A DNA stretch of 64,000 nt from Arthrobacter sp. 260 (lineage in GTDB: Bacteria > Actinomycetota > Actinomycetes > Actinomycetales > Micrococcaceae), in NCBI RefSeq assembly GCF_013116745.1, contig NZ_JABFOE010000001.1, positions 434,001 through 498,000 on the forward strand, read 5' to 3'. The position numbers and the translations under genes were made by a program. Positions 1-64,000 of the stretch are shown here, one piece after another. Under the pieces are notes generated by a model. It was not told the DNA's origin. It was given only the letters and a program-made list of their open reading frames with translations, and ran no database searches. Every line of letters begins with the position of its first letter. Position 1 is the stretch's first letter.

Positions 1-1078
1 CATCATCAACCAGAAGGCCAACTGGGAATCCGGCGATGTGAAGAAGCAGGTTCGCTGCATCTACGTCGCTATCGGACAGAAGGCTTCGACCATCGCTGCG
101 GTACGCCAGACCCTTGAGGACAAGGGCGCCCTGGAGTACACCACGATCGTTGCATCGCCTGCATCCGACCCCGCGGGCTTCAAGTACCTGGCACCCTACG
201 CCGGTTCGGCCATCGGGCAGCACTGGATGTACGCAGGCAAGCATGTTTTGGTGATCTTTGATGATCTCTCCAAGCAGGCCGAGGCCTACCGTGCGGTATC
301 GCTGCTGCTGCGGCGCCCGCCGGGACGTGAAGCCTACCCGGGCGACGTTTTCTACTTGCACTCCCGTCTGCTTGAGCGTTGTGCCAAGCTCTCCGACGAG
401 CTGGGTGCTGGTTCGATGACCGGTCTTCCGATCGTCGAGACCAAGGCAAATGACGTATCGGCCTATATCCCGACCAACGTCATCTCGATCACTGACGGCC
501 AGATCTTCCTTCAGTCGGACCTCTTCAACGCCAACCAGCGTCCAGCTGTGGACGTCGGCGTGTCGGTGTCCCGCGTGGGTGGTTCGGCGCAGGTCAAGTC
601 GATGAAGAAGGTTTCGGGCACGTTGAAGCTCGACCTCGCACAGTACCGCGACATGCAGGCCTTCGCGATGTTCGCCTCCGACCTGGATGCCGCGTCACGC
701 CAGCAGCTCACCCGTGGTGCACGGCTCATGGAACTGCTCAAGCAGGGTCAGTACGCGCCGTTCCCCGTCGAGGAGCAGGTTGTCTCCATCTGGGCCGGCA
801 CCAACGGCTACCTGGATGACGTACCGGTCGAAGATATCCGGAAGTTCGAAGGCCAGTTCCTTGAGCACCTGCGGCACAAGTCGTCAGTGCTCACCACTCT
901 GGCCGAGACCAACCTCCTTGAGGACTCCACCGTTGACGAGCTGAAGAAGCAGATCGACGACTTCAAGCAGGGATTCTTCGGCGAAGGCCATGATGGTCTG
1001 GTTGCCGGTCACGAAGAGTACAGCGCCCTCTCCGAGGACGAGGTCGACCAGGAGAAGATCGTCAAGCAGAAGCGCTAG
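1..1078 (+). CDS. atpA: F1 ATP synthase alpha subunit, 3' part
   Basis: The reading frame is open from the left edge (codons in phase from base 2) and encodes the last 359 residues of the alpha subunit. The regulatory alpha subunit forms the F1 hexamer with beta and binds nucleotide at the non-catalytic sites. Visible family motifs include [10 protein letters not shown] near the start, [10 protein letters not shown] in the middle, and a helical C-terminal domain ending in a lysine-rich tail. The GTG at base 38 is internal, not the start: the residues before it ([12 protein letters not shown]) continue the family sequence. It is first in the visible part of the atp operon, with atpG following after 89 nt. 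Confidence 0.97.
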
Positions 1079-1085
1079 GGAATTA

Positions 1086-1116
1086 GGTACCGGGATGGCT
1101 AAGCCATCCCGGTGCC
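1086..1116 (+). other. strong hairpin in the atpA-atpG gap
   Basis: GGTACCGGGATGGC (1086-1099) pairs with GCCATCCCGGTGCC (1103-1116) around a TAA loop; 13 pairs are Watson-Crick and one is G.T. No T-tract follows and atpG begins 51 nt later, so this looks like an intra-operon processing, stability or partial-attenuation element rather than a full terminator. A second GCCATCCCGG copy lies directly downstream at 1114-1123, which could give a competing fold. Confidence 0.6.
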
Positions 1117-1167
1117 ATCCCGGCCTTAGCCGTAATCCCCAGGTGGACTACGAAGGAAAGGACAAGT

Positions 1168-2061
1168 ATGGGAGCCCAGATCCGGGTCTACCGCCAGAAG
1201 ATCACTTCGACGACGTCGATGAGGAAGATCTTCAAGGCGATGGAGCTGATCGCGACTTCTCGCATCGGCAAGGCAAGGGCACGAGTATCGTCGTCGCTGC
1301 CTTACGCCAATGCGATCACCCGTGCCGTCTCAGCAGTGGCATCGCAGTCAGAAATCGACCATCCGCTGACCACCGAGCCAGAACAGATCCGCCGGTCGGC
1401 GGTTCTGGTGATGACCTCGGACCGCGGCCTCGCAGGTTCATACTCAGCGAGTGTGTTGAAGCAGGCCGAGTCGCTGATTGAGCTGCTGCGAGAAGAGGGC
1501 AAGGAAGTCAAAACCTACCTTGTCGGTCGGAAGGCCCAGGCCTACTTCGACTTCCGCAACCGTGCGTTCGAGAACGTATGGACCGGCGGAACTGACGCTC
1601 CGGAGTTCGAAACTGCACGTGACATCGGCAAGGCACTCCTGGCCGAGTTCAACACGGATTTCGAAGACGGCGGCGTTGACGAAATCCATGTGGTTTACAC
1701 CCGCTTCAGGTCAATGGTGTTGCAGGAACCAACGGTAATCCGCCTGCTTCCACTCGAGGTCGTCGAAGAGGAAGCAGCATCCGAATCGGATCTGCTGCCG
1801 TTGTATGAGTACGAACCGGAGCCGGAAATGGTTCTGGACGCACTGCTTCCCCGCTACATCGAGTCGCGGATCTTCGCGGCTCTGTTGCAGGCGGCCGCCA
1901 GCGAGCTTGCTGCCCGTCAGCGGGCAATGAAGTCCGCAGGCGACAACGCATCGGACCTCATCAAGAAGTACACCCGGCTCCGCAACACTGCGCGCCAGGC
2001 GGAGATTACCCAGGAACTTTCGGAAATTGTGGCAGGTGCGGACGCGCTCAGCGCTTCCTAG
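1168..2061 (+). CDS. atpG: F1 ATP synthase gamma subunit
   Basis: This 297-residue protein is the central rotor shaft of F1, coupling proton flow to catalysis in the alpha3beta3 ring. The N-terminal [12 protein letters not shown] and [14 protein letters not shown] segment and the C-terminal [18 protein letters not shown] segment are the conserved antiparallel coiled coil of the family. Length is normal for actinobacteria. The ATG at 1168 is preceded by GGAAAGGA at suitable spacing. It lies between atpA and atpD in the standard operon order. Confidence 0.97.
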
Positions 2062-2106
2062 CCTTCCCTCAAGTTCTTGAACCTGCTCCACCCTAGTTAG
2101 ACTTAG

Positions 2107-3603
<1,497 letters not shown>

Positions 3604-3608
3604 CGTTC

Positions 3609-3893
3609 ATGGCTGAACTCGAAGTAGAAATCGTCGCGGCGGACCATTTTGTCTGGTCCGGCGCGGCGACCATGGTCAGGGCCCGCACCAGCGATGGCGA
3701 AATCGGTATCCTGCCCGGGCACGCTCCGATGCTCGCCATCCTAGCCGAAGGCGAGATGGCCATCGAGCCCGTCTCCGGTGAACGGCTTTTAGTATCGGTG
3801 GATGGAGGGTTCTTTTCCGTCGACAGCAACCGGGTAGTCATTGTCGCTGACAACGCGAAGATCGGCGGCAATGTGTCCGCGGAGACTCGCTGA
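3609..3893 (+). CDS. atpC: F1 ATP synthase epsilon subunit, short form
   Basis: The 94-residue product has the N-terminal beta-barrel of epsilon, including the GEIGILPGHAPM turn and the GGFFSVDSNRVVIVAD strand pair. It ends about where the barrel ends. The C-terminal two-helix domain, which in other bacteria inhibits ATP hydrolysis and usually brings the length to 120-140 residues, is absent. ATG at 3609 is used because upstream in-frame codons lie inside atpD; GGAAAG at the end of atpD is the likely ribosome site. No helical continuation is visible in the other frames, where DUF2550 starts 11 nt later. Confidence 0.93.
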   Translation: MAELEVEIVAADHFVWSGAATMVRARTSDGEIGILPGHAPMLAILAEGEMAIEPVSGERLLVSVDGGFFSVDSNRVVIVADNAKIGGNVSAETR

Positions 3894-3904
3894 CAATACC
3901 GGTG

Positions 3905-4336
3905 ATGGACGGTCTAGGTATAGCCTTCATCACGCTCGCAGCAGTCTTCCTGCTGCTGGTGCTTGCCATTTTGGCTTTCGGTCTTCGCCGGCTTCAGTTG
4001 CGTGGAGCGCTCGGAACTTTTGACGCCTCCATCTGCTTCCCTCCCAAGGGATGGCAGATGGGGGTTTGTCGTTATACGGACCGACATCTTGAATGGCTGC
4101 AGATGGCGTCGCTGAGCCCACGCCCCCGGTATCGGTACCTGCGCAGTTCGCTGGAACTGAGGGGATGGCGTCAGCCGACTGAGGCCGAGAAACGCCGTAT
4201 CCAACCCGGGGCCATAGTGGTCACGCTGGACTATGAGGGCCAGGAAGTGTTGCTGGCCATGAAATTCGACGTCTACGCCGGACTGTCCTCCTGGCTGGAG
4301 GCGGGACCGGTTGTCGGGATAGGCACCTGGCGCTGA
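3905..4336 (+). CDS. DUF2550 family membrane-anchored protein
   Basis: The product is about 143 residues. An N-terminal hydrophobic helix (roughly residues 3-24, LGIAFITLAAVFLLLVLAIL) is followed by a basic linker and a cytoplasmic-type domain with GTFDASICFP and a terminal GPVVGIGTWR. The family is typical of actinobacteria and commonly sits directly after atpC, as here (11 nt gap). Its function is unknown; co-transcription suggests a link to ATP synthase or the membrane. The start could also be the GTG at 3902, one codon earlier. A strong hairpin just downstream ends the operon. Confidence 0.85.
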   Translation: MDGLGIAFITLAAVFLLLVLAILAFGLRRLQLRGALGTFDASICFPPKGWQMGVCRYTDRHLEWLQMASLSPRPRYRYLRSSLELRGWRQPTEAEKRRIQPGAIVVTLDYEGQEVLLAMKFDVYAGLSSWLEAGPVVGIGTWR

Positions 4337-4347
4337 ATTCTTAAAGA

Positions 4348-4379
4348 TAGGGCCCCCACGGTCATTCGTGGGGGCCCTA
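4348..4379. terminator. bidirectional intrinsic-type terminator
   Basis: TAGGGCCCCCACG (4348-4360) and CGTGGGGGCCCTA (4367-4379) form a perfect 13-bp stem with a 6-nt loop. It lies between the convergent DUF2550 and cold-shock genes, so it can end both transcripts. On the minus strand it is followed by a short T-rich run (CTTTAA). Confidence 0.88.
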
Positions 4380-4419
4380 CTCTTGAGAACTGGTCGACAG
4401 CGAGGACGACCGTCGGTTG

Positions 4420-4623
4420 CTACAGGGCGGTGACGCCAGTAGCCTGGGGGCCCTTGGCGCCCTGACCGATTTCGAACTGAACGCGCTGGTTCTCGTCAAG
4501 AGTCTTGAATCCGCCAGTCTGGATCTCAGAGTAGTGAACGAAAACATCGCCGTCGGAGTCGTCCGGGGTAATGAAGCCGAAGCCCTTTTCAGCGTTAAAC
4601 CATTTCACAGTGCCCTGTGCCAT
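4420..4623 (-). CDS. cspA: cold-shock protein, CspA family
   Basis: The 67-residue protein begins [18 protein letters not shown] and is a single cold-shock domain. RNP1 (KGFGFI) and RNP2 (VFVHYS) are intact, so it should bind single-stranded RNA or DNA and act as an RNA chaperone. A longer frame runs upstream, but the ATG at 4623 has a textbook GGAGGAG ribosome site seven bases away and gives the family N-terminus. The upstream 238 bp before nagA holds no gene; it probably contains a long leader, as in other csp genes. Confidence 0.96.
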
Positions 4624-4740
4624 TTGTTTCTCCTCCATAATGAAATGTTCAGTCCTACACACTGCGTGTAGTCCCGGGGTCACTCCACGGAAACAACCTA
4701 TCGGCACCTCTTGTACTTCGGTTCCGTTGGGAAGTCACAC

Positions 4741-4763
4741 GCTCGCAACATCGTCTTGCGAGC
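4741..4763 (-). other. perfect hairpin in the csp upstream region
   Basis: GCTCGCAA (4741-4748) and TTGCGAGC (4756-4763) are exact inverse complements around a 7-nt loop. It lies 118-140 nt upstream of the csp start codon. If it is transcribed it would be a leader stem; if not, a protein site. I could not assign a promoter with confidence, although a TTGACC -35-like hexamer lies further upstream on the minus strand. Confidence 0.45.
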
Positions 4764-4862
4764 ATGCTTAACACGTACACAAAGACTAAATTAAGCATCA
4801 CATAATGGCATGTGCTGGTCAACGGAAATTGCGCGCATTCTTAGGGAAATTGGCAAAGGCAA

Positions 4863-6107
4863 TTAGTGGTGGCCTCGTTCGAGCGGTTCCAGCCACGTGC
4901 CCTCCCTGAGCACGGCCAGCAACTCTAGATCGGCGGTCACTACCAGGGCATCGGCGCGCAGGCCGAGCCGGAGGCTGCCGAGCTCGTCGGCGAGTCCCAG
5001 GACATTGGCGGGGACCACAGTCGCCGAGGCGACCGCGTCCTCAAGGAGTACACCGGCTGCAACGGTGCGTCGCACTACGTCAAGCAGAACAGCTGTGCCG
5101 CCCGCGAGGGATCCCGTGCGGTCCAGGGTAGCTACACCGTCGGCAACAGTTACGGCGGAGGAGCCCAGATGGTAGTTACCGTCAGGGAGACCGGCTGCGG
5201 CCATTGAATCGGTTACCAGGGTGATGTTTTCGGAGCCCACGAGGTCAAAAACCGTCAGAACCGTCTGGGGATCCAGGTGTGCGTTGTCGGCGATCAGTTC
5301 GACCACGGCAGTGCCCGCCTTGGCTGCCCGGAGGCAGGCGGCTACAGGGCCGGGGGAGCGGTGGTGCAGCGGCGGCATCCCATTGAAGAGGTGGGTGACT
5401 GTGGGTCGCATACTGTAGCCGTCGAACCCGGTTGACTCCATTTCCTCCCACGCGAGTGCGAGTGACGCTGCGGCGGTGTCAGTGTCGCTGTCGGTGTGTC
5501 CGAGTGAGGGGGTGATTCCGTGGGTGGTCAGGGTATCGACGAGCGCATCAGCTCCGGGCAGTTCCGGCGCGTACGTCATGGTCTTCATCCGGCCCTGTGC
5601 TGCTTCGATCAGCTCAGCCACATAGTCAGGTTCAGGATCGGAGATGTAGTCGGGGTTCTGGGCGCCGCAGCGTGCGACCGAGACAAACGGGCCTTCTGCG
5701 TGGATGCCAGCGATGACCCCTTCCTCTGCCAGGTCAGCCAGGACCGCAAGCGCATTCAGTAGGTCCTGCCGTGGTGCAGTCATGGTGCTTGCGAGGAGGG
5801 TGGTGGTACCGCTGCGGTGGAGGAAGTCGATCGCGCGGCGTGCCGCATCTGCGTCAGCATTGGCGAAGTCGCCGCCGTTTGCTCCGTGACAGTGCGTATC
5901 GACGAGGCCGGGAAGGATGATGCTACCTGGCGGGAAGTCCCGATCTGCTGGTGCGGATCCGCTATCGAACGCTGTGGCTTGTCCGGCAAATGAAATGCGA
6001 TCCCCATCAACAGCCAGTACCCCGTCATCGATGATTCCGGCCTCGGTGACAAGGCGTCCACGAATGTAGCGCACGGTGGAGCGTCCAGGAACCTCGTTGC
6101 TGACCAT
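4863..6107 (-). CDS. nagA: N-acetylglucosamine-6-phosphate deacetylase
   Basis: The 414-residue amidohydrolase converts GlcNAc-6-phosphate to glucosamine-6-phosphate plus acetate. The metal-binding THCHGANGG is at residues 71-79, HAEGPF, SLGHTDSD and THLFNGMPPLHHR follow, and the catalytic aspartate is in LVTDSMAAAG. The partner deaminase nagB is 12.7 kb away at 18879 on the other strand, so the pathway is not in one operon. The ATG at 6107 has no good ribosome site but has TAGAAT seven bases upstream, suggesting a leaderless transcript. Confidence 0.95.
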   Translation of the reverse strand: MVSNEVPGRSTVRYIRGRLVTEAGIIDDGVLAVDGDRISFAGQATAFDSGSAPADRDFPPGSIILPGLVDTHCHGANGGDFANADADAARRAIDFLHRSGTTTLLASTMTAPRQDLLNALAVLADLAEEGVIAGIHAEGPFVSVARCGAQNPDYISDPEPDYVAELIEAAQGRMKTMTYAPELPGADALVDTLTTHGITPSLGHTDSDTDTAAASLALAWEEMESTGFDGYSMRPTVTHLFNGMPPLHHRSPGPVAACLRAAKAGTAVVELIADNAHLDPQTVLTVFDLVGSENITLVTDSMAAAGLPDGNYHLGSSAVTVADGVATLDRTGSLAGGTAVLLDVVRRTVAAGVLLEDAVASATVVPANVLGLADELGSLRLGLRADALVVTADLELLAVLREGTWLEPLERGHH

Positions 6108-6114
6108 AGCCCTG

Positions 6115-6120
6115 ATTCTA
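6115..6120 (-). promoter_or_regulatory. -10 box of leaderless nagA
   Basis: TAGAAT on the minus strand is followed by exactly 7 nt and then the nagA ATG, so transcription would begin at or next to the start codon. The upstream gap 6121-6369 contains no gene I can support. Confidence 0.55.
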
Positions 6121-6369
6121 TGCGCAGCTCTCAGATTGGCCGCACGGATTACATTGTGCGGGGGCTTTCGGGTACCCGTATCGGGTCGCTGTAACGCCCT
6201 TGTGTAGGGAATGGTGGGGGACTGTAGCTGGCGCCTGGCCTAGGTTGTCAATGAGCTGGGGACTTCCAGGACTGGGGGAATGCTCGGTGAGAGTGGGCGT
6301 GTTTCGGATCGGCGTGTTTCCGGTCGGGCCAAGGTGAGGGCCGTGCTCGGTGATTGCCTGCCAGGTTAC

Positions 6370-8019
6370 TTAGGGTCGCGACCTGACCTGCTTCAAGCCT
6401 TTGACCTGTGCCCGCTCGATTGTCGCTCCGGTGCCGGTGCCGGTGCCCGTGCCGGAGCCGGTGCCTGGTAGGGGTGGTGCTGTGGAGTGGTAGGTGTGGC
6501 CGGTGGGGGTGGTGACTTTGAGCCTGTGCCTTGGTCCGGGGATTGTTTGGGTTGTCCAGCCGGGTTGTTCTTTGGTGTGATTGCACGCTTCGCAGAGCCC
6601 TGCCCCGTTGGTGATGGTGGTGGGTCCGCCACGGTGCCAGGGGATGATGTGGTCGAAGTGGCGGATCGGTGCGTCACAGTAGGGGGTGCGGCAGGTGTCG
6701 TCGCGGGCGGTGATGAACCGGCGTTGGGCTTTCGTGAAGAGCCGGGCGGTGGAATCCATCGCCACCAACTCCCCGGTCGACGGCGCAGTGTAGAGCCGAC
6801 GTAACCACACATCGAAAGCGGACCGCTTCTCCCCGGAGGTATCCGAATCGTTCGGGTCGGTTGTTCCGGTGCTCGTCTTCTGTCCCATCGTGAGGAGGGT
6901 GCGTGCCCAGTGGGAGCCGATGATGCCGTAGCCGGGGATCCTGGCTGGTTCGCTGTCGCCTTGGAAGAGGGCACGGTCGGTCATGATGAGCTGCAACTCG
7001 ACCCGGCTGACACCCCCGGGGACCCCGGTGACACGTTCAACCAGGGTGTCAGCCATCACCTGGCCTCGGGACCTTGGGTCGCCGGCGGCCTTAGTGGTGT
7101 CCGCGTGGCGTGACAACGCAGCATAGGTGGAGACTGCTTCTTTCACGGGGAGCAGGGCGGTGAGGTAGGCCATGGTGTCCGGTGCGGGACGGATACTCAC
7201 GCACCGTTCCGTCACCGCGCGGGCGGCCCGGTTCACCACCGACCGGGGATCCCTCCGATACGAGGCTGCTTTCACCGCCGCGATAATCGCCCGATCCCCA
7301 CACCCGTCGAACGTGCCCGTGTCGGGGGCGAGTTCCTCATCGACCGCTGCCCGGTCCGCGGCGGACAGGCACGCGGTTTCCTTCACCAACAGGGTGGCCC
7401 GCCACTCATTCAACTGGCCACAATGCAAGGCCGCCAACGTGTGGGGCATCTCCGTGACCAAAGCCCGCGCTAACCCGAGGAGCCTGCTGCCGCGGGACGG
7501 GGACTCACGCCGGGCCAACGCGACCTGCGCCCCCACACCCTTGCCCTGCTCCCCAGCGGGAACCCCGGCCAGAGCCTGGGCCTGGCGTTCGGCCACGTCA
7601 ACAGCCACCGTGATCCGCGCCTGGACGCCCGCGATCGCGGACTTCAGATCCTCGAGCTCCCGCAGCTGATCAATCAGCCCCGCCGCATCACCGGCTGGTC
7701 GCAGGGAGTGGAGGGCTTCGGCCAGGGCCCGAACGGAAGATTCACTGCGACGGAAGGACCGGGTAGCTGCGGGAGATCCACCGCGACTGCGACCGGGACC
7801 AACGGACCGGGTCGCCAAGAGAGCAGCACCGGCAGGCGAGGACGCATAGTCAGAGACCAGTGAAGAGGACGCGGCACCAGCCCGAGTCCGGACAGATGCA
7901 GGGGTAGAGGTGGAGGCGCCGCCGTCGGGCTGGCCGACCGAACCAGAACCGCCCCGCGGGGCGGCCACCCGGGCGGGGATTCCCGTCCGTTGCGGTGATG
8001 GAGCTGTGCTGCCTTCCAT
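6370..8019 (-). CDS. DUF222 domain protein with C-terminal HNH endonuclease
   Basis: The 549-residue protein has a low-complexity N-terminus rich in Ser, Gly and Ala, a helical DUF222 region in the middle (about residues 90-380), and a C-terminal HNH nuclease. The HNH part shows CRTPYC, the FDHIIPW core, [11 protein letters not shown] and HTKEQPGW, with the zinc cysteines and catalytic histidines present. Such 13E12-type proteins occur in many copies in actinobacteria; the role is unknown and association with mobile DNA is often suspected. The far C-terminus is a Gly-Thr/Ser repeat followed by a basic tail. Confidence 0.9.
6429..6465 (-). repeat. hexanucleotide repeat coding Gly-Thr
   Basis: Imperfect tandem GGTGCC units (plus-strand view) near the 3' end of the DUF222/HNH gene encode a Gly-Thr/Ser run after the nuclease domain. 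The array is in frame, so copy-number changes would alter linker length only. Confidence 0.75.
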
Positions 8020-8162
8020 ACCTCTATTGTCCCAAACCGCACCAACATTCCTGCGGATTTACAGGCTATGTGGACAAATCTCTCGAACAAATATTCGAGT
8101 GAAACCCGGTCACAATGCAGCTGTCAATAGCAGGGCGCTGCGCACGCGGCTTTATGCGCACA

Positions 8163-8470
8163 CCAGCACTCGACATCCGGTACCCGGCTCCCGACACCCG
8201 ACGTCCAAGACCCGGCACGCGACACCCGGCGCGCGCCAGCATTCGACGTTCAATATCCGACGCCCGACGTCCGGTACCCGGCTCCCGACACTCGGCGCCC
8301 GATGACCGGCGCTCGACACCCGGCGCACGCCAGCACTCGACGTCCAATATCCGGGACGCGATCTCCAACTACCGGCGCTCGACGCCCAGCACTCGACACC
8401 CGGCGCACCCGGTGCACCCAGCACTCGACACCCGGTGCGCCCAGCACCCGACAACCGAACCAGGGGCTCA
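8163..8470. repeat. degenerate minisatellite with a 94-bp higher-order period
   Basis: The 453-bp gap between the DUF222/HNH gene and nucS is filled by variants of a short word such as CGACACCCGG or CCAGCACTCGAC. A higher-order copy is clear: 8163-8259 aligns without gaps to 8257-8353, an offset of 94. Examples are CCGGTACCCGGCTCCCGACA at 8177 and 8271, and CCAGCAYTCGACGTYCAATA at 8236 and 8330. The rest (8354-8470) is more diverged, with repeated CAGCACTCGACACCCGG. Open frames on both strands here are by-products of the repeat. Bases 8020-8162 hold nothing I can name. Confidence 0.85.
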
Positions 8471-8472
8471 GG

Positions 8473-9168
8473 CTAGAAGAGGCGCGACTCGACGTCGTCC
8501 ACGCCACGCATCATGTCGTAATCCAGCGTCAGGCAGTCGATGCCCCGATCCAGAGCCAGGACGCGAGCCTGCGGCTTGATCTGCTGTGCCGCAAAGATTC
8601 CCCTGACCGGGGACATTAGTGGATCCCGGTTGAGGAGTTCGAGGTACCGGGTCAATTGTTCGACGCCGTCGATGTCACCCCGGCGCTTCAGCTCGATCGC
8701 CACGGTGGCTCCCGTGGCATCCCGGGCAAGGATGTCGACCGGGCCGATCGCGGTCATGTACTCACGGCGAATCAGCGTGAAACCGGCCCCAGCCAAGTGG
8801 ATCTGCTCAGCCAGCAGGCGCTGTAGATCTGCCTCTACGCCATCCTTGACCAGGCCGGGATCCACGCCCAGATCGTGCGAGGTCTCGTGGATCAGCTCGT
8901 GGATGTTGATGACCAGGCGGTCGTCGGTCTTGGCATGCTGTACGTTCCATACCTCGGTTACACCCAGTTCGGTGTCCGCCTCATCGGGAGCGACGATGCG
9001 CAGGGTGGCTGGCGGGCTCATCCAGTTGAGGGGCTTGTACGAGCCGCCGTCGGAGTGGACCAATACTGACCCGTCTGCCTTGACCATCAGAAGCCGGGTG
9101 GCCAGGGGAAGGTGGGCCCGGAGGCGGCCGATGTAATCGACTGAGCACTGGGCTACAACTAAACGCAC
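8473..9168 (-). CDS. nucS: mismatch-specific endonuclease NucS/EndoMS
   Basis: The 231-residue protein matches the family that performs non-canonical mismatch repair in most actinobacteria, which lack MutS and MutL. It has an N-terminal DNA-binding/dimerisation half and a C-terminal RecB-like nuclease with the metal site in GPVDILARD and VAIELKRRG (about residues 160-185). The extreme C-terminus ends SRLF, compatible with the short sliding-clamp-binding tail known for the family. The start is a GTG at 9168 giving [10 protein letters not shown]. Its 3' end abuts the minisatellite. Confidence 0.95.
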
Positions 9169-9230
9169 GTATTGCCATCCAATTCGCTGAGTGGTTTTGG
9201 GAGTACCTAAATCGTCCCACAGCGCACAGG

Positions 9231-9264
9231 GAACCCCTGCCCCCGAAACGGAGGTCAGGGGTTC
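9231..9264 (-). terminator. terminator after the arsR-SRPBCC-DUF998 operon
   Basis: GAACCCCTG (9231-9239) and CAGGGGTTC (9256-9264) form a perfect 9-bp stem, with a small CCG/CGG stem inside the loop. It starts 11 bp past the stop codon of the last gene of the minus-strand operon. No long T-run follows, as is usual in this group. Confidence 0.75.
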
Positions 9265-9274
9265 TGGAGGGTAC

Positions 9275-9877
9275 TTAGTGGCCTGCGGTTGCTGTTACCT
9301 GTCGGGTCGCGAGCACGATCCAGACAATGTACGCAAGCACCACCGCACGGTTGAGCAGCCCCACGCCCCAGGTGCCAGTCGCGATCAGGGCGCCCATCAG
9401 AACAGCACATACCCACGGCGCATGGGCTGCGGCTGCTGACCAGTAGCGTTCCCGCTGATCAAGACCCCGGCGCAGGTCCCGCCCCACCAGGACCGCCCCG
9501 ACAGCGAGGCCAACATTGCCCAGGAGAGACCCGACGTCGTGCAGGGGACTCCCGACGGCGAAGACCGCTGCGATGACCAGGCCGGCAGCCGCGACGAAGA
9601 GGAGCATGCGACCTATCCGTCCGGCCCGGCGCAGGCGTCCTGGCGGAAGGCCAACCGCCAGAAAGCAGCAAGCGGCAGCAAGCAGCACGAACGCCACGGG
9701 CAGAATCCAGCCCTGGTCGCCAAGCGCGTACTGGCTGATGACACTCCAGCCGGGATCGAGAAAGGGGTTCAGGAAGTGAGCGACGGCGAGGGCCGCTCCT
9801 GCTCCGATGGCGGTTAGAGCAGCGGCGCGGAGAACCGCCCCTGGACGGTGAGTGGAGCTCACCAGAAGGGGGGTCAT
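9275..9877 (-). CDS. DUF998-like membrane protein
   Basis: The 200-residue protein has about six hydrophobic segments. The sequence [14 protein letters not shown] after the first helix resembles the conserved loop of DUF998 proteins, whose function is unknown. Its ATG overlaps the stop of the SRPBCC gene in an ATGA at 9874-9877, so it is translationally coupled and under control of the arsR operator. A terminator hairpin follows. Confidence 0.75.
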
Positions 9878-10350
9878 GACCCCTGCTCCCGTTCGCGCAG
9901 CAGGAATGCCTCGATCCGTGCCAATGCGCCCTGCCAGACCTCGGCAGCGAAGAAGTCCCTGACCTCTGGGACAGGGAAGCCTGACTGCTCAATGGCCATC
10001 AGGGTGCCGCCCTGGCTGGACGGCTCAAAGGTGATCTCGATGCGGGTGGTCATCGTCATGCCGTCGGGGCTGCTGCCGGATGACTCGGTGACCAGCCGGT
10101 GTGGGCGGTCGATCTCGAGGAAGGTCTGGGTTTCCCTGAACAGGGTGTCTGCATCGGGCCCCCACACCGCTGTCTGTTGTCCTCCAACCCGGAGGTCCAC
10201 TTCGATCTCCACGATGCCCGGCCGCTCATCGAGGATGGAGAACCAGATCTTCTGTTTTTCGGCGTCGGTGTACGCATCAAACACCTCTTCCGGGGTTGCA
10301 GGAAGGATCCGCTCGATGCGGAGGGTCAGGGGAGTGGTGGTATCGGTCAT
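9874..10350 (-). CDS. SRPBCC (AHSA1-like) domain protein
   Basis: This 158-residue single-domain protein begins MTDTTTPLTLRIERILPATPEEVFDAYTD, the usual start of AHSA1/START-like ligand-binding folds. Such proteins are very often encoded beside an ArsR-type repressor. A longer in-frame start exists, but ATG 10350 has an AAAGGAC ribosome site and overlaps the arsR stop in ATGA. The ligand is unknown. Confidence 0.88.
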   Translation of the reverse strand: MTDTTTPLTLRIERILPATPEEVFDAYTDAEKQKIWFSILDERPGIVEIEVDLRVGGQQTAVWGPDADTLFRETQTFLEIDRPHRLVTESSGSSPDGMTMTTRIEITFEPSSQGGTLMAIEQSGFPVPEVRDFFAAEVWQGALARIEAFLLREREQGS

Positions 10351-10682
10351 TGGTCTTGTCCTTTCTGGAGGGTGAAGTACGCGTCGAGGCCGTCCAGGCG
10401 GCGGTCCCAGAGTCGTTGATAGAAGTTGAGCCACAGCATTGCGTCATCCAGTCGTTCAGTGCCGAGGCGGCATTGCCGGGTGCGGCCGACTTTCTCCGTG
10501 GTCACAAGCCCGACCTCCTCCAGCACCCTCACATGCTTGGCCATGCCGGTCACTGTGATTCCGGCGGGTTCGGCGAGTTCGGAGACTGTCGCGGGGCCCG
10601 CGCCAAGGCGGGCCAGGACATCCCGGCGGGTGCTGTCGGCAAGGGCCGCAAAGGTGCTGTCGAGCAATTCAGAGTGAACCAT
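10347..10682 (-). CDS. ArsR/SmtB-family transcriptional regulator
   Basis: The 111-residue winged-helix protein has LADSTRRDVLARLGAGPATVSELAEPAGITVTGMAKHVRVLEEVGLV as the HTH (shown here only to locate it: residues 15-60). There are no obvious metal-binding cysteine pairs, so a metal-independent sensor paired with the SRPBCC protein is more likely than an arsenic sensor. The start codon lies inside a 16-bp perfect dyad and 7 nt after a TATACT box, which implies a leaderless, autorepressed transcript. Confidence 0.9.
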   Translation of the reverse strand: MVHSELLDSTFAALADSTRRDVLARLGAGPATVSELAEPAGITVTGMAKHVRVLEEVGLVTTEKVGRTRQCRLGTERLDDAMLWLNFYQRLWDRRLDGLDAYFTLQKGQDQ

Positions 10683-10718
10683 GTGGTTCAGTATATTTTA
10701 CTGAACCACATGGTGCAA
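10678..10718 (-). promoter_or_regulatory. promoter and perfect operator of the arsR operon
   Basis: ACCATGTGGTTCAGTA (10678-10693) and TACTGAACCACATGGT (10699-10714) form a perfect 16-bp dyad with a 5-bp centre. On the minus strand the -35 TTGCAC (10718-10713), a 17-bp spacer and the -10 TATACT (10695-10690) are superimposed on it, and the arsR ATG (10682-10680) lies in the proximal arm. A repressor bound here would cover the promoter and the start codon together. Confidence 0.85.
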
Positions 10719-10766
10719 TGTTTTTGGGCGTCTCCGTCGATCTGATTCATCGGGCAGACTTGATCC

Positions 10767-11099
10767 ATGCCGCGTTCCAATCGTCCCCGTCGCCCAGGGA
10801 GACCAACAGCTCAACCCGGGCGCAAGGCCGGGCCGGTGCCCGAGATCGATCTTGAGCGGGCGCGTGCCGGCATTCCCAGCCACGAAAGCGCGCCCGACGG
10901 CGAGTGGTCAGTCCGCCGGATCACCGAGCGCAACGCTGCCAAGGACTACATTTGTCCGGGCTGCCACCGGGTGATTCCCTCGGGCCTCGCCCACCTTGTC
11001 GTCTGGCAGGAAGATTCACTGTTCGGTGCTGCCGCCGGCTTGGCCGGACGACGCCACTGGCACGTGAACTGCTGGCGGACCCGTAGTTACAAGTACTGA
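10767..11099 (+). CDS. conserved actinobacterial zinc-ribbon-like protein
   Basis: The 110-residue product has a basic, Pro/Arg-rich N-terminus (MPRSNRPRRPGRP) and a compact C-terminal part with YICPGCHRVI, followed by RRHWHVNCW. The CxxC...HxHxxC pattern would suit one zinc ion. Similar small proteins occur across actinobacteria and are sometimes labelled ATP/GTP-binding without visible P-loop; none is present here. Function unknown. Confidence 0.75.
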   Translation: MPRSNRPRRPGRPTAQPGRKAGPVPEIDLERARAGIPSHESAPDGEWSVRRITERNAAKDYICPGCHRVIPSGLAHLVVWQEDSLFGAAAGLAGRRHWHVNCWRTRSYKY

Positions 11100-11153
11100 G
11101 CCGACGACGGTGCAGGGTCGCACCGCGCACCGGGGGGCCATCCCGGATTCCCC

Positions 11154-11159
11154 TAGACT
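11154..11159 (+). promoter_or_regulatory. -10 box of leaderless hydrolase gene
   Basis: TAGACT is followed by six bases (GAAACG) and then the ATG at 11166. No Shine-Dalgarno sequence precedes the gene. Confidence 0.55.
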
Positions 11160-11165
11160 GAAACG

Positions 11166-11957
11166 ATGACTTCGACGCCTTCCAGCTATGACTTCACCGA
11201 TTCCGACGGCCCAATGGACATCAGGGCATCAACGGTCCTCCCCGCGACCCGCACTGACATCGAGTTGCGGACATCCGACGGGTTGACGCTGGTGGGTGAG
11301 TTCGCCGAACCGGTGGACAGGCCGCCCCTGGCCACCCTGGTAACCATGCATCCGCTGCCCACCGCTGGCGGATTCATGGACTCGCACGTGTTCCGCAAGG
11401 CATCTTTCAGGCTGCCGGCGCTGGCCGACATCGCAGTGCTGCGCTTCAACACCCGTGGCACCAGTTCGCCGCGTGGCCGCAGCGAGGGCGAATTCGATGG
11501 CGGCGCTGCGGAGCAGGCGGACATTGAGGCGGCAGTCGCCTGGGCAGCCGAGCGCCACCCGGAGAACATCTGGCTGGTTGGCTGGTCCTTCGGCACTGAG
11601 CTGTGCCTGAAGTACGGTGCCACTGAGCCGATCGCCTCGGCAATTCAGGGGGCAATCCTGTTGTCCCCGCCGCTGCATCGGGCTGGGGACGAGGATCTTG
11701 ATGCGTGGGCCGCGTCCGGTCTTCCCCTGAAAGTTCTGGTGCCCGAGCACGACGATTATCTTCAGCCAGCCGCAGCCGCGGCCCGGTTTGCCCGGGTGCC
11801 CCAGGCCGAGGTCATCGGTGTGGACGGAGCCAAGCACCTGTGGGTAGGAGAGAAGTACGCTGCCCGGGTCCTGGACGAGATAGCCGATACCGCGCTGCCC
11901 GGCAGCTCTGATTCGTTGCCGACCACCTGGACCGGGTCGGCCGCCACCGCTTCCTAG
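11166..11957 (+). CDS. alpha/beta hydrolase
   Basis: The 263-residue protein has an alpha/beta-hydrolase fold. The oxyanion-region TMHPLPTAGG, the RFNTRGTSSPRG strand turn, the nucleophile elbow GWSFG (Ser about residue 141), the acid in VPEHDDYLQP and the histidine in DGAKHLW are all present. The sequence resembles the cytosolic dienelactone-hydrolase-like group whose substrates are not known. It is monocistronic and convergent with the transporter gene downstream. Confidence 0.88.
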   Translation: MTSTPSSYDFTDSDGPMDIRASTVLPATRTDIELRTSDGLTLVGEFAEPVDRPPLATLVTMHPLPTAGGFMDSHVFRKASFRLPALADIAVLRFNTRGTSSPRGRSEGEFDGGAAEQADIEAAVAWAAERHPENIWLVGWSFGTELCLKYGATEPIASAIQGAILLSPPLHRAGDEDLDAWAASGLPLKVLVPEHDDYLQPAAAAARFARVPQAEVIGVDGAKHLWVGEKYAARVLDEIADTALPGSSDSLPTTWTGSAATAS

Positions 11958-11997
11958 GCTGGCCGTATTCAGTAGCATGGCCGCATCGTCGGCCGGG

Positions 11998-13368
11998 CTA
12001 CTGCCCGTCCTGGCGGGCGATGAACACTTCCTTGAGTAGCAACATCACGGCGGCGGCGGTTGGAATGGCGATGAGGGCGCCGAGCACGCCCAGCAGGCTG
12101 CCGCCGGCAATCACGGCGATCACCGCCACCGAGCCGGGGACCGCTACCGCCCGCTGCATGATGCGGGGAGAGATGAAGTACGCCTCGACCTGCAGGTAGG
12201 CGATGTAGAGCACAGCGAAGAGCAAGGCGGTCTGCCACCCTGCGGTCAACGCAACGAGCGTGACGATGACAGCGGCGATCAGCGCCCCCACCAGCGGAAT
12301 GAAGGCCAGCAGAACGACGACGAAGGCCAGCAGAACCGAGAACGGAACCTGGGCGATGGTCATGAAAATGAAGGCAAAGGTGGCGTTCAGCAGGGCGACG
12401 CACGCCTGGCCAATCACATAGTTGCCGACGCTGCTGGTGATCTCCTCGGCCAGCGACTCGACCCGTGGGCGGCGTGAGCGCGGGGCAAGGCGGTAGGCCC
12501 ACTTCTTCATCGCGGGCAGTGACGCCAGGAAGTACAGGGTCAGCACCAACACGATCAGCGTGCCGAACAGGCTGTTGAGGATAACCGTTCCCACTCCGAG
12601 AACGCCGCCGAAGATTCCGCCTACGGCCTCCGAATTGTCGAAGAAGTTGTTGACCTCATCGGTGACCCGTTCCCTCACCTGGAACTGCTCGTCGACCGTC
12701 TGGAAGAAATCCGAGTTCAGGAAGTCATCGACAAAGCCGGGGGCCCGGTCCACAAACTGGCTCGTCTGGTTCACGATGGTGGGGATCAGGGTTGCGAAGA
12801 ATCCGGCGATGAGACTGGCAAGGAGCAACAGTGCGACGGCGATACCGGCCGGGCGCGGCACCCGCTTCTTTTCCAGCCAGCGGACGATGGGATCCAGTCC
12901 GAGCGCAATGAACAGGGCTGCGCCGATCCAGAGCAGCAACTGGCCCACGTTGGTGATCATGAAGTAGGCGAGGAGAGCCAGGCCTACACCCACGGTGCCC
13001 ATGAATCCGAAGTGGATGGGGTGGTGGCGCATCGATCGGGGCTGGGAGTTGCCGAACTTCAACCGCTCGTCGGCGAGGGTCACGTCATCGTCGAAGGGCA
13101 CAGGATCGGGCGTGCGCTCCGGAGGGAACTCAAACCTCAGCCGGGGCTGGGCCCCGGGAATGGGCCTGCGCAACCGGTGCAGGATCGCGGCGAGCAGGCC
13201 CGGCTGGGAGGCTTCGTCGGGCGAGCCCGCCGTGTGCCCGTTCGGCACGCGGGGTGGGGCAGTGGGCCGGGGGAGCGGCTCGCCTACCGGAACTTCCTGA
13301 TTATCGCTCACGCTTTTGTTCTGCTTTCCCAGTAGTGCCTGCGAGGGGTGGCTGTCGTCCAGAGCCAT
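11998..13368 (-). CDS. AI-2E/PerM family transporter
   Basis: The 456-residue protein has a long proline-rich cytoplasmic N-terminus (about 110 residues) and about eight transmembrane helices with the large central extracytoplasmic segment typical of the family. The YFISPRIMQRAVAVPGSVAVIAVIAGGSLLGVLGALIAIPTAA region (near residues 395-440) is the conserved C-terminal core. Substrate is unknown; some relatives export autoinducer-2 or exchange ions. The ATG at 13368 lacks a ribosome site; a GTG at 13314 (MSDNQEVPVG) with GGGAAAG upstream is an alternative. Confidence 0.88.
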   Translation of the reverse strand: MALDDSHPSQALLGKQNKSVSDNQEVPVGEPLPRPTAPPRVPNGHTAGSPDEASQPGLLAAILHRLRRPIPGAQPRLRFEFPPERTPDPVPFDDDVTLADERLKFGNSQPRSMRHHPIHFGFMGTVGVGLALLAYFMITNVGQLLLWIGAALFIALGLDPIVRWLEKKRVPRPAGIAVALLLLASLIAGFFATLIPTIVNQTSQFVDRAPGFVDDFLNSDFFQTVDEQFQVRERVTDEVNNFFDNSEAVGGIFGGVLGVGTVILNSLFGTLIVLVLTLYFLASLPAMKKWAYRLAPRSRRPRVESLAEEITSSVGNYVIGQACVALLNATFAFIFMTIAQVPFSVLLAFVVVLLAFIPLVGALIAAVIVTLVALTAGWQTALLFAVLYIAYLQVEAYFISPRIMQRAVAVPGSVAVIAVIAGGSLLGVLGALIAIPTAAAVMLLLKEVFIARQDGQ

Positions 13369-13614
13369 TGCACGTTAGCGAAACACTAACAGGCGAGCTG
13401 GACGGGGCCCTGCACGGTGACCGGTCCGCCGTCGTGCACGGGACCAGGGTGATTCCAACCGATAGTGACGCCCTCCACAAAAATCCTGCCGTACAGGTGA
13501 AGTTAGTTACGATGGAAGGTGAGATCAAGCTTTTGCACAGACAATCGCGCCGCCGGAGACCCGTCGGCGCATGAAGCGTGGCCGTGCTGCGCGCGAGCAA
13601 CGATAGGTATTTGA

Positions 13615-15285
13615 GTGCGTTTCAAGATTGCAGTTCCAGCCCTGGTGATCGGAGTGCTGTTGATGCTCGTGGGCATCGCACAGCTTACCTTCTGGTCCCC
13701 TTCCGAGACAGTGACAGCTTCGGTGCCGGCCGGGGCCGAGAGCGGTCCGGTGACTGTGATCGACGCGGGCGCCAAGGAGCCCGGAGCCGACGACGTCGAC
13801 ATCACTGTCCGCTCGGAGGGAACCTTCACCCTGGCGGTGGGCCGGGCCAGCGACGTCGACGCCTGGGTGGGCGACGCAGCCCACCTTCGGGTGACTGGAA
13901 TCGACGAGGACGGCCTCCAGACCACGTTCACCGACGGCGAGCAGACGGTCCCGGACCCCAGCGGATCCGACCTCTGGACCAGCGAGGAAACCGCCGACGG
14001 CAGTGTCACGCACCGCTGGCTCGACCCGGCCGACGGGGAGTGGTCCATCCTGCTCGCGTCCGACGGCGAAAACGCCGCCCCGACCGACGTCTCGATTACC
14101 TGGCCCAACGAGGAGACCACCTCCTGGGCGGTTCCCCTCATCGTCATCGGCGCCCTCGTGGTCATCCTCGGGATCGCACTGTTCTTCGTTAGGCCCAAGC
14201 GCGACCGCCGTCCCACCGTGGAGGGTTCGCGGGCCCACGCACGCACCCTCGAGGCCCGCAACAAGCAGAGCCGGAAAAGCACGGCGCCCTTCAGCGTGGC
14301 AGTTGTCGTCATGGGGCTCACTGCCTCCGGACTGGGCGCGGCCCACGCCACCTCCTCAGAGCCAAGTCCCTCACCCGCGGCGGAGGAGACCGAGGAACAG
14401 CCGCCGGTCCTGCTCGAAAGCCAGCTGGAGCGAATCCTCGCGTCGGTCGCCACCGTCGTCGCCGAGGGTGACGCGGCCGCCGACGCCGAGCTGCTTGCAC
14501 CGCGCGCCGCCGAGGCAGCGCTGGCGCTGCGGACCGCCAACTATGCTGTTCGCGCCGAGGCTTCCGACATCCCGGAGCCCACGCCGGTCGCCGCCGAGCC
14601 GATCCTGACCACCATGATCTCCTCCGATCCCAGCTGGCCCCGCACGGTAGTGGCCCTCACGCAGTCCGAGGACAATCCAGTGCCTCAGGCGCTGGTGCTG
14701 GTGCAGCAGGACCCACGGTCCAACTACAACCTCAGCGCGGCTATCCAGATGCTGCCCGGAACAACCTTCCCCAGCTCCGAGGGCGCGGGCGGCGTGGCTC
14801 AGGTCCCGCTCGATAACGCACCGGGTCTTGCCTACGCACCGCAGACGGCCATGAACGCCATTGCGGATTTCCTCTCCGAGCCCGACGGCGACAACGCCGA
14901 CACCTTCGAGGAGAACTCCTTCGCCGATGCCATCACGTCCTTCCAGTCGGAGGTTGTGGCGGATCCAGACAACGACTCGGCGAGGATCACCTTTGTCCAC
15001 GCATCGGAACCCGATTACACGCATGCCCTCGCCACCAGCGACGGCGGTGCGATGGTCTTCGGATACCTCAACCACACCTACTCCAGCGTTCCCCGGGGAT
15101 CCGGTGATTCAATCGATCTTGATGGCACTGTCTACGAGTCGCTCACCGGCGAGACCTCCACCGACGAGGGCATTGACGTGCGCTACGGCGAAGCGGTCAT
15201 GATGTATGTGCCCACCGAAGAGAGCGGCGAACGCGTCCGGGTCATCGGCGCTGCCCAGCAACTGCTGTCGGCCGAGCTGCGCTAG
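13615..15285 (+). CDS. large membrane-anchored protein, DUF8094-like
   Basis: The 556-residue product starts with a hydrophobic anchor (residues 5-25), has an extracytoplasmic beta-rich part, a second membrane helix (about 168-190), a basic cytoplasmic stretch (RPKRDRRPT), a third hydrophobic segment (about 222-246) and a 300-residue C-terminal acidic exported domain. That last domain looks like the DUF8094 type found in actinobacteria. No catalytic motif is evident. The gene starts with GTG and precedes the Trx-like TPR gene by 65 nt. The 246-bp region upstream (13369-13614) holds no supported gene. Confidence 0.7.
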   Translation: MRFKIAVPALVIGVLLMLVGIAQLTFWSPSETVTASVPAGAESGPVTVIDAGAKEPGADDVDITVRSEGTFTLAVGRASDVDAWVGDAAHLRVTGIDEDGLQTTFTDGEQTVPDPSGSDLWTSEETADGSVTHRWLDPADGEWSILLASDGENAAPTDVSITWPNEETTSWAVPLIVIGALVVILGIALFFVRPKRDRRPTVEGSRAHARTLEARNKQSRKSTAPFSVAVVVMGLTASGLGAAHATSSEPSPSPAAEETEEQPPVLLESQLERILASVATVVAEGDAAADAELLAPRAAEAALALRTANYAVRAEASDIPEPTPVAAEPILTTMISSDPSWPRTVVALTQSEDNPVPQALVLVQQDPRSNYNLSAAIQMLPGTTFPSSEGAGGVAQVPLDNAPGLAYAPQTAMNAIADFLSEPDGDNADTFEENSFADAITSFQSEVVADPDNDSARITFVHASEPDYTHALATSDGGAMVFGYLNHTYSSVPRGSGDSIDLDGTVYESLTGETSTDEGIDVRYGEAVMMYVPTEESGERVRVIGAAQQLLSAELR

Positions 15286-15350
15286 TCCAGGGCGAGCCCC
15301 ACCCATTCCTGCCCACGAGTAAATGACTTCCAACGAATAAAGGTGGAACC

Positions 15351-16361
15351 ATGAGCATTCCGAACAACCGCGGGCCTCTCCCGCCGTCGTCAATGAACCT
15401 GCACGGAGCCGTTGACCTTTCGGCGCTCAAGGCGCGCGCCGAAGCTGCGCGAACGGCGCCCCAGGCCGGCGCACCGGCGGCGGGCAACGGCCAGCCGGCG
15501 TCAGCCCAGCCCGCCGGCGGTGCCGGTGCTGCCGGCAGCCCCTATGTGGTCGAGGTCACCGAGCAGAGCTTCCCCCAGTTGGTGCAGCTGTCTTCGCAGG
15601 TCCCAGTGATCGTTGACCTGCGGGCTGGCTGGAGCGAGGAATCCTCCCGTGTCACCGCCGCGCTGGAAACCATTGTCGTCGAACACGATGGCAAGGTCCT
15701 GCTGGCGAAGGTGGATGTCGAGACGCAGCCGCAGATCGCCCAGGCATTCCAGGCCCAGACCGTACCGACAGTCGTCGCCGTTCTTAAGGGGCAGCCGGTG
15801 CCTCTGTTCGAGGGTGCCCTCCCCGAACAGCAGATCCGTTCCTTCATCGACGAACTGCTGAAAGTGGCGGGCGCCAACGGGGTTGCCGGGTCGCTCCGGG
15901 AGGGTGCTGACGCGGAGGGCGCCGAGGCCGTTGCCGAGGAGCCACCGCTGCCACCACTCCACCAGGCCGCCTTTGACGCCATCGAGGCCGGGGACTATCT
16001 CGCCGCGGCGGCTTCCTACCGCCAGGCTTTGGCCGAACAACCCGCAGACGCCGAAGCCAAGGCCGGACTCGCCCAGGTGGAGCTGATGCAGCGGCTCAAG
16101 GACGTTGATGCGGCAGCTGTCCGCCAGCGCGCAGCCGACGAACCAGACACCCTTGAGAGCCAGCTGGCCGTGGCGGACCTGGATGTCTCAGGGGGACACG
16201 TCGAAGACGCGTTCTCCCGCATCGTGGCCTTCATTGGCCGCACCGCAGGGGAGCCGCGCGAAGCAGCACGGGTGCGGCTGCTGGAACTATTCGACGTCGT
16301 CGGCATCGCTGATCCACGGGTCTCCAAAGCCCGCGGAGCACTCGCGCGCGCCCTGTTCTAG
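15351..16361 (+). CDS. thioredoxin-like TPR protein (CnoX-like co-chaperone)
   Basis: The 336-residue protein has an Ala/Gly/Pro-rich N-terminus, a thioredoxin fold (about residues 62-175) and a C-terminal TPR-like helical part (about 200-336). The usual CGPC active site is replaced by WSEES (VDLRAGWSEESSRVTA), so it cannot act as a normal disulfide reductase. This matches the CnoX/YbbN group, which hands clients to chaperones. The ATG at 15351 has AAAGGTGGAACC upstream. It is a bacterial-wide family; the redox-inactive form is common in actinobacteria. Confidence 0.88.
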   Translation: MSIPNNRGPLPPSSMNLHGAVDLSALKARAEAARTAPQAGAPAAGNGQPASAQPAGGAGAAGSPYVVEVTEQSFPQLVQLSSQVPVIVDLRAGWSEESSRVTAALETIVVEHDGKVLLAKVDVETQPQIAQAFQAQTVPTVVAVLKGQPVPLFEGALPEQQIRSFIDELLKVAGANGVAGSLREGADAEGAEAVAEEPPLPPLHQAAFDAIEAGDYLAAAASYRQALAEQPADAEAKAGLAQVELMQRLKDVDAAAVRQRAADEPDTLESQLAVADLDVSGGHVEDAFSRIVAFIGRTAGEPREAARVRLLELFDVVGIADPRVSKARGALARALF

Positions 16362-16460
16362 ATCCGGTTCCCGCTTCAGGGACACAGGTCATCCGGGGGG
16401 CGGAAAATCCAGGGCGGTAATTCGTCCCTTTGGATGACGAGGAGAAGACGTCAGCGTTGC

Positions 16461-16466
16461 TAGCGT
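16461..16466 (+). promoter_or_regulatory. -10 box of leaderless ABC operon
   Basis: TAGCGT is separated by TGGGGG (6 nt) from the ATG at 16473. The G-run could also act as a weak ribosome site, so leaderless translation is likely but not certain. Confidence 0.45.
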
Positions 16467-16472
16467 TGGGGG

Positions 16473-17285
16473 ATGAGTTCACCCACCCTTCCCCTGTCTC
16501 CCGATGACGCCGGCGGATCTTCAGTTCCGGACAGCCCTGCGCTCGTCATCCGCGGGCTCGCCAAGCGCTTCGGCGAGAAGATTGCCGTCAACGGTGTCGA
16601 CCTCGATGTCCCGGCCGGGTCCTTCTACGGACTGGTGGGCCCCAACGGCGCGGGCAAAACCACCACGCTATCGATGGCGACGGGACTGCTCAGACCGGAC
16701 CACGGTCAGGCCTGGGTGCACGGAGTCGACGTCTGGGAGCATCCCCTCGAAGCCAAGAAGCTGATGGGAATCCTTCCCGACGGTGTCCGGCTCTTCGACC
16801 GGCTGACCGGCGAGCAGCTGGTCACCTATGCGGGGCTGCTGCGCGGCATGGACCGGGACACTGTCGCCGAGCGGGTTGCCGACCTGCTCCGGGCCCTGGA
16901 CCTCACCAACGACGCCGGCACCCTGGTGGTCGACTATTCGGCAGGTATGACCAAGAAGATCGCGCTGGCCTCCTCGCTGATCCATGCGCCGTCGCTCCTG
17001 GTTCTCGATGAGCCCTTTGAGTCGGTGGATCCGGTGTCGGCCGCGAACATCCGGGACATCCTCGCCAGTTACGTCGGTTCCGGCGGGACGGTCATCGTCT
17101 CCAGCCACGTGATGGACCTGGTGCAGCGGATGTGCGACCACGTGGCTGTCATCGCCGCGGGAACTGTGCTCGCGGCCGGCACCGTGGACGAGGTGCGCGG
17201 GGAATCAAGTCTTGAGGACCGGTTCGTGGAACTGGTGGGTGGCCGGAACACTGCTGAGGGGCTCACATGGTTGCGCACCTCCTAA
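16473..17285 (+). CDS. ABC transporter ATP-binding protein
   Basis: The 270-residue ATPase carries Walker A GPNGAGKTT (about residue 53), a signature variant VDYSAGMTKKIALA, Walker B LLVLDEPFESVDP and the switch histidine in VSSHVMD. The signature has SAGM rather than SGGQ, which is common in exporter-type ATPases of the CcmA/Nod-I class. The last 19 bp overlap the start of the permease gene, so the two form a transporter. The substrate is not evident. Confidence 0.93.
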   Translation: MSSPTLPLSPDDAGGSSVPDSPALVIRGLAKRFGEKIAVNGVDLDVPAGSFYGLVGPNGAGKTTTLSMATGLLRPDHGQAWVHGVDVWEHPLEAKKLMGILPDGVRLFDRLTGEQLVTYAGLLRGMDRDTVAERVADLLRALDLTNDAGTLVVDYSAGMTKKIALASSLIHAPSLLVLDEPFESVDPVSAANIRDILASYVGSGGTVIVSSHVMDLVQRMCDHVAVIAAGTVLAAGTVDEVRGESSLEDRFVELVGGRNTAEGLTWLRTS

Positions 17286-18838
17286 GGCTTAAACTCACCC
17301 TCCTCCGGAACTCCCTCAAACGCAGCACCTGGGCGCTGATCGGCGTCATCCTGGGCGGCCTGTACGGTCTGGGGATGCTGGGCCTCCTCATTGTTGGTCT
17401 GGTGTTCCTCGGCAGCGCCGACTCCACGGTGATCCGCAACGTGCTGGTCATTGGCGGGTCAGTGGTCGTCCTCGGGTGGATCGTGGTGCCGATGGTCTCT
17501 TCCGGCATCGATATGACCCTCGACCCGGCCCGGTTTGTCACCTTCGCGGTGCCGATGCGGCAACTGATTATCGGGTTGGCGCTAGGGGCGGTGATCGGAA
17601 TTCCGGGGATCGTCACCCTGCTGGCCTCCCTGGCCCAGGTGGGAACCTGGATCCGCTTCCCGGCCGCCGCCGTGGCAGCCCTGATCTGCGCGGTGTTCGC
17701 CGTGCTGCTCTGCGTGGTCGCCTCCCGGCTGGCCACCACAGCCGTCATTTCCCTCACCTCCTCCCGCCGGTTCAAGGACGTCAGCTCGATGGTGATCCTG
17801 GTGCCGCTGATTCTGGTGGGGCCGATCATCGCCGGTGTCGCGACAGGTTTTGAGCAGTCCCCGGGCTTCGCCAACGAGCTCGCGGCGATCCTCGGGTGGA
17901 CCCCGCTGGGGGTTTTCTGGGCGGTGCCCGCCGACGTTGCCGACGGCGCCTACCTCACCGCTGCGCTGCGGTTCGTCCTCGGCGTCGGCGTGCTTGCCCT
18001 GCTGGCCTGGCTCTGGCAGCTGAACCTGGCGAGGGCCCTGGTCACCCCCGCCTACAATGCGGTCACCCGGAAGGGAGCCGGCAACCTGGGGTTCTTCGGC
18101 CGCTTCCCAGCCACCCCCACCGGGGCGGTGGCAGCCCGTGCGCTGACCTACTGGGCACGGGATCCGCGCTATCTGGGGTCGATCGTGATCGTTCCGCTGG
18201 TACCGCTGCTGATGTTGTTCTTCGCGGCGCAGTCGGGCGACTACACGCTGCTGAACTTCGTGGGGCCGATCATCGCCTTCCTGCTCGCCTGGTCCATTTC
18301 AGCCGACATCTCCTACGACAACACTGCGTTCTGGCTGCACCTGTCCACGGGGGTCAGCGGCCGGGCCGACCGGGCCGGACGCGCCTTGGCCGTCGCGGTG
18401 ATTTCGGCGCCAGCGGTGCTGGTGTTCACCATCGCACCGCTGTGGATCTCCGGTAGCCTCGAAGACCTCCCCATGATGCTGGGACTGTCCATCGGCGTCC
18501 TGTTGACCGGCATCGGGTTCTCCAGCGTGGTCTCGGCTCGGTATACCTACAACGTGCCGTTGCCGGGGGAGAGCCCGCTGAAGACTCCACCTGGTACCGG
18601 GTTCTCGATGTTTGCCGTCCAGATGATTGGCTGGCTGGTCCTGCTGGTGCTGGTCATCCCGGAACTGGGGCTCGCTATTGCCTATCTGGTCACCGGAAAC
18701 AGTGCCTTCGGCTGGCTCACCCTGCTGGTGGGATGCGTGCTGGGAACCGTCCTGCTCCTCGTCGGGTTGAAGGTGGGCGGACAATGGTACGACCGCAGGG
18801 CGCCGGAACAGCTGCAGGCGGTTTCGGTCAACAAGTAG
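17267..18838 (+). CDS. ABC transporter permease
   Basis: The 523-residue polytopic protein has about 12 hydrophobic segments and no extracytoplasmic catalytic domain. It overlaps the ATPase gene by 19 bp and starts MVAHLLRLKLTLLRNSLKRS, an amphipathic entry typical of ABC-2-type exporter permeases. The substrate is unknown. It is followed 40 bp later by nagB in the same direction, but nagB has its own ribosome site and no functional connection is apparent. Confidence 0.9.
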   Translation: MVAHLLRLKLTLLRNSLKRSTWALIGVILGGLYGLGMLGLLIVGLVFLGSADSTVIRNVLVIGGSVVVLGWIVVPMVSSGIDMTLDPARFVTFAVPMRQLIIGLALGAVIGIPGIVTLLASLAQVGTWIRFPAAAVAALICAVFAVLLCVVASRLATTAVISLTSSRRFKDVSSMVILVPLILVGPIIAGVATGFEQSPGFANELAAILGWTPLGVFWAVPADVADGAYLTAALRFVLGVGVLALLAWLWQLNLARALVTPAYNAVTRKGAGNLGFFGRFPATPTGAVAARALTYWARDPRYLGSIVIVPLVPLLMLFFAAQSGDYTLLNFVGPIIAFLLAWSISADISYDNTAFWLHLSTGVSGRADRAGRALAVAVISAPAVLVFTIAPLWISGSLEDLPMMLGLSIGVLLTGIGFSSVVSARYTYNVPLPGESPLKTPPGTGFSMFAVQMIGWLVLLVLVIPELGLAIAYLVTGNSAFGWLTLLVGCVLGTVLLLVGLKVGGQWYDRRAPEQLQAVSVNK

Positions 18839-18878
18839 GCAGGTCCTGAAGAACCCGACCACAACAAGAGGACAGTGG

Positions 18879-19661
18879 ATGGAAGTTGTTATCCTGCCCG
18901 ACCAGGCGGCCATCGCCACGCTCGCAGCGGATGCGATCGAGGCGCTGGTGCGGCGCAAACCCGACGCTGTCCTGGGGCTGGCCACCGGGTCATCTCCGCT
19001 CGGTGTGTACGACGAACTGGCGACCCGGCACCAGCGGGACGGCCTGAGCTTCGCGGCAGCCCACGGCTTTGCGCTGGATGAGTATGTGGGGCTTCCCGCC
19101 GGGCATCCCGAGTCCTACCGGGAAGTGATCCGCAGGGAGTTTACCGACCGGATCGACATCAGCCCGGGGAACGTCCACAGCCCCGACGGTGCCGCGACTG
19201 ACATACCGGCAGCCTGCGCGGCTTACGAGGAGGCCATCCGGCTGGCGGGCGGCGTCGACCTGCAGCTGTTGGGGGTGGGGACCGATGGACACATTGGCTT
19301 CAACGAACCGGGCAGCTCTCTCGTGTCTCGGACCCGGATCAAGTCGCTGATCATGCAGACCCGCAAGGACAACGCCAGGTTCTTCGGCAGCATCGACGAA
19401 GTGCCCCATCACGTGGTGACCCAGGGCCTCGGGACCATCATGGACGCCCGGCATGTGGTACTGATCGCGACCGGTGCCCAGAAGGCCCGTGCCGTCCACG
19501 ATTTCGTCGAGGGCCCAGTGGCGGCGGTGTGCGCGGCGTCCATTCTGCAGATGCACCCACACGCCACCATCCTGATTGATGATGCGGCGGCCTCGGGATT
19601 GAAACTGGGCGATTATTATCGCCATACTTACGCCAACAAACCCCCCTGGCAGGGAATCTAG
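18879..19661 (+). CDS. nagB: glucosamine-6-phosphate deaminase
   Basis: The 260-residue enzyme turns glucosamine-6-phosphate into fructose-6-phosphate and ammonia. Diagnostic stretches are LGLATGSSPLGVYDEL, ALDEYVGLP with the general-base aspartate, and LGVGTDGHIGFNEPG. Length is standard. GAGGA six bases before the ATG serves as ribosome site. It completes the pathway begun by nagA at 4863, though the two are not adjacent; I saw no shared operator. Confidence 0.95.
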   Translation: MEVVILPDQAAIATLAADAIEALVRRKPDAVLGLATGSSPLGVYDELATRHQRDGLSFAAAHGFALDEYVGLPAGHPESYREVIRREFTDRIDISPGNVHSPDGAATDIPAACAAYEEAIRLAGGVDLQLLGVGTDGHIGFNEPGSSLVSRTRIKSLIMQTRKDNARFFGSIDEVPHHVVTQGLGTIMDARHVVLIATGAQKARAVHDFVEGPVAAVCAASILQMHPHATILIDDAAASGLKLGDYYRHTYANKPPWQGI

Positions 19662-19699
19662 GCCGGTATACGCCCGGCAGGATGGTCAGGAAGCAAGGA

Positions 19700-19705
19700 T
19701 AGGAT
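19700..19705 (+). promoter_or_regulatory. -10 box of leaderless DUF3039 gene
   Basis: TAGGAT is followed by GGACGC (6 nt) and the ATG at 19712. Confidence 0.5.
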
Positions 19706-19711
19706 GGACGC

Positions 19712-20026
19712 ATGAGTACGCCTGCAGACCCTTTTGACAATGATCCCGGCAACGACCCCCGCACTGATCCCCAGCGTTCAGGCTCCACCGCCACGCTGGA
19801 GCGCGAGGAGCTCCGCGAAGAGCTGGAGCCAGGCGATCGCGAACGCCTCGCCCACTACGTCCGCAAAGAGAAGATCATGGAGTCCGCTCTGTCGGGCGAA
19901 CCAGTGATCGCCCTGTGCGGCAAGGTGTGGACGCCGGGCCGCGACCCGCAGAAGTTCCCGGTCTGCCCGGAGTGCAAGGACATCTACAACGGAATGCGCC
20001 CTGGCAAGGACGACAAGGACAAATAG
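19712..20026 (+). CDS. DUF3039 family protein
   Basis: The 104-residue acidic protein has a disordered N-terminus, the central HYVRKEKIMESALSGEPVIALCGKVW and a C-terminal FPVCPECKDIYNG. The single upstream Cys with CxxC could hold a metal with nearby histidine. This is a strongly conserved actinobacterial family of unknown function, frequently next to an SF2 helicase; here an MFS gene lies between the two. A terminator hairpin follows within 16 bp. Confidence 0.88.
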   Translation: MSTPADPFDNDPGNDPRTDPQRSGSTATLEREELREELEPGDRERLAHYVRKEKIMESALSGEPVIALCGKVWTPGRDPQKFPVCPECKDIYNGMRPGKDDKDK

Positions 20027-20041
20027 CACCACCTCATGGGA

Positions 20042-20075
20042 GCGGTCCCCGGATTTGAACTCGTCCCGGGACCGC
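20042..20075 (+). terminator. terminator after the DUF3039 gene
   Basis: GCGGTCCC (20042-20049) and GGGACCGC (20068-20075) form a perfect 8-bp stem with two further GG/CC pairs inside. It begins 15 nt after the DUF3039 stop codon. Confidence 0.7.
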
Positions 20076-20127
20076 GGTGGTCCGCGTGCGCGCCTGCCCG
20101 CCGTCGTCGTAGGTTGACTAAGGATTC

Positions 20128-21576
20128 ATGACAGATCACCCCGCCCGCCCCGTCACGGGCTCCGAAGCCGAAGGCGAGGCAGCGAACCTTCGCCCGCTGA
20201 CCATCGGGATCATCGCCATCATCACCTGTGCCGCCTTCGAGGCGATGGCGGTGACGACGGCGATGCCTGCGGTGGTCGCGGACCTCGATGGAGTCTCCGG
20301 GTACGGCCTGGCCTTTTCGATGTACCTTACGGCGTCGCTGCTGGGCACGGTGATTGCCGGTACCTGGTGTGACCGGGTGGGTGCACGTCCAGCACTCGCC
20401 GTGGGCATGTTCGGCATGATCGCAGGGCTGCTGGTCTCGGGTGCTGCCGGTGAGTTCTGGATGGTCACCGCTGGTCGGGCCGTCTCGGGCCTGGGCGGTG
20501 GCTTTATGGTGGTGGCTGTCTACGTGATTATCGGGGGAGCCTATCCCCAGCACCGCCAACCGGTGATCTTCGGTTGGCTGTCCGCAGCCTGGGTGCTGCC
20601 CTCGCTGATCGGGCCGGCGGTGGCCGGTTACCTGGCGGCAGAAGCCAGCTGGCGCCTGGTCTTTCTCGGGGTGGCACCGATCGTCCTCGCCGCCTTCGCC
20701 CTGGTCTGGCCGAAAACCGCTGCCCTCGTACCACCCGAGCCCGGCGCCGGGAACCGGCACGACGGACGACGACGCGCCCTTACCGGGTTGGGGCTTGCCG
20801 GGGGAGTCCTGGCAGCCCAGTTTGCTGTCAACCGTCTCGCGGCGCAGGAAATGGCCGATGCCGCTGGGGCAGCTCTCCTGGTGGCGCTCGCCGTCGCTGG
20901 CGTGATCGTTGCTGCGGTGACCTTACCCCGGCTCCTGCCGAAAGGGACAGTGCGCCTGGCTCCCGGGCTGCCCAGCATTATTGCAACCCGCGGACTGGTG
21001 ACGGCCGCGTTCTTCGGTGCTGAGGCATTCCTGCCGCTGATGCTGGTCACCTCCCGGGGGATGGATGAGGCGACCGCCGGGCTGAGCCTTAGCGCCGGTG
21101 CGCTGGGCTGGAGCGCCGGGGCTTTTGTGCAGGCACGGGTCACGTTCCGCAGGCAATGGTTGCTGGTGATCGGGGCGTCGGTGCTTTCGATGAGCATCGG
21201 TCTGCTGGCGCTCACCTCGGACCCGGTAGTGCCTTTCTGGGTCCTGGTGCTGGTGTGGACGCTGGCTGGCTTTGCGATGGGAATGACCCTGTCGAGCACC
21301 TCGGTGCTGGTGCTGAAGCTCTCACCCGCGCAGGAGCGGGGGAAGAACTCGTCGTCGCTGCAGCTCAGCGACCAGCTTGGCGGGGTGGTGGGAACCACTA
21401 TCGCCGGCGGGCTTTTCGCCCTACTGCGTGACCCGTCCGACCCAGGACAGGTGGGCGTGTTTGTTGCGATTTGGCTGGCTCTGTGCCTCTTCGCGGTTGC
21501 CGGTATAGTTGCCGGTTTGAGGGGGGCACTGGGGTCCACCGATGAACCAAGCGCACCCGCACCCAGACACCCGTAG
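20128..21576 (+). CDS. MFS transporter (multidrug-efflux-like)
   Basis: The 482-residue protein has at least twelve hydrophobic helices. It opens RPLTIGIIAIITCAAFEAMAVTTAMP and has the inter-helix motif-A-like GTWCDRVGARPAL after helix 2, plus a PAERGKNSS-like loop (SPAQERGKNSS) late. It best fits drug:H+ antiporters, but the substrate is unknown. Its placement between DUF3039 and the helicase, which are often direct neighbours in related genomes, suggests insertion here; this is inference. Confidence 0.9.
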   Translation: MTDHPARPVTGSEAEGEAANLRPLTIGIIAIITCAAFEAMAVTTAMPAVVADLDGVSGYGLAFSMYLTASLLGTVIAGTWCDRVGARPALAVGMFGMIAGLLVSGAAGEFWMVTAGRAVSGLGGGFMVVAVYVIIGGAYPQHRQPVIFGWLSAAWVLPSLIGPAVAGYLAAEASWRLVFLGVAPIVLAAFALVWPKTAALVPPEPGAGNRHDGRRRALTGLGLAGGVLAAQFAVNRLAAQEMADAAGAALLVALAVAGVIVAAVTLPRLLPKGTVRLAPGLPSIIATRGLVTAAFFGAEAFLPLMLVTSRGMDEATAGLSLSAGALGWSAGAFVQARVTFRRQWLLVIGASVLSMSIGLLALTSDPVVPFWVLVLVWTLAGFAMGMTLSSTSVLVLKLSPAQERGKNSSSLQLSDQLGGVVGTTIAGGLFALLRDPSDPGQVGVFVAIWLALCLFAVAGIVAGLRGALGSTDEPSAPAPRHP

Positions 21577-21600
21577 GCATGGAAAGGTCTCTTCTTAAGC

Positions 21601-23394
21601 GTGAGTAATAACATGCTCTTTGGCGTTGCCCCTGCCACAGGTGCGTCGCTGCCGCCGGCCTACCCGGAACGGGCAGCGTGGGGCACCGCCCCCAAGCTGC
21701 GCCAGTGGCAGGAACAGGCACTCGCTAAATACTTCAGTACCGGCCCCCAGGACTTTCTCGCTGTAGCCACCCCGGGCGCGGGTAAAACCACCTTCGCACT
21801 GCGGGTCGCCACCGAGCTGGTGGAGCGCGGCACTATCAACCGGATCACCATCGTCGCGCCGACGGACCACCTGAAGCGGCAGTGGGCTGATGCCGCCGCG
21901 AGGATCGGCCTGGCCATTGATCCCAACTTCCGGAATGCCGACGGCCGCCACGGCCAGGGCTTCATCGGGGTGGCGGTGACCTACGCGCAGGTGGCCAGCA
22001 AACCGATGCTTCACCGCGCCAAGACCGAGGCCGCACGGACCCTCGTCATCCTCGACGAAATTCACCACGGCGGCGACGCCCTCTCCTGGGGTGACGGTAT
22101 CCGTGAAGCGTTTGAGCCGGCGACCCGGCGCCTGGCGCTGACCGGTACCCCGTTCCGTTCGGACACCGCCGCTATTCCGTTCGTTGAATACGCAGCGGAT
22201 GCCGACGGCATCCGGCGTTCGAAGTCCGACTACACCTACGGGTACGGCGAGGCCCTCCGGGACCACGTGGTGCGTCCCGTGATTTTCATGGCCTACTCGG
22301 GGCAGATGCGCTGGCGTACCAGCGCCGGTGAGGAGATGGCTGCCTCGCTGGGTGAGGCGGCTGTCACCAAGGACATCACCGCGCACGCCTGGCGAACCGC
22401 GCTGAACCCGACCGGTGAGTGGATCCCTGCGGTCCTCGCGGCCGCCGACAAGCGACTCTCCGAGGTGCGCCGGACGGTGGCCGACGCTGGCGGGATGGTG
22501 ATTGCGACCGACCACGACGACGCCCGCGCCTACGCCGGTCTCCTGAAGAGAATCACCGGTGAGTCCCCGGTGGTGATTCTCTCGGATGATGCAAAGGCCT
22601 CCGAGAAGATCGAAGAGTACTCGGCCGGCGAGCAGCGCTGGATGGTGGCCGTCCGGATGGTGTCCGAAGGTGTCGACGTGCCGCGGCTCGCCGTCGGCGT
22701 CTACGCGACGTCCACGGCAACGCCCCTGTTTTTTGCCCAGGCGGTAGGACGCTTCGTGCGTGCGCGACGCCGGGGGGAAACCGCATCGGTCTTCCTGCCC
22801 TCGGTTCCCAACCTGATGATCCTCGCCAACCAGCTGGAGCTGGAGCGGGACCACGCCCTGGATCGGCCAGCGACCGACGAGGACGGGTTTGCCCCCGAGG
22901 AAGCGCTGATGGAGGAGGCGAACCGTTCCGAGAAGGCCTCCGACGAACTGACCAAGCAGAAGTTCGAGGCGCTCGAGTCGCAGGCGTCCTTCGATCGGGT
23001 GCTGTTCGACGGCGGCGAGTTCGGCACCGGCGGGGAGATGGGGAGCGAGGACGAACAGGACTTCCTGGGCATTCCCGGGCTGCTCGACGCCGATCAGGTG
23101 GGAGTGCTGCTGCGGCAGCGCCAGCAAGAGCAGCAGACCCGGCGTGGACGCAAGGGGGGAGCCGTTGCGCCAGCGCCGGAGCCGCTGGTCGTGGATCACC
23201 GGATGTTGACCGAACTGCGCGGCGAGCTCGCGAAGAACGTCTCGGCGTGGTCCGCGCGGTCCGGAATGCCGCACGGCGTGGTGCACACCGAACTGCGGAA
23301 GGCTTGCGGCGGCCCCGCCGTTGCCCAGGCCAATGAGGATCAGCTGCAGCGACGGTTGAAGAAGCTGCAGGACTGGTTCATCGGCCGGAAGTAG
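21601..23394 (+). CDS. superfamily II DEAD/DEAH-type helicase
   Basis: The 597-residue protein has Walker A ATPGAGKTTFA (about residue 56), LVILDEIHHGGD as the Walker B/DEIH box, LALTGTPFRSD as motif III, MVSEGVDVPRL as motif V and QAVGRFVRARR as motif VI. The C-terminal third is acidic and helical and has no recognised domain. Relatives are annotated as ResIII/DEAD helicases in Micrococcaceae; the substrate is unknown. The start is GTG 21601; ATG 21613 (MLFGVAP) is an alternative. Confidence 0.92.
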   Translation: MSNNMLFGVAPATGASLPPAYPERAAWGTAPKLRQWQEQALAKYFSTGPQDFLAVATPGAGKTTFALRVATELVERGTINRITIVAPTDHLKRQWADAAARIGLAIDPNFRNADGRHGQGFIGVAVTYAQVASKPMLHRAKTEAARTLVILDEIHHGGDALSWGDGIREAFEPATRRLALTGTPFRSDTAAIPFVEYAADADGIRRSKSDYTYGYGEALRDHVVRPVIFMAYSGQMRWRTSAGEEMAASLGEAAVTKDITAHAWRTALNPTGEWIPAVLAAADKRLSEVRRTVADAGGMVIATDHDDARAYAGLLKRITGESPVVILSDDAKASEKIEEYSAGEQRWMVAVRMVSEGVDVPRLAVGVYATSTATPLFFAQAVGRFVRARRRGETASVFLPSVPNLMILANQLELERDHALDRPATDEDGFAPEEALMEEANRSEKASDELTKQKFEALESQASFDRVLFDGGEFGTGGEMGSEDEQDFLGIPGLLDADQVGVLLRQRQQEQQTRRGRKGGAVAPAPEPLVVDHRMLTELRGELAKNVSAWSARSGMPHGVVHTELRKACGGPAVAQANEDQLQRRLKKLQDWFIGRK

Positions 23395-23429
23395 GGCAGA
23401 CTGTTCCGCCGCGTGACCGGGCCGGGGAG

Positions 23430-24329
23430 CTAGTCGACCGAGACTACTGGCACGCCCAGATAGTTGGCCGCCCCATCACTGAAGTTCAGTTGCGCGTGGG
23501 AGCCACCGCCCCTGGCATAGACGTACAGTGATGCGGTCACCCGGAGATAGGCCTGGTCCGCACCGAGCAGTTGCGCGTAGTACATGGTCCGCCAGCCATC
23601 AAATCGATCATTGATATTGATGTTGTCGTCCGAAATGCTCAGCACGTTTGTTGTTGCCGACGCTTTGTAGTTGTATTGGTAGCCAATTGTCGTCAGATCG
23701 ATCTTGACTTTCGCTTCCTTGGAATCCCAGAACCCGTCATCAGCCTTCACAATATGGAATCCGTTGAAGGGGACGTAGACGGTGTGGGAGTAGTTGCGGT
23801 TTTGCGGTGCCTGGTAGGTGAACCACCAGTCCATGTAGACGGTGAACGAGCCGGCCCCCGTACCGAACAGGCCGGATCCCGCGCCGCTGGCAAAGGTTGA
23901 GGCGTCAATGTTCCCCGGGTTGTACCCCTGCCAGTACACCGCCCCGTTCGATCCGTGCAGCGTTCCGTAGTAGGGATAGACCCAGCCGACGGCGCTCGGC
24001 TCAGCGGCGAGGCTGCCCCGCACGAGTCCCGGATGGGCTGCGGCAGCGATTTCCGGGGCTACCTCGTAGCCTGACATCTTCTCGACAATTGACTCGGTGT
24101 CCTTGGCCGTGTCGGCTGCGAGGTCCTGGTGGGTCTTGTCCTGCGCCGCGAGGGCCTTGGAAAGCTCGTCCGGCAATTCCTTCTGCAACTGGCTCAGCCG
24201 GGCGGCGCCGCTCTTCTCCAGCTGTTCCAGCTGGTTGGCCTCCGCCTTCTGCAGGTCGACCACCTCTTCCCGCCGTTCGGCGACGAGTTGCTCGAGTACC
24301 TGGTCCACCTCAGTGGTAATCCGTGTCAT
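23430..24329 (-). CDS. coiled-coil protein with C-terminal beta-rich domain, unknown
   Basis: The 299-residue product starts MTRITTEVDQVLEQL. Residues 1 to about 85 are charged and Gln/Leu/Lys-rich with heptad spacing, i.e. a coiled coil. After a short Ala-rich hinge, residues 110-299 are rich in Tyr, Trp, Gly, Asn and Ser (for example VGWVYPYYGTLHGSNGAVYW), typical of a beta-sandwich. There is no signal peptide or membrane helix. ATG 24329 is preferred because GAGG lies nine bases upstream; codons at 24338 and 24344 are also in frame. It is divergent from the metalloprotease gene. I do not recognise the family. Confidence 0.75.
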   Translation of the reverse strand: MTRITTEVDQVLEQLVAERREEVVDLQKAEANQLEQLEKSGAARLSQLQKELPDELSKALAAQDKTHQDLAADTAKDTESIVEKMSGYEVAPEIAAAAHPGLVRGSLAAEPSAVGWVYPYYGTLHGSNGAVYWQGYNPGNIDASTFASGAGSGLFGTGAGSFTVYMDWWFTYQAPQNRNYSHTVYVPFNGFHIVKADDGFWDSKEAKVKIDLTTIGYQYNYKASATTNVLSISDDNININDRFDGWRTMYYAQLLGADQAYLRVTASLYVYARGGGSHAQLNFSDGAANYLGVPVVSVD

Positions 24330-24403
24330 GGTGTTCATCCTCAATCATTGGTTGAAGGTCAGTTATTGGGTATTGCAGTGGAAATTAAAACTGTACAAAG
24401 AGA

Positions 24404-24476
24404 CCGTTATCCGAGTGTTATTTATTCGCACCGTATTTCAAGAAGGGGGAACAAATAAATAACACCCGAGTAACGC
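24404..24476. repeat. long imperfect inverted repeat between divergent genes
   Basis: The 23-bp arms 24404-24426 and 24454-24476 match at 19 positions; the inner 12 bp (GTGTTATTTATT against AATAAATAACAC) are perfect. The spacer is 27 bp. The region is AT-rich compared with its surroundings. It sits in the 215-bp intergenic space of the coiled-coil and metalloprotease genes, so it may be a shared operator, a transcript hairpin or the scar of an inserted element. Confidence 0.65.
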
Positions 24477-24544
24477 GAGGAATGGTGTGATCGAATTCGG
24501 CTGGACCAACGTCCAGGCGACCAACGGCCCCCAAGGAGCACGAC

Positions 24545-25573
24545 ATGTCAGAGGACCAACCGCGACCGCACTGCAATCCCAAGCCCCGCATCCCGATTGC
24601 CCTACCCGCTGGCATTTCGGACCCGCGGATGCGGCTCATCGTGTTGCTGAGGACCAAATGGGTCAACGGCACGGTGCTGCACTATCACTTCCTGGGTGGC
24701 CCTGCCGCCCAGCAGCAGGCGGTCCGGAGTGCCTTCGCCGAGTGGAAAGCGCTCGGGATCGGCCTGGAGTTCGCTGAGGTGGGCGACCCTGGTGAGGCGG
24801 AGATCCGGATCAACTTCGACCAGGGCGACGGGTCCTGGTCCTACCTCGGAAAGGATGTTCTGGGCATCGGGGCCAACGAGCCCACCATGAACTTCGGCTG
24901 GGACCTCACCACTGACTACGGCAGGACCACGGCCCTGCACGAGATTGGGCATACCCTGGGCCTGCCGCATGAACACCAGAACCCCTTCGCGGGGATTGTG
25001 TGGAACGAACAGAAGGTCTATGAGTACTTCACCGGGGCACCCAACAGGTGGACCCGGGAGCAGACCTTCCACAATGTCCTCCGGAAGATCAATACCCACG
25101 AAGTCGAGGGGTCCAACTGGGACCCTGACTCGGTGATGGAGTACTGGTTCCCCGCGGGGCTGATTACCGAGCCCGCGGAGTTCAGTAACGGGTTGACACC
25201 CCCCGGTGGGCTCTCGGCGGTGGACCAGGAGTGGGCGCGGAGAAGCTATCCCGGGCTCACCGGGTCCACCCCAGCGCTCACGCCATTCGAATCCGTGTCG
25301 TTGTCACTCGCCCCCGGGGCACAGGCCGACTTCGTGATCGACCCGCCGTCGTCCCGTTCCTACCAACTCGGTACCTTCGGCACGGCGGATACAGTGCTCG
25401 TGTTGTTCGAGGAGATCGACGGTGAGCCACGGTTCCTCGCCGGCGACGATGACAGTGGGGAGGACCGCAATGCGCTGTTCAGCGCGAGACTGATCCAGGG
25501 CAGGAGATATGTGCTCAGGGTCCGGCTGTACTGGGCAGGACAGTCGGGTCAGACAGCCGTCATGTACTGGTAA
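24545..25573 (+). CDS. astacin-like zinc metalloprotease with PPC-like C-terminal domain
   Basis: The 342-residue protein has the metzincin zinc site HEIGHTLGLPH (residues 132-142) followed by EHQNP, and the Met-turn SVMEYW (Met 198) whose tyrosine could be the astacin-type fifth ligand. Residues 245-342 resemble a pre-peptidase C-terminal (PPC) beta domain (QLGTFGTADTVLVLF, GDDDSGEDRNALFSARL). There is no signal peptide and no propeptide, unusual for a secreted-type protease. AAGGAG is seven bases before the ATG. The divergent partner encodes the coiled-coil protein. Confidence 0.88.
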   Translation: MSEDQPRPHCNPKPRIPIALPAGISDPRMRLIVLLRTKWVNGTVLHYHFLGGPAAQQQAVRSAFAEWKALGIGLEFAEVGDPGEAEIRINFDQGDGSWSYLGKDVLGIGANEPTMNFGWDLTTDYGRTTALHEIGHTLGLPHEHQNPFAGIVWNEQKVYEYFTGAPNRWTREQTFHNVLRKINTHEVEGSNWDPDSVMEYWFPAGLITEPAEFSNGLTPPGGLSAVDQEWARRSYPGLTGSTPALTPFESVSLSLAPGAQADFVIDPPSSRSYQLGTFGTADTVLVLFEEIDGEPRFLAGDDDSGEDRNALFSARLIQGRRYVLRVRLYWAGQSGQTAVMYW

Positions 25574-25580
25574 GCGAGGC

Positions 25581-26204
25581 CTAGTCCACCAGTTCGACGC
25601 CGGCGTCCTCAAGTTCCTCGAGGGCGGTCTCGACGCCGTCGGGATGGACTCCCCGGGTGTAGCGCAGCAGCACCGCTGTGCTGTAGCCGGCCGCAACGGC
25701 GTCCAGCGCCGTTGCCCTGACACAGAAATCAGTGGCAAGGCCCACTACGGCGACTTCGTCGACCTCGCGTTCACGAAGCCAGTCGTCGAGCGTGACGGGT
25801 TCGTCAGGCGTCAGATCGTCGAGGGCGCCGAGCTTCTGCTCTCCGGTCGGCACTTCGTCCTCCGGGGCAAGGACCCCTTCGAAACCCGAATAGGCCGCCT
25901 CGAACTGTCCCTTCCGGAACACTGCCTCAACGTTCTCGGTGTCCAGTTCCGGGTGAAACTGGGACCCCTTGGTGTCAGCGACGCAGTGCACCGGCCAGGA
26001 GTGACGGTAGTCGGGGGTGTCCGAGAAGTGCGCTCCAGGATCGATATGCCAGTCCTGGGTGGCGACGATGTAGTCGAACTCCCCACCTTCAGCGTCGATG
26101 AAGTCGCTCAGGCGTGCAGCGACGTCGGCGCCTCCGTCGACTGCTAGGGAGCCTCCCTCACAGAAATCATTCTGGACGTCGACAATAATCAGGGCTCGGG
26201 TCAT
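25581..26204 (-). CDS. pncA: nicotinamidase
   Basis: The 207-residue isochorismatase-fold hydrolase converts nicotinamide to nicotinate. Catalytic Asp is in LIIVDVQNDFCEGGSL (residue 9), the metal site is in QDWHIDPGAHF, the lysine follows in FRKGQ, and the nucleophile cysteine is in GLATDFCVRATA. Its start overlaps the pncB stop in an ATGA (26201-26204), so pncB-pncA form one NAD-salvage operon. Confidence 0.95.
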   Translation of the reverse strand: MTRALIIVDVQNDFCEGGSLAVDGGADVAARLSDFIDAEGGEFDYIVATQDWHIDPGAHFSDTPDYRHSWPVHCVADTKGSQFHPELDTENVEAVFRKGQFEAAYSGFEGVLAPEDEVPTGEQKLGALDDLTPDEPVTLDDWLREREVDEVAVVGLATDFCVRATALDAVAAGYSTAVLLRYTRGVHPDGVETALEELEDAGVELVD

Positions 26205-27544
26205 GGCTCCTCCTCATACTCAGTGGGAATGGCAGGTTCTCCGCGTTGCAGCCGCATGACGGAACCGGGCAACTCGGTCATTGACGCGCTGTGGTGGGCC
26301 ACGGCCCGCCGGACACCCTCTGTGCCGGTCCAGCCGGGCAGGATCTCGCCGTTGCTGACGAACTGCTGCAGCAAAGGGCGGTCGTTGCCGTCGTCGTGGG
26401 GGGATCGGCCGATGCCCACCACCTCGGCGGTGGCGGTGCCCGCGTCGTCCAGCCGACGGAGGGCGTACTTGCGCCCACCCCGTGAGGCCTTGTTCAGCGC
26501 GGACTTGGCGACCGAGACGAACTCGCCGTCGTCGTCGGTCCTGCTTACCAGCTTGTAAACGAGACCCGCCGTGGGAGCTCCCGACCCGGTGACCAGTGAA
26601 GTGCCGACGCCGTAGGAATCCACCGGTGCAGAGGCAAGCGACGCGATCGCGAACTCGTCGAGGTCGGAGGTCACGACGATGCGCGTGGTGTGGTTGCCCA
26701 GGTCGTCCAGGAGCTGGCGGACCCAGCGGGCCTGGGCCACCAGGTCGCCGGAGTCGAGCCGGACCGCACCCAGCGCCGGACCGGCCACCTCGACCGCCGT
26801 CCGGACACCCCGTTCGACGTCGTAGGTATCGACGAGCAGCGAGGTGCCGGCGCCGAGCGCGGCCACCTGCGCTGTGAAGGCGTCCCGCTCGGAGTCGTGA
26901 AGCAGGGTGAAGGAGTGGGCGGCGGTACCGACCGTCTGCACGCCGTACCGCCGGCCCGCCTCAAGGTTGGAGGTGCTGGCGAAGCCGCCGATTACCGCGG
27001 CCCGCGCGGCCGCCACCGCAGCCTCTTCCTGGGTGCGGCGCGATCCCATCTCGATGCAGGGCCGCTGGCCGGCTGCGCCAGTCATCCGGGACGCGGCAGA
27101 GGCGATCGCACTGTCGTGGTTGAGGATGGACAGCACCAGGGTTTCCAGGATGCAGGCTTCGGCGAAAGTGCCCTCGACAATCAGGATGGGGGAGTGGGGG
27201 AAGTAGGCTTCGCCCTCGGCGTATCCCCAGATGTTTCCGCTGAAACGGAAGTTGGCCAGCCAGTCCAGCGTCATGCTGTCCACAACTGACGCTGAGGACA
27301 GGTGGTCGAGCTGCTCCGCACCGAAGCGGAAGTTCTCGAGGCTTTCAAGCAGCCGCCCGGTTCCGGCAACCACGCCGTAGCGCCGTCCTTCCGGGAGTCT
27401 GCGGGCAAAGGCCTCGAACACTGACTTCCGGTGGGCTGCCCCCGAGTGCAGGGCAGCCTGCAGCATGGTCAGCTCATAGTGGTCCGTATACAGGGCGGTG
27501 TTGGCCCGGGTGCTGATGACCGGGGCGGCGTCGGTGGGGCTCAC
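26201..27544 (-). CDS. pncB: nicotinate phosphoribosyltransferase
   Basis: The 447-residue enzyme makes nicotinate mononucleotide from nicotinate and PRPP. Family segments include LYTDHYELTMLQAALHSG near the N-terminus, EMGSRRTQEEAAVAAARAA, LVDTYDVERGV, and AVRLDSGDLVAQARWVRQLLD. The frame is open to a TTG at 27550, but the GTG at 27544 is exactly seven bases from a TAGAGT box and gives MSPTDAAPV. pncA is coupled downstream. Confidence 0.93.
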   Translation of the reverse strand: MSPTDAAPVISTRANTALYTDHYELTMLQAALHSGAAHRKSVFEAFARRLPEGRRYGVVAGTGRLLESLENFRFGAEQLDHLSSASVVDSMTLDWLANFRFSGNIWGYAEGEAYFPHSPILIVEGTFAEACILETLVLSILNHDSAIASAASRMTGAAGQRPCIEMGSRRTQEEAAVAAARAAVIGGFASTSNLEAGRRYGVQTVGTAAHSFTLLHDSERDAFTAQVAALGAGTSLLVDTYDVERGVRTAVEVAGPALGAVRLDSGDLVAQARWVRQLLDDLGNHTTRIVVTSDLDEFAIASLASAPVDSYGVGTSLVTGSGAPTAGLVYKLVSRTDDDGEFVSVAKSALNKASRGGRKYALRRLDDAGTATAEVVGIGRSPHDDGNDRPLLQQFVSNGEILPGWTGTEGVRRAVAHHSASMTELPGSVMRLQRGEPAIPTEYEEEP

Positions 27545-27551
27545 AAGCAAA

Positions 27552-27557
27552 ACTCTA
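27552..27557 (-). promoter_or_regulatory. -10 box of leaderless pncB-pncA operon
   Basis: TAGAGT on the minus strand, then TTTGCTT (7 nt) and the GTG start at 27544. I looked for an NrtR-type GTCA-N3-TGAC site here and did not find one. Confidence 0.5.
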
Positions 27558-27606
27558 GCCCCTCTGCACCCTCAGATACCCGGACTCTTCAGGTGGTGCC
27601 CGGTCC

Positions 27607-27612
27607 TACAAT
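27607..27612 (+). promoter_or_regulatory. -10 box of leaderless clpS
   Basis: TACAAT, close to the sigma-A consensus, is followed by GGTTCT (6 nt) and the ATG at 27619. Confidence 0.6.
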
Positions 27613-27618
27613 GGTTCT

Positions 27619-27921
27619 ATGACAGTTGGCACCGCTCCGGACACCGAACGCCTCGAGGAAACGGACCAGCTGACGGCCAGCGACATCCCCTGGGTGGTGA
27701 TCGTCTGGAACGATCCCGTGAACCTGATGAGCTACGTCAGCTACGTGTTCCAGACCTATTTCGGCTACAGCGAAGCCAAGGCGCACAAGCTCATGATGGA
27801 AGTCCATGAGGCGGGCAAGTCGGTGGTGGCTGGCGGAAGCCGTGAGGAAGCTGAACGAGACACGCTCGCCATGCATTCCTACGGGCTGTGGGCGACGTTC
27901 CAGAAGTCCGACGAACCCTAG
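27619..27921 (+). CDS. clpS: ATP-dependent protease adaptor ClpS
   Basis: The 100-residue adaptor delivers N-degron substrates to ClpAP/ClpCP. The N-end-binding surface is visible in VIVWNDPVNLMSYVSYVF and the HKLMMEVHEAGKSVVAGG helix. It heads the conserved clpS-DUF2017-murI block. The start is fixed by a TACAAT box six bases upstream. Confidence 0.95.
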   Translation: MTVGTAPDTERLEETDQLTASDIPWVVIVWNDPVNLMSYVSYVFQTYFGYSEAKAHKLMMEVHEAGKSVVAGGSREEAERDTLAMHSYGLWATFQKSDEP

Positions 27922-27985
27922 GGCCTGCCCCAGCTCACCCGAGCAACCACTATTTTCGATGTTGACTGTGCGTTAAGGAGATTTT

Positions 27986-28546
27986 TTGGCCAAGGCATTC
28001 AAGGCAACCCGCCGAGGGATCATCGGCACCCTGGACCCGGGGGAGCGGCAGCTGCTGCGCAAGCTGTTCGAGGACATCATTGAGCTGCTGGAGCCCGCCG
28101 AGCCCGCCGACGCGGATCCGCTCGCCGCGATGGTTGGGGTGGACAGCGTCGCCGTTGCCCCCTCCGACAGTGCTGTCCGGCGGCTGCTGCCGGATGCGGT
28201 CCGCAACGACGACGACGAGGCGCTCGAGTTCCGCCGGCTGACCGAACGGTCACTGCGGGAAGACAAGATCGGCACCCTGCGCGGCAGCGCGTTGCTGCTG
28301 GAATCCAGCCCGATGACCCTGAGCGCGGATCAGGCGCGGCTGATGGCGCGTGCCCTTAACGACGTGCGGCTGGTCCTCGCGGACCGGCTGAAGATTGAAT
28401 CCGACGAGGATGCCGCCCGCCTCCACGAGATTGACGATGTCGCCGACGCCGACGACGTCGAGACCTACCTGGCACTCGTCTACAACTTCGCTAGCTGGCT
28501 GCAGGAGTCACTGATCCAGGCCCTGTTTGGGCTCAAGGACAAGTGA
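27986..28546 (+). CDS. DUF2017 family protein
   Basis: The 186-residue helical protein begins MAKAFKATRRGIIGTLDPGERQLLRKL with a TTG start codon, five bases after a perfect AAGGAG. The family is restricted to actinobacteria and nearly always follows clpS, suggesting a role with the Clp system, but its function is unknown. It contains an acidic Asp-rich stretch (IDDVADADDVETY) near the C-terminus. Confidence 0.9.
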   Translation: MAKAFKATRRGIIGTLDPGERQLLRKLFEDIIELLEPAEPADADPLAAMVGVDSVAVAPSDSAVRRLLPDAVRNDDDEALEFRRLTERSLREDKIGTLRGSALLLESSPMTLSADQARLMARALNDVRLVLADRLKIESDEDAARLHEIDDVADADDVETYLALVYNFASWLQESLIQALFGLKDK

Positions 28547-28636
28547 TGATCCTGCCGGCGCGCTCCCGCGCTGTGACTAATTGCACTGGCCGCTGGTTCG
28601 TCTAATGGCTGTCGCACGTCTTATGGTCGGTAGATT

Positions 28637-29572
28637 ATGACCAACGTCCCGGGTGAGATTTCATCGCTGAAACGAACCGAGGCCCCGATCGGTATCTTCG
28701 ATTCGGGCGTCGGGGGGTTGACCGTCGCCCGCGCCGTCATCGATCAGCTGCCGCAGGAGTCGATCCTGTACGTCGGGGACACCGCTCACGGCCCCTACGG
28801 GCCGCTCCCCATCGCCAAGGTCCGCGCACATGCGCTCGGCGTGATGGATGAACTGGTCGACTCCGGAGTGAAACTCCTGGTGATCGCCTGCAACTCTGCC
28901 TCTGCCGCGGTCCTCCGTGACGCCCGCGAACGCTACACGGCGCGGTACGGCATCCCGGTGATCGAAGTGATCCAGCCAGCCGTCAGGCGTGCCGTCGCGT
29001 CCACTCGCAGCGGAAAGATCGGTGTCATCGGGACGTCCGCGACGGTGGGCTCCCGTGCCTACGAGGACACGTTTGCCGCCGCGCCGCACCTGTCCATCAC
29101 CTCGGCCGCCTGCCCCGATTTCGTCAAGTTCGTTGAGGCGGGGATCACCTCCGGTCCCGAACTTCTCTCCACGGCGCAGCAGTACCTGCAACCGCTCAAG
29201 CGCGCGGGGGTCGATACCCTGGTGCTGGGATGCACGCATTATCCGCTGCTGACCGGGGCAATCTCCTATGTCATGGGGGACGCGGTCACACTGGTTTCCA
29301 GCGCCGAGGAGACCGCCAAGGATGTGTACCGGGCCCTGATCTCCCACGATCTGGAGCGGGTAGGGGATTCCCCGCCGAAGCACCATTTTGTAGCTACCGG
29401 AGACGCCCAGCGCTTCGGGGAACTGGCCCGTCGCTTCCTCGGGCCCGAGGTGCTCAGCGTCGAACACGTGGACCACGTGGCAGCGCAGTACCCGACCGGC
29501 AGCATGGCCCGGATCACCCCCGAGATGATCGCTACCGCCCGCGCCGACGCATTGGGGACCTCCCGCCCATGA
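28637..29572 (+). CDS. murI: glutamate racemase
   Basis: The 311-residue enzyme makes D-glutamate for peptidoglycan. The motif [17 protein letters not shown] and the two catalytic cysteines in VIACNSAS and LGCTHYPLL are present. The stop codon overlaps the start of the MBL gene in ATGA, so the two are coupled. Confidence 0.96.
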
Positions 29573-30372
29573 AGTTGACCATTGTGGGCTGCAGTGGCTC
29601 CTTCCCCGGCCCCCAGTCACCGGCGTCGTGCTATCTGGTCACCGCCACCGTTCCCGACGGCGAGGGCACGAGAACCTGGCGGATCCTCCTGGATCTGGGC
29701 AACGGGGCACTGGGGGCACTGCAGCGCTACATGGACCTTCGCGACATTGACGCAGTTTTTCTGAGTCACCTTCATCCCGACCACTGTATGGACCTCTGTG
29801 GCCTTCACGTCGCTGTGCACTGGGACCCCAACGGCTGGAACCGGCCGCGCATCCCGGTGTGGGGCCCCGGGGGAACCGCGGACCGGATGGCGACCGCGTA
29901 CGGCCTGGAGCTCGATCCGGGGATGCACGAGGACTTCGACTTCCACCAGTGGAGCTCCCGCGGCTCCGTGACCGTGGGCCCGTTCAAAATCACCCCGTAC
30001 CCGGTGCTGCACCCGGTTGAGGAGGCCTACGCCCTCCGCGTCGAGGTGGCGGGGGAGAATCCGGGGGACCCACCGCGGGTGCTGACCTACTCCGGTGACA
30101 CCGACGCCTGTGAAGGGCTGATCGAGGCTGCCTCCGGATCCAATGTTTTCCTCTGCGAAGCCGCGTTCCACGAGGGCCGCGACGACGCGATCGAGGGTGT
30201 GCACCTCACGGGCAGGCGCGCCGGGCAGGTGGCGGCAGCGGCATCGTCGGACCGGCTGCTGCTGACCCACATCCCGGTCTGGAACGACGCCAACCGGACT
30301 GTAGAGGAAGCCAGGACCAGCTACCAGGGCGACCTTGCTGTGGCCGTGGCGGGCGTGTCCTACGAGATCTGA
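29569..30372 (+). CDS. metallo-beta-lactamase-fold hydrolase (RNase Z/ElaC-like)
   Basis: From ATG 29569 the product is 267 residues: [20 protein letters not shown], then the metal motif [11 protein letters not shown], later [12 protein letters not shown] and LLLTHIPVW. This is a cyclic-nucleotide-phosphodiesterase/RNase-Z-type MBL fold. A longer frame extends back inside murI but the ATGA overlap sets the start. In actinobacteria the gene regularly lies between murI and rph, hinting at RNA or nucleotide metabolism. Confidence 0.92.
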
Positions 30373-30407
30373 GCGCAGCTCGCCCCCGCCCGTAGAGCCA
30401 TGCCCCG

Positions 30408-30413
30408 TAGACT
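30408..30413 (+). promoter_or_regulatory. -10 box of leaderless rph
   Basis: TAGACT, then TGACCCC (7 nt) and the ATG at 30421. This supports the second in-frame ATG over the one at 30400. Confidence 0.5.
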
Positions 30414-30420
30414 TGACCCC

Positions 30421-31194
30421 ATGAATCCCGCAAACACTTCCTCCACTGCCGCTGCCCCGCTTCGGGCCGACGGTCGGACCGCAGACCAGCTCAGGCCCAT
30501 CACCATCACCCGCGGGTGGTCCACGCAGGCTGAGGGCTCTGCCCTCATCGAGTTCGGTAACACCCGCGTCCTGTGCACCGCCTCGCTGACGCAGGGAGTT
30601 CCCCGCTGGCTCAAGGGCGAAGGGAAGGGCTGGGTGACAGCTGAGTACGCCATGCTGCCGCGAGCCACCAACACCAGGTCGGACCGTGAATCAGTCAAAG
30701 GCAAGATCGGTGGCCGGACCCACGAAATCTCCCGCCTGATCGGGCGGTCCCTCCGTTCGATCATCGACACCAAGGCGCTGGGCGAGACGACCATCGTGCT
30801 GGACTGCGACGTCCTGCAGGCCGACGGGGGCACCCGGACCGCCGCCATCACCGGCGCCTATGTGGCGCTGGCCGAGGCAATCCGCTACGCCAAGGAAAAC
30901 AAGCTCATCGCTGCCTCGGCCCGGCCCCTCATCGACACGGTGGCAGCTGTCAGCGTCGGCATCATCGACGGGGTCCCCATGCTGGACCTGCCATACGTCG
31001 AGGACGTGCGCGCCGAAACCGACATGAACGTGGTGGTGACCGGCAGCGGCAAGTTCGTCGAGGTGCAGGGCACCGCTGAGGGCGCACCCTTCGACCGGGA
31101 CGAGCTGGACGCGCTCCTGGATCTGGCCCTGCTCGGTACTTCCCAGCTGACCCAGATCCAACTCGACATTCTCGCCGAGGGCGCAGGTGCCTGA
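30421..31194 (+). CDS. rph: ribonuclease PH
   Basis: The 257-residue phosphorolytic exoribonuclease trims tRNA 3' ends. Conserved runs are [26 protein letters not shown], the phosphate-site [14 protein letters not shown] and [13 protein letters not shown]. The upstream ATG at 30400 would overlay a TAGACT -10 box, so 30421 is preferred. rdgB overlaps the last 8 bp. Confidence 0.95.
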
Positions 31195-31834
31195 GAGCCC
31201 CGAGGCAGCCTCGCGTCCCGAGGGAGCCCGGCTGGTCCTGGCGACCCGCAACCCTGGCAAGCTCCGGGAACTGCGGGAGCTGCTGCGCGGGAGGGTCCCC
31301 GGTCTCGATGTGGATACGCAGGTGATCGATGCGCAGGCAGCGGGAGCGCCCGACGTCGTCGAGAGCGGCACCACTTTCGAAGCGAACTCGCTGCTGAAAG
31401 CACGGGAAGTGGCCGCCGCGACCGGGCTCGTCGCCGTCGCCGACGATTCTGGCCTAGCGGTCGACGTGCTCGGTGGAGCTCCGGGAATCTTCTCGGCACG
31501 CTGGTCAGGGCGCCACGGCGACGACGAAGCCAACCTGAGCCTGCTGCTCGCGCAGCTGGGCGATATCCCGGCTGAGCAACGGGGAGCGTCGTTTGTCTGC
31601 GCGGCAGCGGTGGCCCTGCCCGACGGCACCGCCCACGTCACCAGGGGTGAGCTGAAAGGTTCACTCCTGACGGCACCGCGAGGCACCGGGGGATTCGGCT
31701 ACGACCCGATCCTGCAGCCACGCGGCATGCAGGTGAGTTGTGCTGAGCTGACCCCCGCGGAAAAAAACGCGATCAGCCATCGGGCACAGGCCTTTGCGGC
31801 ACTGGTGCCGCACCTTGTCGATGCCCTGAGCTAG
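31187..31834 (+). CDS. rdgB: non-canonical purine NTP pyrophosphatase (RdgB/HAM1)
   Basis: The 215-residue enzyme removes ITP, dITP and XTP. Motifs [15 protein letters not shown], the substrate base [24 protein letters not shown] and [11 protein letters not shown] are intact. It starts with GTG inside the 3' end of rph. The pairing with rph is a common actinobacterial arrangement. Confidence 0.95.
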
Positions 31835-31881
31835 CGCGGCGCAGGCGATAACCAGGATCGTAAGGCAAACTTGATCGGGAT

Positions 31882-32580
31882 ATGACTACTCTCCTGCACT
31901 CGACTTCCTTCCCCGCAACACTTGGCGCACCCTCAGGCGGAGGATCCTGGCTGGATTCCATCTCCGACTGGGCCGTGTCCATGATGGAAACCATTGGCGC
32001 GCCTGGCGCGGGGCTGGCGATTGCCCTGGAAAACCTGTTCCCACCCCTGCCCAGCGAGGTCATCCTGCCGCTGGCAGGCTTCACCGCGAGCCGAGGCAGC
32101 TTCACCCTGTTCGAAGCCATCTTCTGGACAACCGCCGGATCGGTGGTCGGCGCCCTCGCGCTCTATCTGCTCGGGGCCTGGCTGGGCCGCGACCGGATGC
32201 GTGCCATCGTTTCCCGGGTGCCGCTGGTGGACCTGCAGGACGTGGACCGGGTCGAGGCCTGGTTCAGCCGCCACGGGTACAAGGCGGTGTTCTTTGGCCG
32301 GATGATCCCGCTCTTCCGAAGCCTGGTGTCCATACCCGCGGGCATTGAACGAATGCCGGTCTGGAAATTCCTGGGACTGACCACCGCTGGAAGCCTCATC
32401 TGGAACTGTATTTTCGTCATGGCTGGCTTCTATCTGGGAGAGAACTGGCATGTGGTCGAAGCCTACGCTGATGTTTTCCAGAAGATCGTCATCGTGTCGG
32501 TCATCCTGTTAGTCGGTTATTTCGTCATCAGCCGGATCGTGAAGATAAGGCGCAACCGCGCAACGCATGACACGCCTTGA
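31882..32580 (+). CDS. DedA family membrane protein
   Basis: The 232-residue protein has about five membrane segments. Family signatures are NLFPPLPSEVILPLAGF early and AVFFGRMIPLFRSLVSIPAG in the middle, with the arginines required in characterised DedA proteins. The family supports membrane homeostasis, including lipid-carrier flipping in some members. Its last 14 bp overlap the acetyltransferase gene. Confidence 0.93.
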   Translation: MTTLLHSTSFPATLGAPSGGGSWLDSISDWAVSMMETIGAPGAGLAIALENLFPPLPSEVILPLAGFTASRGSFTLFEAIFWTTAGSVVGALALYLLGAWLGRDRMRAIVSRVPLVDLQDVDRVEAWFSRHGYKAVFFGRMIPLFRSLVSIPAGIERMPVWKFLGLTTAGSLIWNCIFVMAGFYLGENWHVVEAYADVFQKIVIVSVILLVGYFVISRIVKIRRNRATHDTP

Positions 32581-33217
32581 GGACGTCTGGCCGCTTTTCG
32601 GCCTGCAGATCTCCACACCGCGGCTCACGCTCAATCCTGTCCGCGATGAGCAGCTACCAGGCCTGATCGACGCGGTCCTCGCCGGTATCCACGATCCGGC
32701 AGTGATGCCCTTCGGTGTGCCCTGGACCGACGCGCCACGCGACGAACTGATCAAGGGCACGGCGCGGCACCAGTGGCGGCAGCGCACCACTGTCGAGCCG
32801 GAGAACTGGACCCTGAAGCTGGCGGTGTGTTGTGGGGGACGGGTGATCGGCGTGCAGGACCTCTCAGCACGCGACCTGAGCATCCAGCGTACTGTGCATA
32901 CCGGTTCGTGGCTCACCCAAGCCGAGCAAGGGAAGGGGCTGGGTACCGAGATGCGGTCTGCCGTCCTGCAGTTCGCCTTCGATTACCTGGGTGCCAAGTG
33001 GGCCGTCTCTGATGCTGCCTCCTGGAACGCGGCGTCGTTGGCGGTGTCCCGGAACCTCGGCTATGTCGCCAACGGTGTTACCCGGACGGTCGTCCGACCC
33101 GGCGAAGCCACCACGATTCATCACGTCCGCCTGGCCGCAGAAGCCTTCGCCCGGCCCGGGTGGTCCATTTCGGTGGCGGGCTTCGACGCGGCGCGCTCCA
33201 CGCTGATCGCCACCTAG
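32567..33217 (+). CDS. GNAT family N-acetyltransferase (RimJ-like)
   Basis: The 216-residue protein has the RimJ/RimL layout: LFGLQISTPRLTLNPVRDEQLPG at the N-terminus, the strand VIGVQDLSARD, the acetyl-CoA segment GSWLTQAEQGKGLGTEMRSA and SDAASWNAASLAVSRNLGY. The acceptor substrate is unknown. It overlaps dedA by 14 bp and is followed by a 318-bp non-coding stretch. Confidence 0.9.
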   Translation: MTRLEDVWPLFGLQISTPRLTLNPVRDEQLPGLIDAVLAGIHDPAVMPFGVPWTDAPRDELIKGTARHQWRQRTTVEPENWTLKLAVCCGGRVIGVQDLSARDLSIQRTVHTGSWLTQAEQGKGLGTEMRSAVLQFAFDYLGAKWAVSDAASWNAASLAVSRNLGYVANGVTRTVVRPGEATTIHHVRLAAEAFARPGWSISVAGFDAARSTLIAT

Positions 33218-33264
33218 GCGTCGCCGACCGAAATCCCAGCGGGGCGACAGTGGACGCAAAGCCC

Positions 33265-33419
33265 TTGTACAGATGCGGCGGGTTGTCTGAGGCATTTGTA
33301 CAGATGTGGCGGGTCCGAGGGAGTGTCACCCACCAGTGCTGCACAAACGGTTCCGACATCGTCGCGCTGGCGGTTGCTCACCCGCCAGTGCTGCACAAGT
33401 CGTCCCGACGTCGTCGCGC
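33265..33419. repeat. REP-like cluster: four copies of a 19-bp element, two per orientation
   Basis: Direct copies TTGTACAGATGCGGCGGGT (33265-33283) and TTGTACAGATGTGGCGGGT (33296-33314) are followed by inverted copies ACCCACCAGTGCTGCACAA (33328-33346) and ACCCGCCAGTGCTGCACAA (33380-33398). All fit TTGTRCAG-N4-GGYGGGT. The inverted copies belong to 41-bp direct repeats (33327-33367 and 33379-33419, 6 differences), each ending in a CCGACRTCGTCGCGC arm. The remaining gap bases up to 33452 hold nothing else recognisable. Confidence 0.8.
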
Positions 33420-33452
33420 CCCCGAGGGCCCAGAAGTCACTTTCAAGAGGCA

Positions 33453-33503
33453 TTGCCACGCATCCATTGCGGTTGTATGGTTAGTTACATCAGTAACTAA
33501 CCA
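33453..33503 (+). promoter_or_regulatory. promoter and operator of the GntR-ABC operon
   Basis: TTGCCA (33453-33458), a 17-bp spacer and TATGGT (33476-33481) form a promoter. A perfect dyad TGGTTAGTTAC (33478-33488) / GTAACTAACCA (33493-33503) with a 4-bp centre overlaps the -10 box and the transcription start. This is the expected site for the adjacent GntR/YtrA-type repressor. A weaker copy-like CCAACTAACGG lies just downstream. Confidence 0.8.
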
Positions 33504-33535
33504 ACTGACCAACTAACGGTCAACGGAGGGCCGAG

Positions 33536-33910
33536 ATGATCGACGACAGTAGGCCCATCTTCTTGCAGATCGCCGAGGAGATTGAAAACGAAATTGTCGA
33601 GGGGACACTCGCCGAGGAGGCACAGGTCCCATCCACCAATGAGTTTGCCGCTTTCCACCGCATCAACCCGGCCACCGCTGCCAAAGGGGTAAACCGGCTT
33701 GTGGATGAGGGCATCCTGTACAAGCAACGGGGAATAGGAATGTTTGTAGCCACCGGGGCCCGAGCCGCGCTCCTGCAGCGCCGGCGGGACCGCTTTTTTG
33801 ATCAGTACGTCCGACCGTTGGCCGTCGAAGCGCGGAAACTGGGAATCAGCCCCCACGAACTTGCCGAGATGGTCCGGAGCAGCGAATCAGTTACGGGAGG
33901 TACGCCATGA
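33536..33910 (+). CDS. GntR-family regulator, YtrA type
   Basis: The 124-residue protein is a winged helix (RPIFLQIAEEIENEIVEGTLAEEAQVPS..., residues 5-75, with PATAAKGVNRLVDEGILYKQRG as the recognition and wing part) plus a short helical tail for dimerisation, lacking the large effector domain of FadR/HutC types. YtrA regulators control adjacent ABC transporters responding to cell-envelope antibiotics. GGAGGG precedes the ATG. It overlaps the ATPase gene in ATGA. Confidence 0.93.
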   Translation: MIDDSRPIFLQIAEEIENEIVEGTLAEEAQVPSTNEFAAFHRINPATAAKGVNRLVDEGILYKQRGIGMFVATGARAALLQRRRDRFFDQYVRPLAVEARKLGISPHELAEMVRSSESVTGGTP

Positions 33911-34827
33911 CCAGTGTCATCGAAACCCACAATGTGATCAAGACCTATCGCAACTCCACCGCACTCGATGGGGTGAACCTCTCCCTGGAGCCAGGGAAAA
34001 TCTACGGCCTGCTGGGCCGCAACGGGGCGGGCAAAACCACCCTCATGTCTATGCTGACGGCGCAGGGGTTCCAGACCTCGGGAAATGTCCGGGTGTTCGG
34101 TGAAAGCCCCTACGAAAACGATCGTGTCTTGAGCCGGATCTGCTTCATCCGCGAATCGCAGAAGTATCCCGACGCCTTCACGCCGAAGCACGCCTTCCGT
34201 TCGGCCGCGCTGTTCTTCAGCAACTGGGATCAGGCATTCGCGGACCGGCTGGTGGATGACTTCCAGTTGCCGCTCAAACGCTCGATTAAGAAGCTCTCCC
34301 GTGGGCAGTTGTCCGCGGTGGGCGTGATCATCGGATTGGCTTCGCGGGCTGAGCTCACCTTCTTCGACGAACCCTATCTCGGCTTGGACGCCGTCGCCCG
34401 CCAGCTGTTCTACGATCGGCTGGTCGAGGACTACGCGCTGCACCCCCGCACGATCGTGCTCTCATCGCACCTGATCGACGAGGTGGCCAACCTCCTTGAG
34501 CATGTGATCGTGATCGACAAGGGTCGCATCATCATGAATGACGACGCCGAGAGCATCAGGGGCTCAGCCTTCACCGTGGTTGGATCAGCGGCGGTGGTGG
34601 GGTCGTTCCTCTCCGGCCGGGAGATCCTGCACACCGACAACTTCGCTTCGCTCGCCTCGGTCACTGCCCTTGGTGTCCTCACACCGGCGGAGAAGCGGGA
34701 GGCAGCCGAGCTCGGCCTGGAGCTGGCCCCCGTCTCGTTGCAGCAGTTGGTGATCCGTCGAACCCTCGCGGCAAGCACCGGGGATCTGAATGCCGTGGCC
34801 AACCATTCACTGGAGGTATCGCAATGA
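33907..34827 (+). CDS. ABC transporter ATP-binding protein (YtrB-like)
   Basis: The 306-residue ATPase has Walker A GLLGRNGAGKTTLMSML (about residue 40), a degenerate signature KKLSRGQLSAVGVIIG, Walker B LTFFDEPYLGLDAV and the H-loop in LSSHLIDEV. About 80 C-terminal residues follow the nucleotide-binding domain. It is the middle gene of a three-gene operon joined at both ends by ATGA overlaps. The likely role is antibiotic or lipid export under GntR control. Confidence 0.93.
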   Translation: MTSVIETHNVIKTYRNSTALDGVNLSLEPGKIYGLLGRNGAGKTTLMSMLTAQGFQTSGNVRVFGESPYENDRVLSRICFIRESQKYPDAFTPKHAFRSAALFFSNWDQAFADRLVDDFQLPLKRSIKKLSRGQLSAVGVIIGLASRAELTFFDEPYLGLDAVARQLFYDRLVEDYALHPRTIVLSSHLIDEVANLLEHVIVIDKGRIIMNDDAESIRGSAFTVVGSAAVVGSFLSGREILHTDNFASLASVTALGVLTPAEKREAAELGLELAPVSLQQLVIRRTLAASTGDLNAVANHSLEVSQ

Positions 34828-35510
34828 ACCGCATTGTCAACGTCATGCGGATGCAGCTGATCAACCGATGGACCTTTATCGGCATTCCCGCGGTGATCCT
34901 CGTCGCGTCCTTCGGATTGAGTTGGTTAATCTGGTCCTTGGTTCCCTATGAGGGAGCGAAGTATTCGGGTGGTTCCCAAGCCATCATGTGGTACTTCCTG
35001 GCGCTGGGAATCCAGTCGCTCACCATGACCTTTCCGTTTTCACAGGGGCTGAGCATCAGCCGCAAGGCCTTCTTCCTCGGAACCCTCGGACTGTTCTCGA
35101 TCATCGCGGTCGTCACGACGGCGCTCTATTACGTGTTGAGCCTGATCGAGGTGGCGACCGACGGCTGGGGAGTGAACGGCAGGTTCTTTGCTCTCGAATG
35201 GATCGCCGAGGGATCCGGATTGCCGATGATGGTCTTCTACTTCACGGTGATGATGGTGCTGTTCCTGATCGGTTTCTGGGCTGCAACCATCTACAAGCGG
35301 TGGCAGACCACCGGGCTCCTCGTCACGGGGATCGGCGCCGCGCTGATTGTGGTGGGCCTCGTCTTCTACATCACCCGGGCCGAACTTTGGGGACAGGTGG
35401 GACAGTTCCTGGGCAGCCAGTCGCAGCTGAGCGTCGCGGGATGGCTCGCCGTCGTGGGCGTCGCCCTGGCGGGAGGATCCTACCTCACCCTGCGGCGGGC
35501 GGTTCCCTAA
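34824..35510 (+). CDS. ABC transporter permease of the GntR operon
   Basis: The 228-residue protein has about six transmembrane helices (first IGIPAVILVASFGLSWLIW, last LAVVGVALAGGSYLTL). It is coupled to the ATPase by ATGA, so both subunits are made together. Its end overlaps the end of the convergent HAD gene by 4 bp (35507-35510). Confidence 0.9.
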   Translation: MNRIVNVMRMQLINRWTFIGIPAVILVASFGLSWLIWSLVPYEGAKYSGGSQAIMWYFLALGIQSLTMTFPFSQGLSISRKAFFLGTLGLFSIIAVVTTALYYVLSLIEVATDGWGVNGRFFALEWIAEGSGLPMMVFYFTVMMVLFLIGFWAATIYKRWQTTGLLVTGIGAALIVVGLVFYITRAELWGQVGQFLGSQSQLSVAGWLAVVGVALAGGSYLTLRRAVP

Positions 35511-36103
35511 CTCCTGGGCACCAACTCCCTTTGCAGGTCGATGCCCGGCTGGTGCAGCCGGGCATCGAGTCCCACATCCTGGGCCGCGGCTACATTGGCC
35601 GGATTGTCGTCAACGAAGGTGACCATCCCGGGTTCCACCGCAAGGTCCCGCAGGACATGCTCAAATATCTCCCGCTGCGGCTTCACCAGTGACAGCTTCG
35701 AACTGAAGTACCTGCGCTGGAAGTAGCCGGTCCAGGAGGCCTGCTCGAACCGCGACACCATCGGGGCCGGCATGTTGGACAGCAGCGCCAACCGGGCGCC
35801 CTGGCCACTAAGTTCCTCCAGCACATCGAGGGTGTCCAGATTGAAGTGGGACCACTGGTTGGCGTCAAGAGTGTCGAGCAGGTCAGTCCGTGACTCAGGG
35901 ACCTCCCGACCGGTGACCCGCGACCAGTATTCGACCGAGGTATACCGGCCCGCGTCGAATTCCAGCCGGTGCTGCCAGTAGGGCGACCCAGGATCCATGA
36001 GAGGGACGCCCGCAGCATCCTCAAGGTTCAGCCAGTCCTCAGGGGTGGGTGCGTCGGTGATCACCATGCCGTAGTCAAAGAGGTACCACTGTGTGTTTCC
36101 CAT
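35507..36103 (-). CDS. HAD-family hydrolase
   Basis: The 198-residue protein has motif I YLFDYGMVI, motif II LALLSNMPA, the lysine in SLVKPQREIFEHVL and motif IV VTFVDDNPANV, as in HAD-IA phosphatases of the YihX type. The second motif-I aspartate is Gly, which is common in this subgroup. Substrate unknown. The gene is convergent with the GntR-ABC operon and divergent from the exonuclease gene. Confidence 0.9.
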   Translation of the reverse strand: MGNTQWYLFDYGMVITDAPTPEDWLNLEDAAGVPLMDPGSPYWQHRLEFDAGRYTSVEYWSRVTGREVPESRTDLLDTLDANQWSHFNLDTLDVLEELSGQGARLALLSNMPAPMVSRFEQASWTGYFQRRYFSSKLSLVKPQREIFEHVLRDLAVEPGMVTFVDDNPANVAAAQDVGLDARLHQPGIDLQRELVPRS

Positions 36104-36180
36104 ACTTCAGGGTAGGGGAATGTGGCAGGTATCTCCCGGCGCGCGGGTGAACGTTGGGTAAAATTCAGTGCTGCGCCCCG

Positions 36181-36186
36181 TAGCGT
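36181..36186 (+). promoter_or_regulatory. -10 box of leaderless exonuclease gene
   Basis: TAGCGT, then TGACCGG (7 nt) and the GTG at 36194. The longer frame to 36122 would overlay this box. Confidence 0.5.
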
Positions 36187-36193
36187 TGACCGG

Positions 36194-37192
36194 GTGGGAA
36201 TTGAGTTCACGGCCATCGACTTCGAGACAGCAAACGGGTTCCGCGGTTCGCCGTGCGCCGTGGGTCTGAGCAAGGTCCGGGACGGCAGGATTGTGGATGA
36301 GGCCCACTGGTTGATGCGGCCCCCCGCAGGCCACGACCATTTCGACTGGCGGAACGTCCGGATCCATGGCATCTCCCCGGAGATGGTGGCTGCGCAGCCC
36401 CGCTTCGGCGACCTCTTCCCCGAAATCGGCGCGTTCATTGGCGACGACGTGCTGGTGGCCCACAACGCGGCATTCGACATGGGCGTGATCAGATCGGGAC
36501 AGGAAGTCTCGGGGATTGCCGGTCCCGCCTACAACTATTCGTGCACGGTAGTGCTGTCGCGGCGGAATTATTCGCTGCCGTCCTACTCGTTGCCGTTTGT
36601 CGCAGAAGCGGCCGGCGTCCCGCTGGTCAACCACCACGATGCGGTGGAGGACGCCCGCGCCTGCGCCGGGATCATGATTGACATCGCCCGGATGAACAAC
36701 GCCGGTAGCCTCGAGGAACTGGCATCGATCCAGCGGCTCCCGTTGTCCACCCAGGACGCGTATGTGCCCGGCATGAATGAGGTGTCGAAGGCGACCCGTG
36801 GGGCGCTGGCCCGCGGGGCGGCCGCTGTCCGCACAGGACCATCGGGGTGGCCCGACGAGGGGCTGAACCCGCCGGCGAACGGCGCAGCCGACCCCGCCAA
36901 CCCGCTGTACGGCCAGACAGTGGTCTTCACCGGCACGCTCGGCATGCCCCGCCCGCAAGCCAAGGAACGGGCTGCATGGCTGGGGGCGCAGCCAGCGAGC
37001 ACAGTCACCCGCCGCACCACAGTACTCGTGGTTGGGGACGGATTTGTGGCCTCCGACCTGCGGAACGGCCGGGTCACCGGGAAGGCGCGGCGGGTCCTTG
37101 ACCTGCACGAACGCGGCCAGCGGATTGAGGTGCTCTCCGAGGCCGAGTTCCTGCAGATGACCGAGGGCCGCTGGCCGGTCGACAGTCCATAA
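36194..37192 (+). CDS. DnaQ-like 3'-5' exonuclease with C-terminal BRCT domain
   Basis: The 332-residue protein has a DEDDh exonuclease (FTAIDFETANG, VAHNAAFDMGV, NHHDAVEDARACA; residues 1-170), a variable linker and a BRCT domain (LYGQTVVFTGTLGMPRPQAK to the end). The combination resembles the proofreading-type nucleases of actinobacteria that join an epsilon-like domain to a BRCT module. The GTG start at 36194 gives MGIEFTAIDFE. Confidence 0.92.
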   Translation: MGIEFTAIDFETANGFRGSPCAVGLSKVRDGRIVDEAHWLMRPPAGHDHFDWRNVRIHGISPEMVAAQPRFGDLFPEIGAFIGDDVLVAHNAAFDMGVIRSGQEVSGIAGPAYNYSCTVVLSRRNYSLPSYSLPFVAEAAGVPLVNHHDAVEDARACAGIMIDIARMNNAGSLEELASIQRLPLSTQDAYVPGMNEVSKATRGALARGAAAVRTGPSGWPDEGLNPPANGAADPANPLYGQTVVFTGTLGMPRPQAKERAAWLGAQPASTVTRRTTVLVVGDGFVASDLRNGRVTGKARRVLDLHERGQRIEVLSEAEFLQMTEGRWPVDSP

Positions 37193-37199
37193 CCGGTAC

Positions 37200-38120
37200 C
37201 TAAAGGCTCAACTGCACGCCGGTGAGGTCCTGCGAGGCGTCGATCAGCCGCGACGCCGTGTTGCGCTCGCGGGCGTGTGGTTGCGCCGGGACCAGTGCCG
37301 GGTTGCCCCGTAGCTGGAACCATCCCTGCGGCCCGCAGTAGGACCCATTGCCTACCGCAGCATCGGCTACCGCGCGGACCAGGGGCCACGCCCCGGTGTC
37401 CTTCCCATGGGAGACGGGTGCGAGGATGCGGCGTTGCGGGGCGGGCGAGGTGTTGTTCAGCCCGATGCCCGGACGGTGGGGTGTGAGCATGTCCAGTGCC
37501 AGGCCGGGGTGGGCGACAATGCTCTGTACCGGGCTTCCCAGCAGATGCAGCCGGGCAGCGAGTTCGAAACCGAAGGTCATGACAGCGAGCTTCGACGTGG
37601 CGTAGGCCCGGGGGTTGTTGTACCTCGCGGGCATCAGGTCCGCGGTATCCAGGCGGACCCACCGGTGACTGATGCTGCCGAGGTGAACCACTCGCCCACG
37701 TGCCGCAGTGAGGGCGGGCAGCAGGCCAGCGGTCAGGGCGAAGTGGCCCAGATGATTGGTCCCGAACTGCAGTTCGAACCCGTCGGCGGTGTGCTGGCGG
37801 CCAGCGGCCCCCACCACCCCGGCGTTGGCCAGCAGGGCATCGATGGGACCTCTCGCGGACAGCAGGTCCACCGCCCGTCGTACGGAGTCCAGGCGGGCCA
37901 GGTCGAGTTCCTGGAACTCGACCCGCGCCTCCGGAACCTGGTGCCGGATCGCCGCAATCGCTGCTCTGGCCTTCTGCTCGTTCCGGGAGGCCATCACAAC
38001 GCTCGCACCGGCGGCTGCGAGCTGCTCGCAGGCAAAATAGCCGAGTCCGGCGTTTCCGCCGGTGACGACGACCGTGCGGTCACTCAGGTCAGACAGGTCG
38101 GTGGGGTTCCAGTTATCCAT
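37200..38120 (-). CDS. short-chain dehydrogenase/reductase
   Basis: The 306-residue protein has the nucleotide motif VVVTGGNAGLG, LLANAGVVG, HLGSISHR with the catalytic Ser, and YATSK with the Tyr/Lys pair. Length and the WNPTDLSDLSDRT beginning place it among the retinol-dehydrogenase-like SDRs of actinobacteria; substrate unknown. The convergent exonuclease stop is only 7 bp away. Confidence 0.93.
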   Translation of the reverse strand: MDNWNPTDLSDLSDRTVVVTGGNAGLGYFACEQLAAAGASVVMASRNEQKARAAIAAIRHQVPEARVEFQELDLARLDSVRRAVDLLSARGPIDALLANAGVVGAAGRQHTADGFELQFGTNHLGHFALTAGLLPALTAARGRVVHLGSISHRWVRLDTADLMPARYNNPRAYATSKLAVMTFGFELAARLHLLGSPVQSIVAHPGLALDMLTPHRPGIGLNNTSPAPQRRILAPVSHGKDTGAWPLVRAVADAAVGNGSYCGPQGWFQLRGNPALVPAQPHARERNTASRLIDASQDLTGVQLSL

Positions 38121-38126
38121 TCAACA

Positions 38127-38132
38127 AGACTA
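38127..38132 (-). promoter_or_regulatory. -10 box of leaderless SDR gene
   Basis: TAGTCT on the minus strand, then TGTTGA (6 nt) and the ATG at 38120. Confidence 0.5.
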
Positions 38133-38200
38133 ATTCCCCAAGCCCAGGCGCATTGCCTTAGGGGTACCGGGCTAGCGACAGCGTGCATCGTGCGTCACGC

Positions 38201-39250
38201 TCACCCGGCCGAGGTGGTGTCCACCAGCAGCCGGCCCATGGAGGTGACGACGTCGGCCCCCTCCAGTGCGGCGGCCCAGCTGTCCGGGAGCCCGTCCCGG
38301 CCATAAAGCGCGCCCAGGATGTTGCCGGCCAACGATCCGGTGGTGTCGCTGTCGCCGTCGTGGTTGATTGCGAGTGCTATCGCGGCGCGGAAGTGCTGTT
38401 CCGGCCCGGCAGCGGCCTCGCTGGCCAGGACCGCATAGACGGCGATTGCCAGTGCCTCGTCAGCCGTCCAGCCCCCGCCGAGGGCAGCGCTCATCTGTTC
38501 CGGTGAGCCGTCGTCGTCGGCCAGCCGAACCGCCGTCTCAAGGAACTCGGCCAGTTCCGGGACGTTGGAGGTGTACGCCCGCGCGACGGCCGCGGAAACT
38601 GCTTCCCGCAGTGACATTCCCTGGCGCACGATGCCATGGATCAGGACCGCCACCACCGCTGCCCCGTGCAGGGCGGCGGGGTGGCCGTGGGTCAGGGCGG
38701 CAGCGTTCATGGCCAGCCGATCGGCTACCTCCACCGGAATGTGCGGCACCAGCCCAAAGGGTGCGGAGCGCATCACGGTGCCCGATCCCTTCGCCTCGGG
38801 GTTCACCGGCCGGGACAGGGTTCCCATTTCCCCGCCGCGCAGACCACTGAGGCAGGCTGCGCCCGGCCGGCGACGGTGCCGCAGCACCGTCTGGGCATCG
38901 ATCCAGCGGGGCGGGGCGACGGGAGCCGACGACGGTGGCGTCTCACCCTGCGTCGCTAGCCAGCGGAGGTAGGCCAGCCAAAGACACGCCGTCTCGTCGG
39001 CGGCTACTCCCTCGTTTGCCCACTGAATGGCATCCACGAGACCGTCGACCGTGTAGAGGGACAGCTGGGTGTCGTCCGAGAAGCGAAAGACCCCGGACAA
39101 CTGGGTGGGGGAGGTCAGCCCCGCCGGGCCATAGGCGGCCCTGATCGACTCAAGATCGAGGGTTTCGACGGCGAAGCCGAGCGCATCGCCGAGCGCGCCG
39201 CCCAGCAGGCAGCCATGGACACGGTCGGAGAAGGTGGGGTCGGTCAGCAC
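38201..39250 (-). CDS. ADP-ribosylglycohydrolase family protein
   Basis: The 349-residue protein has the N-terminal metal site DRVHGCLLGGALGDALGFAVE and FRFSDDTQLSLYTVDG, and the C-terminal NHDGDSDTTGSLAGNILGALYG with the Asp triad. Such enzymes remove ADP-ribose from proteins, e.g. DraG-type; the target here is unknown. The start is the GTG at 39250, six bases from TAGACT; a GTG one codon earlier (39253) is also possible. No ADP-ribosyltransferase gene is visible nearby. Confidence 0.92.
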   Translation of the reverse strand: MLTDPTFSDRVHGCLLGGALGDALGFAVETLDLESIRAAYGPAGLTSPTQLSGVFRFSDDTQLSLYTVDGLVDAIQWANEGVAADETACLWLAYLRWLATQGETPPSSAPVAPPRWIDAQTVLRHRRRPGAACLSGLRGGEMGTLSRPVNPEAKGSGTVMRSAPFGLVPHIPVEVADRLAMNAAALTHGHPAALHGAAVVAVLIHGIVRQGMSLREAVSAAVARAYTSNVPELAEFLETAVRLADDDGSPEQMSAALGGGWTADEALAIAVYAVLASEAAAGPEQHFRAAIALAINHDGDSDTTGSLAGNILGALYGRDGLPDSWAAALEGADVVTSMGRLLVDTTSAG

Positions 39251-39256
39251 CACAAC

Positions 39257-39262
39257 AGTCTA
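39257..39262 (-). promoter_or_regulatory. -10 box of leaderless ADP-ribosylglycohydrolase gene
   Basis: TAGACT on the minus strand, then GTTGTG (6 nt) and GTG at 39250. Confidence 0.45.
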
Positions 39263-39447
39263 GTGTCGGGTAGTGTTCTACTGCCGCGCCCACTATGGCG
39301 TCCGCTCTCAGCGGGCGTTCAGCAACAGGTGGAAGGCTTGACGGGTTTGCCCGACCGCATAAGACGGTCCCGGCAGCCAGCACGGTCCCGACAACAGCGT
39401 CGGCCACAACTTCAGCTTCTCCCACAGCTCAAAGGATTTCGTCCACC

Positions 39448-40491
39448 ATGACGCAGACATCACTGCCCACCACTGAACAGCACGCAGAACCGGAACCGTC
39501 CGGCCGCGCCGCAATGATCAGCGACTTCTCCCTGGTGGCCCGGTCCCTCGCCGAGGCCGCCGGCTCATTCCTCCTGGTCCTGGCCGGTCTCGGGGTCACC
39601 ATCCTGAACACCCAGACGGGGGTGCAGCCCACCCTCGCGTTCGGGCTGGCCCTGATCGGTGCGATTGTCGCCTTCGGCTATGTATCTGGCGGTCACTTCA
39701 ACCCGGCGGTCACGCTCGGCTCGGCCATCGCGGGCAAGACCTCATGGACCTCGGTGCTGCCGTACATCGTGGCGCAGGTTGTTGGCGGCATTGTCGCTGC
39801 TGTCTTCATCTGGCTGCTCCTGAGCGCCAACCAGCAGTTCGCCGGAAGCGTCCAGGCGCTGTTCGCCGTCTCGGCCAACGGCTACGCTGACCATTCCCCG
39901 ACCCAGTTCGCGCTGAGCAGCGCCTTCCTGGCCGAGGTGGTCGGCACCGCGATCTTCGTGGCAGTTGTCATCGGCGCGATGTCGCGGACCGCCACCGGAT
40001 CGCTGCGCAATGCCGGCGGCCCCTTTGCCATCGGCCTGGTGTACGCGGCGCTGCTGACCTTCCTGCTGCCCATCAGCAACGGATCACTGAACCCTGCCCG
40101 TTCCACTGCCGCAGCCATCTTCTCCGAAAGCTGGGCCATCGAGCAGCTGTGGCTCTTCTGGGTAGCACCCATCCTGGGCGCGGCAATCGCCGGACTGATC
40201 TACCGCAGCACCGATCTGTTCGCCGGGCGCACGAAGGGTGCAAAGCCGGCCACGGTGACCGACGCCCCGGACACCAGTGCGGTTTCAGCTACTCCCGCCG
40301 ATGGCACCCAGGCCACCGCCACGCCGGTTGCCTCCCCGGCTTCAGCTTCTTCGCCAGCTACTGACCGGTACCCCGCCGACCACGCGCGCACCGGCGACCA
40401 TGCTGACGAGGGGCAAGTGGACCGCCCGGCAGGCACCGACGACGCCCGCGCATTCTTCGACGAATCGGACGAACGCCGCGACGAAAAATAG
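39448..40491 (+). CDS. aquaporin (MIP family) with long disordered tail
   Basis: The 347-residue channel has six helices and both NPA loops, HFNPAVTLG and SLNPARSTAAA, fitting a water-type AqpZ. A 90-residue C-terminal tail rich in Ala, Thr, Pro, Asp and Arg follows the last helix and is probably disordered and cytoplasmic. The frame is open further upstream, but AAAGGA before the ATG at 39448 supports MTQTSLPTT. Confidence 0.92.
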   Translation: MTQTSLPTTEQHAEPEPSGRAAMISDFSLVARSLAEAAGSFLLVLAGLGVTILNTQTGVQPTLAFGLALIGAIVAFGYVSGGHFNPAVTLGSAIAGKTSWTSVLPYIVAQVVGGIVAAVFIWLLLSANQQFAGSVQALFAVSANGYADHSPTQFALSSAFLAEVVGTAIFVAVVIGAMSRTATGSLRNAGGPFAIGLVYAALLTFLLPISNGSLNPARSTAAAIFSESWAIEQLWLFWVAPILGAAIAGLIYRSTDLFAGRTKGAKPATVTDAPDTSAVSATPADGTQATATPVASPASASSPATDRYPADHARTGDHADEGQVDRPAGTDDARAFFDESDERRDEK

Positions 40492-40554
40492 GCCACCCAG
40501 CGGGCAAAGTCCGCACCGCCGGGTGCGCTCCGCAGGAATGTCGGTGGGGGCCGG

Positions 40555-40560
40555 TAGCTT
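40555..40560 (+). promoter_or_regulatory. -10 box of leaderless sbcD
   Basis: TAGCTT, then GGAAGC (6 nt) and the ATG at 40567. The GGAAG could double as a poor ribosome site. Confidence 0.4.
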
Positions 40561-40566
40561 GGAAGC

Positions 40567-41733
40567 ATGAGGTTACTGCACACATCCGATTGGCACCTGG
40601 GACGGTCGTTCCACGGTGTGGGCACCCTCCAGGCGCAGCGGCTCTTCATTGATCACCTCGAGAAGTCGGTCCGTGAGTTTGAGGTGGATGTGGTGCTGAT
40701 TGCCGGCGACGTCTACGATCGGGCGCTACCCAGCGTGGACGTCGTCGGCCTCTTTGACGATGCGCTGGAACGCCTGACCGCCGCCGGCGCGCAGGTGGTG
40801 GTCTCCAGCGGAAACCACGACTCTGCCACCCGGCTGGGCTTCGGCGGTCGCATCCTGGAACGCGGGGGAGTGCACCTGCGCACCCGGCTCGAGGATATTG
40901 CCCGGCCGGTCATTTTTCCCCTGGACGACGACGGCGCCGAGCTCGCTGTGTACGGCCTGCCATACCTCGAACCACGGCTGGTCGCGGAAACGCTCGGTGC
41001 CGAGGCCCCCAGCCACACAGCCGTCACCCGTGCGGCGCTGGACCTGGTTCGCTCCGATCTGGCGCACCGCCGGTCCGCAGGACCCGTCCGGTCGCTGGTG
41101 ATGGCCCATACCTTTGCCAGCGGCGGCATCACCTCGGACAGCGAACGCGATCTCAGCGTGGGAGGGGTGGGAGCCGTCCCCCTGGATCTCTTTGAGACCT
41201 TCGACTATGCGGCGCTGGGGCACCTGCACGGTCAGCAGCAGCTCGCCACGAATGTGCGCTACTCCGGTTCGCCCCTGCCGTACTCCTTCTCCGAAGCCCG
41301 TCAGTCCAAGGGCGCGTGGCTGGTGGAGATCGGCCCTGAGGGGCTGGGTGACGTCCGCGCTGTCGAATGGCCCGGCTACCGTGAGCTCGCGGTGCTGACC
41401 GGCGAACTCGAAGAACTGCTGTCGGATCCCCGCCACGAATGGGCCGAGACCGCCTATTGCCACATCACGCTGGTGGATCCGGACCGGCCCAGCCACGCCA
41501 TGGAGCGGCTGCGCAGCCGCTTCCCTTCGACCCTGGTCCTGGTTTTCGAACCACTGGGTGACCGCCAGCGCGCCGCCCAGACCTACAGCCAGCGGATTGC
41601 CAAGGCCACCGACGACGTGGACGTGTGCTGCGGGTTCCTCGATCATGTGCGGTCCCGACCAGCGAGCGAGAGCGAACGCACAGTGCTGGCATCTGTCCTG
41701 GAAACCGTTCGCTCGGCAGAGGTGGAACGGTGA
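40567..41733 (+). CDS. sbcD: exonuclease subunit SbcD (Mre11-like)
   Basis: The 388-residue metallophosphoesterase has SDWHLGRSFHGVG, LIAGDVYDR, SSGNHDS, MAHTF and ALGHLHGQ, the five nuclease motifs. With SbcC it cleaves DNA hairpins and protein-blocked ends. The stop overlaps the sbcC GTG start (GTGA), so the subunits are coupled. Confidence 0.96.
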   Translation: MRLLHTSDWHLGRSFHGVGTLQAQRLFIDHLEKSVREFEVDVVLIAGDVYDRALPSVDVVGLFDDALERLTAAGAQVVVSSGNHDSATRLGFGGRILERGGVHLRTRLEDIARPVIFPLDDDGAELAVYGLPYLEPRLVAETLGAEAPSHTAVTRAALDLVRSDLAHRRSAGPVRSLVMAHTFASGGITSDSERDLSVGGVGAVPLDLFETFDYAALGHLHGQQQLATNVRYSGSPLPYSFSEARQSKGAWLVEIGPEGLGDVRAVEWPGYRELAVLTGELEELLSDPRHEWAETAYCHITLVDPDRPSHAMERLRSRFPSTLVLVFEPLGDRQRAAQTYSQRIAKATDDVDVCCGFLDHVRSRPASESERTVLASVLETVRSAEVER

Positions 41734-44700
41734 GAATCCACCGCCTTGAACTGCAGGCCTTCGGCCCCTTCGCGCACCGGCAGGAGGTCGACTTCGATCG
41801 CCTGGGCGCCCATGGGCTCTTCCTGCTGAACGGTCCCACAGGGGCCGGAAAATCAAGCGTCCTCGATGCGATCTGCTATGCGCTGTACGGGTCAGTTCCG
41901 GGTGCCCGCCAGGGAGCGAAGAGGCTCCGGAGTGATCATGCACCGGAGTCCCTTGCCCCCGAGGTGGTCTGCGAGTTCAGCGTGGGCGGCCGACGGCTGG
42001 AAGTGATTCGCAATCCCCAGTGGAACCGTCCTGCCAAGCGCGGGACCGGCACCACCTCCGAGCCGGCGCGGACCCTGTTGAGGGAGAAGATCGACGGCGA
42101 ATGGGTGCAGAAGTCCGCCCGCAATGATGAGGCCGGCGGCGAAATCCAGGCCCTGCTGGGAATGGACCGTGAACAGTTCACCCGAGTGGTCATGTTGCCG
42201 CAGGGCGAGTTCGCCGCTTTCCTGCGCTCCGATGCCAAATCCCGGCGGGACCTGCTCCAGAAACTCTTCGCCACCGACCGGTTCGAGAAGGTCGAGCAGG
42301 TCCTGTCCGAGCGTGCCAGGACGGTCGGTGCCCGGGTGGCCGAGGCTGAAGCGGGGCTGACCCACATCCACCGTCGTGCGGTGGACGAGGTGCAGCGCTA
42401 CTCGTTCACCGACGATGCGCCGACGGACGGGACAGCACCGGGAGGGCCGGCAGCGGCAGGGGGCGTTGACGGCGACGAGAGTCCCCTTACCCTTGCCGAC
42501 CTTAGCGGCCGGCTCGAAACCGTCCTTGAGAACGCCCGACGGCAATCGGACGAGGACTCACGGAACCGGACACTGCTGACGCAGCAGCATCAGGACACCC
42601 TGGCTGCCTACACCCGTCGGGAAGCGCTGGGAGCCTTCCGTGCCGCCGAAGAGTCACACGCTGCGCAACGCGGGGAGGCTGGGGACTTCCAGACGGCGGT
42701 GGACCGGGACCGTAAGGCACGCATCCTGGAGAGCGGACTGCGCACATTGGACCTGGCGGAGAAGGCATTACGGCTGGCAACCGGCCGGGCGCAGGAGGCA
42801 ACCCGCGCGATGGCCGGCTCGCCGGTCGCGAGTTCCCGCCTCCCGGACCGTGAAAGTACCGGCCAGGAGGACGAGCTCGCCGCGACTGCAGAAACCATCG
42901 CAATGCTTGATGCGTCCTGCACCGCAGCGATGTCGGAACTCGGCGTCCTCCGTGCCGCCCTGCCGGAAGAACAGCGGCTGCAGAGCCTTGAGCAACGGCT
43001 CGCTGATTCTTCGACCGAGCTGCAGCGGATCGACGCAGCCCTCGGGGAGTGCGCGGAGTCCCTGGTTGAGGTCCGAGCGCAGACAGCACTGGTCCAGGCG
43101 GAGCGGGTAGAACTCGAACGGACAGTCAATGGGACATCGGCGCTCGTCGAGCGGGTGGCGGAGGGTGAACGGCTCCTGGCGACCATCGCCGCGCTGGACG
43201 TAGCGCGGGCGAAAATGGCGAGCGAAGAGGACCGGTACTCCGCGGCCGAACGGCGTTTCCTCGAACTCAAGAGCATCTGGCTGGAGACCCTCCGGCAACG
43301 CCTGGAGCAGTCAGCAGCAGAACTGGCGGCCGGCCTCACCGACGACAGCGACTGCCCGGTCTGCGGCAGCCGGTCCCATCCGCACCCCGCAACGGCCGAC
43401 GGCGCGAACCTGATCACCCACGAGCAGGAACAGGCGGCACAGCAGGAGCAGCATGCCGCCGAACAGGTGGTGGAAGGCCTTCGGCGGGTGCGCGACGACG
43501 CCGTCCTGGATGCCGCACGGCTGCAGGCCCAGGGCGGGGACCGCGAGGTGGGTGCCGTCCGGGAGGCTCTCGAAGCTGACACCGCCCTCCTGGCGGAGGC
43601 CGTTGCTGCCGGGAAGGCGCTGGAGCGTGCGACCGAGCGACTGACCGCGCTGACTGCCCGGGAAGAATCACTCACTGCCCAGCACGCCGGGTTGGCTACG
43701 GCCCAGGCCGAGACCCGTACCTCAAGGACTGGACTGCAGGAACAACTGGGTGAGGTGCACCAGCGGCTGGCGACCCTTCGCGGGGAGTACGAAACCCTTG
43801 CCGAGCGGACCGGTGAGTTGGCGGCAGCACACCAGGCAATAGCCGGCTGCCGGGACGCCCTTCAGGATCTGGCGCGGGCCAGTTCCAGCCGGGAGCTGGC
43901 CTACGCCACCCTGTCCGAGGCGCTCGTAGGTTCGGCCTTCGACCACCCCGAGGAGGTGCGGTCGGCACTGTTGTCCCCAGTGGAACTCGACCATGCCGAG
44001 CTCTTCCTCGCCACCTACCACCGCGCCGGAGATCGGCTGGAGGCCGACCGGGCACGCCCCGACATTGCCGGGGCACTCAGTGACGAAGCGGCGGGGTTGC
44101 CGATCGTGACCAGCGAAGAGGTCGCCGCCGCAGCAGCAACGGAGGCAGAAGCCGCTGAGCGGGCCACCGCTAGCCTGCTCAGGCTGCGGATGGTCCAGGA
44201 GTCAACGCTGCAGCTCGACCGCTATGCGACCGAGCTCACCCGTCAGGAGCAGGTGGTGCTGCCGCTGCTGCAGGAGCGTGACCTGATCAAGTCCCTCGCC
44301 GACACCGCGGCCGGAGGCGGAGAAAACTCGTTCAAGATGTCCCTGGGCACCTACGTGCTGGCGGCGCGCCTGGAGCAGGTGGCCGACGCCGCCACCGAGC
44401 GTCTGCTGGCAATGTCCGACGGGCGCTACGCCCTGGTGCACAGTGATGCACTCTCAGGAAACCGGAAGTCCGGTCTGGGCCTGAACGTGATCGATGGGTG
44501 GACCGGAAACCGGCGGGATACCGCTACCCTGTCGGGCGGTGAGTCCTTCATGGCCGCACTGGCGCTGGCGCTCGGCCTGGCCGACGTCGTCCAGGCCGAG
44601 TCAGGCGGCATCGAAATTGAGACCCTCTTTGTCGACGAAGGGTTCGGCAGCCTGGACGAGCAGTCCCTGGAGCAGGTCATGGACGCGTTGGAGGGGCTCC

Positions 44701-44864
44701 GGGACGGCGGCCGGATGGTGGGACTGGTCAGCCACGTTGCGGAGCTGAAGCAGCGTATCGGTGCCCAGCTGCAGGTCGTGAAGGAACGCGACGGGTCCAC
44801 ACTGCACATCGTCGACCAGGTCCCAGGCCAGGTGCACCCCCCAGGCGTGCTGCAGACAGTGTAA
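41730..44864 (+). CDS. sbcC: exonuclease subunit SbcC (Rad50-like ATPase)
   Basis: The 1044-residue SMC-like protein has Walker A GPTGAGKSSVLDAICYALYG (about residue 32), a long coiled coil (about 180-860) with the zinc-hook CPVC near residue 540, and a C-terminal head with LSGGESFMAALALALGLADV and LFVDEGFGSLDEQ. It starts with GTG (MRIHRLELQAFGPFAH). A GTG inside sbcD would give a longer frame, but the GTGA overlap is the usual arrangement. Confidence 0.96.
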   Translation: MRIHRLELQAFGPFAHRQEVDFDRLGAHGLFLLNGPTGAGKSSVLDAICYALYGSVPGARQGAKRLRSDHAPESLAPEVVCEFSVGGRRLEVIRNPQWNRPAKRGTGTTSEPARTLLREKIDGEWVQKSARNDEAGGEIQALLGMDREQFTRVVMLPQGEFAAFLRSDAKSRRDLLQKLFATDRFEKVEQVLSERARTVGARVAEAEAGLTHIHRRAVDEVQRYSFTDDAPTDGTAPGGPAAAGGVDGDESPLTLADLSGRLETVLENARRQSDEDSRNRTLLTQQHQDTLAAYTRREALGAFRAAEESHAAQRGEAGDFQTAVDRDRKARILESGLRTLDLAEKALRLATGRAQEATRAMAGSPVASSRLPDRESTGQEDELAATAETIAMLDASCTAAMSELGVLRAALPEEQRLQSLEQRLADSSTELQRIDAALGECAESLVEVRAQTALVQAERVELERTVNGTSALVERVAEGERLLATIAALDVARAKMASEEDRYSAAERRFLELKSIWLETLRQRLEQSAAELAAGLTDDSDCPVCGSRSHPHPATADGANLITHEQEQAAQQEQHAAEQVVEGLRRVRDDAVLDAARLQAQGGDREVGAVREALEADTALLAEAVAAGKALERATERLTALTAREESLTAQHAGLATAQAETRTSRTGLQEQLGEVHQRLATLRGEYETLAERTGELAAAHQAIAGCRDALQDLARASSSRELAYATLSEALVGSAFDHPEEVRSALLSPVELDHAELFLATYHRAGDRLEADRARPDIAGALSDEAAGLPIVTSEEVAAAAATEAEAAERATASLLRLRMVQESTLQLDRYATELTRQEQVVLPLLQERDLIKSLADTAAGGGENSFKMSLGTYVLAARLEQVADAATERLLAMSDGRYALVHSDALSGNRKSGLGLNVIDGWTGNRRDTATLSGGESFMAALALALGLADVVQAESGGIEIETLFVDEGFGSLDEQSLEQVMDALEGLRDGGRMVGLVSHVAELKQRIGAQLQVVKERDGSTLHIVDQVPGQVHPPGVLQTV

Positions 44865-44887
44865 ATTGGGCTTGTTGACCGGGTTGG

Positions 44888-44913
44888 GCGCATCGGGAGG
44901 GGGGACGATGCGC
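44888..44913 (+). terminator. hairpin after sbcDC
   Basis: GCGCATCG (44888-44895) and CGATGCGC (44906-44913) pair perfectly over a purine-only 10-nt loop. It lies 24 nt after the sbcC stop and before the MFS gene; no T-tract follows, so termination is likely rather than certain. Confidence 0.55.
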
Positions 44914-44941
44914 GCTCAGTAGTATCCGGAAAGACCACACC

Positions 44942-46216
44942 ATGACAACACCCGCAGTAGCAGGCAGCCGGCTGGGACGCTTCGGCCGTCTCCCCGCCCT
45001 GGCCGGATCATCCTTCCTCACCATCGGTTTCTTCGCACGGCTCCCGCTGGCCATGCTGACCGTCGGAGCCCTCACCCTGGTCACCGCAGCCAGCGGATCC
45101 GTGGCTACCGGCGGATTCGCCGCCGGAGCTGTGGGCGTGGGCTCGGCATTGGGCGCACCGATCCTCGGGTACCTCGCCGACCGCACCGGCCAGCGGCCCG
45201 TCCTGCTGATCTCGGCAGCACTGAACACCGCCGCCATCATCTGGGTGGTCGCGTCGAGCTACCTCGTCCCGGACTTCTCCGGAGCATCAACAGCAATGAT
45301 TCTGGCCGCAGCGTTCGGTATGGGTCTGACCTGCCCCCAGATCGGGCCACTGGCGCGGGTGCGCTGGATCGCGCTGACCCGACGCTCCGAACCCGGTGAC
45401 CTGGACACGGCGCTGTCCTATGAAAGCACCGCTGACGAGCTGACCTTCGTCCTTGGGCCAGCACTGGTGGGACTCCTCGCGAGCCTGATCGCCCCCTGGC
45501 TGCCGCTGACCCTCGCCGCCGTGCTCACCGTCGTGATGGTGAGCGCCTTCGCCGTGCACAGCACCGTCCAGGCGGTCGTCCCGCTCAGCCGCCGGCCCCG
45601 TCGCGCCCCGGAGGGTCAGTCACCGCCCCGGCGTGGCGCCCCCGGCAGCCGACGGTTCTGGTTACTGGTTCCCCTGCCCGTGTTCGGAATGGTGGCAATG
45701 GGCACCTTCTTCGGCTCGACACAGACAGCGCTCATTGCCTTCGCGGGAGAATTCGGTGCGGCAACCTCGGCCGGCCTGCTGTACGCGGTGATGGGTCTGA
45801 GCTCGGCGGCCGCCGCCCTGTCGGTGGCCTACTGGCCCGCACGGTTCTCGGCGTCGTGGCGCTGGATTCTCTCAGCGGGAGGGATGAGCCTGCTCACCCT
45901 GTTCCTCTTCATCCCGCAGGAGGTCCCCCTGATGCTGCTCGTCCTGCTGGTGCTCGGCGTCCCGGTCGGACCCACCATGGTCACCATCTTCAGCATCGGG
46001 TCCATGGTGGCTCCCAAAGAGCTCATGGGCACCGTCATGACCCTCCTGGCCAGCGGAATAGTCGCTGGCACAGCGATCGGTGCTTCGGTAGCCGGGACCA
46101 TCGCCGAAGCCGAGGGATTCAGCGCGGCCTTCGCAGTTCCTGTCGCCGCTGCCGGTGCCCTACTGCTGCTGGGCGTCGTCTCCCTCGCGGTTCCCCGCCA
46201 GCAGCCCGCGGACTAG
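44942..46216 (+). CDS. MFS transporter
   Basis: The 424-residue protein has twelve predicted helices. It opens FLTIGFFARLPLAMLTVGALTLV and has the motif-A equivalent ILGYLADRTGQRPVL; a second-half motif is weak. It resembles small actinobacterial MFS proteins of unknown substrate. GGAAAG precedes the ATG. It is convergent with the iclR gene (12 bp gap). Confidence 0.9.
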   Translation: MTTPAVAGSRLGRFGRLPALAGSSFLTIGFFARLPLAMLTVGALTLVTAASGSVATGGFAAGAVGVGSALGAPILGYLADRTGQRPVLLISAALNTAAIIWVVASSYLVPDFSGASTAMILAAAFGMGLTCPQIGPLARVRWIALTRRSEPGDLDTALSYESTADELTFVLGPALVGLLASLIAPWLPLTLAAVLTVVMVSAFAVHSTVQAVVPLSRRPRRAPEGQSPPRRGAPGSRRFWLLVPLPVFGMVAMGTFFGSTQTALIAFAGEFGAATSAGLLYAVMGLSSAAAALSVAYWPARFSASWRWILSAGGMSLLTLFLFIPQEVPLMLLVLLVLGVPVGPTMVTIFSIGSMVAPKELMGTVMTLLASGIVAGTAIGASVAGTIAEAEGFSAAFAVPVAAAGALLLLGVVSLAVPRQQPAD

Positions 46217-46228
46217 CTCATCCGGAGG

Positions 46229-46984
46229 TCAGCGCAGCTGATCCTCGATGATCCGCGCGCAGTCAAGCAGGCGGGCGCCAAGTTCTGCGGGGGTGTGCAG
46301 CGAACGGATATAGACGACCGCCACCGCCGCCGGCAGCTCGCCAGGAATCCTCACCGGTACAGCCACCGACGACACCCCATCGATCACCTCGTCGTGGCTC
46401 ACCGCATAGCCGGTGCGCTGGGCGGTGCGGGCATCGGCACGGTACGGCTGCCCCGGTGCACAGCGCTCCCACGCCGGTTCGGAGAGCGCCGACTGGATGG
46501 CTACTCCCGGCGCCCCAGCGCTCACCGGGTGGCGGGTGCCGGGGCGCTGGGCCACTGTGGCTCCGGTGTGACGGGGTTCCACCGCAACGAGCGTCACGCA
46601 CTCTTGCTGGTCGAGGACAACCACGAAGGCGGTCATGCCCAGCGTGTTCGCCAGCTGGGTCAGCTCTGGGAGGGCAGCTGACTGCAGATCGCTCGCGACG
46701 CCCCGGGCCAGGACTGCCAGGCCGGGCCCGGCCTTCACCCCTCCAGCCGCATCACGGACTACCAGCGAATGATCCTCGAGCGTCCGCAGGATCCGGTAGG
46801 CGATGGAGCGGTGAACGCCGAGACGCGACGACAGCTCGGCAATCGACAACGGTGAACTCGCCTCGGCCAGGATCTCCAGGGCGCGAATACCGCGGGAGAG
46901 GGTCTGCGAGTGCGTTGAGGCTGCCACCGCAGTCCCACTCCGGGCACTCTCCACGGCGGTCCCTCCTGGCGCTTCGACTGTCAT
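46229..46984 (-). CDS. IclR-family transcriptional regulator
   Basis: The 251-residue protein has a winged helix (TLSRGIRALEILAEASSPLSIAELSSRLGVHRS, residues 28-60) and a C-terminal effector domain (LANTLGMTAFVVVLD, HPVSAGAPGVAIQSAL, GVSSVAVPVRIPGELPAAVAVV). It is divergent from hpaC-hpaB, so an aromatic-acid-responsive regulator of those genes is likely. The ATG at 46984 has GGAAG nine bases upstream; a GTG at 46993 is an alternative. Confidence 0.9.
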   Translation of the reverse strand: MTVEAPGGTAVESARSGTAVAASTHSQTLSRGIRALEILAEASSPLSIAELSSRLGVHRSIAYRILRTLEDHSLVVRDAAGGVKAGPGLAVLARGVASDLQSAALPELTQLANTLGMTAFVVVLDQQECVTLVAVEPRHTGATVAQRPGTRHPVSAGAPGVAIQSALSEPAWERCAPGQPYRADARTAQRTGYAVSHDEVIDGVSSVAVPVRIPGELPAAVAVVYIRSLHTPAELGARLLDCARIIEDQLR

Positions 46985-47004
46985 CTCGGTCACTTCCGGT
47001 CAAT

Positions 47005-47041
47005 ATTTCACTATCTGAATGAAATGTTCAACTATAGAACA
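47005..47041. promoter_or_regulatory. candidate IclR operators between iclR and hpaC
   Basis: Two dyads occur in the shared 102-bp gap: ATTTCA-N9-TGAAAT (47005-47025) and TGTTC-N7-GAACA (47025-47041), sharing one base. The AT-rich dyads fit sites for IclR-type dimers/tetramers that control divergent genes. No other function explains them. Confidence 0.55.
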
Positions 47042-47086
47042 GCTAGGCTGGAAAGGAGCCAACGAGCCCATCGAAGGAGTCCCGCA

Positions 47087-47638
47087 ATGATCGCGTCACC
47101 GCAGAACTGGGGTGCGGCTTGTGACGGTTTCGCCGCCCGCCGCCGCTCGCTCAACGCGCCCCGCGCGCACCACTTCAGGGGGAGCCTCGGCCGGTTCGCC
47201 ACCGGGGTGGCCATCGTGACGTTCGACGGCGCCACCAAGCGCCACGGGATTACCGTCAATTCCTTCACCTCGGTGTCGATGGACCCGCCGCTGGTTCTGG
47301 TGAGCATTGCGCGCAGCACCAAGGCTCACGATGAACTGGCCGGACGCCCCTTCACCGTCAACATTCTCGGCGCCGAGCAACGCTCGCTCGCCATGCATTT
47401 CGCGGGCCGGCCCACCAACGAGCCCACCTGGCTGGAGGGCACCACGGCGCCCCGCCTGGCCAATGTGCTGGCCTTTTTCGAGTGCACGCCCTGGGCGGCG
47501 TACGACGGCGGTGACCACACCCTGTACCTGGGGGAAGTGCAGGACTTCAACTACCGCAAGGGCGATGCGCTCGCGTACGCCAACAGCACCTTCACGACCA
47601 TTCCGGAGAACCAGCTGGGAATGGAAGACCTGCTCTAG
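47087..47638 (+). CDS. hpaC: flavin reductase (HpaC-type)
   Basis: The 183-residue protein is a flavin-reductase-like split-barrel: RGSLGRFATGVAIVTFDG, RHGITVNSFTSVSMDPPLVLVSI, then PFTVNILGAEQ. It supplies reduced flavin to the monooxygenase encoded 57 bp downstream. The upstream frame extends to 47024 but AAGGAG eight bases before ATG 47087 sets the start. It has a 30-residue N-terminal extension before the barrel. Confidence 0.92.
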   Translation: MIASPQNWGAACDGFAARRRSLNAPRAHHFRGSLGRFATGVAIVTFDGATKRHGITVNSFTSVSMDPPLVLVSIARSTKAHDELAGRPFTVNILGAEQRSLAMHFAGRPTNEPTWLEGTTAPRLANVLAFFECTPWAAYDGGDHTLYLGEVQDFNYRKGDALAYANSTFTTIPENQLGMEDLL

Positions 47639-47695
47639 CGGGTTGCACCACCGGCAGCACAATCAACAGCCACACCTCACGGCAACTGGAGCACA

Positions 47696-49150
47696 ATGGG
47701 AATCCGATCCGGCACGCAGTATCTGGACAAGCTGAACTCCATGCGGCCGCACGTGGTCATCAATGGCGAAACGGTCAGCGAAAACGTCGCCGACCACCCG
47801 GCGTTCCGGAACGTCGCACGGACCTACGCCCGGCTCTACGATCTCCAGCACGATCCTGACTACACCGAACAACTCACCTACGTCTCGCCGACGAGCGGCG
47901 ACCTGGTGAACGCCTCCTTTCTGGTGCCGCGGACCGTCGCGGATCTTCAGCGGCGCCGAGCGGCAACCTCCTGCTGGGCGGAATACTCGCACGGGTTTTT
48001 GGGCAGGACGGGTGACTATATGAACGGTTGCCTGACCGCGCTGAGCACCGCCGAAAAGTGGTTCGCGCAGGCGGATCCGATGTTCGGCGAGAATATCCGC
48101 CGGTTCTACGAGCACTGCCGGGAGAACGATCTCCTCACCACCCACACCCTCATCCCGCCGCAGGTCAACCGGTCGGTGGCCGGGTCCGAGCAGCTGGGTG
48201 GCCAGCTCTCCGCCCGGATCACTGAGGAGCGCGACGATGGAATCATCATCAACGGGGCGCGCATGCTCGCTACCATCGCACCCATCGCCGACGAACTGCT
48301 GGTGTTCCCCTCCACCCTGTTGCGGGGAACACCGGAGGATGCTCCGTACTCCTATGCGTTTGCGCTGCCGAGCGACACCGAAGGCCTGAGGTACCTCTGC
48401 CGTACCTCGCTCTACAACGGGGGATCGACGCACGACGAGCCGCTGGCGTCGCGTTTTGAGGAGATGGACGCCGTCGTCGTCTTCGACAACGTGTTCGTGC
48501 CCAACGAGCGGGTCTTCATGCTGGGTCACCCGGACCTGTGCAACAGTTTCTACTCCGACACGGGTGCCGGAGCGCTGATGACCCACCAGGTGGTCAGCCG
48601 GACCATCGCCAAGAGCGAGTTTTTCCTGGGCCTGGCATCGGAGCTGTCGCAATCGATCGGCATCGACGGTTTCCAGCACATCCAGGAGGATCTCGCCGAA
48701 CTGATCCAGACGGTGGAAATCGGCAAGGCCCTGATGCGGGCATCGGAAGTGGATGCGCAGCGCAACGACGACGGCGTCATGCTGCCGAAGTGGACCACCC
48801 TGAACGCCGCTCGGAACTGGTATCCGAAGGTGGCTCAGCGGTTCCCCGAGATCATCAGGAAGTTCGCCGCGAGCGGCCTGATGGCACTTCCCGGGGAAGC
48901 CGATCTGGCCAGCGCGGCGTTGCCGGACATTGAGCTATACCTGCAGGCGAAGACCCTCACCGGACCCGAGCGGGTGCGGCTGTTCAAGCTGGCGCACGAC
49001 GCGTCGATCTCCGGGTTCTCCGGGCGCCAGGCCCTGTACGAATACTTCTTCTTCGGTGACCCAGTGCGGATGGCCGGAGCACTGGTGAAGAGCTATGACA
49101 CGGCGCCGGTGCAGGCGCGGGTCCGTGAGTTCCTGAACCGTTCGGACTGA
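47696..49150 (+). CDS. hpaB: 4-hydroxyphenylacetate 3-monooxygenase, oxygenase component
   Basis: The 484-residue FADH2-dependent hydroxylase begins GIRSGTQYLDKLNSMRPHVVINGE and carries GFLGRTGDYMNG, HTLIPPQVNRS, and the acyl-CoA-dehydrogenase-like helical C-terminus with LPGEADLAS. HpaB enzymes hydroxylate 4-hydroxyphenylacetate or related phenols (some act on chlorophenols or tyrosol), so the exact substrate is unsure. With hpaC and IclR it forms a small aromatic-degradation module; no ring-cleavage genes are in view. Confidence 0.93.
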   Translation: MGIRSGTQYLDKLNSMRPHVVINGETVSENVADHPAFRNVARTYARLYDLQHDPDYTEQLTYVSPTSGDLVNASFLVPRTVADLQRRRAATSCWAEYSHGFLGRTGDYMNGCLTALSTAEKWFAQADPMFGENIRRFYEHCRENDLLTTHTLIPPQVNRSVAGSEQLGGQLSARITEERDDGIIINGARMLATIAPIADELLVFPSTLLRGTPEDAPYSYAFALPSDTEGLRYLCRTSLYNGGSTHDEPLASRFEEMDAVVVFDNVFVPNERVFMLGHPDLCNSFYSDTGAGALMTHQVVSRTIAKSEFFLGLASELSQSIGIDGFQHIQEDLAELIQTVEIGKALMRASEVDAQRNDDGVMLPKWTTLNAARNWYPKVAQRFPEIIRKFAASGLMALPGEADLASAALPDIELYLQAKTLTGPERVRLFKLAHDASISGFSGRQALYEYFFFGDPVRMAGALVKSYDTAPVQARVREFLNRSD

Positions 49151-49265
49151 CCTGGCCTGACTGGCGACTAACCGCGACGGGCTGCGCCGCCGCCCAGGTA
49201 CTTGATAGCCCGGACCCGGTCGGCTACTTTTGCGCTATCGGTCTCACCAGCGATGGGAGAGAACC

Positions 49266-51002
49266 GTGTCCGGCACCGGGTCAGAGTCCACCAATCGATC
49301 GTCGTCGGGCACCGGATCAGGGCCCGTTGCCCTGGCGGTGGCCGCGGTCCTGCTCGGCGGGTACGCCGGGCTCATAGTCACCGCCACGCCGTCGTCGGCG
49401 GTGGTGATCGACGAGCGTATCCCGTGCGCCGAGCTCCTCCCACCGGACTACGCCGAGGCTTTCGCCGGTGCAGGCTACGAACTTGTCGACCTGGGTGAGG
49501 ATCCGTCGGGGGATCCCAACGACCCCTTCGTCGCCAACGGCGGAAGCAGCTGCCGGTGGGGGATACCCCAGTCGGACATTCTTGAACCCTTCAGCTACTC
49601 ACCGCTGGACGACGCCGCCGCGCAGGAGCAGCGGAACCGACTTCTGGGCGAGGGGTACAGCCAGGAACAGACCGACGACGGCCTCATCCTCCGGCCGCCG
49701 CCCGAGGAGGGCTTCGGCAACTTCTTCCCGGATTACCAGTACGTCTTCACTGATGGCTTCTGGTTCAACGCGGGCAGCCCTGAAATCATTGCCCAGATGC
49801 GTGAGACGGTCGACGCCGCGGAACCACCTGCCGAACCCGAACCGGAGCCCACTGTGGAACCCGATCCGCTGCCGGAAGTCACCCAGCAGGAAGTACTGGT
49901 TGAGGAACCGGTTACCGCGCTCCTTCCCGACCAGCCGCCCGAAATCCAGGTGTTCGGTGCAGCTGAACCGTCGGTCCTGAGCGGGCTGCGCCCGGTCGGA
50001 GACGTGGTGCTCACCCCCGCCGTCGTCACGGGCACCGTCACAGTAGCGGTCATCTTCGCCGCAATTGTCGGACTGCCCGGCAAACTGATGGAACAGGCCC
50101 TGGCCGGGAACTGGGACCGGATCCGGCGTCATCTCACCCCTCTGACCACGCCCCTGCACCGCTGGCGAGAATCACCGGGGGCCCGGACCGTCACAGCCAG
50201 GCTCTCCGCCGCACCGCAGTGGGCCGCCATCGCAGGCGGTGTGGTCATCGCCAGCATCCTCTCGGGATTCATTGACCCGGAGTTCGGCCTCAATCCCGGG
50301 TCGCTCAGGATGTTCCTCTCCTTCGCCGTGACCTTCATGGTGGAGGGTCTGCTCGGGCTCGCGGTGATTGCCCTCATCCTGCGGAGCAGAGGTGAGACCG
50401 TGGGGTTGCACCTGAGGTATGGTTCCTTGCTGGTGATCGTGGCGGCAGTGGTCCTCAGCCGGGTAACTGAATTCCAGCCCGGCGTGGTGTTCGGCCTCAT
50501 CATTGCGCTGAGCTACGCATCGACCGGGTCCCTGCGGCGGGAGGCCGCACTCACCGGCGCGGAGGTGGGGTACGTCCTGGCCCTGGGGATCGGGAGCTGG
50601 CTCACCTACAGTGAGCTCACTGAACGCAGCGGCGCATCGCCCGGGCCGCTGGATGTATTTGTCATCGAGACGGCTGCCGGCCTGGCCATCGGATGCCTCG
50701 CCGCGCTGCCCCTGGTCCTGCTGCCGTGGCGCGGCCTGCCCGGAGGCACGCTGTATGCGTTTAATCGCCGGCTGTGGGCGGCCAGCTATCTTGTAGCCAG
50801 TCTGACCTTCGTCGTCGTCGTGATTCCCTTCCCTGAAAGCTGGCAGGCAGTCGAAACGTCACTGATCACGTGGATCGCGCTGTACCTGGTGTACGCGGCG
50901 ATGGCGGTGTTCGTCTGGTGGTGGTTGACCCATCTGTGGCCTGGAACCGATGATCCCGCCGAGCCGGAAGCGCTGGACCCGGAGCTGGAGGGTCGCCGGT
51001 AA
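49266..51002 (+). CDS. multipass membrane protein with exported N-terminal domain, unknown
   Basis: The 578-residue protein starts with a signal-anchor (about residues 20-45), then an acidic extracytoplasmic domain of about 200 residues with a Pro/Glu-rich segment (AEPEPEPTVEPDPLPE), and about nine membrane helices in the C-terminal half. The membrane part has a run LNPGSLRMFLSFAVTFMVEG, also seen in uncharacterised actinobacterial proteins. No enzymatic motif. GTG 49266 has GGGAGAG upstream; the frame is open to 49230. Confidence 0.72.
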   Translation: MSGTGSESTNRSSSGTGSGPVALAVAAVLLGGYAGLIVTATPSSAVVIDERIPCAELLPPDYAEAFAGAGYELVDLGEDPSGDPNDPFVANGGSSCRWGIPQSDILEPFSYSPLDDAAAQEQRNRLLGEGYSQEQTDDGLILRPPPEEGFGNFFPDYQYVFTDGFWFNAGSPEIIAQMRETVDAAEPPAEPEPEPTVEPDPLPEVTQQEVLVEEPVTALLPDQPPEIQVFGAAEPSVLSGLRPVGDVVLTPAVVTGTVTVAVIFAAIVGLPGKLMEQALAGNWDRIRRHLTPLTTPLHRWRESPGARTVTARLSAAPQWAAIAGGVVIASILSGFIDPEFGLNPGSLRMFLSFAVTFMVEGLLGLAVIALILRSRGETVGLHLRYGSLLVIVAAVVLSRVTEFQPGVVFGLIIALSYASTGSLRREAALTGAEVGYVLALGIGSWLTYSELTERSGASPGPLDVFVIETAAGLAIGCLAALPLVLLPWRGLPGGTLYAFNRRLWAASYLVASLTFVVVVIPFPESWQAVETSLITWIALYLVYAAMAVFVWWWLTHLWPGTDDPAEPEALDPELEGRR

Positions 51003-51096
51003 CCTGCCGGGCCACTGGCCTTTCCTGCCGTCGGCGACGTTCCCGCGGGGTGCACGGATTAAAGTGACAGAGGGTAGTATGATCAGCGTCACAATT

Positions 51097-51110
51097 ACCG
51101 AACGTTCTGT
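51097..51110. promoter_or_regulatory. TetR-like palindrome upstream of the MHS symporter
   Basis: ACCGAACGTTCTGT pairs at 12 of 14 positions around a perfect GAACGTTC core, 34 bp before the transporter ATG. This is the shape of many TetR-family sites. No TetR gene lies in the window, so the cognate regulator would be elsewhere. Confidence 0.4.
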
Positions 51111-51143
51111 CAGTAAATAGTCCGCCCCACCCTGGAGTACACA

Positions 51144-52475
51144 ATGACGTCTTCTTCAACCAGCGTTGGCCAGCCCAACCAGCGCGTGACCCGCGAGGAA
51201 CGCAAGGTTCTCGCGGGGACCCTGGTCGGCACCACCATCGAGTGGTACGACTTCTTCATTTTCGCCCAGCTCACCGCAACAGTCCTGGCGGGGCTTTTCC
51301 TGACCCCGCTGTCGGAGTCCAATGCGGGCCTGGCCCAGATTCTCTCCTTCGCCCTGATCGGTATCAGCTTCCTGTTCCGTCCGCTGGGCGCCATCGTCGC
51401 CGGCCACCTGGGCGACCGGATCGGCCGCAAGGCAGTCCTGGTGATGACCCTGCTCCTGATGGGCGGCGCCACCGCGCTGATCGGCCTGCTGCCGACCTAC
51501 GCTCAGATCGGCATGTGGGCGCCCATCCTGCTCATCCTCTTCCGTATCATCCAGGGCTTCTCGGCGGGTGGCGAATGGGGCGGTGCGGCCCTGATGGCTG
51601 TAGAGCATGCACCGGTACACAAGCGTGGACTCTTCGGTGCCTACCCGCAGATCGGCGTCCCGATCGGCATGATTCTGGCAACCAGCCTGCTCCTGCTGCT
51701 GCGCACGGTCCTCACCGAGGACGAGTTCCTCGCCTGGGGCTGGCGGATTCCGTTCCTCCTCTCGGTGGTCCTCATCGTGGTGGGCTACCTGATTCGTCGC
51801 TCAGTCGCCGAGAGCCCCGTGTTCAAGGAAATGGCCCAGCGCAAAGCTGAGAGCAAGGCGCCGTTGCGCGAACTGTTCAAGAACCACACGAGGAACGTAC
51901 TCCTGTCCGCCGCCATCTTCATAGGCAACAACGCGGCTGGCTACCTCCTGATCGCCTTCTTCATCTCCTACGCGACCGGACGGCTGGGTCTTCCCATCAC
52001 CGACGTTCTGCTCGCGACGGTGCTGGCCTCGTTCGGTTGGCTCATCTTCACCATGGTGGGTGGCTGGCTCTCCGACAAGATCGGCAGGGTCCGCACCTTC
52101 CAGATCGGTTACGCCTGGGTCTTTGTCTGGATGATCCCCATGTTCATGATGATCGACACCGGTGACATCGTGCTCTACGGCATTGCGCTGTTCGTGCTGA
52201 CCATCGGACTGGGACTGTCCTACGGGCCCATGTCCGCCATGTACGCCGAGATGTTCCCCGCCCAGGTGCGGTACTCGGGCATCTCGATCGGGTACGCCCT
52301 CGGTGCGATCCTCGGTGGTGCCTTCGCCGCGACAGTGGCACAGGCCCTGCTCGAGGCATACGAGTGGTCGGGGTCGGTCGCAATCTACATCATGGTGCTC
52401 TGCGTGATTTCCTTCATCGGGGTGAGCCTGGTCAAGGAAACCAAGGGCGCACCCCTGGGTGTGTCGCACCACTAG
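51144..52475 (+). CDS. MHS-family MFS symporter
   Basis: The 443-residue transporter belongs to the metabolite:H+ symporter group: TIEWYDFFIFAQLTATVLAG at the start, RPLGAIVAGHLGDRIGRK (motif A), GFSAGGEWGGAALMAVEHAP (the family hallmark). Relatives import carboxylates such as shikimate, proline/betaine or citrate; which one cannot be told. It is monocistronic with a strong terminator. Confidence 0.93.
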   Translation: MTSSSTSVGQPNQRVTREERKVLAGTLVGTTIEWYDFFIFAQLTATVLAGLFLTPLSESNAGLAQILSFALIGISFLFRPLGAIVAGHLGDRIGRKAVLVMTLLLMGGATALIGLLPTYAQIGMWAPILLILFRIIQGFSAGGEWGGAALMAVEHAPVHKRGLFGAYPQIGVPIGMILATSLLLLLRTVLTEDEFLAWGWRIPFLLSVVLIVVGYLIRRSVAESPVFKEMAQRKAESKAPLRELFKNHTRNVLLSAAIFIGNNAAGYLLIAFFISYATGRLGLPITDVLLATVLASFGWLIFTMVGGWLSDKIGRVRTFQIGYAWVFVWMIPMFMMIDTGDIVLYGIALFVLTIGLGLSYGPMSAMYAEMFPAQVRYSGISIGYALGAILGGAFAATVAQALLEAYEWSGSVAIYIMVLCVISFIGVSLVKETKGAPLGVSHH

Positions 52476-52494
52476 CGGGACCAGCCCAACCTCA

Positions 52495-52538
52495 AGAGGC
52501 CGGAAGCGGCGGGAGAACTCCCACTGTTTCCGGCCTCT
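52495..52538 (+). terminator. terminator after the MHS symporter
   Basis: AGAGGCCGGAA (52495-52505) and TTCCGGCCTCT (52528-52538) form a perfect 11-bp stem with a GGAG/CTCC mini-stem in the loop. It begins 19 nt after the stop codon and is followed by CGTCTTG. Confidence 0.85.
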
Positions 52539-52556
52539 CGTCTTGCCGGGCAGTGT

Positions 52557-52562
52557 TAACCT
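52557..52562 (+). promoter_or_regulatory. -10 box of leaderless Fpg/Nei gene
   Basis: TAACCT, then AGGTCC (6 nt) and the ATG at 52569. Confidence 0.45.
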
Positions 52563-52568
52563 AGGTCC

Positions 52569-53465
52569 ATGCCAGAGATGCCTGAGGTGCAGGGGCTAGT
52601 TGACTTCCTGCGACGGAAGTTGATTCCCGACGACGGACCCCCCGCCGTCGTCGCCGACGTTGAAGTCGCATCCTTCTCGGTGCTGAAGACGGCGCAGGTA
52701 CCGGTGCGCGCGCTCACCGGCGAGCCGGTGCAGTCAGCTCACCGGCGCGGGAAGTTCCTGGTGCTTCAGATCGGCGGTAAATACCTCGTGATGCACCTGG
52801 CACGGGCCGGGTGGCTCAGGTGGTCCGATAATCTCAGCACCACGCGGCTAAAACCCGGCAAGGGGCCGATCGCGTTGCGGGTACGGTTCGCCCACGGCGG
52901 GAACGACGCCGGCGCGGGCGACCAGCCTGGTTTTGATCTGACCGAGGCGGGCACCCGGAAGTCGCTGGCAGCCTATCTGGTGGAGCATCCCGACGAGGTG
53001 CCCGGGATCGCCCGTCTGGGGCCGGACGCCCTGGACATGGACCTGGACTCCTTCGCGGAATTGCTGAAGTCCCACGCCGGCCAGATCAAGGGCCTCCTGC
53101 GGGACCAGTCGAAGGTGGCGGGAATCGGGAACGCGTATAGCGACGAGATCCTCCATGCCGCCCGTCTGTCGCCGTTTGCCCACGCGAACAAACTGGACGA
53201 CGACGCCGTCGCTACCCTGCACGCCACGATGCGGCAGATGCTGCAGACGGCCATCACGGCGGCGTCGGGAAAGCCCGCCAAGGAACTCAAGGACACCAAA
53301 CGGGAGGCGCTGCGGGTCCATGCGCGGACCGGGGAGCCCTGCCCGGTGTGCGGAGACACGGTGCGTGAGGTGTCCTTCGCGGATTCCTCGCTGCAGTACT
53401 GCCCCACCTGCCAGACCGGCGGGAAGCCCCTCGCCGACCGGCGAACCTCCAAGTTCCTGAAGTAG
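52569..53465 (+). CDS. Fpg/Nei family DNA glycosylase
   Basis: The 298-residue base-excision enzyme begins MPEMPEV with the N-terminal proline nucleophile and Glu. The RRGKFLVLQ beta-hairpin lysine, the helix-two-turn-helix IKGLLRDQSKVAGIGNAYSDEILHAARLSP and the zinc finger CPVCGDTV...YCPTCQT are present, so it should be active. It belongs to the actinobacterial Fpg-like clade; substrate preference (8-oxoguanine or oxidised pyrimidine) is not clear. Confidence 0.93.
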   Translation: MPEMPEVQGLVDFLRRKLIPDDGPPAVVADVEVASFSVLKTAQVPVRALTGEPVQSAHRRGKFLVLQIGGKYLVMHLARAGWLRWSDNLSTTRLKPGKGPIALRVRFAHGGNDAGAGDQPGFDLTEAGTRKSLAAYLVEHPDEVPGIARLGPDALDMDLDSFAELLKSHAGQIKGLLRDQSKVAGIGNAYSDEILHAARLSPFAHANKLDDDAVATLHATMRQMLQTAITAASGKPAKELKDTKREALRVHARTGEPCPVCGDTVREVSFADSSLQYCPTCQTGGKPLADRRTSKFLK

Positions 53466-53466
53466 C

Positions 53467-53495
53467 GAGCCCGCAACCTCGTAGGCTGCGGGCTC
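53467..53495. terminator. terminator between convergent genes
   Basis: GAGCCCGCA (53467-53475) and TGCGGGCTC (53487-53495) pair perfectly (9 bp, 11-nt loop) directly after the glycosylase stop. It can also serve the minus-strand gene ending at 53502. Confidence 0.75.
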
Positions 53496-53501
53496 CGTCG
53501 C

Positions 53502-53987
53502 CTACGGGCGCAGGGGAGGGGAGACAGGTGCTCCGGTCGCCGATACCCGGCGGGGGCGGAACCGGCGAAAGCTATACACGATCAGGGAAATGGCGATCAC
53601 GCCCGAGCCGATCATGGTGCCTCCCGTGACCCACCCGCCAGGAAGCCACCAACGCTCCTCCAGTGGCCACCATCCGGGTGTGGGTGGCTGCAGCCCCCAG
53701 ATGACACCGATCGTCATCAGGATCAGGGCACCCAGGACGCTCAAGGCGATGCGGGGCCAGGTCTGAACTCCCAACTCCGCCGCGTGCAGGGCACGCGCCT
53801 TGATGGGGTGCAGCAGCCGGTCGGCCCATGCGTACCGCAGGGACAGGATGGTGAGCCCGGCAGCGAGCATCAGGAGACCGGGGCCGGGCAACACCAGTGC
53901 TGCCACGCCCAGAACCACCAGGGTCCACCCGCCCACTTCGATGGCGACCCGCCGTATCCACGGGTGAACCCGATCCGACTTCATCAT
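53502..53987 (-). CDS. PGPGW-type (TIGR02611) membrane protein
   Basis: The 161-residue protein has four hydrophobic segments; the first contains GVAALVLPGPGLLMLAAGLTILS, matching the PGPGW/TIGR02611 family with a leucine in the last position. Function unknown. It ends with a basic and proline-rich tail. Confidence 0.8.
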   Translation of the reverse strand: MMKSDRVHPWIRRVAIEVGGWTLVVLGVAALVLPGPGLLMLAAGLTILSLRYAWADRLLHPIKARALHAAELGVQTWPRIALSVLGALILMTIGVIWGLQPPTPGWWPLEERWWLPGGWVTGGTMIGSGVIAISLIVYSFRRFRPRRVSATGAPVSPPLRP

Positions 53988-54092
53988 GGAATTAGCTTCC
54001 CATACTCGGCAGGCGGGCGCGCGGCCGCGACCGGCACAGCCCCACCGGCCAGATGCTGGACACCGGACCGCCCAGAACGGAAGGATGACCCC

Positions 54093-54668
54093 ATGGGCAG
54101 ACTGATCTACTCCATCATGAGTTCGCTGGACGGCTACATCGCCGATGAGGCGGGCACCTTCGACTGGGCTGTCCCCGACGAAGAGGTGCTTGACTTCATC
54201 AACGACCAGGAGCTCAAAGTTGGTACTTATCTTTACGGGCGCACCACGTACGAGATGATGACCGGCTGGGAAACCGATGATAGCTACGCCGCACAGTCGC
54301 CGCAGTCAGCGCGTTTCGCGGGCATCTGGCAGGGGGCTGAAAAGATCGTCTACTCCACCACGCTGGCCGACGTGTCGACCCGGCATACCGGCCTGCGCCG
54401 CGCGTTCGACGCCGACGAGGTCAGGCAACTGCTCGACGGCGCCACCGCCGACGTCAACATCGCTGGGCCCACCCTCGCCGCCCATGCGTTCACCGCCGGG
54501 CTGGTTGACGAGATCCAGGTGATCGTGGCGCCGGTGATCGTGGGCGGAGGAACGGCGTTCTACCCGAAGGCCCACGTGCCCCTGGTGCTGCGCGACAGCC
54601 GCACCTTTGGAAACTCGATGGCCTGGCTCCGGTATGAGGTCGTTAGGATGGCAGGACGAGTCGAATAG
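54093..54668 (+). CDS. dihydrofolate-reductase-like (RibD C-terminal) protein
   Basis: The 191-residue protein has the RibD_C/DHFR fold: LIYSIMSSLDGYIAD, TYLYGRTTYEMMTGW, VYSTTL, NIAGPTLAAHAF and IVAPVIVGGGTAFYP. Such reductases occur widely in actinobacteria as stand-alone genes of unknown substrate. GGAAGG precedes the ATG at 54093; the frame upstream overlies the neighbouring gene and is not real. Confidence 0.9.
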   Translation: MGRLIYSIMSSLDGYIADEAGTFDWAVPDEEVLDFINDQELKVGTYLYGRTTYEMMTGWETDDSYAAQSPQSARFAGIWQGAEKIVYSTTLADVSTRHTGLRRAFDADEVRQLLDGATADVNIAGPTLAAHAFTAGLVDEIQVIVAPVIVGGGTAFYPKAHVPLVLRDSRTFGNSMAWLRYEVVRMAGRVE

Positions 54669-54685
54669 CAACCAGAAGGAGCGCC

Positions 54686-54841
54686 ATGACTGAGCAGCCT
54701 GACCACGAGGACGCGAACGCCGACGAGAAGTCGAAGGGCCCCGACGGCACCATCCCGGAGTCCGAGGACGGCGTCGGCGCAGGAGTCACCGAGGATCCAT
54801 CGAGCTTTGAGCCCGAGGAACCTGCAGAAGAAGAAAACTAG
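54686..54841 (+). CDS. 51-residue acidic small protein
   Basis: MTEQPDHEDANADEKSKG begins a highly acidic protein (about 40% Asp/Glu) ending EPEEPAEEEN. AAGGAG lies four bases before the ATG, and the start is 17 nt after the reductase stop, so it is likely co-transcribed. There is no hydrophobic segment or Cys. Its TAG stop overlaps the kinase stop on the opposite strand within CTAG (54838-54841). Similar small acidic proteins are common in Micrococcaceae without known role. Confidence 0.7.
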   Translation: MTEQPDHEDANADEKSKGPDGTIPESEDGVGAGVTEDPSSFEPEEPAEEEN

Positions 54842-55833
54842 CCCAGTCTCGGGGCGTGGGCCGGTGGTGCGGGGATGTACACCTTGCCGGTGATGACGTT
54901 TCCGGTCACGATGCCATTGGTCATCACGCCGCCGGTCACCGGCTCCGACGGGTCTGCGGGCTCGTCGGAGCGCGTGCCGATCAAGGGCCTGAGCACCTTG
55001 CTCTCGTCGGCATCGAGTGCGTACTCCCGCAGGACCAGGGCCACTTCATGTGCATCGGGACGCTGCTGGGGATCGCGCGCAGTCATACTGGTGAGCAGGG
55101 TGCCCCACACCGGTCCCAGCGAGTCGGGAACCTCCGGGTCGCGCAGCAGTCTGGCCACCGCGGCTTCGACCACCGCACCCGGGAAGGCCTTCTGACCGGT
55201 GAGGCACTCCAGCAGGACCAGGCCGAGGGAGTAGATATCGGACTTGGCATCGACTACCGAACCGTGCGCCTGCTCGGGGCTGAGGTAGTTGGCGGTCCCG
55301 ATGGTGGCTCCCGTGGCGGTAGCCATGGTGGCATTCACCATCCGGGCAATCCCAAAATCGGTCAGCTTGGAATACAGCCGGGTGTCATGCTCCCCGGCCC
55401 GGTAAAGCAAAATGTTGGCGGGTTTCACATCACGGTGGATGACCCCCTGCGAGTGGATGTAGGCCAGCGCGTCGGCCAGGTCCGCACCAAGCTGCGCCAC
55501 CTCAAGAGGTTCCAGGCGCTCTGCCTTCAGCAGCTTCCGCAGGTCCCTGCCGTCGACAATTTCCATCACCAGGAAACTGGTGGTGCGGCCTGATTCGTCC
55601 TCGTGCAGACCCGCGTCATGCAGCGTGACCAGGCCCGGGTGGTTCAGCGTGGCCAACAACAGGGTTTCGGTGTGCTGGCGCCGGTAGTCGTCGTCATCCG
55701 ATGTGCTCGGATTGAACACCTTGACTGCGACATCGCGGCCAAGGTTCTCGTCGGTCGCCCGGTACACCGAGGACGCGCCGCCCGTTCCGAGCAGCTCAGC
55801 GGTCCTGTACCGCTGCCCTAACAGTTGGTTCAC
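54838..55833 (-). CDS. soluble Ser/Thr protein kinase
   Basis: The 331-residue protein has a complete Hanks-type kinase domain: GTGGASSVYRA loop, the AVKVF lysine, HRDVKPANILL, DFGIARM and GTANYLSPEQAHG. It lacks the transmembrane helix and PASTA/extracellular domain of PknB-type kinases. The last 35 residues form a repeated TGxVxTGxV pattern (VTGGVMTNGIVTGNVITGKV), suggesting a short beta structure after the kinase domain. GTG at 55833 is preceded by AAGGA. Confidence 0.93.
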   Translation of the reverse strand: MNQLLGQRYRTAELLGTGGASSVYRATDENLGRDVAVKVFNPSTSDDDDYRRQHTETLLLATLNHPGLVTLHDAGLHEDESGRTTSFLVMEIVDGRDLRKLLKAERLEPLEVAQLGADLADALAYIHSQGVIHRDVKPANILLYRAGEHDTRLYSKLTDFGIARMVNATMATATGATIGTANYLSPEQAHGSVVDAKSDIYSLGLVLLECLTGQKAFPGAVVEAAVARLLRDPEVPDSLGPVWGTLLTSMTARDPQQRPDAHEVALVLREYALDADESKVLRPLIGTRSDEPADPSEPVTGGVMTNGIVTGNVITGKVYIPAPPAHAPRLG

Positions 55834-55973
55834 GGGTTCCTTAAATTACTCATGGTCGGCGAGGATCAGCACCTGTAAAGCTAAGCCCGCTGACTATGCC
55901 ACGCTATCGTACTCGCGGGGTGTAGGGTTGCGCGCCACACGTTGCCCCCCCCGGAAACAGCTTCCGGCACCGC

Positions 55974-56774
55974 CTACGCGTTGAGGAAGTCGATTGCCGC
56001 CTTCTTGAAGGCCCGTGAGGTGATGGCGTTGGTGTGGGTGCGGCCGGGGAGCCAGAGCGTCTCCGTCCTGTCGCTGAGAGCGGCGAGGTCGGGCATGGTG
56101 GCCGCCCGGTCGTCGTTTTCCCCGGCGACCAGCAGTAGCGGCATGTGCGGGACGGCCTCCGCGGCGGTGAAAGGCTCACCCTTGATGGCCTCGACCATGG
56201 TCAGTAACGCAAACACGTCGTGGGACGGCACCATCCGTGCCATCCGCAGCAGGTCGGCGGTGGAGGCGTCCTCCACCGGCGTGCCGTCGGTGAGGTGCCG
56301 CTGTGCGGCGGCGAGGTCGAAGTCGGCCAGCGGATCGGCCGATCCGGGACCGCCCAGCACCATGCGATGCACCAGCTCGGGCTGGGTGGCACCGAATTCC
56401 CAGGCCAGGCGCGAGCCGAGGGAGTAGCCGATAATGTCCACTCCGCTGTCCGGCGTGGCGTCATCGAGTGGAATGACGTGGGAGTCCTGCAGGAGCTGCA
56501 GGAGATCTGCCCGGATGCGGCTGGGCGCGTATGCGTCGCGCTCCTCGGGGGAGGCGCTGTTGCCGTGACCGGGTAGGTCAACGGTAATCACCCGGCGCCC
56601 CGCCTCGGTCAGTGCCCGAATCCAGCCGGTGTCCTGCCAGTTCAGTTTCGTTGAGGAGGCAAACCCGTGCAGCAGCAGCACCGGCCGGGAGGCCGACTCC
56701 TGCGCCGGGCTGTGTTCCTCAACGAACAAGTGCGGGTCAATGCCCTCTACCAGGTGGTCCCGGTGCCGTCCCAT
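55974..56774 (-). CDS. alpha/beta hydrolase, last gene of the dehydrogenase operon
   Basis: The 266-residue protein has VLLLHGFASS, VDLPGHGNS, nucleophile elbow IGYSLGSRLAW (Ser about 134), Asp in VAGENDD and His in PGRTHTNA. It follows the lipoyl gene by 26 bp in the same operon. In AcoC-type E2 proteins a lipoyl domain is fused to just such a hydrolase-fold acyltransferase, so this may be the detached catalytic half; alternatively it is an unrelated esterase. GAGGGAG upstream supports the ATG. Confidence 0.88.
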   Translation of the reverse strand: MGRHRDHLVEGIDPHLFVEEHSPAQESASRPVLLLHGFASSTKLNWQDTGWIRALTEAGRRVITVDLPGHGNSASPEERDAYAPSRIRADLLQLLQDSHVIPLDDATPDSGVDIIGYSLGSRLAWEFGATQPELVHRMVLGGPGSADPLADFDLAAAQRHLTDGTPVEDASTADLLRMARMVPSHDVFALLTMVEAIKGEPFTAAEAVPHMPLLLVAGENDDRAATMPDLAALSDRTETLWLPGRTHTNAITSRAFKKAAIDFLNA

Positions 56775-56800
56775 GTCGATCTCCCTCAGGTCAGAAGCGT

Positions 56801-57133
56801 CTAGTCGTCGTCGTCGTCGACGGGGCTCAGGCGCACCCGCCGTTTGGGTGCCTGCTCCTGCGGAACCGTTCCGACGATGCCTGCCGTATTGTCGGGGACC
56901 TCAAACACGATCAGTGGGTCACCGACCAATACCGTCTCGCCCGGCTCACCGTGAACCCTCACCACGACGCCGGCCTGCGGCGAGGGGAGCTCCACCGCGG
57001 ATTTAGTGGTCTCCACCTCGACCAGGGGCTGGTTGCGCTCGACGGTGTCACCCACGGCCACCAGCCATTCCAGCACGGTTGCCTCGATGAGGCCCTCACC
57101 CAGGTCGGGTAGCGGAAACGAAAGTTCAGCCAC
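56801..57133 (-). CDS. stand-alone lipoyl-domain protein (E2 fragment or carrier)
   Basis: The 110-residue protein is one lipoyl domain: MAELSFPLPDLGEGLIEATV, with the modified lysine at residue 44 in VEVETTKSAVELPSP and the closing PLIVFEV. A 30-residue Asp-rich tail follows (RVRLSPVDDDDD). No peripheral-subunit-binding domain and no CAT-like acyltransferase core are present; ordinary E2 is about 400 residues. The GTG start overlaps the E1-beta stop (GTGGCTGA), which excludes the longer frame. Confidence 0.88.
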   Translation of the reverse strand: MAELSFPLPDLGEGLIEATVLEWLVAVGDTVERNQPLVEVETTKSAVELPSPQAGVVVRVHGEPGETVLVGDPLIVFEVPDNTAGIVGTVPQEQAPKRRVRLSPVDDDDD

Positions 57134-58163
57134 GACGATGCTCCAATACTCGTTGAATGCCGAACAGGATCCGGTCGATGTTCGGCACGTACTCGTCTTC
57201 CAGATCACCGGAGGGGTAGGGAACGTCGAATCCTGTCACCCGTTCCACCGGTGCCTTCAGGACATTGAAACACTCCTCGGTCACCAGCGCAGCGATTTCG
57301 GCACCCAACCCGCTGGTGCGTGGCGCTTCATGCACGACGACGGCCCGCCGGGTCCTGGTCACCGAGGCGGCCAGGGCTGCGGTATCGATCGGTTTCAGCC
57401 AGCGCAGGTCGAGAACCTCGACGTCGATTCCGTCCTCGGCGGCGAGCTCGGCGACCTGCAGGCAGCGAGCCACCATGGCGCCCCACGCGATGAGCGTGAC
57501 GTGCCGCCCGGGACGCGCCACCCGCGCTCCCTCAAGCGTGCCACCGTCGGCTGTGTCGACCGGACCCTTCTGCCAGTACCTGGCCTTCGGTTCCATGAAG
57601 ATCACGGGGTCGGGTCGCCGGATGGCGTGCTTGAGCAGGTGGTAGGCCTGGTGCGGATCAGCCGGCGATACCACTTTCAACCCGGGCACGTGGGCGAAGA
57701 GGCTCTCCAGGCTTTCCCCGTGGTGTTCGGGTGCACGGATTCCGCCGAAGCTGGGGACGCGCAACGTGATGGGCATCGGGAGGGTGCCGCGGCTGCGGTA
57801 ATTCATCCGGCCGATCTGGCAGACAATCTGGTTCACGGCCGGGTAGGCGAATCCGTCGAACTGTACCTCGGGGATGGGATGGAACCCCGCCATGGCCAGA
57901 CCGACTGACATGCCGAGGATGCCCGACTCTGCCAGGGGGGTGTCGAACACCCGGTCTGCGCCGAACCGCTGCTGCAATCCGTCGGTGATCCGGAAGACGC
58001 CGCCCAGCTGCCCAACGTCCTCACCGAAGATGAGGGTTTTGGCGTTTTCTTCGAGCGATTCGGCAAGCGCCCGGTTCAGGGCCTGCTGCATGGAGAGGTG
58101 CTCCAGGTGGGACCCGGTCCCAGCCAGATCCGGTGCCGTGATCTCTGCTGTCTGCTCAGACAT
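57126..58163 (-). CDS. 2-oxoacid dehydrogenase E1 component, beta subunit
   Basis: The 345-residue transketolase-like protein begins MSEQTAEITAPDLAG and has NRALAESLEENAKTLIFGEDVGQLGG, FGADRVFDTPLAE, GFHPIPEVQFDGF and the C-terminal swivel domain (EVLDLRWLKPID, VVVHEAPRTSGLGAEI). It forms the ThDP-dependent E1 with the alpha subunit encoded just upstream; their genes overlap in ATGTCTGA. Best match in type is branched-chain 2-oxoacid or pyruvate/acetoin E1. Confidence 0.93.
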   Translation of the reverse strand: MSEQTAEITAPDLAGTGSHLEHLSMQQALNRALAESLEENAKTLIFGEDVGQLGGVFRITDGLQQRFGADRVFDTPLAESGILGMSVGLAMAGFHPIPEVQFDGFAYPAVNQIVCQIGRMNYRSRGTLPMPITLRVPSFGGIRAPEHHGESLESLFAHVPGLKVVSPADPHQAYHLLKHAIRRPDPVIFMEPKARYWQKGPVDTADGGTLEGARVARPGRHVTLIAWGAMVARCLQVAELAAEDGIDVEVLDLRWLKPIDTAALAASVTRTRRAVVVHEAPRTSGLGAEIAALVTEECFNVLKAPVERVTGFDVPYPSGDLEDEYVPNIDRILFGIQRVLEHRRG

Positions 58164-59187
58164 GCTCTGATTCCTCTCGCCAGGTGGTTTCCTGGTGCTG
58201 CAGTGCCGGGGTGGTCTCCTGGAAGACGTATCTGAACATGTCGGCACCGGGTCGCGGCGCGAGGGATTCAAGGCCCTCGCGGACGCGCTCGGCTTCCGCC
58301 TCGGCGTCGGCGAAGACCGACTCGAAGTAGTCGTCACCGGTCCCGTAGGCGGTGCGGAGCAGGTCCGCGCACCGTTGCACAGGGTCGAGGCTGCGTGCGG
58401 CCTGCTCATCGGCGAGGGAGCGGTACCGGCCTGGATCGTCGCTGGTGGAGTGGGGGCCCAGGCGATACGTAGTGGCTTCGATCAGCATCGGCCCGTTGCC
58501 GGCGCGGCAGTGCCCGATGGCCTGCCGGGTGGCAGCGAGGACGCTGACGACGTCGTTCCCGTCCACTGCGAGCGACGGCATTCCGTAACCCGCGGCGCGG
58601 GCGGCAACGGCGCCGCCGGCCACCTGCGCGGCGGTGGGGACAGAGATGGCCCAGCCATTGTTCTGTACAAAGAAGACCACCGGCGCCTTCATCACTGCGG
58701 CAAAGTTCATCGCCTCGTGGACGTCGCCCTGGGAGCTGGCGCCGTCGCCGAAGTAGGTGAGGGCGACACCGGTCCCGGCGCCGTGAACCGGCTCGTGCTG
58801 GGCCAGGGTCTGTCCGTGGGCCCACCCGACGGCGTGCAACACCGAGCCCGCGACGACTGCCTGGATCGGGGCCAGGTGGGTGGCGGCGGGGTCATAGAGG
58901 CCGCCATGCCAGGTTGCCTTGTGGGTGGCCATGTACTGAACCATGTCAACGTTCATGGCCCGGGCGACGCCCATTTCCCGATAGGTGGGGAAAACGAAAT
59001 CGCGGGCGGTGTCGACGGCGTAGCCGCTACCCACCTGGGCAGCCTCCTGTCCCAGCAGCGGAGCGTAACCGGGGATGATGCCCTGCCGCTGCCAGCGTAC
59101 GGCAGCAATGTCCAGCTGACGCACTCTGACCAGTAACTCGTAGAGCTTCGTCAGTTCCTCCTGGGGAGGGGTGGGCGTGGAATTCAT
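58156..59187 (-). CDS. 2-oxoacid dehydrogenase E1 component, alpha subunit
   Basis: The 343-residue subunit has LLGQEAAQVGSGYAVD, the ThDP/Mg motif YFGDGASSQGDVHEAMN, NNGWAISVPT and YRLGPHSTSDDP. The last is typical of branched-chain oxoacid E1 alpha. AAGGA precedes ATG 59187; a longer frame is not needed. The operon E1 alpha-E1 beta-lipoyl-hydrolase is divergent from an Lrp/AsnC regulator, consistent with amino-acid or oxoacid control. Confidence 0.93.
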   Translation of the reverse strand: MNSTPTPPQEELTKLYELLVRVRQLDIAAVRWQRQGIIPGYAPLLGQEAAQVGSGYAVDTARDFVFPTYREMGVARAMNVDMVQYMATHKATWHGGLYDPAATHLAPIQAVVAGSVLHAVGWAHGQTLAQHEPVHGAGTGVALTYFGDGASSQGDVHEAMNFAAVMKAPVVFFVQNNGWAISVPTAAQVAGGAVAARAAGYGMPSLAVDGNDVVSVLAATRQAIGHCRAGNGPMLIEATTYRLGPHSTSDDPGRYRSLADEQAARSLDPVQRCADLLRTAYGTGDDYFESVFADAEAEAERVREGLESLAPRPGADMFRYVFQETTPALQHQETTWREESEHV

Positions 59188-59484
59188 TGCCGTCCTTATG
59201 ATGGGGATCACTCTGCTGCAGTGACGGTACGTCTTCGGAGTGGTCACTGCAATCTGTGTATAAGAACCTAAGCACTATGTAGAGAATCGGTGAGGGTTTC
59301 CGGTGATCACTGCACAAAGTGTTCGTTAGACTGGAAATCGACCGACACAAAAAAAGCGACAGGAGCACGTGCGCCGTCGAACCCACCCCTGCCGCTTGGT
59401 CGTTAGACCAATGACTGTGACAGTAGTCACTAATTCACTGTGACACAACACGGGCCGATACCCGGCGTGTCCGAGAGGTAGCAC
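59188..59484. promoter_or_regulatory. intergenic region with five GTGA/TCAC dyads
   Basis: The 297-bp gap between the divergent E1-alpha and Lrp/AsnC genes has no gene. It carries TCACT-N7-AGTGA (59208-59224), AGTGGTCACT (59239-59248), GTGATCAC (59303-59310), GTGAC-AGTA-GTCAC (59417-59430) and TCAC-N9-GTGA (59427-59443). Repeated, phased half-sites are what an oligomeric Lrp/AsnC protein would bind; the match to a CRP-like TGTGA site is also possible. Confidence 0.55.
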
Positions 59485-59967
59485 ATGTCCATTGACCCGC
59501 TCGACTCCCGTATCGCTGAGCTATTCACTGATGATCCGCGGATGAGCGTGCTGGAGGCGTCGCGGCGTCTGTCAGTTGCCCGGGCGACCATTCAGGCGCG
59601 TCTGGACCGGATGCAGCGCGACGGTGTGATTGCCGGCTGGGGTCCTCGGATCGAGCCGCGCAGCCTGGGCTACCCGGTGGTGGCGTACTGCTCACTGACC
59701 ATCCACCAGGATTCCGGACACGATGCCGTCTCCACGGCGCTTGCGAAGATCCCCGAAATCCAGGAGGTGCACACTGTGTCGGGGGAGAGTGACCTGCTCG
59801 CCAAGGTGGCAGCGCGGTCCAATTCGGATCTCCAGCGAGTGATCGACGCCATCATCGCCACGCGGACTGTCGTGCGCTCGTCGACTGTCATTGTGCTCAA
59901 CACCCACTTCGAGGGGCGCACCCTTCCGCTGATGCGGGCTGCTGCGGACCGGGACACGACGGGCTAA
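59485..59967 (+). CDS. Lrp/AsnC-family transcriptional regulator
   Basis: The 160-residue protein has the N-terminal HTH (DSRIAELFTDDPRMSVLEASRRLSVARATIQARLDRMQRDGVIAG, residues 5-50) and a RAM ligand domain (VVAYCSLTIHQDSG, EVHTVSGESDLLAKVAARS). It is divergent from the dehydrogenase operon and probably controls it. GAGAGG precedes the ATG. Confidence 0.93.
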   Translation: MSIDPLDSRIAELFTDDPRMSVLEASRRLSVARATIQARLDRMQRDGVIAGWGPRIEPRSLGYPVVAYCSLTIHQDSGHDAVSTALAKIPEIQEVHTVSGESDLLAKVAARSNSDLQRVIDAIIATRTVVRSSTVIVLNTHFEGRTLPLMRAAADRDTTG

Positions 59968-60021
59968 ACGCCCCGGCCCTCCTCTCACCCCGCTGTCCCG
60001 GCGGGCACTAAAACGGGCGGG

Positions 60022-60073
60022 TTGGAGAACCGGCTATTTGCCGCTAAAATTAGTTATAGTCACTCTGACATTA
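60022..60073 (+). promoter_or_regulatory. promoter and NrtR-like operator of the nad operon
   Basis: TTGGAG (60022-60027), a 17-bp spacer and TAAAAT (60045-60050) form the promoter. Just at the expected transcription start lies TATAGTCACTCTGACATTA (60055-60073), with a perfect GTCA-CTC-TGAC core and flanking AT pairs, as in NrtR sites. A repressor here would block nrtR-nadABC together. Confidence 0.6.
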
Positions 60074-60138
60074 AGTCGGATGTAAATCATTCAGCGGCAC
60101 CAGCAGCAATGCATTCGGCGCAGGATCGAGGGGAACCA

Positions 60139-60921
60139 ATGTACGGAGGTGTGACCTATACGGATGCGGCGAACGTCTCTGAGCGGCAGCTGCAGCCTCC
60201 CGCACTGGCCATTTCCACAGTGATCTTCGCCCTCCGACCCAGTGTGACATCGGGCCGCCCCACCCTCTGGCTACCGCTCGTCCGCCGGATCAGGCAACCG
60301 CATCTGGGCAAGTGGGCATTGCCGGGCGGTCCGCTCGCCCAGATCGAATCACTTCAGGACGCGGCATCCCGCAACCTGAAGGAAACCACTGGACTGGTGC
60401 CCAACTATCTGGAACAGCTGTACGCGTTCGGTGGGCTCGACCGGGCGGCCACGCAACGTCTCGTCTCGATCGTCTACTGGGCGCTGGTCCAGCCCGACGA
60501 GGCGGCGCTCACCCAGGAGTCCGAGAACGTGAGATGGTTCCGGGCGGACAAGCTGGAGGACCTCGCGTTCGACCACAACTCAATCGTTGACTACGCGCTC
60601 TGGCGGTTGCGCAGCAAGATGGAGTACGGGTCGATCGCCTACCACTTCCTCGGCGAAACCTTCACGCTGGCGCAGGTCCGGGAGGTCTACGAGGCGGTGC
60701 TGGACCGGCACCTGGATCCGGCGAACTTCCGGCGTCAACTCCGCGCCACCCCGGACATTACGCCCACCGACGAGTACCTGCAGGGAGTCCGCCACCGCCC
60801 GCCCCGGCTGTACCGCTACACGGGGACCGCCAGCACCCTCGGCACCCAGGCCGCCCCGACGCCTGCCTCCACTACCTCCAGCACCGCCCCCACTGACCAG
60901 ATTTCCAGGAGCCTCCCATGA
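60139..60921 (+). CDS. nrtR: NrtR-type Nudix-related regulator of NAD synthesis
   Basis: The 260-residue protein joins a Nudix-like effector domain (STVIFALRPS, LGKWALPGGPLAQIESLQDAASRNLKETTGL, residues 20-160; the degenerate REUXEE box indicates loss of hydrolysis) to a C-terminal winged helix (SIAYHFLGETFTLAQVREVYEAVLD, NFRRQL). NrtR senses ADP-ribose-type ligands and represses NAD genes. It directly precedes nadA with ATGA overlap. GAGGGG precedes ATG 60139; the frame is open to 60022. Confidence 0.9.
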   Translation: MYGGVTYTDAANVSERQLQPPALAISTVIFALRPSVTSGRPTLWLPLVRRIRQPHLGKWALPGGPLAQIESLQDAASRNLKETTGLVPNYLEQLYAFGGLDRAATQRLVSIVYWALVQPDEAALTQESENVRWFRADKLEDLAFDHNSIVDYALWRLRSKMEYGSIAYHFLGETFTLAQVREVYEAVLDRHLDPANFRRQLRATPDITPTDEYLQGVRHRPPRLYRYTGTASTLGTQAAPTPASTTSSTAPTDQISRSLP

Positions 60922-62237
60922 CCAGTGTCGCCACCGCCATCGAGCTTGTGACCCGTGAACAAGCACTGTCCCGTGAACAAGCACTGTCGCGTGAACAAGC
61001 ATTGACCGGGCGCGCTACCACCTGCTCGCCCGCCCTCGCCAAGGACCCGTGGACGGTTGACCGGGAGGTGGCACCCACCTATGGGCCCGGCGCCTCGATG
61101 GGTGACAGGGCTCCGGCCACCACGCCCCGGCAAGGGGAGCTGCCAGAGGAGTACCGCCTCGCCACCGACGCTGAGCTGGACGCGCGGATCCTGTCCGCGA
61201 AGGCCACGCTGGGGGACCGGGCAGTCATTCTCGGTCACTTTTATCAGCGGGACGAGGTGGTCAGGTACGCCGATTTCGTGGGAGATTCCTACCAGCTGGC
61301 ACGAGCCGCCACCGAGAAGACAGCTGCGGAAGCGATCATCTTCTGCGGCGTCCACTTCATGGCCGAGACTGCCGACATGCTCTCCCGGCCTGAGCAGGCG
61401 GTCATCCTTCCCAACCTCGCTGCCGGCTGCTCGATGGCCGATATGGCCGATATCGACTCCGTGACCGATTGCTGGGAGGACCTGGCGGAGTTGTTCGGGA
61501 CCGAGCCCGACGCCGACGGGCGGGTCCCGGTCATCCCTGTCACCTATATGAACTCATCGGCCGCGCTCAAGGGGTTCTGCGGGCGGAACGGCGGTATTGT
61601 CTGCACCTCCTCGAACGCGGCTGCAGTTCTTGAATGGGCGTTCGAGCGCGGGCAGCGTGTCCTGTTCTTCCCCGACCAGCACCTCGGCCGGAACACAGCC
61701 AAAGCCATGGGTGTGCCGCTGGAACAGATGCCCCTGTGGAACCCGCGCAAGCCGCTCGGCGGTAACAAGGAGGCCACCCTGCAGGACGCGAAAGTCATCC
61801 TGTGGCACGGCTTCTGCTCCGTACACAAGAGGTTCTCGGTGAACCAGATCGACAAGGCCCGGGCCGAATTCCCTGGCGTCCGGGTGATCGTGCACCCGGA
61901 ATGCCCCATGGAAGTGGTGGACGCAGCCGACGAGGCCGGCTCCACCGACTACATCCGCAAGGCAATCGAAGCCGCCGCACCGGGCACCACCTTCGCCGTC
62001 GGCACCGAAATCAACATGGTCAACCGGCTCGCTGCCCAGCACCCCGAACACACCATCTTTTGCCTGGACCCGGTGATCTGCCCCTGCTCCACCATGTACC
62101 GGATCCACCCCGGCTATCTGGCCTGGGTTCTTGAGGCACTGGTCAACGGGAAGGTCCTGAATCAGATCACCGTCGATGAATCCGTGACGGCCCCGTCCCG
62201 GGTGGCACTTGAGCGTATGCTCGCCGTGCAGCCATGA
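60918..62237 (+). CDS. nadA: quinolinate synthase
   Basis: The 439-residue iron-sulfur enzyme condenses iminoaspartate with DHAP. Core motifs: LGHFYQRDEVVRYADFVGDSYQLAR, IIFCGVHFMAETADML, SAALKGFCGRNGG, HPECPMEVVDAADEAGSTD and PVICPCSTMYRI with the cluster cysteines. The first about 75 residues are a variable extension containing three REQALS/T repeats (residues 13-30). Starts in an ATGA overlap with nrtR and ends in one with nadB. Confidence 0.96.
   Translation: MTSVATAIELVTREQALSREQALSREQALTGRATTCSPALAKDPWTVDREVAPTYGPGASMGDRAPATTPRQGELPEEYRLATDAELDARILSAKATLGDRAVILGHFYQRDEVVRYADFVGDSYQLARAATEKTAAEAIIFCGVHFMAETADMLSRPEQAVILPNLAAGCSMADMADIDSVTDCWEDLAELFGTEPDADGRVPVIPVTYMNSSAALKGFCGRNGGIVCTSSNAAAVLEWAFERGQRVLFFPDQHLGRNTAKAMGVPLEQMPLWNPRKPLGGNKEATLQDAKVILWHGFCSVHKRFSVNQIDKARAEFPGVRVIVHPECPMEVVDAADEAGSTDYIRKAIEAAAPGTTFAVGTEINMVNRLAAQHPEHTIFCLDPVICPCSTMYRIHPGYLAWVLEALVNGKVLNQITVDESVTAPSRVALERMLAVQP
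60954..61007 (+). repeat. three 18-bp in-frame tandem repeats in nadA
   Basis: CGTGAACAAGCACTGTCC, the same with final G, and CGTGAACAAGCATTGACC stand head to tail (60954-60971, 60972-60989, 60990-61007). Each adds six residues (REQALS, REQALS, REQALT) to the nadA N-terminal extension. Confidence 0.9.
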
Positions 62238-63814
62238 CCGCTGCACCGCTGGGGCGTGTCCTTGTGGTCGGCAGCGGTATCGCCGGTCTGTACGCCGCAC
62301 TCTGCCTGCAACGGTCCAGCCCCCGTACGGCGGTCATCCTTGCCACCAAGGGAGAGCTGTGGCACAGCAACACCTGGCACGCACAGGGCGGGATCGCCGC
62401 GGTGCTTCCGAATCCTGCAGCGGGCCGGGACTCGGTTGCCGACCACATTGCCGACACCCTGGCAGCCGGCGGCGGGGCCTGCGTGCCGGATGCGGTTCAG
62501 GCCCTGTGTTCTGGGGCCGCCGACCACATAGCGGCTCTCCTGGACCTCGGTACACCCTTCGACCGCACTCCTGCTGGTGAGCTGGCCCTCGGCCGGGAGG
62601 CCGCCCACTCAGCGTCCCGCATCCTGCACGCTGGCGGTGACGCCACGGGGGCCGCCGTCGCCCGGGCGCTCATTGCTGCGGTCCTGCACAACCCCGGAAT
62701 CGAGGTGCTGGACCACTGTTTCCTCGCCGATCTGCTCACCGAGGGGGCTGCGGAGCAGTCGGTACGCGGCGCGCTCCTCCTTCGGGAGGGTGAACCGATC
62801 ACCGTCGACGCCGACGCGGTGGTGCTCGCCACCGGGGGAGCGGGGCAACTGTTCGCCCACAACACCAACCCTTTGGTGGCCACCGGTGATGGGCTCGCCG
62901 CCGCCTGGCGTGCCGGTGCCGTCGTCAAGGACCTCGAGTTCTTCCAGTTTCATCCCACTGCCCTCGATGTCCCCGGCAACCTGCTGATTTCGGAAGCAGT
63001 CCGCGGCGAGGGTGCGGTGCTGCGGGACGCGTCGGGGAACCGTTTCATGAGCACCTATCACCCGGCAGCCGAGCTGGCGCCGCGGGATGTCATTTCCCGG
63101 AGCATTGCCCTGCACCTTCGGGACCGCGGTGAGGACCGGGTGTACCTCGACGCCACCGGGCTGGGGGCGGATTTCCTCGCCAGCCGGTTCCCGTCCCTGC
63201 ACCGGCACACCGCCGCCCATGGCTTTGACTGGGCGGTCGACCCGCTGCCGGTAATCCCAGCCGCCCACTACTGGATGGGCGGAATCCAGACCGACCTCTG
63301 GGGGAGGACTTCGCTCCCGGGGCTCTACGCGATCGGCGAGGCCGCATGCACGGGAGTCCACGGCGCCAACCGCCTGGCGTCGAACTCATTGCTGGAGGGC
63401 CTTGTCTTCGCGGGCCGGGCTGTTGCCGCGATCACCTCCCAAGCGGTGACCTCCCACGCCCTGACCCCTGGCTGGCCCAGGTTCGCCGCGACAGGGCTCA
63501 GGTTTCCCGACGGCGAACGCAGGGAGGTCTGCGACCGCCGCACCCTGCAGCAGCTCATGAGTGACCACGCAGCGGTGACGCGCAGCGCGGCCGGCCTGCA
63601 GGTCGCCGCCAAACAGCTCGACCAGTTCGCCGGTGCGACCGGTTCTCCTGAGGAGCGCGAGACCGGCAACCTGCTGACGTCTGCCCGGTTGCTGGTCCAT
63701 GCCGCTGCCGCGCGGGAAGAGTCCCTCGGCGCCCACTACCGCACCGATTTCCCGGGCCGCGCCGTCCACGGCAGCGCACCACACTCCACCGCCTTCCGAA
63801 GGTCACACCCATGA
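62234..63814 (+). CDS. nadB: L-aspartate oxidase
   Basis: The 526-residue flavoprotein oxidises aspartate to iminoaspartate for NadA. The FAD motif VLVVGSGIAGLYAAL, WHAQGGIAAVLP, FFQFHPTALDVP, SEAVRGEGAVLRD and GLYAIGEAACTGVHGANRLASNSLLEGLVFAGR are present. Both ends overlap neighbours by ATGA, giving tight stoichiometry within the operon. Confidence 0.96.
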   Translation: MTAAPLGRVLVVGSGIAGLYAALCLQRSSPRTAVILATKGELWHSNTWHAQGGIAAVLPNPAAGRDSVADHIADTLAAGGGACVPDAVQALCSGAADHIAALLDLGTPFDRTPAGELALGREAAHSASRILHAGGDATGAAVARALIAAVLHNPGIEVLDHCFLADLLTEGAAEQSVRGALLLREGEPITVDADAVVLATGGAGQLFAHNTNPLVATGDGLAAAWRAGAVVKDLEFFQFHPTALDVPGNLLISEAVRGEGAVLRDASGNRFMSTYHPAAELAPRDVISRSIALHLRDRGEDRVYLDATGLGADFLASRFPSLHRHTAAHGFDWAVDPLPVIPAAHYWMGGIQTDLWGRTSLPGLYAIGEAACTGVHGANRLASNSLLEGLVFAGRAVAAITSQAVTSHALTPGWPRFAATGLRFPDGERREVCDRRTLQQLMSDHAAVTRSAAGLQVAAKQLDQFAGATGSPEERETGNLLTSARLLVHAAAAREESLGAHYRTDFPGRAVHGSAPHSTAFRRSHP

Positions 63815-64000
63815 ACCAGCCGACCGGTCAGCCGGCAACGCCCGACGTCGACCGCATCGTAGCCGCAGCGCTCGCCGAAGACGCGCCCTGGGGCGACATC
63901 ACGTCGGAGACCCTGATCCCCCCGTCGGCCTCCGCCGAAGCCTCGATCGTCGCCCGGGAGGCGGGAGTCTTCTGTGGCCAGCAGGTCATTGAGGCAGCGC
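63811..64000 (+). CDS. nadC: nicotinate-nucleotide pyrophosphorylase, 5' part
   Basis: The first 63 residues of quinolinate phosphoribosyltransferase are visible: VDRIVAAALAEDAPWGDITSETLIPP and EASIVAREAGVFCGQQVIEAA. It completes the de novo pathway after nadA and nadB and is cut off by the window end. The start overlaps the nadB stop in ATGA. Confidence 0.93.
   Translation, partial: MNQPTGQPATPDVDRIVAAALAEDAPWGDITSETLIPPSASAEASIVAREAGVFCGQQVIEAA

What the first reader, a model, noticed from the sequence alone, without database searches (positions are those of the whole stretch)
55974..57133. Split, AcoC-like E2: a lone lipoyl protein followed by a separate alpha/beta hydrolase
Seen: the operon has E1 alpha, E1 beta, a 110-residue single lipoyl domain, then an alpha/beta hydrolase 26 bp later; no subunit-binding domain and no CAT-type acyltransferase. 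Known: in acetoin dehydrogenases AcoC is one protein made of a lipoyl domain plus an alpha/beta-hydrolase-fold domain. Inference: here the two halves are encoded separately, giving an E2 that must work as a free lipoyl carrier plus a soluble acyltransferase or thioesterase.
Basis: partly seen in the sequence, partly recalled or inferred. Interest (0 to 1): 0.7.

Follow-up and report, generated by a model that had tools for sequence, protein, structure and literature searches.

The report
E2-less ketoacid dehydrogenase operon with hydrolase
A soil-bacterium operon makes the first enzyme of a ketoacid dehydrogenase, a stand-alone lipoyl carrier and a hydrolase but no normal second enzyme, and the set is conserved in relatives, which suggests an unusual way of unloading the carrier.

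Summary
In detail: E1 alpha, E1 beta, a 110-residue lone lipoyl protein and an alpha/beta hydrolase, with no subunit-binding or CAT domain in the operon. The layout is conserved: 80 of the 80 closest named E1-alpha relatives (of 537 found) have the four genes in order; in one (L069) E1 beta and lipoyl are frameshifted.

'Split AcoC' is not supported. The lipoyl protein reads as a branched-chain/pyruvate-type E2 cut off before its subunit-binding domain (60% identical to one in the same genome, 37-38% to AcoC), and E1 beta is far from AcoB. The hydrolase forms its own clade; a sister relation to AcoC is neither shown nor rejected.

Dependence is one-way. No lipoyl cassette examined lacks an adjacent hydrolase, but 28 of 34 congeners have the hydrolase and no matching E1 alpha; in the 23 of these loci that were read, E1 and lipoyl are missing beside it. 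The hydrolase tree needs about 10 such changes, at least 7 on well-supported branches. Best reading (0.4): a core-less 2-oxoacid dehydrogenase whose acyl-lipoyl carrier is unloaded or cleaned by a lipoyl thioesterase of the kind shown for human ABHD11. Lipoylation, substrate, thioesterase activity and product are inferred, not shown.

The parts
58156..59247 (-). E1 alpha subunit, TPP-dependent 2-oxoacid dehydrogenase (likelier start ATG 59187)
   Evidence: PF00676 225 bits; best solved relative human BCKDH E1 alpha, 178 bits
57126..58163 (-). E1 beta subunit
   Evidence: PF02779/PF02780; best solved relatives bacterial PDH and 2-oxoacid dehydrogenase E1 beta; 36-38% to AcoB, 48-49% to three own paralogs
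56801..57133 (-). stand-alone lipoyl protein, lipoyl lysine K44, tail IVGTVP..KRRVRL
   Evidence: PF00364 72.5 bits; 73-85% identity in a 16-row sample, K44 invariant; tail motif in 79 of the 79 copies that could be read, the 80th being frameshifted
55974..56774 (-). alpha/beta hydrolase, triad S118-D221-H247, proposed acyl-lipoyl thioesterase
   Evidence: PF00561; triad invariant in 130 of 130 rows, 126 of them distinct; AlphaFold2 model mean pLDDT 91.3
59485..59967 (+). divergent Lrp/AsnC-type regulator upstream of E1 alpha
   Evidence: PF01037 61 bits; found in 79 of 80 named loci, the exception L084 beginning near its contig edge

Best explanation
This is a 2-oxoacid dehydrogenase operon that has lost the E2 core. 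E1 decarboxylates an amino-acid-derived, perhaps branched-chain, 2-oxoacid and acylates the free lipoyl protein. The adjacent serine hydrolase removes acyl groups from the lipoyl arm by hydrolysis, either as the main product step (free carboxylic acid, no CoA) or to clear stuck adducts, and a shared E3 encoded elsewhere reoxidises the arm. Shown here: gene order, domain content, conservation, intact catalytic triad, one-way dependence of E1-lipoyl on the hydrolase, and E2-type kinship of the lipoyl protein. Inferred: lipoylation, substrate, thioesterase activity, product, use of a shared E3.
For: Order E1a-E1b-lipoyl-hydrolase in 80 of 80 named loci; the hydrolase starts within 46 nt of the lipoyl stop in 73 of 80 and E1b and lipoyl overlap by 8 nt in 78 of 80. 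A hydrolase follows the lipoyl gene even where it has diverged to 38-39% identity (L160, L161). Triad S118, D221, H247 invariant in 130 of 130 rows. The with/without label changes 10 times on the hydrolase tree, at least 7 forced by starred branches; with AcoC and other hydrolases as outside rows the deepest hydrolase branches are all 'with', so loss of E1-lipoyl with the hydrolase kept is the simplest account, and the enzyme then has targets other than this carrier, possibly full E2s such as the three in this genome. Precedent: purified human ABHD11, an alpha/beta hydrolase, releases glutarate from a glutaryl-lipoyl E2 peptide and showed no activity on glutaryl-CoA (PMC12643935, sections 7 and 11 read). 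An Lrp/AsnC gene (79 of 80) and an amino acid permease match (64 of 80) accompany the cassette.
Against: No activity data. Sequence and fold searches give only generic alpha/beta hydrolases: best NCBIfam match MenH at 55.4 bits against a cut-off of 208.55; the 50 Foldseek hits shown are assorted esterases, peroxidases, epoxide hydrolases and MenH at 15-22% identity. No comparison with the ABHD11 sequence was made, and ABHD11 itself had no significant effect on succinyl-lipoyl peptide. Retention of the hydrolase without lone lipoyl could equally mean an unrelated small-molecule substrate. The full E2s in the genome could accept acyl groups from the lone lipoyl protein in trans.
Confidence: 0.4

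Rival explanations
1. AcoC-like acyltransferase: the hydrolase moves the acyl group from the lone lipoyl protein to CoA, so the pair is a functional split E2, by descent or convergence.
For: Fused lipoyl-hydrolase AcoC proteins lie beside E1 genes in the 4 of 4 such loci fetched; NF011457 is the second-best NCBIfam match of the hydrolase, 45.8 bits; a hydrolase-AcoC sister clade is not rejected, AU p 0.28.
Against: Lipoyl protein and E1 beta are not AcoC/AcoB-like; hydrolase present without a matching E1 alpha in 28 of 34 congeners; lipoyl and hydrolase are separate ORFs in the 79 named loci where the lipoyl gene could be read.
Confidence: 0.2
2. Borrowed core: the lone lipoyl protein is unloaded by the CAT domain of one of the full E2s in the same cell; the hydrolase acts on another metabolite of the same pathway, such as an acyl-CoA or ester, and is only co-regulated.
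For: Three full bkd/pdh-type E2s in the genome; the amino acid permease stays with the hydrolase in 8 of 11 fetched family loci that lack E1-lipoyl.
Against: The lone lipoyl protein has no subunit-binding domain, and the strict adjacency of a hydrolase to E1-lipoyl is then unexplained.
Confidence: 0.25
3. The hydrolase is an ordinary enzyme of unrelated function, for example MenH-like, that happens to sit next to the cassette.
For: Best NCBIfam match is MenH; the GYSxGxR stretch around the nucleophile recalls MenH (recalled, not from a call); 0 of 57 genomes have a MenH over cut-off, so a divergent MenH is conceivable.
Against: 55.4 bits against a cut-off of 208.55. No lone-lipoyl cassette examined lacks the hydrolase: 80 of 80 named, 7 of 7 in-genus and 9 of 9 fetched loci, partly the same genomes. 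The four genes sit together in the two Cryobacterium loci too, where no nadA, nudix or kinase match was found.
Confidence: 0.15

Closest known systems
Acetoin dehydrogenase E2, AcoC (NF011457/PRK14875)
   Same: Combines a lipoyl domain and an alpha/beta hydrolase with an E1 alpha/beta pair
   Different: One fused chain; lipoyl domain 37-38% identical to the lone protein in 3 of 4 compared, no useful match in the fourth; E1 beta 36-38%; hydrolase in another clade
CAT-type E2 of branched-chain/pyruvate dehydrogenases (own C111, C128, C172)
   Same: Lipoyl domain 47-60% identical and a similar [LI][VI]G[YT]G to RRxR linker, IVGTVP to RRVRL in the lone protein
   Different: Lone protein ends before the subunit-binding domain and has no CAT domain
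ABHD11, human glutaryl-lipoyl thioesterase (PMC12643935: outline and sections 7, 11 read; PMC7426941: three passages seen)
   Same: Serine alpha/beta hydrolase; acting on acyl-lipoyl groups is shown for ABHD11 and proposed here
   Different: Mitochondrial; kinship beyond the fold not tested; activity of the bacterial enzyme unknown
Haloferax volcanii 2-oxoacid dehydrogenase operon with an unattached lipoyl domain (recalled; two papers asked for, neither held)
   Same: E1 genes beside a free lipoyl protein, as recalled
   Different: No alpha/beta hydrolase recalled; archaeal

Membership tests
AcoC (NF011457) | lipoyl and hydrolase domains in one polypeptide | tested here: not met
   Separate ORFs in the window and in the 79 of 80 named loci where the lipoyl gene could be read
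AcoC (NF011457) | score over the curated cut-off of 307 bits | tested here: not met
   lipoyl protein 52.8 bits, hydrolase 45.8 bits
AcoC (NF011457) | AcoA/AcoB-type E1 partner | tested here: not met
   E1 beta 36-38% to four AcoB, 48-49% to three own paralogs; branch to AcoB 100/100
AcoC (NF011457) | hydrolase related specifically to AcoC C-termini | tested here: inconclusive
   Separate 100/100 clades; sister relation not rejected, p 0.28
AcoC (NF011457) | acyl transfer from lipoyl to CoA | not testable with these tools
   Needs purified protein
CAT-type E2 | lipoyl domain with lipoyl lysine | tested here: met
   PF00364 72.5 bits; K44 invariant in 16 rows
CAT-type E2 | peripheral subunit-binding domain | tested here: not met
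   No such Pfam match in 110 aa
CAT-type E2 | 2-oxoacid_dh catalytic domain | tested here: not met
   PF00198 matches in the genome lie elsewhere; no match to the own CAT domains within 4 kb after lipoyl in 80 of 80 named loci
Heterotetrameric 2-oxoacid dehydrogenase E1 | E1_dh plus Transket_pyr/Transketolase_C subunits | tested here: met
Heterotetrameric 2-oxoacid dehydrogenase E1 | substrate (branched-chain vs pyruvate) | tested here: inconclusive
   E1 alpha's nearest solved relative is human BCKDH, those of own C111 and C172 are bacterial PDH (C128 not compared), but E1 beta's nearest is bacterial PDH; a weak hint only
ABHD11-type lipoyl thioesterase | alpha/beta hydrolase fold with Ser-Asp-His triad | tested here: met
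   Model mean pLDDT 91.3; S118, D221, H247 in 130 of 130 rows
ABHD11-type lipoyl thioesterase | sequence kinship to ABHD11 | not tested
   ABHD11 sequence was not obtained
ABHD11-type lipoyl thioesterase | releases acid from acyl-lipoyl | not testable with these tools
   Needs assay
MenH (TIGR03695) | score over the curated cut-off | tested here: not met
   55.4 of 208.55 bits

The most novel reading that the evidence does not exclude
A CoA-independent, hydrolytic 2-oxoacid dehydrogenase: E1, a free lipoyl carrier, an acyl-lipoyl thioesterase and a shared E3 convert 2-oxoacid, NAD+ and water to carboxylic acid, CO2 and NADH, with the hydrolase also serving the cell's other lipoyl complexes, a bacterial counterpart of ABHD11.
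Probability: 0.22. Interest if true: 0.8.

Novelty: new variant of a known kind. Interest (0 to 1): 0.5.

Why it matters
From general knowledge, lipoyl-dependent dehydrogenases are built on a large E2 core that hands the acyl group to CoA. An operon conserved across much of a bacterial family that keeps E1 and the lipoyl carrier but has a hydrolase in place of the core is a natural test of whether core and CoA are needed, and would offer a simple bacterial system for studying lipoyl deacylation.

Tried and rejected
Split-AcoC descent: lipoyl and E1 comparisons speak against it; the hydrolase phylogeny is too deep to decide. The comparison rows of that tree were picked by AcoC and MenH models, so they are expected to sit near AcoC; L183, a partial AcoC hit, was left out.

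First idea that the hydrolase is an unrelated older resident beside which a cassette inserted: set aside, because the deepest hydrolase branches and the two Cryobacterium loci carry all four genes, so loss is the better account. Weak points: this is the hydrolase's own gene tree, not a species tree; the outgroup was my choice; 23 of the 34 'without' rows come from one genus; named and unnamed rows are partly the same genomes.

Counts are lower bounds: only about 5 or 6 candidates per genome were scored, and G266 was a false negative for E1 alpha. One search scored all candidates. The 30 in-genus loci reach only about 1.5 kb on each side.

Fold search gave generic alpha/beta hydrolases. Promoter and terminator scan gave nothing beyond chance. 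Ten literature searches showed no description of this operon among the papers listed; the library is open-access only, lists were capped at 20, and papers not named next were seen only as listings. PMC12643935: outline and sections 7 and 11 read; PMC7426941, PMC9239090, PMC8305020 and PMC6067878: passages only.

Full report
Observation. On the minus strand the window encodes E1 alpha, E1 beta, a 110-residue lipoyl protein and an alpha/beta hydrolase, overlapping or 26 bp apart. The lipoyl protein matches Biotin_lipoyl (and marginally HlyD_3) and ends where a normal E2 would go on to the subunit-binding domain. A divergent Lrp/AsnC gene lies upstream. The rest of the genome has three further E1 alpha/beta pairs, each followed by a full E2, plus SucB and Kgd, and seven Pyr_redox_dim proteins, the domain found in E3. 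So the cell has complete E2s; this operon lacks one.

Conservation. The 80 best of 537 E1 alpha relatives were kept, and all 80 were examined: 80 of 80 have E1a, E1b, lipoyl and hydrolase in order on one strand, and none shows a match to the own CAT domains within 4 kb after lipoyl. Most records are named Arthrobacter, Paenarthrobacter or Pseudarthrobacter, with Psychromicrobium, two Cryobacterium and one MAG labelled Acidobacteria. The lipoyl protein is 73-85% identical to the window's in a 16-row sample; its tail motif is present in 79 of 79 readable copies, the 80th, L069, being frameshifted. A profile of the lipoyl protein found it at E 1e-36 in 18 of 396 genomes of the order: 17 in the window's family and one in another family.

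One-way dependence. In the window's genus 34 of 34 other genomes have the hydrolase and 6 of 34 have the matching E1 alpha, so 28 of 34 have the hydrolase alone. Thirty in-genus loci were read: 7, the window's own included, have lipoyl and E1 beside the hydrolase; 23 show neither, and 22 of those 23 still have the nudix or kinase neighbour. Family-wide, E1 alpha was found in 116 of 395 and the hydrolase in 267 of 395 (lower bounds); 114 of the 116 have the hydrolase by the cut-off, and the other two carry a diverged hydrolase right after the lipoyl gene. Of 12 fetched family loci that seemed to lack E1 alpha, 11 do lack E1 and lipoyl there and one has them. On a tree of 130 hydrolases (126 distinct) the label changes 10 times, at least 7 forced by starred branches; in the tree with outside hydrolases the deepest branches are 'with', so repeated loss of E1-lipoyl with the hydrolase kept is the simplest account. 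In Arthrobacter sp. Bz4 (L069) E1 beta and lipoyl are each frameshifted while the hydrolase is intact, a loss under way or an assembly error. R30, G69 and A231 are kept in at least 90 of 96 rows with the carrier and in 21-23 of 34 without it, a lead for a carrier contact, though shared ancestry could also explain it.

Origin. [quoted passage not shown] the fourth AcoC (L217) gave no useful match. Its tail, IVGTVP then RRVRL, resembles the LVGYG/LVGTG/LIGYG then RRxR linker that precedes the subunit-binding stretch in the three own bkd/pdh-type E2s. This points to an E2 cut off after the linker. E1 beta of the cassette is one 100/100 clade and lies with the own paralogs, away from AcoB. The hydrolase clade (100/100) lies outside AcoC (100/100), but the AU test rejects neither hydrolase plus AcoC (p 0.28) nor hydrolase plus MenH-like (p 0.23) as a clade.

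Mechanism. The triad is invariant and the HGF stretch nearly so (F38 is L in 2 of 130), and the model is a confident alpha/beta hydrolase, so the enzyme should hydrolyse or transfer acyl groups. ABHD11 shows that such a fold can be an acyl-lipoyl thioesterase that does not act on glutaryl-CoA (PMC12643935). Two facts fit that kind of role: the lone carrier was never seen without the hydrolase, and the hydrolase outlives the carrier, in cells that may well have other lipoyl complexes (checked only for the window's own genome). Whether hydrolysis is the main product step or a clean-up step is open. The Lrp/AsnC gene and an APC-type amino acid permease (best model GABA permease, 391-476 bits in three copies, below its 678 cut-off) suggest an amino-acid-derived substrate. 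E1 alpha is nearest human BCKDH among solved structures while own C111 and C172 are nearest bacterial PDH (C128 not compared); E1 beta is nearest bacterial PDH, so the substrate class is not settled.

Verdict. A real, conserved variant of the 2-oxoacid dehydrogenase system, analogous to AcoC but not shown to descend from it.

Noticed in passing
window 4345-4736, - strand: cspA thermoregulator RNA (RF01766) at 79.8 bits, just over its cut-off of 78.
   Followed up: no
window 54838-55833: Ser/Thr protein kinase gene downstream of the hydrolase on the same strand; a match lies beside the hydrolase in 28 of 30 in-genus loci, with or without the E1-lipoyl genes.
   Followed up: partly
window 60022-62237: NrtR-type Nudix regulator followed by a gene that I name nadA from recall; matches to the two lie in 73 and 71 of the 80 named loci.
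   Followed up: no
L069 7070-8424 (Arthrobacter sp. Bz4): E1 beta and the lipoyl gene are each frameshifted while the hydrolase is intact; decay or assembly error.
   Followed up: partly
L143 (contig of a MAG labelled Acidobacteria): Micrococcaceae-like gene order on a short low-coverage contig, probably misbinned.
   Followed up: no
genome C161:169106-169324: A second short biotin/lipoyl protein (open frame 85 aa), function unclear, possibly a biotin carrier.
   Followed up: no
L073 4268-5764 and equivalents: APC amino acid permease between the Lrp gene and E1 alpha in relatives (a match in 64 of 80 named loci), not at the window's locus, and present in 8 of 11 fetched family loci that lack E1-lipoyl.
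   Followed up: partly
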